NCBI GenBank assembly: GCA_016209225.1 | Contig: JACQWO010000005.1 | Coordinates: 1 to 35,859 of the forward strand | DNA length: 35,859 bases | Direction: 5' to 3' | Origin: Desulfobacterales bacterium | GTDB lineage: Bacteria > Desulfobacterota > UBA8473 | Shown here: positions 1 through 35,859 of the stretch, piece by piece | Layout of the letters: each line of letters starts with the position of its first letter | Numbering within the stretch: position 1 is the first letter of the stretch | Program-made: the position numbers and the translations under genes | Notes under the pieces: generated by a model | Seen by the model: only the letters and a program-made list of their open reading frames with translations | What the model was told of the DNA's origin: nothing | Databases searched by the model: none

Positions 1-199
1 GAGAATTCCTTTAACTACTTGTAGTTAGATGTAATTTGTGATCATTCTAATAAAACTGCAATAAGCATTGTTTTTATGGTCTTTTGGTAAGGTGATTCTT
101 GTAGAATCAAATAGTTACAGTTTTCATAATACTTTTTTTCGTAACAGTCTCTATTACACTTTTGATCTGGACAAAATAACGAAACAACCGGAATAATTT
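1..199. other. Upstream region of mpgP, no gene seen
   Basis: I see no coding sequence here. Two short perfect palindromes are visible: TAACTAC/GTAGTTA at 12-27 and TGATTCT/AGAATCA at 93-109 (3-nt loop). The first could be the end of an upstream transcription unit, and the second is operator-like and lies about 90 bp before the mpgP start. I could not pick out a convincing -35/-10 pair. Confidence 0.4.
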
Positions 200-3039
<2,840 letters not shown>

Positions 3040-3041
3040 GA

Positions 3042-4256
3042 ATGAGTGAGCACAAAGATAAACGGACATCGCGAGGCAGAGACAAAAACGAGGTGTTGTT
3101 TCCAGTAGCGCCCGACAAATCAGAATTACCTGGTACATATATTAATGTCCTTGCTGACATCAAAGAAAAAGTGCGGAAAACTCAGATAAAAGCAACCGTG
3201 AAAGTAAATACAGAGCTTCTCAACTTTTACTGGGAACTGGGTGCTGATATTCTCGAAAAACAGGCTCATACCAAATGGGGTGATGGTTTCTTACTGCAAC
3301 TTAGCAAGGATTTGATGTCAGAGTTCCCTGATATGAAAGGGTTTTCCAAACGCAATCTTGAACTAATCCGCCAATGGTATTTGTTTTATAGTCAGGACAG
3401 CAGAACAGATCAAATTGCGAAACAACCCGTTTCGCAATTGAGGATGGAGCAAAAAATCCAACAACCTGTTGGCCAAATTACACAACAGACTGCTTTACAA
3501 TTCTCGGCAGATCAGATTGTGCAACCGGCCATTGCACAAATAACCCAAATACCATGGGGACATAACATCGCCATAATTTCAAAATGCAAGAATATCGAAG
3601 AAGCGATTTACTATGTGCAGAACACGATTATTCATAATTGGAGTCGCAGTGTTTTGGTCCATCAGATGGAAAGTGGACTTTATAAGCGGGAGGGCAAGTC
3701 AGTTAATAACTTCGCTCTCACTTTACCAAAACCCCATTCTGATCTTGCCGTTCAGACGCTAAAAGATCCATATATTTTTGATTTTTTAAGCATGACTAAG
3801 GATTATAACGAGCGTGAACTGGAAAACGCGCTGGTGACCCATGTTACGCAGTTTTTGTTGGAACTTGGCGCTGGGTTTGCTTATCTGGGTAAGCAAGTAC
3901 CTCTGCAGGCAGGCAAACGGGAATTTTTTATTGATTTGCTGTTTTACCATACCAAACTGCACTGTTATGTAGTAATCGAATTGAAAACAGCTGATTTTGA
4001 ACCGGAACACACCGGGAAACTGAATTTCTATCTGAAAGCAGTTGACAGTCAGTTGCGCACAGAGCAAGACAAACCGACAATAGGTATCCTTATATGCAAA
4101 AAGAAAGATAAGGTAGTGGTTGAGTATGCTTTGAGCGACATCCATAAACCGATCGGCGTTTCAGAGTATCAATTAACGCAGTCATTGCCAAAGAAACTAA
4201 AATCAAGCCTTCCGAGCATTGAGGAAATTGAAAAAGAGCTGGAGGGGAAGGGATGA
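3042..4256 (+). CDS. YhcG-family (DUF1016) PDDEXK nuclease, copy 1
   Basis: A 404-residue protein of the DUF1016/YhcG family often found inside type I restriction operons. The N-terminal helical DUF1016_N part covers about residues 30-118 (NFYWELGADI, RNLELIRQWY). A Gln-rich variable linker (about 119-170) leads to PWGHN at 171 and a PDDEXK-type nuclease with Asp298 (FIDLLFYH), Glu313 and Lys315 (IELK). It appears intact. The linker DNA holds three perfect short palindromes (see the separate repeat entry). Its stop overlaps the next start as ATGA, which argues for translational coupling with the PIN-fusion gene. Its biological role is not settled; the nuclease assignment is from motifs. Confidence 0.88.
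   Translation: MSEHKDKRTSRGRDKNEVLFPVAPDKSELPGTYINVLADIKEKVRKTQIKATVKVNTELLNFYWELGADILEKQAHTKWGDGFLLQLSKDLMSEFPDMKGFSKRNLELIRQWYLFYSQDSRTDQIAKQPVSQLRMEQKIQQPVGQITQQTALQFSADQIVQPAIAQITQIPWGHNIAIISKCKNIEEAIYYVQNTIIHNWSRSVLVHQMESGLYKREGKSVNNFALTLPKPHSDLAVQTLKDPYIFDFLSMTKDYNERELENALVTHVTQFLLELGAGFAYLGKQVPLQAGKREFFIDLLFYHTKLHCYVVIELKTADFEPEHTGKLNFYLKAVDSQLRTEQDKPTIGILICKKKDKVVVEYALSDIHKPIGVSEYQLTQSLPKKLKSSLPSIEEIEKELEGKG
3413..3539. repeat. Three in-frame palindromes in the yhcG copy 1 linker
   Basis: Inside the coding sequence there are three perfect inverted repeats. AATTGCGAAA at 3413-3422 pairs with TTTCGCAATT at 3430-3439 (7-nt loop). CCAACA at 3458-3463 pairs with TGTTGG at 3467-3472 (3-nt loop). 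TTGTGCAA at 3517-3524 pairs with TTGCACAA at 3532-3539 (7-nt loop). They encode Gln/Ile-rich peptides of the linker between the helical and nuclease domains and keep the reading frame. Confidence 0.85.
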
Positions 4257-5764
4257 AGGCATTACTTGATACAAATATCATCATACACCGTGAAGCAAGC
4301 CGTGTCATAAGTCGCGACATTGGTACTCTGTTTAAGTGGCTCGATAAAGGAAAATACACAAAATGTATACATCCGATCACCGTCGAAGAAATTAATAAGA
4401 ATGTCAACAAGGATACTGCGCATGCTTTCAGTGTGAAATTAGACAGCTACGAAAAGCTTAGAACGGTTGCACCGTTAAATGATCAGGTAAAGGCTATCTC
4501 TGATTCTGTCGATGTCACAGTAAACGATAATAATGATACTCTCATGCTTAACGAAGTTTTCAGCGATAGAGTCGATCTGCTCATTACAGAAGATAAAAAC
4601 ATCCATAAGAAAGCAGTATTATTAGGAATTAGCGATAGAGTTTTTACAATCGATTCGTTTCTTGAGAAGGTTCTTTCCGAAAACCCAGAACTGGTGGATT
4701 ACAAAGTATTAAGCGTTACAAAAAGGCATTTTGGGGATGTCAATCTGAACGATTCTTTTTTCGACAGCTTCCGTGAGGATTATGTCGGGTTTGATAAATG
4801 GTTCAACAAAAAATCTGATGAAATTGCGTATGTGACGTATACTAGAGATACAATTCTGTCCTTCTTGTATTTAAAGATCGAAGGCACAGAGGAAAACTAC
4901 TCCGACATTACACCTGTTTTCAAACCAAAAAAGCGTCTGAAGGTCGGTACGTTAAAAGTCGTGAGCAATGGCCTGCGCTTGGGCGAACGCTTTTTGAAAA
5001 TTATTTTTGATAACGCTCTTATCAATAAAGTCGATGAAATCTATGTCACAATTTTTGATAAGCGTGATGATGAAAAACGATTAATTGTCTTGTTTGAAGA
5101 CTGGGGCTTCAAGCCTCATGGGAAAAAGCAATCTTCGAGCGGTCAAGAATTGGTTTATGTACGCAGTTTTCAACCTGCCTATGATTCAAAGAACCCGAAG
5201 CACACATACCCGTATTTATCGCAGCAGGCGGCTGTATTTTTGGTCCCCATATATCCAGAGTATCATACCGAGTTGCTGCCGGATTCAATATTAAGGACAG
5301 AGTCTCCTGAAGATTTCGTTGACAATGAGCCACATAGAAACGCAATTAGTAAAGTCTATATCTCAAGATCATTAGACAAAGGTTTAGACGTTGGCGATAT
5401 AATAATATTTTATCGTACCGGTGGATATTATAAAGGGGTCATTTCAACTATCGGGATAGTGGAAAAAGTTATAATAGACATAAAGGATGAACTCGATTTT
5501 ATCAGCAAGTGCAGAAAACGAAGTATATTTACGGATGAGGAACTGAAGAAGCATTGGAATTACAAAAAAACCATGAGACCATTTATAGTTAATTTCCTCT
5601 ATGCTTATTCATTTCCCAAAAGAATCAATTTAAAAGATCTGATTGATCTCGGCATTATTAAGAATATTGAGTCTGCGCCTCGTGGGTTTCAAAAAATCAC
5701 GCTCAACCAGTTTAACATAATAATGAGGGAGACCAAGACCGATGAAAGTATTGTTGTCGATTAA
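4253..5764 (+). CDS. PIN - GNAT-like - PUA/EVE-like fusion protein
   Basis: A 503-residue protein of unusual architecture. Residues 1-140 are a PIN-type RNase domain with the acidic set Asp6 (LLDTN), Glu45/46 (TVEEI), Asp95 (NDNNDTLML) and Asp114 (LLITEDKNI). Residues about 150-310 resemble a GNAT acyltransferase fold, ending in the typical VLFEDWGFKPHG. The acetyl-CoA loop (NGLRLGERFLK) is degenerate. Residues about 365-490 look like a PUA/EVE-type module (LDVGDIIIFYRTGGYYKGVI). It overlaps yhcG by ATGA and the ASCH gene by 23 bp, so the three genes look like one translational unit. An RNA-directed function is inferred from PIN plus PUA; substrate and activity are unknown. I do not recognise a named gene. 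Confidence 0.72.
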   Translation: MKALLDTNIIIHREASRVISRDIGTLFKWLDKGKYTKCIHPITVEEINKNVNKDTAHAFSVKLDSYEKLRTVAPLNDQVKAISDSVDVTVNDNNDTLMLNEVFSDRVDLLITEDKNIHKKAVLLGISDRVFTIDSFLEKVLSENPELVDYKVLSVTKRHFGDVNLNDSFFDSFREDYVGFDKWFNKKSDEIAYVTYTRDTILSFLYLKIEGTEENYSDITPVFKPKKRLKVGTLKVVSNGLRLGERFLKIIFDNALINKVDEIYVTIFDKRDDEKRLIVLFEDWGFKPHGKKQSSSGQELVYVRSFQPAYDSKNPKHTYPYLSQQAAVFLVPIYPEYHTELLPDSILRTESPEDFVDNEPHRNAISKVYISRSLDKGLDVGDIIIFYRTGGYYKGVISTIGIVEKVIIDIKDELDFISKCRKRSIFTDEELKKHWNYKKTMRPFIVNFLYAYSFPKRINLKDLIDLGIIKNIESAPRGFQKITLNQFNIIMRETKTDESIVVD

Positions 5765-6125
5765 GCCGGAATTTGCCGAAATGATATTTTCCGGAACAAA
5801 AAAATACGAGTTCCGTCGTTCTGTTTTTAAGAATCCAGATGTAAAAACCATTGTTGTTTATGCGTCTTCTCCTGTGCGGAAAGTTATCGGCGAGTTCGAG
5901 ATAGGAGCGATCATTAACGATGAATTGGTGGCATTATGGGAACAAACAAAGGAATATGCCGGTATAAACGAGGATTATTTTTTTAAGTATTTCTCTAATA
6001 AAGAATACGGCTATGCCATCCAAATTAAGAATGTAACAAAATACAGAAAAGCATTGTGCTTGCGTGAAGACTTTAATGCTACACCGCCGCAGTCTTTTAT
6101 GTATTTGAACGCGGAGATGGCATGA
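5742..6125 (+). CDS. ASCH domain protein
   Basis: A small (127-residue) stand-alone ASCH (PUA-fold) protein. The family signature GxKxxExR is seen at residues 18-25 (SGTKKYEFRR), followed by VVYASSPV and the family-typical IGEFEI. ASCH proteins bind RNA; characterised members include an N4-acetylcytidine amidohydrolase (YqfB) and ribonucleases, so an RNA role is plausible but unproved here. The start lies inside the preceding PIN-fusion gene and the end overlaps hsdS as ATGA, so the protein is probably made in fixed ratio with its upstream partner. It is intact, unlike the hsd genes around it. Confidence 0.85.
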   Translation: MKVLLSIKPEFAEMIFSGTKKYEFRRSVFKNPDVKTIVVYASSPVRKVIGEFEIGAIINDELVALWEQTKEYAGINEDYFFKYFSNKEYGYAIQIKNVTKYRKALCLREDFNATPPQSFMYLNAEMA

Positions 6126-7068
6126 GTGAATGGAAGGAATGCAAGCTGGGGGACGTGGTTCGGCTCAATTACGGCAAAGGTTTACCTGAGCGAAAAAGAA
6201 AACCAGGTCACGTACCTGTCTTTAGTTCAGCAGGTATAACAGGTTGGCACAATATACCGATAGTAAATAATAAGGGAATCATAATCGGCAGAAAAGGTAC
6301 GATTGGAACAGTTTACTATTCTGACAAGCCATTTTTTTGCATCGATACCGCGTATTATATAGAACCGGATGAAGCAAAGTATGACATCAAATATCTTTTT
6401 TATCTACTTAACACGATAGGATTAAAAGAACTTAACGAGGACAGTGCCGTTCCAGGATTAAATAGAGATACGGCATACGCTCAAGAAATCATTCTCCCCT
6501 CGCTCCCTGAACAGCGGGCCATTGCCGGTGTACTGTCCAGTCTCGACGACAAGATCGATCTTCTGCACCGGCAGAACAAAACCCTTGAAGGAATGGCCGA
6601 GGCCCTCTGGCGGAAGATGTTTGTGGAGGAGGCCGATCCGGAATGGAAGAAGGGGAAGCTGGGGGATTACGGACAGATTATTTGCGGTAAAACACCATCA
6701 AAAAAAGTTGTAGAATATTTTGGCGGCCATATCCCATTTATTAAAATTCCAGATATGCATAGCAATGTCTTTATTTTTGAGACAGAGGATTCATTAACAG
6801 ACATGGGAAGGGAATCCCAGCAAAACAAAACTATACCCCCAAAATCAATTTGTGTCAGTTGTATCGCTACGGTCGGATTAGTCGGCATGAACGCTTTTAC
6901 TAGCCAAACTAACCAGCAGATAAATACAATTGTGCCGAATAAAGAGTTTCAGCGATATTTTTTGTTTTTGTTAATGCGAAATACCAGGCGCAAACACTAA
7001 AGCTCGCCAGCCTCCGCGACACACTCCTCCCAAAGCTGATGTCCGGAGAAGTGAGGGTCAAATTATGA
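6122..7068 (+). pseudogene. hsdS: HsdS specificity subunit with internal deletion and frameshift
   Basis: From 6122 the frame gives target-recognition domain 1 (about residues 1-130), the conserved spacer PSLPEQRAIAGVLSSLDDKI and most of recognition domain 2 from about residue 175 (KGKLGDYGQIICGKTPS). It then stops at 7000. The true HsdS C-terminus (AQTLKLASLRDTLLPKLMSG) is present in a different frame, at about 6967-7068, ending in TGA. Roughly 60 or more residues that normally link the two are missing, so a deletion near 6965 removed the end of domain 2 and changed frame. The restored C-terminal frame overlaps the next ATG as ATGA, showing the original operon joint. The shorter 292-residue product may still be made but is unlikely to be a working specificity subunit. 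Confidence 0.85.
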
Positions 7069-7634
7069 CCGAACATAAACTGATCCCGCCCCATGGCGGT
7101 TTTCGTAAATTACGCAGCTTTCAATGCGCCCAGAGTGTATATGACGGAACCGTCGTTTTCTGTAACCGTTTTGTTGATAAAAAATCCCGCACACACGATC
7201 AAATGGTCCAGGCGGCCCGTAGCGGAGTGCAAAATATCGCTGAAGGAAGCCTTGCTTCAGCAACATCAAAGAAAACCGAGCTGAAATTGACCGGGGTTGC
7301 CAGAGCCAGTCTTGGCGAATTGCTGCTCGATTTCGAGGATTTCCTGCGACAGAAAAAAATGCGCCAGTGGGCCAAAAACGATCCCGAAGCCTTAGAAGTC
7401 CGGGGAAAATTCAGATCTGACAAGTCTGACAAGTCCTACGGGTCAGACATGTCAGACAATTATCATTTCTCGGAGCTGTCGGCAGAACGACTGGCAAACA
7501 CACTCATCTGCCTGATAAACCAGGCAAGCTATTTGCTATGGCAACAGATAAAATTTCTGGAAAAAGAGTTTCTGAATACCGGTGGTTTTACAGAGCGCAT
7601 GTATAAGGTTCGAAAAAACTTCAGGAAAGAATAA
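7065..7634 (+). CDS. Four-helix-bundle suffix-domain protein
   Basis: A 189-residue protein resembling the four-helix-bundle (S23/IVP-like) suffix-domain family that occurs in restriction operons. Typical parts are GGFRKLRSFQ near residue 11, the helix SGVQNIAEGS near 53, and a C-terminal helix ANTLICLINQASYLLWQQI. In the middle (about residues 118-132) is a low-complexity Ser/Asp/Lys linker encoded by a near-perfect DNA palindrome. It starts within the old hsdS stop (ATGA) and its stop overlaps the hsdR start (TAATG). Function is unknown for the family. It appears intact. Confidence 0.78.
   Translation: MTEHKLIPPHGGFRKLRSFQCAQSVYDGTVVFCNRFVDKKSRTHDQMVQAARSGVQNIAEGSLASATSKKTELKLTGVARASLGELLLDFEDFLRQKKMRQWAKNDPEALEVRGKFRSDKSDKSYGSDMSDNYHFSELSAERLANTLICLINQASYLLWQQIKFLEKEFLNTGGFTERMYKVRKNFRKE
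7416..7456. repeat. In-frame palindrome in the four-helix suffix gene
   Basis: TCTGACAAGTCTGAC at 7416-7430 is the reverse complement of GTCAGACATGTCAGA at 7442-7456 except for one base, around an 11-nt loop. It encodes the DKSDKS/SDMSD linker and keeps the frame. Confidence 0.85.
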
Positions 7635-8208
7635 TGACTGCCTTTACTGAGTCCGAAATTGAAGTCTTTTCTATTGACGAACTCAAGCAGCTCGGTTTTT
7701 CCTACATCTCGGGGCCGTCCATTGCGCCCGATGTTGAAGCCACTCAGGCTTTTATGGTGGCTGAATCTGAATCATCATACGGTGAACCGGAAAAGCGCGG
7801 AAGCTATAGCGATGTCGTTTCAAGGCATACGTTGGAACAAGCCATAAAGCACCTGAATCCAGCGGTGCCGGAAACAGCCCGGCAGGAAGCCCTTAAAGCA
7901 GCGTTGTCCGTGTTTTCTCTACAACTTATTGACGCGAACGAAACCTTTCATAAGATGCTTGCCGAAGGCGTTCCGGTCACAGTGCATAAAGATGGCCAGG
8001 AACGCGGCGAGCTGGTCTGGCTGGTTGATTTTCAGAATCCGGAGAATAATGTTTTCTTTACGATAAATAGAAGGCAAGAATCTTCTGGATATGCTTGAGG
8101 CATCGATCAAGAAGAATCAATGGATACCCGCCGGACAAGCAACAAAAAGCAGTTGATACAGTGCTTAAACAGGCTGAAGTGTTGGCAGATTATTGGGTGA
8201 ATAAGTAA
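7634..8208 (+). pseudogene. hsdR: HsdR relic: N-terminus plus C-terminal scraps in three frames
   Basis: The frame from 7634 to 8098 carries the start of a type I restriction endonuclease (AFTESEIE, LGFSYISGPSIAP, HKMLAEGVPVTV, LVDFQNPENNVFF). The nuclease core and the whole helicase motor are missing. Directly after it, at about 8073-8121 in another frame, is the C-terminal motif [15 protein letters not shown]. At 8125-8208, in the third frame, is the very end of HsdR ([18 protein letters not shown]). About 150 N-terminal and 45 C-terminal residues remain of a protein that normally has about 1000. This cannot be an active translocase or nuclease. The relic ends 5 bp before rsmI. Confidence 0.85.
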
Positions 8209-8213
8209 AAATC

Positions 8214-9083
8214 ATGGACAAGACCACTCCTTCCAAATCTAAAGGAACGCTGTACATTGTTGCCACACCTATAGGCAATCTGGAGGATATTACCCTTAGG
8301 GCTTTGCGAACACTAAAAGAAGTTAATCTTATTGCCGCTGAAGATACAAGAAGGACAAGGATTCTACTTAACCATTACAGCATTAAAACTCCTTTGACCA
8401 GCTATTATGAATACAATAAACTTATCAAAGGCAAACAACTCATAGACAGGCTGGAGACCGGGGAGAATATAGCTCTTGTTTCAGATGCCGGCACCCCTGG
8501 TATTTCAGACCCTGGTTACCACCTCATTAAACTCGCACTCCAAAGCTCAACATCAGTTATCCCTATACCAGGGGTATCAGCCGTAATCACTGCTCTTAGC
8601 GTCTCAGGGCTTCCTACAGATAGTTTTGTCTTCCAGGGCTTTCTGCCGAACAAAATCACGGCAAGAAAGAAGCTTATTGAAAAGGTGGTAGAAGAAAAAA
8701 GGACTCTTATCTTCTATGAATCACCTAACAGGTTACGGGCTACCCTCCAGGACTTACTAGAGATATGCGGCGATAGAGAGGTAGTTGTGACCAGGGAACT
8801 GACCAAGATCTTTGAAGAGGTGATAAGAGGGAAAATAACCCATGTCTTAAACGTGTTAAAGGGACGACAAATTAAGGGAGAAATCACCCTTTTGGTATCG
8901 GGAAAGAGGGCGCTAGACAGTGGAGATGATACCTCGACATCTCAACTACTACAGGACTATCAGAAGAGATATAACTTGCCTATGAAGGACTTGGTCAAGA
9001 TGATTTCAGAGGAGAAGGGTATCTCCAAAAGAGAAGTCTATCAGGAAAGCCTGAAATTGAAAAAGAAAAATTTGTTTGCCTAA
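8214..9083 (+). CDS. rsmI: 16S rRNA (cytidine1402-2'-O)-methyltransferase
   Basis: RsmI transfers a methyl group from SAM to the 2'-OH of C1402 in the ribosomal decoding centre. It has 289 residues, normal for the family. Characteristic tetrapyrrole-methylase-fold motifs are LYIVATPIGNLEDITLRAL near residue 12, AAEDTRRTRILL near 40, SDAGTPGISDPG near 92 and FYESPNRL near 166. The start follows the HsdR relic by 5 bp and has no clear Shine-Dalgarno, so the insertion may have replaced the native leader. Transcription probably reads through the island or starts within it. Confidence 0.95.
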   Translation: MDKTTPSKSKGTLYIVATPIGNLEDITLRALRTLKEVNLIAAEDTRRTRILLNHYSIKTPLTSYYEYNKLIKGKQLIDRLETGENIALVSDAGTPGISDPGYHLIKLALQSSTSVIPIPGVSAVITALSVSGLPTDSFVFQGFLPNKITARKKLIEKVVEEKRTLIFYESPNRLRATLQDLLEICGDREVVVTRELTKIFEEVIRGKITHVLNVLKGRQIKGEITLLVSGKRALDSGDDTSTSQLLQDYQKRYNLPMKDLVKMISEEKGISKREVYQESLKLKKKNLFA

Positions 9084-9329
9084 CCCACAATTAACCATTA
9101 TAATTACCGTTGTACCCTTACTCTATCAAGTTAAGTGCCTAAAGTGAGCTAAAGTTTAAAGTGCCTAAAGTTATTTAAAAAGGAAATTCCTATACTGTTA
9201 AATTAGGATTCAAGGGGTGAGGGGGTGAAGGATTCAAGTGAAAAGCGCTTATTAAATACCTTAGAAAACAACCACTTGAACCCTAGAATCCTGGAACCCT
9301 ATATAGTGCTTTAATATATTTACAGGAGG
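9084..9329. repeat. Repeat-rich intergenic region before pilT
   Basis: No gene is seen. AAGTGCCTAAAGT occurs twice (9133-9145 and 9159-9171, period 26). Downstream, GGATTCAAG occurs twice (near 9206 and 9230), and TTCAAGTG at 9233-9240 is the reverse complement of CACTTGAA at 9273-9280. This looks like degenerate intergenic repeat DNA. It must also hold the pilT promoter, which I could not place. Confidence 0.55.
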
Positions 9330-9335
9330 ATGAAA

Positions 9336-10418
9336 ATGGCAAAGATAGATGCCTTTTTTAAGCTGATGCATGAACAGGGGGCCTCTGATTTACACCTGGT
9401 ATCCGGCTCTCAACCCATACTCCGTATCAGAGGCGATATGGAAAGGGTAAAATACAAGCAGTTTGAAAATGATGAGTTAAAGGCTATGCTTTATGAAATA
9501 GCCCCGGAAGAGAAGGTAAAGACTTTTGAGGAAACAGGAGACGTAGACTTTGGGTATGAAATACCTGGCCTGGCTAGATACAGGGCCAACTTTTTTCAAC
9601 AGAAATATGGGGTAGGTGCCGTATTCAGAGAAATCCCCAGTGAGGTATTAACAGCAGAACAACTCGGCCTTCCACCTGTAATTACCAAATTAGCCTTGCT
9701 TCCTAAAGGCCTGGTTTTGGTAACAGGGCCAACAGGGAGTGGCAAATCTACAACACTGGCAGCCATAGTAGACTACGCAAATAAAAACAGGAAAGATCAC
9801 ATTATTACCGTTGAGGATCCCATTGAATTTGTCCATAAGAGTCAAGGCTGTATAGTAAACCATAGGGAAGTAGGATCTCATACAAAATCATTTTCAGCGG
9901 CTTTGAGAGGGGCATTGCGAGAAGACCCCGATATCATCCTGGTAGGAGAAATGAGAGATCTAGAAACTATTGCGCTGGCAATAGAGGCTGCCGCCACTGG
10001 ACATTTGGTGTTCGGCACACTTCATACTACCAGTGCTGCTAAAACAGTTGACAGGGTTATAGAGGTTTTCCCGGCTAATCAACAGGACCAGATCAGGTCT
10101 ACTTTAGCTGATGGCATTAAGGCTGTAATAGCTCAGACCCTGTTCAAGAGGATAGATAAAAAAGGAAGATGCGCTGCCCTTGAAATACTTATCTGTACAG
10201 CAGCCGTACGCAATCTGATTAGAGAGGGTAAGACTTTTCAGATACCCTCTACAATTCAAACAGGGAAGAAATACGGGATGCAGTCCCTGGATGATGCTAT
10301 TATGCAATATCTGCAAAAAGGGCAGATTGACCCGGATGAGGCATATAATAAATGTATTGACAAGTCTAAATTCCTGCCTTTATTAAAAAAGCCCCCTGGT
10401 GATTTTACTGATGTATGA
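9336..10418 (+). CDS. pilT: Type IV pilus retraction ATPase PilT
   Basis: A hexameric cytoplasmic ATPase that depolymerises type IV pili for twitching. Walker A GPTGSGKST is at about residues 131-139, the Asp box is ITVEDPIEFVH near 157, and Walker B is LVGEMRDLETI. The His box is TGHLVFGTLHT. ASDLHL near residue 16 is the usual PilT N-terminus. An in-frame ATG exists at 9330, but AGGAGG (9324-9329) abuts it directly; the ATG at 9336 has a 6-nt spacing and gives the typical MAKIDAFF start, so I choose it. The length of 360 residues is normal. Pilin and assembly genes are not in the window. Confidence 0.95.
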   Translation: MAKIDAFFKLMHEQGASDLHLVSGSQPILRIRGDMERVKYKQFENDELKAMLYEIAPEEKVKTFEETGDVDFGYEIPGLARYRANFFQQKYGVGAVFREIPSEVLTAEQLGLPPVITKLALLPKGLVLVTGPTGSGKSTTLAAIVDYANKNRKDHIITVEDPIEFVHKSQGCIVNHREVGSHTKSFSAALRGALREDPDIILVGEMRDLETIALAIEAAATGHLVFGTLHTTSAAKTVDRVIEVFPANQQDQIRSTLADGIKAVIAQTLFKRIDKKGRCAALEILICTAAVRNLIREGKTFQIPSTIQTGKKYGMQSLDDAIMQYLQKGQIDPDEAYNKCIDKSKFLPLLKKPPGDFTDV

Positions 10419-10420
10419 TA

Positions 10421-10492
10421 GTAACTGCTTAGGTGGATAGGCTGTAGACTGTTAGACTGTAGCCTAACAGACTAAACAACCTGAATAGTAAC
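10421..10492. repeat. Dispersed TIR repeat, copy 1
   Basis: About 72 bp beginning GTAACTGCTTAGGTG and ending CCTGAATAGTAAC, which are imperfect inverted repeats of each other. An internal GTAGACTGTTAGACTGTAG is itself repetitive. The same ends recur at 11748, 30486 and 33176. There is no coding capacity. Confidence 0.75.
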
Positions 10493-10556
10493 GTCTGATA
10501 AAGGATTAACTGGCAGGCATTAAATACACAAACCTCTGTTGATTGGGAGAAACACT

Positions 10557-11741
10557 ATGAGAAAACCTGAAACTGACCGCATATTGGATACCATGTTACA
10601 AACCCATGGCAATGTTTCTGATTTAAATTTTACTGCAGACAAACCCTTACAGGCCGAATCATCCGGACAACTGGTCTCTGTCCCAATGAATCCACCCCTA
10701 GATAAACTGACTCCCTTCCAGACAGAGATATTTGCCCTCAATCTCATTAACCAGGATCGGCGTCTTCTCCATACACTATTAAAAGAGGGGTCCTGTGACT
10801 CATCCTATTACCTGGCTGGAAAGGCCAGATTCCGGGTAAACATCTTTTCCCAGAGAGGCTCTTATTCTATAGTAATGAGAAAACTGGAGACTAAAATCCC
10901 TACTATCAAAGGGCTAGGCGTTCCGGAGGTCTTTTCTAAGATAGCCCAGGAGAAAAACGGCCTTATCCTGGTGACAGGTGCAACGGGTAGCGGAAAGACT
11001 ACCTCTCTGGCTGCTATGTTAAACGACATGAATGAATCGAAATCTATCCACATAATTACCCTGGAAGACCCTGTAGAATTTGTACATCCTCACAAACAGG
11101 CCACCTTTAACCAGAGAGAGTTGGGCAGTGACTTTGATTCATTTGCCAACGGCCTCAGGGCAGCCCTTCGTCAGGCCCCTAAAGTGATTCTGGTTGGTGA
11201 AATGAGGGATAGAGAAACGGTAGAGATAGGGTTAAGTGCAGCGGAAACAGGACATCTGGTTATGAGCACTCTTCATACGGTGGATGCCGGGCAGACAATC
11301 AATAGGATTATTGGCATGTTCGATCAGGAAGAGGAAAGACAGATCAGGATCCGTCTGGCAGACACTATAAGGTGGATAGTCTGCCAGAGGCTTTTGCCCA
11401 AAGTTGGTGGGGGTAGAGTAGCTGTATTCGAGATTATGGGCACGAACCTCAGGGTTAAGGAGTCTATCTTAAACGGAGAGGCGGAGGGAAAGACCTTCTA
11501 TGACATAATCTCAGTAGGGGATGCCTACGGTATGCAGACATTCGACACAGACATCATCGAAAAGTACGAAGCAGGTCTGATCACTGAGGAAACAGCCATG
11601 GCATACGCTTCGAAAAAGGCCATAGTGGGGAGAGGGATAGACATGATTAAGAGTGGAAAGGGAGAGAAGACTACCGATATTGAAGGGTTAGACATAGATG
11701 AAGACTACGGCAAAGAAGACCCTTATGGGAAAAAACACTAA
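10557..11741 (+). CDS. Second PilT/PilU-family ATPase
   Basis: A 394-residue paralogue of PilT. Walker A GATGSGKTT is at about residues 131-139, the Asp box is ITLEDPVEFVHP, and Walker B is ILVGEMRDRETV. The His box is TGHLVMSTLHT. Compared with PilT the N-terminal PAS-like part is more divergent, and there is an extra acidic C-terminal tail (DIEGLDIDEDYGKEDPY). This suggests a PilU-like accessory retraction motor, which is inference. The frame is open from a TTG at 10539; the ATG at 10557 has GGGAGA 7 nt upstream and is preferred. A repeat copy separates it from pilT, so both may have their own expression signals. Confidence 0.88.
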   Translation: MRKPETDRILDTMLQTHGNVSDLNFTADKPLQAESSGQLVSVPMNPPLDKLTPFQTEIFALNLINQDRRLLHTLLKEGSCDSSYYLAGKARFRVNIFSQRGSYSIVMRKLETKIPTIKGLGVPEVFSKIAQEKNGLILVTGATGSGKTTSLAAMLNDMNESKSIHIITLEDPVEFVHPHKQATFNQRELGSDFDSFANGLRAALRQAPKVILVGEMRDRETVEIGLSAAETGHLVMSTLHTVDAGQTINRIIGMFDQEEERQIRIRLADTIRWIVCQRLLPKVGGGRVAVFEIMGTNLRVKESILNGEAEGKTFYDIISVGDAYGMQTFDTDIIEKYEAGLITEETAMAYASKKAIVGRGIDMIKSGKGEKTTDIEGLDIDEDYGKEDPYGKKH

Positions 11742-11747
11742 GGGGGG

Positions 11748-11945
11748 ATAACTACTCAGGTTCAAAGTTCCAAGGTTCACAGTTCAAGGTTAGAGAGTCC
11801 GCCAGAGTCGGAAAGATTGAACGGTTTGAAGATATTGAGGCCTGGCAACTGGCACGTGAATTGACTCGAAAAGTGTACCGTCTAACAAACAAGCCAGGAC
11901 TTCCAACCAACCGTGAACTGTGAACCTGACAACCTGAATAGTTGC
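11748..11945. repeat. Dispersed TIR repeat, copy 2, with nested inverted-repeat element
   Basis: The outer ends TAACTACTCAGG (11749-11760) and CCTGAATAGTTGC (11933-11945) match those of the other copies. Inside, GGTTCACAGTTCA (11774-11786) and TGAACTGTGAACC (11914-11926) form a perfect 13-bp inverted repeat around a fragment of a four-helix-bundle gene. The right end runs into the GGAGGAG ribosome site of the next gene. Confidence 0.72.
11804..11923 (+). pseudogene. Four-helix-bundle (S23/IVP-like) gene fragment
   Basis: The frame reads GKIERFEDIEAWQLARELT and RKVYRLTNK, the recognisable first helix of four-helix-bundle proteins of the 23S rRNA intervening-sequence type. It then runs into the right inverted-repeat arm and stops. 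Only about 30 residues of a protein that normally has about 120 remain, and I see no start codon, so this is debris. Confidence 0.7.
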
Positions 11946-11957
11946 AGGAGGAGACAA

Positions 11958-12563
11958 ATGGAGATCTTATGTGAAACGTGTAAAACCAGATTAAAGATTC
12001 CGGATGAAAAGCTACCTAAAGATAAGGTAGTAAACATCCCATGCCCTAAATGTAATGCTAATATCTCCGTTGATACTAGAACACTATCAGAGGAGACTTC
12101 TGATGAAACAATGGTCAACTCCTTTCAAGATGATGAAAAAACAGCCTTAATCTGTGACGATAATCAATCCAATCAAGAAATACTAATATCGGCATTGAAA
12201 GAGCTAGGATACAGGGTGAGTGCAGGAACAGATCCGAAAGATGTGCTGGAGAAAATGAGGTTTACCCATTATGATGCTATAGTTCTCAATGAGGAGTTCG
12301 GCGGAGGGCCTCCGTCTGAGAATCCTGTTTTAAATCACATCCAGCCTATGCCTATAGTCACCAGAAGAAATATCTTTTTCGCACTGATCGGGAAGCAATA
12401 CACCACCCTTGATAATATGATGGCATTTTCAAAGAGTGCAAACGTGGTTATCAACCAGAAAGATTTGTCTCAGATAAAGAATGTGCTCAGAAAGTCTATT
12501 TCCGACAATGATAGATTTTACAAGGTCTTTAAGGAGACATTGAAGGCTTTAGGAAAGGGATAG
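11958..12563 (+). CDS. Zinc-ribbon / pseudo-receiver protein
   Basis: A protein of 201 residues. The N-terminus is a zinc ribbon of the MJ0042 type with two CxxC pairs (CETCKTRL and CPKC). From about residue 55 it has a CheY-like receiver fold: the acidic pocket is present (ALICDDNQSN), but the usual phospho-Asp position reads VLNEEF, i.e. Asn, so it is probably not phosphorylated. I choose the ATG at 11958 because GGAGGAG (11947-11953) precedes it; the longer frame from 11913 runs back into the repeat. It follows two pilus ATPases and precedes the aminopeptidase by 29 bp. A role in pilus or surface regulation is only suggested by context. Confidence 0.75.
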   Translation: MEILCETCKTRLKIPDEKLPKDKVVNIPCPKCNANISVDTRTLSEETSDETMVNSFQDDEKTALICDDNQSNQEILISALKELGYRVSAGTDPKDVLEKMRFTHYDAIVLNEEFGGGPPSENPVLNHIQPMPIVTRRNIFFALIGKQYTTLDNMMAFSKSANVVINQKDLSQIKNVLRKSISDNDRFYKVFKETLKALGKG

Positions 12564-12592
12564 AAGTTCTAGCATAAGGAGAGGAGAATAAC

Positions 12593-14023
12593 ATGCCAGA
12601 GCAGGACGAAAAACCTGAAGTTAAAGAGATAAAAGAAAAGCTGATGCTGAAGAGGGACATGGTCTGGGATCGACTGGACAGCAAAGAAAAAGAGGGGGTC
12701 TTTCTCTTTGCAGAAGGATATAAAGAATTTCTTAATAGAGCCAAGACAGAACGGCAAGCGGTTAAGGAGATTATTAAATTTGCAGAAGAAAAGGGATTTA
12801 AAAGGATTGAAGAACCTTTAGGAAAGGCAAAAAAAGTCTATCGGGTACTCCACAACAAAGCCATAGCTATGGGCATCCTTGGAGAAAAGCCAATAGAAAA
12901 GGGAATAAGAATAATTGCTTCCCACATAGATTCGCCTCGCCTGGATTTAAAGCAAAATCCCCTGTATGAAGACGTTGATCTGGCCCTACTTAAAACCCAT
13001 TATTACGGGGGGATAAAGAAATACCAGTGGGTCTCACGCCCATTGTCCTTACACGGAAAGATCATCAAAAAGGATGGAAGCGAACTGGATTTAAGCCTGG
13101 GAGAAAAAGAGACGGAACCGATTTTTACCATAGTTGATCTGCTTCCCCACCTTGCCCATAAGGTTCAATACGAAAAGAAACTGGAGGATGCAGTTATTGG
13201 TGAAAAACTAAACATACTTGCCGGAAGCATACCATTCCCCGATAAGGATACCAAGGATAGAATAAAACTCCAGGTTCTTAAATACCTCAATGATAATTTT
13301 GGCTTGATCGAAGAGGATTTTATCAGCGCTGAACTGGAACTGGTGCCATCTGAAAAGGCCAGAGACATAGGATGGGATAGAAGCCTGATAGGTTCTTACG
13401 GGCAGGACGATAGGTCATGCGCATATACCGGCATGCGGGCAATAGGAGACATAGATAACCCAAAAGAGGCTGTTTTGGCCCTGTTCCTTGATAAGGAAGA
13501 GATAGGCAGTGAAGGAAATACGGGCGCTAAATCCAGATTTCTGGAGGCTGTGGTTGCCGATCTGTTATCCTTTGAGGGGGTTAAGGCAGATGATGGGGCT
13601 GTGAGAAGAACCCTGATGAACTCCCGGGCTATCTCAGCCGATGTTAATGGCGCCCTTGATCCGGATTACCAGGACGTTCATGAAAAGAGGAATGCTGCAA
13701 AGCTAGGGTTTGGAATCTGTATCACAAAATTCACCGGCTCCAGAGGAAAATCCGGTTCAAGTGATGCCAGTGCAGAATATGTAGGCTGGCTTAGGCAGGT
13801 CTTTAACCGCAACAATATTGTCTGGCAGACCGGAGAACTGGGCAAGGTAGATGAGGGCGGCGGGGGAACTATAGCCAAATATCTTGCAAGCTACGGAATG
13901 GATATAGTGGACTGCGGGGTAGCTCTCCTTGGTATGCACTCGCCCTTTGAAGTGTCCAGCAAAGCCGACGTTTATATGACCTATAAGGGGTATAGAGTAT
14001 TCCTTAGTGAAGACAGGGGGTAA
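12593..14023 (+). CDS. M18-family zinc aminopeptidase
   Basis: A dinuclear zinc aminopeptidase of 476 residues, the usual length for the bacterial aminopeptidase-1 type M18 enzymes. Likely metal and catalytic sites are visible: His in ASHIDSPRLDL, Asp in GSYGQDDRSCAYT, the Glu pair in FLDKEEIGSEGNTGA, Asp in ISADVNGALDP and the late His in LLGMHSPFEV. The enzyme would remove N-terminal residues from peptides in the cytoplasm. There is no signal peptide. It follows the zinc-ribbon gene by 29 bp with its own GGAGAGG-like ribosome site. It marks the left edge of the second accessory island. Confidence 0.92.
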   Translation: MPEQDEKPEVKEIKEKLMLKRDMVWDRLDSKEKEGVFLFAEGYKEFLNRAKTERQAVKEIIKFAEEKGFKRIEEPLGKAKKVYRVLHNKAIAMGILGEKPIEKGIRIIASHIDSPRLDLKQNPLYEDVDLALLKTHYYGGIKKYQWVSRPLSLHGKIIKKDGSELDLSLGEKETEPIFTIVDLLPHLAHKVQYEKKLEDAVIGEKLNILAGSIPFPDKDTKDRIKLQVLKYLNDNFGLIEEDFISAELELVPSEKARDIGWDRSLIGSYGQDDRSCAYTGMRAIGDIDNPKEAVLALFLDKEEIGSEGNTGAKSRFLEAVVADLLSFEGVKADDGAVRRTLMNSRAISADVNGALDPDYQDVHEKRNAAKLGFGICITKFTGSRGKSGSSDASAEYVGWLRQVFNRNNIVWQTGELGKVDEGGGGTIAKYLASYGMDIVDCGVALLGMHSPFEVSSKADVYMTYKGYRVFLSEDRG

Positions 14024-14089
14024 AATGAACTCATCAACAACATCTTCGATGAACTCAAAAAACAGCTGCCGATTTTTTTCTGTTAACCA

Positions 14090-14118
14090 TTGACACCATA
14101 ACTATTTCGAGATACAAT
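14090..14118 (+). promoter_or_regulatory. Strong sigma70-type promoter for the VapBC-like pair
   Basis: TTGACA at 14090-14095 and TACAAT at 14113-14118 are separated by exactly 17 bp. It ends about 33 bp before the antitoxin ATG, whose AGGAGG lies at 14137-14142. This is one of the best promoter matches in the window. Confidence 0.75.
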
Positions 14119-14151
14119 TTATTAAAATGCGATACGAGGAGGATTGTGCCT

Positions 14152-14391
14152 ATGCCTTTAAGCTTAAGAATACCCCCGAAAAAAGAAGAGATGATTACAA
14201 AAGCTGCCATAAAAGCGGGTAAGACAAAATCGGCATATATTCTGGATGCAGTGGATGAAAAATTGGGCTTGGTGAATGATCGCGAAAAGACGATCCGGGA
14301 ACTTGCAGGATGGCTCTCACATGACGAAGCAGAAGAACTGAGAAAAACAACCGATATCTTTAACCAGATAAATGATGAGGATTGGAATTGA
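14152..14391 (+). CDS. Ribbon-helix-helix-like antitoxin (VapB/CopG type)
   Basis: A 79-residue protein with an N-terminal LSLRIPPKKEEMITKAA and then an Arc/CopG-like helix pair (KAGKTKSAYILDAVDEKLG). An acidic C-terminal tail (EELRKTTDIF) would wrap the toxin. The ATG at 14152 has a 9-nt spacing to AGGAGG; a GTG at 14146 is too close to it. Its stop overlaps the toxin frame. RHH antitoxins usually bind and repress their own promoter, and the promoter just upstream fits that, although no operator was identified. Confidence 0.75.
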   Translation: MPLSLRIPPKKEEMITKAAIKAGKTKSAYILDAVDEKLGLVNDREKTIRELAGWLSHDEAEELRKTTDIFNQINDEDWN

Positions 14392-14783
14392 AACTTGTAC
14401 TCGATACGAATATCTACAGTGACTATGCCGAGGGATTGCCTGAAACGGTAGACTTCTTGGCCACCCATGGCGAATACCTTTATTTACCCAGCATAGTTAT
14501 AGGTGAACTCAATTTCGGGTTCATGAAAGGAAATCGCCAGCAATTCAATGAGAGAAAATTGTTGCAGTTCATCAACCGGTTGAAGGTACAAATTATTGAT
14601 GTAGATGGAGATGTTGCCAGAAAGTACGCCATCATATTCTTATCATTACAAAAAAAGGGGGCTAAAATACCGATCAATGATGTATGGATCGCGGCATCCT
14701 GCATGGAAGTAGGGGGAACGCTCCTTACAAGAGACAGACACTTCGAGGTTGTAGAACAGATAGCGATGGTTATCCTGGGATAG
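14382..14783 (+). CDS. VapC-like PIN-domain toxin
   Basis: A PIN-domain RNase of about 131-133 residues. The first acidic motif is LVLDTNIYSDY, the conserved Glu lies in PSIVIGELNFGF, and the C-terminal acidic motif is NDVWIAASCMEVGG followed by LLTRDRHFEVV. All expected active-site acids are visible. There is no ATG: TTG at 14382 or 14388 is the likely start and overlaps the antitoxin stop at 14391, as expected for a coupled toxin-antitoxin pair. Characterised VapC toxins cut tRNA or rRNA; the target here is unknown. Confidence 0.82.
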   Translation: MELKLVLDTNIYSDYAEGLPETVDFLATHGEYLYLPSIVIGELNFGFMKGNRQQFNERKLLQFINRLKVQIIDVDGDVARKYAIIFLSLQKKGAKIPINDVWIAASCMEVGGTLLTRDRHFEVVEQIAMVILG

Positions 14784-14830
14784 GAGATCGTCCCTCTATG
14801 AATGGTAAAGCAATATCCCTAATTTTATGA

Positions 14831-15140
<310 letters not shown>

Positions 15141-15144
<4 letters not shown>

Positions 15145-15830
15145 CAGGACTTCCCATAATTAAATCGCTCTTTATTGAAGACGACGAGGGGTTTCAATTT
15201 CCTAAGTGTAGCCATCATTTTGTAAACTACTCTGAGTTTGCAGAAAATGAAAAAATGAATGTATTTTCAGGTTGTTATCCACCGGATGTCCCTCTTTTAC
15301 CTAAAGTACTAACCGAGGGGTCAATTCCTTTTCTGCTACCTAAAGACGAAAAAAGCAAATACTATGTCTTTATAAAAGGGGATGTTAAGAAAAAAATAGA
15401 AGATGGAGTTGAAACAAAGAGCGAACACTATAATGGTTGGATCTACGTTCTGATAAATCCTACATTCCAGCAAAATCTTTTAAAAATTGGAGTAACCCAA
15501 AGAACTCCAGAAGAAAGAGCTATTGAGATGTCTAGACAAACGGGGCTTCCAACACCTTTTAGTGTTTACTTTAAAATCGAAGTGAGTAAGTGCAATATAG
15601 TCGAAAGAATAATCCATGATAAGCTGGCTAAATACCGCTATGCAGCTAACAGAGAGTTTTTTGAAGTATCCCTTGAAGAAGCCGTCTCGTTCATTAAAAA
15701 AGTCGCGGATGACTATCCTAAAGAAAAAGTACCTGATCCAGAAGAGCTGAAGAAACGACAACAAATCAAGGAAATAGAAAAGCAAATAAAACAGCTTAAA
15801 GAGGAACTGGCAGAACTGGAAAAGCAGTAA
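15141..15830 (+). CDS. T5orf172 (GIY-YIG-like) domain protein
   Basis: A protein of 229 residues. The middle part has the T5orf172/MUG113 form of the GIY-YIG nuclease fold: GWIYVLINP from residue 99, LLKIGVTQRTPEERA from 113, and a Glu in NIVERIIHDKLAKYR near 145. REFFEVSLEEAVSFI follows. The N-terminal 90 residues I do not recognise. The C-terminus (about 200-229) is a Lys/Glu/Gln-rich coiled coil. I choose the ATG at 15141 because upstream codons in frame overlap the DUF433 gene; it overlaps the mini-frame stop. A terminator begins at the stop codon. DNA cleavage or binding is inferred from the fold. Confidence 0.75.
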
Positions 15831-15846
15831 AAGCGGCTGCTTTTTT
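15820..15846 (+). terminator. Rho-independent terminator after the T5orf172 gene
   Basis: AAAAGCAG (15820-15827) pairs with CTGCTTTT (15837-15844) and is followed by further T residues. It overlaps the stop codon and ends 14 bp before the second yhcG start. Confidence 0.7.
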
Positions 15847-15860
15847 ATACATTACGGGAA

Positions 15861-17030
15861 ATGAAAAAAGTTACTAAAACACTAAACTATTCATCTCTCA
15901 TTACCGAGCTTGCCTCTCTTATCGAGCAGGGACGCATGGCGGCGGTGCGGTATGTGAATACGGCTCTGGTCGCTACTTACTGGCTGATGGGTAGAAGGAT
16001 TGTAGAGTATGAGCAAAAGGGTAAAGAAAGGGCGGGGTATGGTGAGGCTTTGCTTAAGTCTCTTTCCGATGATCTGACTAAACAATTTGGCAAAGGATGG
16101 GGTGAGCCTCACTTGAGGGCAGTTCGCCAGTTTTATCTGATTTATGGAGATATTGAAAAACGCTACACACTGTGTAGCGAATCTAGAAAGTCTGATGAAA
16201 CTAACATCCGACACACACCGTGTAGCGAATTAGTTCCTTCCAAAGTATTGCCCTCAAAACTTCAGACACTGTCTGTAGAATCATTCAATAACTTGTTTCC
16301 CCTCTCATGGTCTCACTATCGCCTGCTTATGCGTCTTGACGAACCATTCAAGCGTGAATTCTATGAAGCAGAATGCACCCGGGGAAATTGGTCAGTGAGG
16401 CAATTAGACAGGCAGCTTCAATCTATGCTTTATGAAAGAACCGCTTTGTCCAAACGTAAGATGGCAGTTATTGCAAAAGCACACGAAAAACCCATCACCC
16501 TCAAACCCGAAGATGAAATCAAAGACCCTTATATTCTTGAATTCCTTGGATTGAAGGATGAGTATTCAGAATCACAATTGGAAGAGGCTTTAATCAAGCA
16601 TCTTGAGCATTTTCTTCTTGAATTAGGAAACGGTTTTACCTTTGTTGCACGACAAAAGAGGATAACCCTCGAAGGGAGCCATTATCGTCTTGACCTCCTT
16701 TTTTATCATAGAATTCTGAGATGTCTCGTTGCTATAGATTTAAAGATTGGCGAATTCAGTCATGCAGATGCCGGACAGATGAACCTTTATCTGAACTATC
16801 TTAAAGACAAAGAAAAACTTCTTGAAGAAAATGACCCGGTTGGTATAATTCTCTGCGCTGATAAAAAGAAGACGGTAGTCGAGTATGCACTGGGCGGCAT
16901 GAGCAATAAAATATTTGCTTCAAAATACAAACTGCAACTTCCTGACCCTGAAGTCTTGAAAACCGAGATAGAACACGAAAAACATAGACTTATAGAAATG
17001 AAAATCGTTAAAGAAGAAATGGGTAACTAA
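15861..17030 (+). CDS. YhcG-family (DUF1016) PDDEXK nuclease, copy 2
   Basis: A 389-residue DUF1016 protein of a different subgroup from the copy at 3042. The N-terminal helical part is about residues 10-98 (YWLMGRRIVEYEQKG, HLRAVRQFYLIY). A short variable linker follows (about 100-135), then SWSHYRLLMRL, and a nuclease with Asp278 (RLDLLFYH) and Asp293/Lys295 (IDLKIGEFSHADAGQMNLY). The second acidic residue is Asp rather than the Glu of copy 1; IDLK is, from memory, normal for this subgroup. The linker carries an in-frame palindrome and a duplicated 17-mer. No hsd genes lie next to it. A terminator upstream implies its own expression. Confidence 0.87.
   Translation: MKKVTKTLNYSSLITELASLIEQGRMAAVRYVNTALVATYWLMGRRIVEYEQKGKERAGYGEALLKSLSDDLTKQFGKGWGEPHLRAVRQFYLIYGDIEKRYTLCSESRKSDETNIRHTPCSELVPSKVLPSKLQTLSVESFNNLFPLSWSHYRLLMRLDEPFKREFYEAECTRGNWSVRQLDRQLQSMLYERTALSKRKMAVIAKAHEKPITLKPEDEIKDPYILEFLGLKDEYSESQLEEALIKHLEHFLLELGNGFTFVARQKRITLEGSHYRLDLLFYHRILRCLVAIDLKIGEFSHADAGQMNLYLNYLKDKEKLLEENDPVGIILCADKKKTVVEYALGGMSNKIFASKYKLQLPDPEVLKTEIEHEKHRLIEMKIVKEEMGN
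16161..16230. repeat. Palindrome and duplicated 17-mer in the yhcG copy 2 linker
   Basis: CGCTACAC (16161-16168) and GTGTAGCG (16172-16179) form a perfect palindrome with a 3-nt loop. CACACTGTGTAGCGAAT at 16166-16182 recurs with one mismatch at 16214-16230, exactly 48 bp later, so the duplication keeps the reading frame. Confidence 0.85.
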
Positions 17031-17055
17031 CATTTCAGGTAGAGGGTTGGGGGAA

Positions 17056-17084
17056 AAACATTCGTCCCGCTGGGACGAATGTTT
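17056..17084. repeat. Perfect 13-bp inverted repeat
   Basis: AAACATTCGTCCC (17056-17068) and GGGACGAATGTTT (17072-17084) with loop GCT. It lies 26 bp after the yhcG stop and has no T-run after it, so it is either a weak terminator or a dispersed palindromic element at the island's right edge. Confidence 0.65.
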
Positions 17085-17141
17085 CGGCAGTAGAAGAAAC
17101 CGCTAAACAAAGAGAGAAAAACTGAGGAAAAGGAGAGTCAG

Positions 17142-17441
17142 ATGGCAATAGTTGAGGTAAGCATCGTACCTATAGGGCTCCCCCATACCAGCCTTAGTGA
17201 ATATGTGGCGGGCGCTGTAAAGGTGCTTAAAAAATCTGGCATTAAATATGAATTGACCTCCATGGGCACTATCATCGAGGGAGAGCTTGACAGGATTCTC
17301 AGTATAATTAGAGAGATGCACGAAACCCCTTTTAAAAAGGGGGTTATGCGTGTGGTCACAACAGTAAAGATCGACGACAGAAGGGACAAGCCCGCCACCT
17401 CCGAAACAAAGATCGAATCTGTACTTGAGAAGATGGGATGA
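17142..17441 (+). CDS. MTH1187-family thiamine-binding protein (DUF77)
   Basis: A 99-residue ferredoxin-like-fold protein of the MTH1187/YkoF-like group, which binds thiamine or related compounds in characterised members. Family features are VSIVPIGLPHTSLSEYV at the N-terminus, YELTSMGTIIEGELD in the middle, and the paired strand VMRVVTTVKIDDRRDKP. A ribosome site (AAAGGAGAG) precedes the ATG. It lies 17 bp before amrS and may share its transcript. Binding of thiamine is a family property, not proven here. Confidence 0.87.
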   Translation: MAIVEVSIVPIGLPHTSLSEYVAGAVKVLKKSGIKYELTSMGTIIEGELDRILSIIREMHETPFKKGVMRVVTTVKIDDRRDKPATSETKIESVLEKMG

Positions 17442-17458
17442 ACAAGGTAACATAATCA

Positions 17459-18472
17459 ATGAAAGAAGCGATGCTGTATGATAAATCAGGAGACGGAAAG
17501 GTTAAGTGCAGCCTGTGCAATCACAGATGCACCATCGCTCCCTTAAAGAGGGGGGTCTGTGGTGTACGGGAGAACAGGGAGGGAGTTCTCTACTCTCTGG
17601 TTTACAATAAGGCTATTTCAAGAAACGTAGACCCCATAGAAAAGAAGCCTATCTTTCATCTCTTTCCCGGCTCGGAATCCTTCTCTATAGCCACTGCAGG
17701 GTGTAACTTCAAGTGTCTGCATTGTCAGAATTCGGATATTTCCCAGATGCCCAGAGATCAGGATCTGATACCAGGCAGGGATCTTGAGCCCAAAGAGATT
17801 GTGTCCCAGGCACTACAGTATAATTGCAAAAGCATTTCTTATACTTACACAGAACCCACCATATTCTTCGAATATGCCTATGATACGGCAGAGTTGGCCC
17901 ATAAAAAGGGAATAAAAAATGTCTTTGTTACCAATGGCTATATGACCAAAGAGGCGCTACATAAGATAAGACCTTATCTGGATGCAGCGAATGTAGACCT
18001 CAAGTCGTTTTCTGACGATTTCTATAAAGAAATCTGTGGTGCCAAACTGAATTTTGTGCTTGATTCCATAAGGACATTGAAAGAGCTGGGGGTTTGGGTC
18101 GAGATTACCACCCTGATAATACCCACATTGAATGATGGTGAAGAGGAACTTAAGAGTATTGCAGAATTTATCAAGGAAGTAGGGGAAGAGATACCCTGGC
18201 ATGTGAGTGCCTTCCACCCTACCTATAAGTTGCTGGATCGTCCAAGAACATCTGCAAAAACGCTTCACAGGGCAAGGGAGATAGGCTTGGGAGTTGGCTT
18301 AAGGTATGTCTATTGCGGCAACATCCCGGGGGATGAGGGGGAGAATACCTATTGTTATAACTGCAAGGAACTGTTGATACAAAGATATGGATACCAAATC
18401 CTAAAGAACAGGGTTAAGGATGGTCTCTGTCCGGATTGTGAAGCAAAGATTGACGGAATTGGTCTTGGATAA
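17459..18472 (+). CDS. amrS: AmmeMemoRadiSam-system radical SAM enzyme
   Basis: A 337-residue radical SAM protein of the AmrS type (formerly described as PflA-like). The N-terminus has the extra Cys set CSLCNHRCTIAPLKRGVCG (residues 17-35), and the cluster motif CNFKCLHC has Cys82, Cys86 and Cys89. TYTEPTIFFEYAYD and a Cys-rich tail (YCYNCKELLIQR, CPDC) complete the family pattern. The usual partners, AMMECR1 and Memo proteins, are not in this window, so the system's other parts must lie elsewhere or be missing. The substrate is unknown. Confidence 0.9.
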   Translation: MKEAMLYDKSGDGKVKCSLCNHRCTIAPLKRGVCGVRENREGVLYSLVYNKAISRNVDPIEKKPIFHLFPGSESFSIATAGCNFKCLHCQNSDISQMPRDQDLIPGRDLEPKEIVSQALQYNCKSISYTYTEPTIFFEYAYDTAELAHKKGIKNVFVTNGYMTKEALHKIRPYLDAANVDLKSFSDDFYKEICGAKLNFVLDSIRTLKELGVWVEITTLIIPTLNDGEEELKSIAEFIKEVGEEIPWHVSAFHPTYKLLDRPRTSAKTLHRAREIGLGVGLRYVYCGNIPGDEGENTYCYNCKELLIQRYGYQILKNRVKDGLCPDCEAKIDGIGLG

Positions 18473-18789
18473 GGGATAGTTTATTACCAGAAGACAAAGG
18501 GCTTCAAGGGATTTACAGCTCCAAAGACAACCTTCCCGATTCCGGAATTGAGACCGAGCTGGGCACCCCTAGCACAACTCCTGCCATGGTGGCTTCCTGG
18601 CAAGCACAAGAGGCGGTAAAGATTATTTTAAAAAGGGGGGGCTATTGAGGAACAGATTGCTCTATATAGATGGAGAGAAAGGAACAGTAGAAATTATAAA
18701 TATTGGATAGGAGAAGCAGAAAGGGGAAATCTAAAAGTATCTGGTTTGTCAAGAAAGCGGATTAAGAACTTTAACAAGGAGGGATAAAA
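18473..18789 (+). other. Gap between amrS and the UPF0173 gene
   Basis: This gap is mostly filled by a ThiF/HesA relic (18478-18710). The remaining about 80 bp before the ATG at 18790 contain the ribosome site (AAGGAGG). TTGTCA near 18748 could be part of a promoter, but no good -10 follows. Confidence 0.5.
18478..18710 (+). pseudogene. ThiF/HesA/MoeB-type adenylyltransferase C-terminal relic
   Basis: In the frame from 18478 one reads ELGTPSTTPAMVASWQAQEA followed by VKIILKRGG, the C-terminal helix of E1-like adenylyltransferases (ThiF/HesA/MoeB). After a run of seven G (18635-18641) the frame ends. Continuing one frame over gives LLRNRLLYIDGEKGTVEII, the matching last strands, ending in TAG at 18710. 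So there are two lesions: loss of the N-terminal nucleotide-binding part, and a one-base change in the G-run. Such genes supply sulfur or adenylate to thiamine or molybdopterin synthesis. Confidence 0.75.
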
Positions 18790-19494
18790 ATGGCAAATAC
18801 TACTATTAAATGGTTGAGTCATGCTTTTTTTTCTATCACCACATCCAAGGGCAAAGTAATCTTGATCGATCCATGGATAACCGGCAATCCACTTTGCCCT
18901 GTTAAGCTTGATGATTTAAACAAAGCTGACATTATTCTGGTCACACATGACCACTTCGACCACTCGGCAAATGCAGTGGACATTTCTAAAAAAACCGGCG
19001 GTGCGGTGATAGGGCAACCTGAGACGGTTGGAAGACTGAAAACAGGGCTTTCTTCACACGAGGGAGATGCGTTGCCTGGTAGCATTGGCATGAATATAGG
19101 CGGGAGTACGACCATAGCCGGCATCACCATTACCATGACCCAGGCATTCCATTCATCTGAAACCGGTGCCCCATGCGGGTACATCATTAAATTGGAAAAC
19201 GGGCTTACTATTTACCATGCAGGAGATACTGGTGTCTTTGCGAGCATGAAGATCCTGGGAGACATCTATACTATTGATATAGCCCTACTTCCTATAGGCA
19301 GTCATTTTACCATGGATCCAATCCAGGCTGTTGCTGCCTTGAAGCTCCTAAGACCCAAAAGAGTGATCCCTATGCATTACAAGACCTTCCCTGTCCTAGA
19401 ACAAGATGCCAGCAGGTTCGTCGATCTTGCAAAGAAAGAGGCTCCTGGTGTTGAGTTAATAGTCCTGGAGCCTGGAGAGGAATGTGTTGTCTGA
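18790..19494 (+). CDS. UPF0173-family metal-dependent hydrolase
   Basis: A metallo-beta-lactamase-fold protein of 234 residues, the typical UPF0173 length. The zinc motif HDHFDHS starts at His53 (His53, His55, Asp57, His58); AFHSS, HAGDTGVF and VIPMHYKTFP supply the further ligands. The N-terminal KWLSHAFFSI and LIDPWITGNP are family hallmarks. It is likely a cytoplasmic hydrolase of unknown substrate. The ribosome site AAGGAGG is well placed. It is followed by a non-coding stretch with G-rich and palindromic DNA. Confidence 0.9.
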   Translation: MANTTIKWLSHAFFSITTSKGKVILIDPWITGNPLCPVKLDDLNKADIILVTHDHFDHSANAVDISKKTGGAVIGQPETVGRLKTGLSSHEGDALPGSIGMNIGGSTTIAGITITMTQAFHSSETGAPCGYIIKLENGLTIYHAGDTGVFASMKILGDIYTIDIALLPIGSHFTMDPIQAVAALKLLRPKRVIPMHYKTFPVLEQDASRFVDLAKKEAPGVELIVLEPGEECVV

Positions 19495-19724
19495 GAAGAC
19501 TGGGGGGGGCATTACCCCCTCAAAAGACACCTGATATTCTCCTTTTTATCAGATATGTCTTTATCTTGCAAGGAATTTTCCGCGGAGAGCTGCCTGCGAA
19601 AAATTGAAGAGAGTATCAGGGCGAGACTGTTGAAAGGCAGGTGTGGCAGGTCTAGGTCCAGGAAAAATGAGAGATAACTTATTCACATTGAAAACATTCT
19701 TCTCATTTTTCCCTTCTCATTGGT
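19495..19724. other. Non-coding stretch with inverted repeats
   Basis: No gene is seen. A run of eight G at about 19502 faces ACCCCCTC a few bases later, a possible stem. CTGATA and TATCAG flank a T-rich loop near 19531-19553. GGAAAAATGAGA (19661-19672) and TCTCATTTTTCC (19701-19712) are a perfect 12-bp inverted repeat with a 28-nt loop. Some of these may end transcription of the upstream gene. Confidence 0.5.
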
Positions 19725-20084
19725 TTGAAGACGTATAAGCGAATCTTCATTATTATCCCTTCTTTTCTCTTGTCCTTAAAATTCTGCCTCTTTGCCAAAA
19801 TTCTCAGAAAAAGTGAAATATGGGGGATGTCCCTAAATGCCGAAAAAATTGGGATCAGCTCCAAATATCTAAGCAGCATCGAAAGGGGCAAAGAGAATCC
19901 TACCCTTGATACCCTGATCCAACTGGCTTTGGCTCTGAAGGTTGAATTGTTTGAAATCTTCCTTTATGCCCATGAGGTCTCAAACTCTAAGGAACTCAAA
20001 GAACGCATTCAATCATTGATCGAAGAAGCAGATGTAGATAGGTTAAGGCTTGCAACAAAACTTCTCAGGGCTGTATTCCATTAG
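19725..20084 (+). pseudogene. Xre-type HTH regulator, damaged N-terminus
   Basis: From about residue 41 the frame matches Cro/CI-type HTH proteins very well: AEKIGISSKYLSSIERGKE then NPTLDTLIQLALALKVEL, and a C-terminal tail. The part before it does not: about 30 residues are hydrophobic (RIFIIIPSFLLSLKFCLF), and the first HTH helix reads RKSEIWGMSLNAEK. That is about two residues shorter than the usual GMSQEELAEK. This suggests small deletions and a frame change in the 5' part. It could still be translated from the ATG at 19833 as a fragment, but DNA binding is doubtful. Confidence 0.6.
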
Positions 20085-20126
20085 ATTCATTACTCACCCC
20101 CCCCCTTCTCCTCTCCCAAAAACCCC

Positions 20127-20155
20127 TTGACACGAAACGATTAATCAGATATTTT
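20127..20155 (+). promoter_or_regulatory. Candidate sigma70-type promoter for the alr-mla operon
   Basis: TTGACA at 20127-20132 and TATTTT at 20150-20155 are 17 bp apart, about 60 bp before the alr start. The -10 box is a weak match. A run of nine C lies about 20 bp upstream. Confidence 0.5.
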
Positions 20156-20216
20156 TACGCCATTACTTGTTGCCGGCTGGTGGCTAAGCTAGAATAACAA
20201 TCAATAAGGAAGAAAG

Positions 20217-21380
20217 TTGACTCCTCACCGCCCTACAATTGCCGAAATCGATCTTGATGCCATAAAGTTCAACTATGAACAACTACGGAAAAAAGTTGGC
20301 AAAGAGACGAAGATGCTGGCTGTGGTTAAGGCCGATGGATATGGACATGGCGCCACATTTATATCGGAAGAGCTCCAGAGGTTAGGGGTAGACCTGCTTG
20401 GTGTGGCCATATCTGAAGAAGGTATCTCTCTGAGAAAGGCAGGAATAAAGAAACCAATTATCATATTGAACGGTGTGTTCAAAGGACAGATTAAGGAAAC
20501 TATTGAATACAATCTTACTCCGGTCATCTTTGATTCAAATACTGCCCAAAGATTGGCTGACGAAGGTAAAAGGGTAAATAAAAGGATTAAGGTTCATGTA
20601 AAGATTGATACTGGTATGGGAAGGATTGGGATATTACCTGGAGATATAAGGCCATTTTTTAGTAAATTAAAGACTATGGTGAATCTGGAGGTTGAAGGGG
20701 TGCTCTCCCATTTATCAACGGCTTCTGGAGATAGCTCGGAAGATCTAGACTTTACTTCCTTACAGTTGAAGAGATTTGAAGAGTGCCTCAAAGAAATAGA
20801 GAAGTTGGGTTTCTTCCCCCCTATAAGGCATATTGCCAATAGTGCCGCAACTATCGACTTATCGCCTTCCTTTTGCAACGTGGTGCGACCTGGTTTAATG
20901 CTCTATGGGGCATGCCCTTCTTCCAGATTTGCCGAAAAGATCCACCTGAAACCGGTTATGAGCTTAAAGACAGAGATTATGCAAATAAAGAGGGTCCCTG
21001 CGGGATATAGTATCAGCTATGGAAGAACCTTTACAACTCAAAGGGATTCGGTTATAGCTACCTTGCCTATTGGCTATGCAGATGGTTATAGCAGGCTCTT
21101 GTCCAACAGAGGATCCGCCTTGATTAGAGGGGAAAAAGCACCGGTGGTGGGAACAGTGTGTATGGATATGACAATGGTCGATTTAACCAATGTTCCCAAT
21201 GTACACGTAGGTGACGAAGCAGTCTTAATAGGTAGACAGGGAGACAAAGAAATCTCCGTTGCTGATATTGCTGATAAGATCGGGACTATATCCTATGAGG
21301 TCTTTTGTGGGGTAAGCAAGCGTGTCCCCAGGATTTATATAAAAGGCGGAAGGATTATCGGGAAGAAATCTTATGCTTAA
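20217..21380 (+). CDS. alr: Alanine racemase
   Basis: A PLP-dependent racemase that makes D-alanine for peptidoglycan, 387 residues. The PLP lysine is in AVVKADGYGHGA near residue 38, the substrate-loop motif KIDTGMGRIGI is near 130, and the second catalytic Tyr is in SISYGRTF near 266. VCMDMTMVD completes the family pattern. The start is a TTG at 20217 with AAGGAAG just upstream; no ATG gives a complete N-terminus (TIAEIDLDAIKFNY is the conserved beginning). It overlaps mlaE by 8 bp, tying cell-wall and outer-membrane functions into one operon. Confidence 0.94.
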   Translation: MTPHRPTIAEIDLDAIKFNYEQLRKKVGKETKMLAVVKADGYGHGATFISEELQRLGVDLLGVAISEEGISLRKAGIKKPIIILNGVFKGQIKETIEYNLTPVIFDSNTAQRLADEGKRVNKRIKVHVKIDTGMGRIGILPGDIRPFFSKLKTMVNLEVEGVLSHLSTASGDSSEDLDFTSLQLKRFEECLKEIEKLGFFPPIRHIANSAATIDLSPSFCNVVRPGLMLYGACPSSRFAEKIHLKPVMSLKTEIMQIKRVPAGYSISYGRTFTTQRDSVIATLPIGYADGYSRLLSNRGSALIRGEKAPVVGTVCMDMTMVDLTNVPNVHVGDEAVLIGRQGDKEISVADIADKIGTISYEVFCGVSKRVPRIYIKGGRIIGKKSYA

Positions 21381-22143
21381 GTTCTTTGATTTTTTGGGTT
21401 CTCTAGTAATACGCTTTATTGAAGAGAGTGGAAGAATAATGCTTCTCTTTATAAAGACACTCATGTGGACATTTCGTCCCCCTCTAAACCTCAAAAACAT
21501 TGTACGACAGATGGAAGAAGTGGGGGTTAATTCCATCCCGGTTGTGCTTATAATGTCAATCTTTACTGGAATGGTCTTGGCTTTGCAGAGTTACACAGGA
21601 TTTCGAAGATTCAATGCTGAGGCATTCGTAGGTACAGTTGTTGCTCTATCTATGGTTAGAGAACTTGGGCCTGTGCTTTCCGGCCTGATGGTCTCAGGCA
21701 GAGTTGGGGCAGCCATGGCCGCTGAACTTGGCACTATGCAGGTAACAGAACAGGTTGATGCCCTTTACGCCCTGGCTACCAATCCCATCAAGTTTCTCAT
21801 AGTCCCCAGATTCTTGGCCGCTCTATTTGTAATGCCGGTTTTGGTTATCTTGTCCGACATAATTGGGATTATAGGGGGCTATCTGGTCAGTGTGACCCTG
21901 CTGGGTACCAATTCTACAATCTACATCAAAAGGACATGGGACTATATGAAATTGGATGATATATACACCGGTTTGTTAAAGGCCTGTGTCTTCGGAATAA
22001 TAATCGCTACCATAAGTTGTTATCAAGGTTTTAATACTCGGGGCGGGGCTGAAGGGGTTGGTAAAGCTACAACCAAAGCGGTGGTGCTCTCCTCCTTGAC
22101 AATCCTGATATCCAACTACTTCATTACTGCCATGATGTTCTGA
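21373..22143 (+). CDS. mlaE: Mla-type ABC transporter permease
   Basis: An inner-membrane permease of 256 residues, family MlaE. Several hydrophobic segments are visible, starting with the amphipathic N-terminus and the long stretch PVVLIMSIFTGMVLALQS. The family signature RELGPVLSGLMVSGRVGAAM and MQVTEQVDAL, a cytoplasmic coupling region, are present. With MlaF and MlaD it should move phospholipids between the membranes. The start ATG lies within the alr 3' end. MlaB and MlaC are not in this cluster, as in many non-enteric bacteria. Confidence 0.93.
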   Translation: MLKFFDFLGSLVIRFIEESGRIMLLFIKTLMWTFRPPLNLKNIVRQMEEVGVNSIPVVLIMSIFTGMVLALQSYTGFRRFNAEAFVGTVVALSMVRELGPVLSGLMVSGRVGAAMAAELGTMQVTEQVDALYALATNPIKFLIVPRFLAALFVMPVLVILSDIIGIIGGYLVSVTLLGTNSTIYIKRTWDYMKLDDIYTGLLKACVFGIIIATISCYQGFNTRGGAEGVGKATTKAVVLSSLTILISNYFITAMMF

Positions 22144-22169
22144 AAATAGGGGGGCAAGACAAACTTAAA

Positions 22170-22958
22170 ATGCCAAACGATGGCCAACAATATATTAAAC
22201 CAGACAGCATGATTGTGGTCAGAGACCTCTACAAATCCTTTGGGGAAAACCATGTGCTCCAGGGATTAAATCTAGAGGTGACTCGCGGCGAGGATATGGT
22301 AGTAATAGGCGGAAGTGGTACGGGAAAGAGTGTGTTGATTAAGTGCATAATTGGTCTGATCAAACCCGACAAAGGAACCATATTTGTAGATGGCGAAGAC
22401 ATGACTTCCTTCAATGAGGCTATGCTCAATGAAATGAGGAAGAAATTCGGTATGCTCTTTCAGTTCGGCGCCCTATTTGACTCAATGCCGGTATGGGAAA
22501 ATGTAGGTTTTGGGTTAAAACAGCATACCAATCTTAAGGACGATGATATAAGGGGTATAGTTACTGAAAAGCTCAACCTCGTGGGGTTAAAGGGGATTGA
22601 GGAGCTAATGCCCTCTGAGCTTAGTGGTGGAATGAAAAAGAGGGTTAGTCTGGCCAGGGCAATAGCAATGGAGCCCGAAATCCTCCTCTACGACGAACCG
22701 ACTACCGGGTTAGATCCTATAATGGCCGATGTAATCAATGAACTGATTATCCAGTTGAGGGAGAAGCTGAGGGTTACGTCTATAGCCATCACCCATGATA
22801 TGGTAAGCGCTTATAAAATAGGTGATAGGATCGCCATGCTCTATAAGGGCAAAATCATAGAAATAGGCACTCCTGATGAGATAAGAAATTCAAAGAACGA
22901 GATAGTACAGCAGTTTATTCAGGGAAAGTCAGAAGGCCCAATAACCAGAGGGGAGTGA
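22170..22958 (+). CDS. mlaF: Mla-type ABC transporter ATP-binding protein
   Basis: A cytoplasmic ATPase of 262 residues powering the MlaE permease. Walker A GGSGTGKSVLIK is near residue 46, the signature LSGGMKKRVSLARAIA near 151, and Walker B LLYDEPTTGLDP near 172. The His switch ITHDM is near 210. Its spacing to mlaE is 26 bp and contains AGGGGGG rather than a standard ribosome site. An internal ATG at 22209 (MIVVRDLYKSFG) would also give a complete ATPase, so the start is not certain. Confidence 0.92.
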   Translation: MPNDGQQYIKPDSMIVVRDLYKSFGENHVLQGLNLEVTRGEDMVVIGGSGTGKSVLIKCIIGLIKPDKGTIFVDGEDMTSFNEAMLNEMRKKFGMLFQFGALFDSMPVWENVGFGLKQHTNLKDDDIRGIVTEKLNLVGLKGIEELMPSELSGGMKKRVSLARAIAMEPEILLYDEPTTGLDPIMADVINELIIQLREKLRVTSIAITHDMVSAYKIGDRIAMLYKGKIIEIGTPDEIRNSKNEIVQQFIQGKSEGPITRGE

Positions 22959-22976
22959 AGAATAGGGGGGTTTATT

Positions 22977-24026
22977 ATGAAAAAGATATCTACTGAAATA
23001 AAGGTAGGTGTATTCGTGGTCCTGGGGATACTTGTCCTTGCCTATATGACTGTAAATATAGAGAAGATAGGGATTGGCAGGGCGGTGGGATATAGGATAT
23101 TTACAAAGCTGGACTCTGCCGCAGGATTGGTTAAGAATTCACCTGTTAGGATTGCAGGGGTTGAAGTAGGCAGGGTAGAAAATATTGTCCTTGAGAATGG
23201 AAAGGCAAAGGTGACTTTACGCCTTCCCTTTCAGATAACACTGCCCATTGACTCTATGGCTTTTGTAAAATCAGAGGGTCTTTTAGGAGAAAAATACATC
23301 GAGATTCAACCGGGCTCGTCTAAAGATGTATTTGTCCAACAAAACGCCGAAGTCAGACAGGGGGCATCTCCGGCAGACATTGATCAAATCTTCACTCAAA
23401 TTGGCTCTGTTGCTACAGATATTAAAGGAGTAACTGCCTCCTTAAACAGGGTATTGGGGGGGGGAGAAGGCGAACAGTCTTTGAAAAAGACCTTTGAAAA
23501 TATTAAAGAGATAACCTCTGATTTGAATATAACAATAAAACAAAATAGAGAAAAATTTAGTACTACTATGAGTAATTTTGAAAATCTTAGCCGAGACCTG
23601 GCTGGGGTCTCCGCCAAAGCAGGAGATACCTTTAACACCATAAACAGGGTAGCAAAGAAGATCGATGATGGTGAGGGAACTCTGGGTAAACTGGTGGCAG
23701 ATAAAACCCTTTATGACCAGTCCAAAGATGCCATGGCAAGCCTTAATAAGATAGTCAAGAAGATCGATGATGGTGAGGGAACTCTGGGTAAACTGGTGAC
23801 GGACAAAACCCTATATGACCAGTCCAAAGATGCCATGACAAGCCTTAACAATATAGCCAAAAAGATTGAAAAGGGTGAGGGAACCCTGGGCAAGTTGATC
23901 ACTGACGAGACCCTTTATACCGAGACAAAGAGCGCCATAAAGAAGGTTAATAAGGCAGCTGAAGGGGTACAGGAGCAAACCCCTGTAACTGTATTGGGGA
24001 CTGTTTTAGGCACTGTGTTGAGATAG
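22977..24026 (+). CDS. mlaD: MlaD-family (MCE domain) substrate-binding protein
   Basis: A 349-residue protein anchored by an N-terminal membrane segment (VGVFVVLGILVLAYM), with the MCE domain at about residues 37-120 (FTKLDSAAGLVKNSPVRIAG, EKYIEIQPGS). In the mla model it forms a periplasmic hexamer that carries lipid. After it comes an extended helical part and, at about residues 227-330, three 34-residue repeats with core KKIDDGEGTLGKLV. The repeats are nearly identical in DNA. A run of nine G at about 23456-23464 lies in the coding sequence (VLGGGEG). It ends 28 bp before the lipoprotein gene. Confidence 0.92.
   Translation: MKKISTEIKVGVFVVLGILVLAYMTVNIEKIGIGRAVGYRIFTKLDSAAGLVKNSPVRIAGVEVGRVENIVLENGKAKVTLRLPFQITLPIDSMAFVKSEGLLGEKYIEIQPGSSKDVFVQQNAEVRQGASPADIDQIFTQIGSVATDIKGVTASLNRVLGGGEGEQSLKKTFENIKEITSDLNITIKQNREKFSTTMSNFENLSRDLAGVSAKAGDTFNTINRVAKKIDDGEGTLGKLVADKTLYDQSKDAMASLNKIVKKIDDGEGTLGKLVTDKTLYDQSKDAMTSLNNIAKKIEKGEGTLGKLITDETLYTETKSAIKKVNKAAEGVQEQTPVTVLGTVLGTVLR
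23655..23956 (+). repeat. Three tandem 102-bp repeats in mlaD
   Basis: Units start at about 23655, 23757 and 23859, exactly 102 bp (34 codons) apart. The first two are almost identical; the third is more diverged (KKIEKGEGTLGKLI). Confidence 0.85.
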
Positions 24027-24054
24027 GAGAAAAGTAACTACTTAAGGAGACAGG

Positions 24055-25563
24055 ATGAAAAGAACTATTATCTTTATAACGACTCTTTTTCTCTTGATCC
24101 TTGCTTCTGGATGCGCCACTTCTCTTACAAATAACCGCAGGTTCAATGTGGAACCTTTATTCAACTATGACAGGGACATCGACAAAGAATCAACCGAATT
24201 AGATGCTGCCGGTCCCTTTTTTACCTTCCAGTCTAAACCGAAGGAGAAAGAATATGGTTTCAGGCCCTTTTTTTATGTGAGGGAGAAGGAAGATGACCAT
24301 TTTAAGGAGGTGGAGTTCTTATACCCGCTCGGCAAGTACAGAAAGACAGACAAAGAAAGGGTTTCTCAGTTTATTCCCTTTTTTTCTTCTCACAAGGATC
24401 TAACCGAAGACTCCAAGAAGACCTCTGATTTCGGGTTCTTCCCTGTCTTCTGGGGCAAAGATGGGGAGGATAAGAGCTACTGGGGGGTTTTCCCTATATA
24501 CGGACGGTTAAACCACAGGTTTGGAAAGGATCAGATCCGCTTCGTCCTCTGGCCTGTGTATTCTGACTCCAAAGATGACGATTCCTGGACATACAACGTC
24601 CTTTGGCCAATCTTTTCCTATACCACAGGAGGAGACAAAAGAGGGGTCAGGGCGTGGCCTCTCTTCGGACATCGGGAAAAAGAAGGTGAATATTCCGAGT
24701 ATTTCGGATTATGGCCTATATTTTTCTTTCAAAAAACTAACCTGGATACTGACAACCCCCAAAGGTTTACGGCTGTTTTCCCGTTATTTGTAGATTCCAG
24801 CTCCCCACAAAAGAACTCGAAGACCTTTCTTTGGCCTTTTTTCAACTATACCAATGATAAAGCGAATAACTATAAACAATGGGATCTGCCCTGGCCGATC
24901 TTCCATTATGGCAAAGGAGAAGAGATTGAAAGCTTTAGGTTGTTTCCTCTTTATGGATACAAGACGAAACCTGACTCAAAGACCCGTTTCTTTCTATGGC
25001 CATTATACACATATGACAAAGAAATTCTTGAAGATCACGAGGACACAACCTATAGATTCTTGCTAATCAATAAATATCAAAGAATGGTATGGAAAGGAGA
25101 TTTTAGAGACGCAAAATCCGTTAGAATATGGCCTGTTTTCTATTATAATAGAAAGCACGATGGCTCTATTAAATTCTCCTTCCCGGAGCTTATTCCCTTA
25201 GAGGATGAGGGGTTTGAAAGAAACTGGGCTCCACTTTTCAGGCTTTACCAATATAAGGGAAATGCTACGGGTAACATGGAATCAAAATTCCTCTGGGGGT
25301 TGTACAGACACAAAAAGATGGATTCAAAAGAGTTTTTTGAGCTGACCTTTCTATTATCATATGAAAAAGAGAAAAACAGAAGGTGCTTTTCTCTATTAAA
25401 GGGGCTTTTTGAGTACCGGCAGGAAAATAGTGTGAATTCCATGAAGCTCTTTTATCTTCCACGTCTAATAAAATGGGAATCTGGCGAAGAGTACCCAAAA
25501 CAGTCAGTCTTGCCAGCCTCAAGAAGATTAGGAGACAGCTTGGTTTATGAAGGGATAAAATAG
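24055..25563 (+). CDS. WPxF-repeat lipoprotein at the end of the mla operon
   Basis: A 502-residue exported protein with a signal peptide ending in the lipobox LASGC (Cys20), so a lipoprotein. The rest is filled by about 19 copies of a short motif of the form (W/F)P(h)(F/Y) followed by an aromatic or polar pair. Examples are WPVYSD near 166, WPIFSY near 184, WPLFGH near 201, WPFFNY near 260, WPIFHY near 280, WPLYTY near 315 and WPVFYY near 359. Spacing of about 15-25 residues suggests repeating beta-strands with turns. I do not recognise a named family. Its place after mlaD suggests an envelope or outer-membrane role in lipid transport, which is inference. Confidence 0.75.
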
Positions 25564-25577
25564 GGGGGGTTAAAAAG

Positions 25578-27140
25578 ATGGCAAAGATTAAAAGGGCATT
25601 GATAAGCGTCTCAGACAAAGAAGGTATTGGGCAATTTGCAATAGGGCTGAATGCGCTGGGAGTCGAAATACTATCTACAGGAGGGACAGCCTCTCTGCTG
25701 AAAGAGAAGGGAATGCCCATAATATCTGTATCTGATTATACCGGGTTCCCGGAAATGTTGGATGGAAGGGTTAAAACCCTCCATCCAAAGATACATGGGG
25801 GGCTTCTGGGGCAGAGAAACAAAAAAGAACATCTCGATAAGATGAAAGAGTACGGGATTAAACCTATTGACATGGTAATAGTCAACCTCTATCCCTTTGA
25901 AGAGACAATAGCCAAAGAGGGATGTGCCCTGTCCAAGGCTATTGAGAATATCGATATTGGAGGACCTACCATGCTGCGTTCTGCTGCCAAGAACTACACT
26001 GACGTGACGGTTATAGTTGATCCAGGGGACTACGAGAAAGTCCTAAAGGAGATGAAAGAGAATGACGGTTTTATATCCTTAGACACGAATTTCCAGTTGG
26101 CCAAAAAGGTCTTTCAGCTAACGGCAAGATACGATGGCGCCATTTCAAATTACCTGGGAAGCTTAGACAACAAAGAAAAAAGACATGGATTCCCAGAGAC
26201 TCTCACGTTACAGTTCAAAAGGAGCCAGGGATTGCGCTATGGTGAAAATCCCCATCAAGAGGCTGCATTTTACACAGAAAGAATCATCAATGAACCCTGC
26301 GTATCCAATGCTTCCCAACTTCAGGGAAAAGAGCTGTCGTTCAATAATATCCTTGACCTGGATGCTGCCTTAGAGACAGTGAAAGAATTTCAGGAGATAG
26401 CGGCTGTAATCATTAAGCATACTAACCCATGTGGTGTTGCAACATCTGAAAAATCCTTAGTAGATGCCTATTGCAAGGCCAGGGATTGTGACCCCACGTC
26501 AGCCTTTGGGGGAATTGTCGGTCTTAACCGAAAAGTTGATACCAAAACAGCGGCGGAGATTGTCTCAACATTCGTGGAGGCAATCATAGCGCCAGGATAC
26601 GATGAGGATGCACTGGAAATATTAAAAGAGAAAAAAGACCTGAGGGTTCTCCTTGTCCCTACCATGGAAGGGTACCTTCAGGAAGGATACGATCTGAAAA
26701 AGGTTGGGGGTGGGCTTCTGGTACAGGATAGAGACCTGGGCATGGTAGACTTTAAATCCTTGAAAGTAGTCACCAAGAGAAGCCCTACAGAAGATGAACT
26801 CAAGGCTATGAGATTTGCATGGAAGGTCTGTAAGCATGTCAAGTCCAATGCCGTCGTCTATTCCACCTCAGATCAGGTTGTTGGGATTGGTGCAGGACAG
26901 ATGAGCAGGGTAGATTCTTCAAGGATAGCCGTAATGAAAGCGAATTTGCCCACAGAGGGGACTGTTTTGGCCTCGGATGCCATGTTCCCTTTTCGAGATG
27001 GTGTAGATGCTGCTGCGAAGGCAGGGGTGACAGCCATTATCCAGCCAGGAGGATCTATAAGGGATGAAGAGATAATACAGGCAGCCAACGAACACAATAT
27101 TGCCATGGTCTTTACCGTGATGAGGCATTTTAGGCATTAG
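25578..27140 (+). CDS. purH: Bifunctional AICAR transformylase / IMP cyclohydrolase
   Basis: Catalyses the last two steps of IMP synthesis; 520 residues, normal length. The N-terminal cyclohydrolase domain shows [13 protein letters not shown] and [10 protein letters not shown]. The transformylase domain shows [11 protein letters not shown] near residue 219 and [13 protein letters not shown] near 277, with the catalytic Lys-His pair. The end has [20 protein letters not shown]. The stop of the upstream lipoprotein gene is 15 bp away, and the leader is AGGGGGGG rather than a typical AGGAGG. It begins a purH-purD-purE run. Confidence 0.96.
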
Positions 27141-27159
27141 CAAATCCAGGGGAAAAGCA

Positions 27160-28434
27160 ATGAAGATACTGGTAGTTGGATCCGGAGGCAGGGAACACGC
27201 TCTGGTCTGGAAAATCAACCAGAGCCCTAGCGTATCAAAGATATACTGTGCTCCCGGCAATGGAGGGATAAGCAGGCTTGCAGAGTGTGTTGATATCCAG
27301 GCTACAGACGTTCACTCCCTTTCGAAATTCGCAAAACAAGAAAGGGTGGGGCTTACTGTTGTTGGTCCAGAGGTGCCCTTAACCATGGGCATGGTCGATG
27401 AATTTGAGAAAGAAGGGCTCCGGATATTTGGCGCCGGTAAAAAATCGGCAGAGATTGAAGGGAGTAAGTCCTTTGCCAAGGACCTGATGAGGAAATATGG
27501 AATCCCTACAGCGGAATACCGTACATTCATCTCTAGAGATGAGGCAGCAGGATATATAAGAGAAAAAGGCGCTCCTCTGGTAATCAAGGCCGATGGACTG
27601 GCGGCAGGAAAGGGGGTTATTCCTGCCAAGAATATTGAAGAGGCATTAGATGCTGTAGATCTTATTATAGTTAAAAAGGCATTCGGTGAAGCGGGCAATA
27701 AGATAGTGGTTGAGGAGTTTTTAACTGGTGAAGAGGCATCCTTTTTGGTCTTTACCGATGGTGAATCTGTGATTCCTCTGCCAACTTCCCAGGATCACAA
27801 ACCTATATTTGATGAAGATAAAGGACCAAATACAGGTGGTATGGGGGCTTACTCCCCTGCTCCTATTGTAACAGAGGATTTACATAGGCAGATAATGAAA
27901 GAAATCATTCAACCAACTATCAGTGGTATGGCTGCAGAAGGAAGGAAATATAAAGGGGTCTTATATGCAGGACTGATGATTACGGATGGCAAGGCAAAGG
28001 TTTTGGAGTTTAATGCCAGATTTGGTGACCCCGAGACACAACCCTTGCTTATGAGGATGAAGAGCGATATAATCCCTGTTTTGGAGGCCACCATAGATGG
28101 AAATCTCTCTCAGATAAAGGTTGAATGGGATGAAAGGGCTGCTGTTTGCGTGGTTATGGCATCTGAGGGTTACCCGGGAAGTTATCAGAAAGGCTTTGAG
28201 ATCTACGGGCTAGAAGAAACCTTAAAGATGCCAAATGTTGAAGTGTTTCATTCTGGCACGGTTATAAAAGATGGAAAGATAATTTCAAGTGGCGGAAGGG
28301 TTCTGGGGGTTACTGCTCTGGAACATGGGATTAAAGATGCCATTGGTTTAGCCTATAGAACGGTTAAGGATATTCACTGGGAAGGAGTATATTATCGGCA
28401 GGATATTGGTAGAAAGGCTTTAAATTGTAAATAA
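27160..28434 (+). CDS. purD: Phosphoribosylamine-glycine ligase
   Basis: An ATP-grasp enzyme (GAR synthetase), 424 residues. The N-terminal VVGSGGREHALVWK, the ATP-grasp lysine region VIKADGLAAGKGV near residue 142, and EFNARFGDPETQP near 285 are clear. SQDHKPIFDEDKGPNTGGMG is the substrate loop. It follows purH by 19 bp and precedes purE by 33 bp, so the three purine genes are probably one transcript. Confidence 0.96.
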   Translation: MKILVVGSGGREHALVWKINQSPSVSKIYCAPGNGGISRLAECVDIQATDVHSLSKFAKQERVGLTVVGPEVPLTMGMVDEFEKEGLRIFGAGKKSAEIEGSKSFAKDLMRKYGIPTAEYRTFISRDEAAGYIREKGAPLVIKADGLAAGKGVIPAKNIEEALDAVDLIIVKKAFGEAGNKIVVEEFLTGEEASFLVFTDGESVIPLPTSQDHKPIFDEDKGPNTGGMGAYSPAPIVTEDLHRQIMKEIIQPTISGMAAEGRKYKGVLYAGLMITDGKAKVLEFNARFGDPETQPLLMRMKSDIIPVLEATIDGNLSQIKVEWDERAAVCVVMASEGYPGSYQKGFEIYGLEETLKMPNVEVFHSGTVIKDGKIISSGGRVLGVTALEHGIKDAIGLAYRTVKDIHWEGVYYRQDIGRKALNCK

Positions 28435-28467
28435 CGCAGCAAAAAGGAGGAAAAAATTTCTGGTGCA

Positions 28468-28989
28468 ATGAAAAAAGATATAAAGGGGAAAAATCCGTTG
28501 GTTTCCATTGTTATGGGCAGCGATTCCGATCTGCCTATTATGGAGGAAGCCAGAAAGATATTGGAATACATGGACATAGAGTATGAGATGACCATTTCTT
28601 CTGCCCATCGTTCTCCTGAGAGGACGACAAAATATGCCCAATCTGCTATCAAAAAAGGGATTGAGGTAATTATAGCCGGCGCTGGTAGCGCTGCACATCT
28701 AGCAGGGATCATTGCCGCAGAGACTGTCTTGCCGGTAATTGGTGTTCCTATTGACTCATCCTCTTTAAAGGGCCTAGACGCACTGCTTTCGACAGTCCAG
28801 ATGCCTGGAGGTGTGCCTGTTGCTACTATGGCTATTGGAAAAACAGGGGCAAAGAATGCAGCAATCCTCGCTGCCCAGATATTGGGTGTGAAGTACACTA
28901 AAATTAGAGATGGACTGAAGAGATATAAAAGAGAGCTGGCATTTGAAGTGGAAAAAAAGGCACAAAAGCTGGAAAACGAGGTAAGATAA
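28468..28989 (+). CDS. purE: N5-carboxyaminoimidazole ribonucleotide mutase
   Basis: The class I PurE step of purine synthesis, 173 residues. The active-site motifs MGSDSDLPIMEEA near residue 17, SSAHRSPERT near 44, and the mononucleotide-binding AGAGSAAHLAGIIAA near 71 are intact. A C-terminal helical extension rich in Lys and Glu (GLKRYKRELAFEVEKKAQ) is common. PurK is not in the window. The gene ends 13 bp from the end of a convergent minus-strand gene; no strong terminator is visible in that gap. Confidence 0.95.
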   Translation: MKKDIKGKNPLVSIVMGSDSDLPIMEEARKILEYMDIEYEMTISSAHRSPERTTKYAQSAIKKGIEVIIAGAGSAAHLAGIIAAETVLPVIGVPIDSSSLKGLDALLSTVQMPGGVPVATMAIGKTGAKNAAILAAQILGVKYTKIRDGLKRYKRELAFEVEKKAQKLENEVR

Positions 28990-29002
28990 GGTTCCCCTTT
29001 CT

Positions 29003-29395
29003 CTATTCAGGCAGAGGCCAAAGACCTCTTTCTTCTAATACTGACTTTAGTGTCTTCAGCGCGGCATTGGTCGCCGGCATTCCTCCGTAAACAAAGGTTT
29101 GAAAGATTACTTCCGCTATCTCCTTGGGGTCACATCCCACATTCAGGGCAATCTGAATGTGCAGTCTCAGCTCATCGAGGCGGGATAGCACAGTTAGGGC
29201 TGCTACCGTTATTAACTGCCTAATCTTGTGAGGAATTTTCTCTCTGGCGTATACCTGGCCGGTTATAAATAAGGAAAGTTCTTTTGCCAGGTCTTTATCA
29301 AAGGCCTTCCAAAGATCATACGGCTTTTCGCCTATTATGTCTTTCATGTACAATCCTGCTGTTTTTTTGGTTTTCTCTAATACTTCTTTACTCAA
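29003..29395 (-). CDS. Carboxymuconolactone decarboxylase-like protein
   Basis: A 130-residue all-helical protein of the CMD/AhpD superfamily. The region KIRQLITVAALTVLSRLDEL then RLHIQIALNVGCDPKEIAEV and FQTFVYGGMPATNAALK is typical of the decarboxylase-like branch. The CxxC pair of AhpD peroxidases is absent; the single Cys in NVGCDPKE is a common CMD feature, so thiol chemistry of the AhpD type is unlikely. It lies 40 bp downstream of rodZ on the same strand and probably shares its transcript. Substrate is unknown. Confidence 0.85.
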   Translation of the reverse strand: MSKEVLEKTKKTAGLYMKDIIGEKPYDLWKAFDKDLAKELSLFITGQVYAREKIPHKIRQLITVAALTVLSRLDELRLHIQIALNVGCDPKEIAEVIFQTFVYGGMPATNAALKTLKSVLEERGLWPLPE

Positions 29396-29435
29396 AACAA
29401 AATCTCCTCTCTGCTAAAGGTTTTTTCAGGGTGAA

Positions 29436-30269
29436 CTACCTAAATTTCTCATTGGGCAGAGTTATAGATGCCACTTGCCCTGAATTCCCGAGCTTACCCA
29501 GGGCTTTCCCGTTATAGAAAAGGTCAATCCCTCCAGCGTTTCCGATGGATAATTTAAGTGTGCGAAGGGCATTCCATGTTAAATTCTCCCCTGGCTTCAG
29601 AAGGACTTCAAAAGGTGGTTTATCGTCGATTTGAACCCTTAACCAGGTTGTTTCAGAAGTTTTTACCAGGAGGTTTTTTTCTCCCTCTTTTTGAGATTCG
29701 GCCTTTTTCTCTTCTGGTCTTAATGGTTCTGTCCTATCGGCCAATGAGACAGCTGATCCAGGTTCTTTCGGTGGTTTATCCCCTGTTACAACGCTCCCCG
29801 CCGTCTCTTCGGGCAAGGGGGGAGGGTAAACTGTGGTTTCTCCAGTTGGCATAGAGGGTGCCGCCGATGGTTTAGAAATAACATCTGTACGGGTTTTAAT
29901 CTCTTCTCTTTTGCCAAGGTAAAAATAGAAAAATAGAAAAACAATTAAGATTATTGCCAATGGGAAAGCTATAAGTAAGCGTCTGGAGAAAAGAGGTTTT
30001 TTAGGGGGGGGGGTGATTTCCTCGACGTTTTTCAAACCATCTAAATACCTCTTATATTGCAGAACGACCTCGTCCTTGTCCAATCCCACATAACTTGCGT
30101 AGGCCTTTAAGAATCCCTTGAGAAAAACTTCCGCAGGCAACTTGTCTGTGTCATCGCCCTCTATTGCCTCTAGGAAGACCTTTCTTATCCTTGTAGCTGC
30201 TGAAATCTCTTCAAGGGAAACAGATCTTGATTCTCTCTCTTTCCTGAGATATTCTCCAAAAGAGTCCAT
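29436..30269 (-). CDS. rodZ: RodZ-like cytoskeletal adaptor
   Basis: A single-pass inner-membrane protein of 277 residues. The N-terminal HTH_25 domain covers about residues 1-75 (FGEYLRKERESRSVSLEEIS, VFLKGFLKAYASYVGL). A membrane segment is at about 97-118, then a Pro-rich periplasmic stretch and a C-terminal DUF4115 domain (TWLRVQIDDKPPFEVLLKPG). RodZ links MreB filaments to the cell-wall machinery, and here it is transcribed divergently from mreB. A run of ten C on the coding strand (30004-30013) encodes Pro residues just before the membrane segment and could slip. Confidence 0.92.
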   Translation of the reverse strand: MDSFGEYLRKERESRSVSLEEISAATRIRKVFLEAIEGDDTDKLPAEVFLKGFLKAYASYVGLDKDEVVLQYKRYLDGLKNVEEITPPPKKPLFSRRLLIAFPLAIILIVFLFFYFYLGKREEIKTRTDVISKPSAAPSMPTGETTVYPPPLPEETAGSVVTGDKPPKEPGSAVSLADRTEPLRPEEKKAESQKEGEKNLLVKTSETTWLRVQIDDKPPFEVLLKPGENLTWNALRTLKLSIGNAGGIDLFYNGKALGKLGNSGQVASITLPNEKFR

Positions 30270-30280
30270 ATTGCTCCAAA

Positions 30281-30348
30281 TAATATGTGTTTATAAACCG
30301 CCCAAAGATAATTATTTGTTTGACCAACTATTTTTTTAACACATATTA
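30281..30348. promoter_or_regulatory. 11-bp inverted repeat upstream of rodZ
   Basis: TAATATGTGTT (30281-30291) and AACACATATTA (30338-30348) are perfect reverse complements separated by 46 bp, placed 12-79 bp before the rodZ start. They could be two operator half-sites or a loop-out element. I could not define the rodZ promoter. Confidence 0.45.
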
Positions 30349-30485
30349 AAAATTCTTGCAATAAAAAGATTTGGATGCAAATAGACAAAATCCTAATTGG
30401 TTCACACTGAAAAATTCCCTTTTCCGCTCTCTAGTGCGGGTTTTTTGACCCATCTATGACTCGCTTCAGGCATTTTCAGGAGGAA

Positions 30486-30566
30486 CTAATTACTCAGATG
30501 TTTAGGCTGAAGACCAAAGTGTCCTAACGGTCTCCCGCCTTCAGTCTATCCACCTGAATCAGTTGC
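30486..30566. repeat. Dispersed TIR repeat, copy 3
   Basis: It starts TAATTACTCAGATGTTTAGG and ends CACCTGAATCAGTTGC. The middle (GTGTCCTAACGG, CAGTCTATC) matches the reverse complement of the copy at 33176-33248. It lies about 25 bp upstream of the mreB promoter. Confidence 0.75.
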
Positions 30567-30589
30567 GAAATTTAAACTTAATTTATAGC

Positions 30590-30618
30590 TTGATATAAGA
30601 CATATTATCTGGTATATT
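30590..30618 (+). promoter_or_regulatory. Sigma70-type promoter for mreB
   Basis: TTGATA at 30590-30595 and TATATT at 30613-30618 have a 17-bp spacer. About 94 bp separate it from the mreB ATG. Confidence 0.62.
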
Positions 30619-30712
30619 CCCTCTTCATAATACATACCTTAAATTCGATTGAATTCTTTCTCTTCCTGTGAGAAGAATGGTTGAATTTCCTAAAATTAGA
30701 AGGGAGAATTAG

Positions 30713-31753
<1,041 letters not shown>

Positions 31754-31777
31754 TACAAAAAATTAAAAAGGGGAAAG

Positions 31778-32611
31778 ATGCTCTCTATATTCAGAAGATA
31801 TCGAGTAATAGTAATCACAGCCTCTCTCTGTATAGTTGCCATACTCCTTATCTCCCTAAATATTAAAGAAAGGAAGAAACCCCATCTTTTTGAAAAGATT
31901 ATCTTCGAGGTCTCTTCTCCTTTTCAAAAGACAATTCAGTCAACTGTAAAAGCTGTAAAAACCCTGTGGGGCAATTATATCTTTCTTGTAAACCTTAAAA
32001 AAGAAAATACTGCTCTAAGCAAAACCATTAATGCCTTGAAAGAAGATAACCTTCGTTTAAAGGAAGCGGTTATCGCCAATGTGCGTTTAAGAAAACTCCT
32101 CCTCTTCAAAGAGGCATTCAGGAGTCCTATGATTCCTGCAGAGGTAATTAGCGAGGACCCTTCCAGTTGGTTTAAAACCATCATTCTCGATAAAGGCAGC
32201 AAGGATGGTATTGAAAAAAAGATGGCGGTAGTAACCTCGGGGGGAATGGTGGGGCGTGTCATAGAGGTTTCTAGGTCTGTCTCCAAGGTCCTGTTGTTGG
32301 TAGATCACAGCAGCGCCCTTGATGCTATGGTACAAAGGACCAGGGCTAAGGGAATCCTGGAAGGAAGGGTCAATCAGACATGTCAGTTAAAATATGTCTC
32401 GCGTGCCGATGATGTTAGAATAGGAGACGATATTATATCGTCTGGTTTAGGGGGAATATTCCCGAAAGGGCTGCTTCTGGGAAGGGTAAGCAAAATAAAA
32501 AAAGAAGGCTCTGGGTTGTTTCAATATGTTGAGGTAACCCCCAGTGTTGATTTTGCTAAACTTGAAGAGGTCTTCATAGTGGTCGGTGATAAATCCGCAT
32601 CAGAGGAATAG
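31778..32611 (+). CDS. mreC: Rod-shape-determining protein MreC
   Basis: A bitopic membrane protein of 277 residues, with a membrane segment at about residues 9-27 (VIVITASLCIVAILLI) and a coiled coil at about 68-105 (LKKENTALSKTINALKED). The periplasmic beta domain contains SSWFKTIILDKGSKDGI and VVTSGGMVGRV, the family signatures. MreC links MreB to PBP2. It follows mreB by 24 bp with AAGGGGAAAG as ribosome site. Confidence 0.94.
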   Translation: MLSIFRRYRVIVITASLCIVAILLISLNIKERKKPHLFEKIIFEVSSPFQKTIQSTVKAVKTLWGNYIFLVNLKKENTALSKTINALKEDNLRLKEAVIANVRLRKLLLFKEAFRSPMIPAEVISEDPSSWFKTIILDKGSKDGIEKKMAVVTSGGMVGRVIEVSRSVSKVLLLVDHSSALDAMVQRTRAKGILEGRVNQTCQLKYVSRADDVRIGDDIISSGLGGIFPKGLLLGRVSKIKKEGSGLFQYVEVTPSVDFAKLEEVFIVVGDKSASEE

Positions 32612-32665
32612 GACCGGGTATCTTGAACAATCATGGTCTCCTGGTTTCCTTAATAAAGGTTGAGC

Positions 32666-33157
32666 ATGGGGGGGGTTTTTGGGTTCTTATTTTTAGGAAT
32701 AATTTTTTTGAGCTTACAGACTACTATTTTGAGCTTTTCCCCCCATATTCCCGTTAAGCCTGACCTTACTATAATAATGGTAGCCTATCTCGGGATATTT
32801 CAAGGGCCGGTGAGAGGTATATTTTTAGCTGCCATCCTGGGTTATCTTGTGGATACCCTTTCTGGGGGTATAATAGGGCTGTTCACCTTTCTAAGGATTG
32901 TAACTTTCTTTCTGACAAAACTGGCATGTGAGAATCTTTATCTTAAAAACGCTCTCTCTCAAACAATCCTAATAATAACGCTGAGTATTATTGATGGAAT
33001 CCTCTTGCTTTCGACCTTGTATGTATTCAGTTCTGTTGAGAACCTATGGATTTTTGTCGCAAGGTTTCTCCCCATCCAGGCTATCTTAACCGGTATATTC
33101 GGCCCGCTAATATTCTTAATATTAAACAAAACAGAATTATTGCTTGAGCCTCGATGA
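32666..33157 (+). CDS. mreD: Rod-shape-determining protein MreD
   Basis: A small polytopic inner-membrane protein of 163 residues with five or six hydrophobic segments, including GFLFLGIIFLSLQTTIL and GIFLAAILGYLVDTLSGG, the latter typical of MreD. I choose the ATG at 32666, six bases after AAAGG; a TTG at 32660 in the same frame is possible. The ATG is followed at once by eight G, so codons 2-3 are GGG GGG; slippage there would abolish translation. It ends about 200 bp before mrdA, where repeats lie. Confidence 0.88.
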   Translation: MGGVFGFLFLGIIFLSLQTTILSFSPHIPVKPDLTIIMVAYLGIFQGPVRGIFLAAILGYLVDTLSGGIIGLFTFLRIVTFFLTKLACENLYLKNALSQTILIITLSIIDGILLLSTLYVFSSVENLWIFVARFLPIQAILTGIFGPLIFLILNKTELLLEPR

Positions 33158-33175
33158 ATACCAGATTCTTTGGAG

Positions 33176-33248
33176 GTAACTGCTCAGGCAGATAGACTAA
33201 AGGTGGAAGGCCGTTAGGACACTTCAGCTTAAACACCTAAGCAGTTAC
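33176..33248. repeat. Dispersed TIR repeat, copy 4 (inverted orientation)
   Basis: About 73 bp from GTAACTGCTCAGGC to CACCTAAGCAGTTAC. It is the reverse complement, with differences, of the copy at 30486-30566. Confidence 0.78.
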
Positions 33249-33322
33249 TTTGATTGAGCCAATGGTCGTAGAAATCGAGAAGGTCTTGAATGGTTTGATT
33301 CGTGCCTTGCGAGATGCTTTAT

Positions 33323-33352
33323 AGCCTTCAGTCTAAATACCTGAGTAGTTAC
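33323..33352. repeat. Dispersed TIR repeat, half copy
   Basis: AGCCTTCAGTCTAAATACC then TGAGTAGTTAC matches the right end of the 30486 copy. The left end of this unit is missing; together with 33176 it may form a nested pair. It ends 9 bp before the chosen mrdA start. Confidence 0.65.
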
Positions 33353-33361
33353 AAATCAGCA

Positions 33362-35194
33362 ATGCTACTGTATGATAAAAACAATAAGAAAGAATTTGAA
33401 AAAAGGCTGTTTTTTTCTATTGTATTCGCAATAGTTGCCTTTGTTATCATCCTCTCTAGACTATGGCACCTACAAATACTCCAGGGGAAAAAATTCAAAA
33501 GCCTTTCTGAAAATAACCGAATAAGAATTGTCAAGATACCCGCCCCAAGAGGGATTATATTTGATCGAAAGGGCAGGGTTCTGGTCGACAACTATCCTTC
33601 CTTTGATCTGTCCATAATACCCGAGGATATTAATGACCCGGAAAGGGCAATAAAAGAACTAAGCGGCTTATTAAACGTAAAAGCTGAATTATTCAAGGCA
33701 AAGTTAAAAGAGCATCGGGACAACCCCCCATTTAAGCCTATAAAGGTAAAAACAAACCTTGATTATAGAGAGGTGGCTATTGTTGAAACAAACAAACTGG
33801 ATCTCTCCGGAATAACAATTGAAATAGAGCCCAAGCGTCTTTACGTGTTTGACAAATTAGCAGCGCATCTTATTGGATACGTGGGAAAAATCAGTGCGTC
33901 TCAATTGAAAACAAGGGGTTCAGATGGATACAACATGTTGGACTTAATAGGAAAATGCGGCATAGAACATGATTATGAAAGCGTTTTAAGGGGAAGTAAC
34001 GGGGGGGCCCAGGTTGAGGTCGACGCTGTCGGGAGAAAAGTAAGGGTTTTGCGTGAACTTGAGCCAAACCCTGGTGAAAATATATTCTTAACTATTGAAT
34101 TAGACATTCAAAAACTTGCAGAAAAGGCTCTCGCTGATATGATAGGTACTGTTATAGTAATGGACCCAAACAATGGGGATATTCTTGCATTGGCTAGCAG
34201 CCCTTCCTTTAATCCAAATATGTTCTCTCTGGGAATCTCTTCGAAAGAGTGGGAAGCTCTCGTAACTAATCCTTATAATCCGTTAGCAAACAAGGCTATC
34301 CAAGGACAATATCCGCCAGGTTCCGTATACAAGATAATTACCGCCATAGCAGGCCTTGAGGAAAAAGTTATTACGCCAGAAACCATCTTTTACTGTGACG
34401 GCTCCTACAAATTCGGCAGGCGAACATACAGATGCTGGCAAAAGAAAGGACACGGAAGAGTTAATCTCCACCGGGCATTAGTGGAGTCTTGTGATGTTTA
34501 CTTTTACCAGGTGGGGCAAAAATTAGGAGTGGATAGGATCGCACATTATTCCTCTTTATTTGGTCTTGGCAAACCAACTGGTATGTCTCTTTTAAATGAA
34601 AAATCGGGTTTGGTTCCAACGAGATTATGGAAACGACGGGCTTTTGGCTCTCCCTGGCAAGATGGGGAGACTCTGTCTGTAGCAATTGGTCAAGGTTTTG
34701 TTCTGGTTACCCCCCTTCAAATCTTAAATTTAATATCCTCCCTGGCCAACGGGGGTGCGCTGTATCGCCCACAAATAGTTAAAAAAATCGAGTCCATAGG
34801 GGGAGACATTATCAAGGAATTCTTTCCTGAAAGGATAAAAAAAATTCCCGTATCCGACAACAGTTTTAGTTTAATAAAAGACGCTCTTTGGGGAGTGGTT
34901 AATGAAAGCCGTGGCACCGGATGGGGGGCCAGGATAGAGGGTGCTGATGTGGCTGGAAAGACAGGGACTGCTCAGGTAGTAGGGTTGCCAAAGGGTTCAA
35001 GCAATGAATATGTTCCTTTTGAGTACAGAGATCATGCCTGGTTTACCGCATTTGCCCCGAAAGATAAACCAAAAGTAGCTATTGTGGTGTTGCTGGAACA
35101 TGGGGGGCATGGGGGTAACAAGGCTGCTCGAATTGCCAAAGAAATTATGAAAGAAGCCCTTAAAATTCTAAATAGCGACAGTGCCTCTTTTTAA
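33362..35194 (+). CDS. mrdA: Penicillin-binding protein 2
   Basis: The elongation-specific transpeptidase, 610 residues from this start. A membrane segment near the N-terminus (FSIVFAIVAFVIILSRLW), a dimerisation region (PAPRGIIFDRKGRVLVDNYP), and the penicillin-binding domain are visible. The latter has SxxK in PPGSVYKI (about residue 321), SxN-type VESCDVYFYQ and KTG in AGKTGTAQV. An in-frame ATG at 33302 would add 20 residues made entirely of repeat DNA, so the ATG at 33362 is preferred, although neither has a clear ribosome site. Its partner rodA follows 15 bp later. Confidence 0.94.
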   Translation: MLLYDKNNKKEFEKRLFFSIVFAIVAFVIILSRLWHLQILQGKKFKSLSENNRIRIVKIPAPRGIIFDRKGRVLVDNYPSFDLSIIPEDINDPERAIKELSGLLNVKAELFKAKLKEHRDNPPFKPIKVKTNLDYREVAIVETNKLDLSGITIEIEPKRLYVFDKLAAHLIGYVGKISASQLKTRGSDGYNMLDLIGKCGIEHDYESVLRGSNGGAQVEVDAVGRKVRVLRELEPNPGENIFLTIELDIQKLAEKALADMIGTVIVMDPNNGDILALASSPSFNPNMFSLGISSKEWEALVTNPYNPLANKAIQGQYPPGSVYKIITAIAGLEEKVITPETIFYCDGSYKFGRRTYRCWQKKGHGRVNLHRALVESCDVYFYQVGQKLGVDRIAHYSSLFGLGKPTGMSLLNEKSGLVPTRLWKRRAFGSPWQDGETLSVAIGQGFVLVTPLQILNLISSLANGGALYRPQIVKKIESIGGDIIKEFFPERIKKIPVSDNSFSLIKDALWGVVNESRGTGWGARIEGADVAGKTGTAQVVGLPKGSSNEYVPFEYRDHAWFTAFAPKDKPKVAIVVLLEHGGHGGNKAARIAKEIMKEALKILNSDSASF

Positions 35195-35209
35195 GGTAAA
35201 AAATTCTTT

Positions 35210-35859
35210 ATGAAATTTGATCGAAGGTTAGCTTCAAATCTTGATTGGTTTCTTCTTTTGATAACGATACTCATTGCTACTATTGGTGTATTTAATATCT
35301 ATAGTGCAACTTTTGCCGTAAAAGAACCGGGCGGCATGCCCATTTATCTAAAACAGATCTGCTGGATCCTTATAGGAATCTTCATAATGTTTCTCTCTTT
35401 TTGCGCAGACTGTCGTTTATTAGAGCGCGTTGCCTATCCTTTATTTATAGTTGCAGTCTTATTGCTAATCCTGGTAATTCCTTTTGGCAAAAGCGTTTCT
35501 GGTTCAAGGAGATGGCTTGAGCTTGGGGGTTTTTCATTACAACCATCGGAGTTTTTTAAAATCGCCCTAATATTCATATTATCAAAGTACTTTAATAAAT
35601 ATCATGGTTATAATCTGGGGGCAATTCGTGGTATTCTTGTTCCCTTTCTTATGCTGGCATTACCGGTTGTCCTTGTTCTTCTTCAACCAGATTTGGGTAC
35701 AGCTCTCATTATTCTATTGATTTTCCTTTCTCTTTTATTATTCAATGGAATAAAGATGAAAAATATCCTGATAATATCCTCAGTATTTTTAGCAGGGCTT
35801 CCTCTGTTCTGGTACTATTTAAAAAATTATCAAAAAATGAGACTCCTAACCTTTGTTAA
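35210..35859 (+). CDS. rodA: RodA peptidoglycan glycosyltransferase, 3' end outside the window
   Basis: The first 216 codons of a SEDS-family glycosyltransferase, open to the window edge. The start is ATG (MKFDRRLASNLDWFLLL). Hydrophobic segments alternate with family motifs GSRRWLELGGFSLQPSEFFK and LQPDLGTALI, which are diagnostic for SEDS proteins. RodA polymerises glycan strands and pairs with PBP2, the gene just upstream. The RodA rather than FtsW identity rests on the mre/mrdA context. Confidence 0.93.
   Translation, partial: MKFDRRLASNLDWFLLLITILIATIGVFNIYSATFAVKEPGGMPIYLKQICWILIGIFIMFLSFCADCRLLERVAYPLFIVAVLLLILVIPFGKSVSGSRRWLELGGFSLQPSEFFKIALIFILSKYFNKYHGYNLGAIRGILVPFLMLALPVVLVLLQPDLGTALIILLIFLSLLLFNGIKMKNILIISSVFLAGLPLFWYYLKNYQKMRLLTFV

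Follow-up and report, generated by a model that had tools for sequence, protein, structure and literature searches.

The window analysed here is a stretch of 35,859 nucleotides of a Desulfobacterales genome (G000, 3.1 Mb). Between a gene for a PilT-like ATPase and a gene for a zinc-ribbon/receiver-like protein it holds a small element, intergenic and outside any rRNA gene, with the following parts:

11748-11945, + strand: mobile-element remnant of 198 bp with type A arms and IS66-type ends; the orthologous place is without it in three genomes of the genus (G001, G002 and G004) and one of the family (G006)
11748-11760, + strand: left terminal end ATAACTACTCAGG, one mismatch to the family consensus GTAACTACTCAGG; same 12-bp end family as the IS66 elements L284, L288 and L290
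11761-11799, + strand: left inner arm, of the degenerate heptamers GGTTCAA AGTTCCA AGGTTCA CAGTTCA AGGTTAG (from the sequence)
11774-11786, + strand: left half of a 13-bp inverted repeat, GGTTCACAGTTCA (from the sequence)
11813-11902, + strand: remnant of a four-helix (PF05635/IVP) gene, N-terminal, about 30 codons (tblastn and translation)
11914-11926, - strand: right half of the 13-bp inverted repeat, TGAACTGTGAACC, in the inner arm (from the sequence)
11933-11945, - strand: right terminal end CCTGAATAGTTGC (from the sequence)

The first-pass annotation of this DNA had reported a 13-bp inverted repeat around a fragment of a four-helix gene, the whole nested in a copy of a repeat with terminal inverted repeats. 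Indeed, GGTTCACAGTTCA and TGAACTGTGAACC are exact reverse complements, and their pairing reaches 14 bp (11773-11927). One further perfect 13-bp inverted repeat, with halves at most 200 bp apart, occurs in the window, and 50 dinucleotide shuffles of the window contained either none or one each, eight in total. The gene fragment between the arms is likewise real: over 30 aa it is 93% identical to the L006 copy (E 9e-18, tblastn), and none of 285 shuffled elements matched IVP proteins; the window remnant alone gave no match in Pfam or NCBIfam profile searches. The enclosing repeat copy runs from 11748 to 11945, as described above. The annotation also took the 13-bp repeat to bound the unit. This is indeed an inverted-repeat unit, but the 13-bp repeat is its inner arm, built of GGTTCAC-like heptamers, and the mobile unit reaches outward to the 13-bp IS66-type ends; such ends come with 8-bp duplications at part of the copies, and the unit is not driven by its arms alone.

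In G001, G002, G004 and G006, the stop codon of the upstream gene is followed directly by the ribosome-binding region of the next gene, with no element. The target duplication of the window copy is poor (5 of 8 letters). The predicted RNA fold is unusually stable (z of -4.1 for the window element and -6.0 for the L005 unit), an effect that is seen on both strands and does not distinguish DNA from RNA.

The ends of the window element define a family in G000. The 12-bp form of the consensus end, AACTRYTYAGGT, has 152 exact matches in 3.1 Mb, compared to 3 for the reversed control. Our survey took in about two thirds of these matches (the first 100, which stop short of the final places on C62 and C63), and among them 81 loci gave 57 paired elements of 42-472 bp, too small for a transposase gene. 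Perfect 8-bp target duplications were found at 13 of the 57 and a 7/8 match at 4 more, the other 40 falling below 7; a match of at least 7/8 was thus seen in 17/57 own pairs vs. 5/3,192 cross pairs. Eight of the 57 paired elements examined match IVP proteins. The L005 element, whose left end is GTAACTATTCAGG, has a complete IVP gene of 119 residues, those at L006 and L008 have partial genes, and short remnants remain at L028, L030, L034 (the window copy), L039 and L061. All the other elements are bare arms. By arm type, 19 elements are of type A (GGTTCA) and 2 more match both A and C, 17 are of type B (AGRCTG), 16 of type C (GGCACA) and 3 none of these. No DNA relatives of the L005 unit were found on plasmids. 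Further members of the family lie in the window itself:

10421-10492, + strand: gene-less sibling element with type B arms; 8-bp duplication with 7/8 letters; site occupied in G001 and G003, vacant in G002 and G004
30484-30566, + strand: degenerate sibling element with type B arms (by eye)
33176-33248, + strand: gene-less sibling element of type B, within an older type B gene remnant
33249-33352, + strand: 3' portion of a four-helix gene of type B, including the right terminal end CCTGAGTAGTTAC (identified by eye from the L005 protein)

At 33176-33352, a small type B element has apparently inserted into an older remnant of a four-helix gene, at its 3' end.

Ends that begin 5'-GTAA, together with 8-bp duplications, are typical of the IS66 family. 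Three one-gene IS66 elements of 1.76 kb from elsewhere in the phylum (L288, L290 and L291) have GTAACTATTCAG ends and perfect 8-bp duplications, and the same 12 letters occur in L283 and L284; the window element has GTAACTATTCAG over 12 bp in common with L283, L284, L288 and L290. It codes for the IVP remnant only, lacks DDE_Tnp_IS66 and is therefore not itself a member of the IS66 family. The sole IS66 gene (PF03050) of G000 lies elsewhere and has other ends, GTAACTTCTCACG. An IS66 fragment in a same-family relative ends in GTAACTACCCAGG, and a search with this fragment against 297 genomes of the phylum gave matches in 8. No autonomous IS66 element with exactly GTAACTACTCAGG ends was found in G000. 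Judged by their sequence, the ends that the window family uses are of IS66 type, and we infer that its members were moved in trans by an IS66-family transposase. The shared ends, the 8-bp duplications and the gene remnants together suggest that the window copy derives by deletion from a transposase-less cassette moved in this way. A second end type, GGTTCATCTCCC...GGGAGAAGAACC (by eye), bounds two copies of one IVP unit, L002 and L004, with 8-bp duplications AAATTAAT and ATATTTTT, respectively (by eye). These near-identical units lie on C23 (L002, at 1417-1906 of that locus) and on C33 (L004).

Inverted arms are not confined to this family. In G000, 9 of 11 PF05635 matches lie above the cut-off, and the L005 protein matches the XCC0516 structure 2gsc (E 1.7e-24). 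The arms of other IVP units in this genome are made of ATCGTAA (L001), AAGGATTC (L002 and L004) or AAGAATG (L007). We counted as armed any locus with a score of at least 12 for an inverted repeat between its two flanks, with a stricter tier at 16 or more. Of the 27 usable IVP loci of G000 and ten relatives, 23 reached 12, compared to 8/784 random spans and 5/132 control ORFs, and all five of these armed control ORFs are Y1 transposase genes, themselves mobile. The 27 are drawn from 41 IVP loci: three suffix-type loci were scored separately, and 11 on contig edges or short fragments (L003, L007, L122, L128, L130, L131, L136, L137, L138, L141 and L143) were omitted, a mixed set in which several have arms (e.g. 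L138 and L131) and several do not (L141, L143 and L122).

A similar picture was obtained across many phyla. This wider survey used the best 80 of at least 586 relatives, a sample biased toward relatives of query A2; 9 of the 80 loci, with less than 250 bp of flank, were left uncounted, giving 71 with full flanks. At scores of at least 12 and at least 16, respectively, arms were found for 55/71 and 44/71 IVP genes, compared to 14/280 and 5/280 control ORFs, 94/4,970 and 17/4,970 cross-locus pairings, and 12/71 and 6/71 of the same loci with their flanks in direct orientation. The genes below the arm threshold number 16 of 71 in this survey and 4 of 27 among the nearby ones. For the same 71 genes from the best 80 of at least 586, the upstream tandem period is 7/14 in 35, 8/16 in 15 and 6/9 in 2, with none in 19, and an upstream tandem array was seen at 28/254 control ORFs. 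All ten plasmid IVP units examined, of 58 match rows, have arms scoring at least 17. The first-pass annotation had proposed that four-helix genes travel as small inverted-repeat units lacking a transposase; the units at L005, L006 and L008, the empty sites and the 55 armed genes of 71 (best 80 of at least 586) bear this out. Its suggestion of GGTTCA-rich repeats as the common flank, which this survey checked, did not hold up, as the repeat varies from unit to unit. The common trait is the mirror-image tandem-array architecture, and the repeat itself may be a heptamer, an octamer or a nonamer. We also looked in 87 arms for the 'four conserved plus one' heptamer rule of Xanthomonas; the middle, variable position surpassed both its neighbours in conservation in 28 and fell below both in 17, and we do not claim the rule here. 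On a plasmid of Nostoc ATCC 53789, an IVP unit with AAGTCGC arms of more than 100 bp (L277) lies beside XisH/XisI genes.

To compare arms with protein lineage we used 101 loci, with 32 pairs that shared outer flanks excluded. At unshared sites, 13 of the 37 pairs whose proteins are at least 60% identical agreed in their arms; for pairs at 50-60%, 40-50%, 30-40% and below 30% identity, the counts were 16/783, 41/2,421, 11/840 and 20/937, respectively. For example, L124 of G003 and L274 of an Aulosira plasmid are 80% identical and both have CAGRAGT arms, and L002 of G000 and L144 of a Desulfosarcina bin both have AAGGATTC arms. Arm sequence thus tracks protein lineage rather than insertion site, suggesting that the gene together with its arms is the moving unit. 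We infer that IVP genes form mobile modules of a gene plus its cognate repeat, which resemble the 23S rRNA intervening sequence.

Gene loss could be followed at the L124 site. The gene is present in G003 only; G000 keeps its start region, CAGAATGAAAAGGG, within a gene-less hairpin, and at this place G002 and G004 contain different hairpins, also without the gene. The retained start region marks the G000 hairpin as a residue of gene loss. Both G000 and G003 contain the L001 unit, and G001, G002 and G004 have a mini-hairpin of the same heptamer in its place. We also considered that the L001 unit had inserted into a mini-hairpin already there; this is inseparable from gene loss at the L001 site, and the L124 site favours loss.

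Gene-less hairpins are also scattered widely. Doubled TCGTRAR heptamers number 110, 19, 53, 209 and 25 in G000 to G004, respectively, vs. 0 in the genus for the reversed control; there were none in three further genomes of the family that were searched and 13 in G018. The highest counts are those of the two gene-bearing species (L001 and L114), which with five genomes is no more than a hint. Of 21 TCGTRAR places inspected, 17 are gene-less inverted pairs and four have a single arm (L232, L237, L240 and L251), L240 ending at a contig edge. Some of the hairpins are orthologous or paralogous to one another, and several have a loop like GGTTTTATTCC. No target duplication was seen at the 15 bare TCGTRAR hairpins examined, so IS66 does not account for the spread of hairpins outside IS66 ends. 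The heptamer of IVP unit L207 in Geobacter sp. AOG1 recurs at nine other places there, and it was found in one of seven other genomes; six of the nine places were read, giving one clear hairpin, one weak one and otherwise short arrays.

These data allow us to weigh other explanations of the arms. The arms might belong to the site, with replication slippage and quasi-palindrome repair making heptamer arrays in which IVP genes land or survive. The mini-hairpin of gene-less species at the L001 site would fit this view, as would the upstream arrays of the 28 control ORFs and the paired changes between the arms of orthologous hairpins, which are what quasi-palindrome repair would produce. However, related proteins have the same arms at unshared sites (L124/L274 and L002/L144), and the gene-less G000 copy at the L124 site still contains the start of the gene; we regard a site-born origin as very unlikely. 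Arms that instead serve as an RNA control element or terminator of a resident gene, an operon regulator or RNA-processing factor whose mobility is incidental and ancient, would account for their unusually stable predicted RNA fold, for the position of several units between an upstream stop codon and the next gene (15 loci, by eye) and for a Flavobacterium unit that three species retain at the same position (L195, L205 and L218). This seems improbable in view of the patchy presence of units at single sites within one genus, the different neighbours of close relatives and the units inside cas loci on plasmids.

A different mover has also to be considered. REPs are not known to make target duplications, and the bare TCGTRAR hairpins resemble them in this respect; G000 has 13 Y1 matches, and the five armed ORFs among the 132 controls are all Y1 genes. 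A REP/RAYT-like Y1 transposase could therefore mobilize heptamer hairpins and IVP units as REP-like sequences. The repeats at Y1 genes are GGGGAC-type, though, unlike the arms of any IVP unit examined, and we accordingly found no Y1 gene with same-sequence cognate hairpins at its flanks. In addition, the GTAAC elements have 8-bp duplications, which Y1 enzymes are not known to make, and a scan for GTAAC ends (up to 3 mismatches) gave only stray matches at Y1 loci. We consider a Y1 mover unlikely. The large Y1 genes at L045, L047, L048, L049 and L050 of G000 lie between inverted GGGGAC/GGGGTC-type repeats, some of them tandemly repeated.

The explanation we favor, and hold to be probable, is that the window feature arose by deletion from a non-autonomous cassette with IS66-type ends, heptamer arms and an IVP gene, and that the IVP gene moves with its arms in general. 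The full cassette would have three nested layers: outer 13-bp IS66-type ends, inverted arms of tandem heptamers and a central four-helix (23S-IVP/S23) gene. An IS66-family transposase acting in trans would have cut such cassettes and pasted them into intergenic DNA with an 8-bp duplication, an event visible in part in the elements above. The IVP protein, a relative of XCC0516, may bind its own heptamer arms as folded DNA or RNA. Deletion between the arms would then drop the gene and leave the hairpin, as seen at one site. Hairpins could afterwards spread in trans or simply persist, their arm symmetry being kept by hairpin-templated repair, which would fit the paired arm changes mentioned above.

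The proposed cassette resembles several known systems. It shares with IS66 insertion sequences the 12-bp end GTAACTATTCAG and the perfect 8-bp duplications of L288, L290 and L291, but the G000 elements have no transposase gene, measure 42-472 bp vs. about 1.75 kb and carry, or once carried, an IVP gene. Like MITEs and mobile insertion cassettes (MICs), they have IS-like ends that enclose either nothing or a gene other than a transposase, and they would move in trans; they differ in their additional inverted heptamer arms, which also occur without IS66 ends, and in having a nucleic acid-associated four-helix protein as passenger. Drosophila foldback elements have long inverted ends of tandem subrepeats, whereas IVP units are bacterial, far smaller and gene-bearing. 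REP/RAYT systems share the dispersed hairpins without target duplication, here the TCGTRAR family, but IVP units encode a four-helix bundle and not a Y1 transposase.

A further likeness is to rRNA intervening sequences. Since the 1990s, IVP/S23 genes have been known in fragmented 23S rRNA, where a transposition remnant is an old proposal, and in the Coxiella burnetii 23S rRNA intervening sequence three GACAGAT heptamers lie directly before the S23p ORF, with complementary borders forming a long stem (both in the sections of PMC4990558 we draw on). The protein family, the pairable inverted borders and the heptamers before the ORF are shared, but the units described here are intergenic and the intervening sequences lie within rRNA. 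Dispersed intergenic heptamer arrays (SSR/STRR) are also found in Xanthomonas, Nostoc and Beggiatoaceae. The Xanthomonas repeat forms 70-75 convergent pairs at a mean of 28 nt from the upstream ORF (Rehm et al., PMC4692102), and MacGregor (PMC4679880) describes TAACTGA arrays as mechanistically unexplained; the portions of these two papers available to us draw no link to four-helix proteins. Our literature search, with preprints and most subscription journals outside it, found no work linking IVP genes generally to flanking inverted heptamer arrays. The framing by mirrored 7-9-mer arrays suggests that these are mobile genes of a class so far little recognised.

One possible extension, which we offer tentatively, is that IVP proteins and mirrored heptamer arrays form widespread minimal selfish elements, in which the protein would recognise its own hairpin and promote its spread or maintenance. 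IS ends would be captured when convenient, as with the IS66-type ends of the window family and the second end type, with its 8-bp duplications, at L002 and L004. The 23S rRNA intervening sequences would then be insertions of such elements, and the Xanthomonas, Nostoc and Beggiatoaceae heptamers their gene-less remains, offering a single source for the mechanism-less heptamer arrays of several bacterial groups. The empty sites, decay products and gene-linked repeats make the old transposition proposal for intervening sequences testable outside rRNA. IVP is listed among proteins near CRISPR adaptation genes in the part of Altae-Tran et al. (PMC10910872) we refer to. On three cyanobacterial plasmids (L275, L276 and L279), the cas loci contain IVP units, placed either between cas2 and cas1 or between cas6 and cas4; these units read as inserted passengers, not parts, which would explain the presence of IVP genes there.

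A second four-helix gene had been noted in the restriction island of the window. The gene, at 7065-7634, does encode a four-helix protein, but of another kind: it contains the suffix domain TIGR04258, its IVP score is below the cut-off, and neither it nor two other suffix-type loci have inverted arms (scores of 8, 7 and 7 at L010, L011 and L123). The island itself (2290-8098) is made up of apparently broken M, R and S pieces, namely an N6-methylase fragment, a short HsdR N-terminus and a specificity-like ORF, in addition to the four-helix suffix protein. Elsewhere in the window, at 23624-23929, a 102-bp coding repeat is present in three tandem copies within an MCE/MlaD-like gene.
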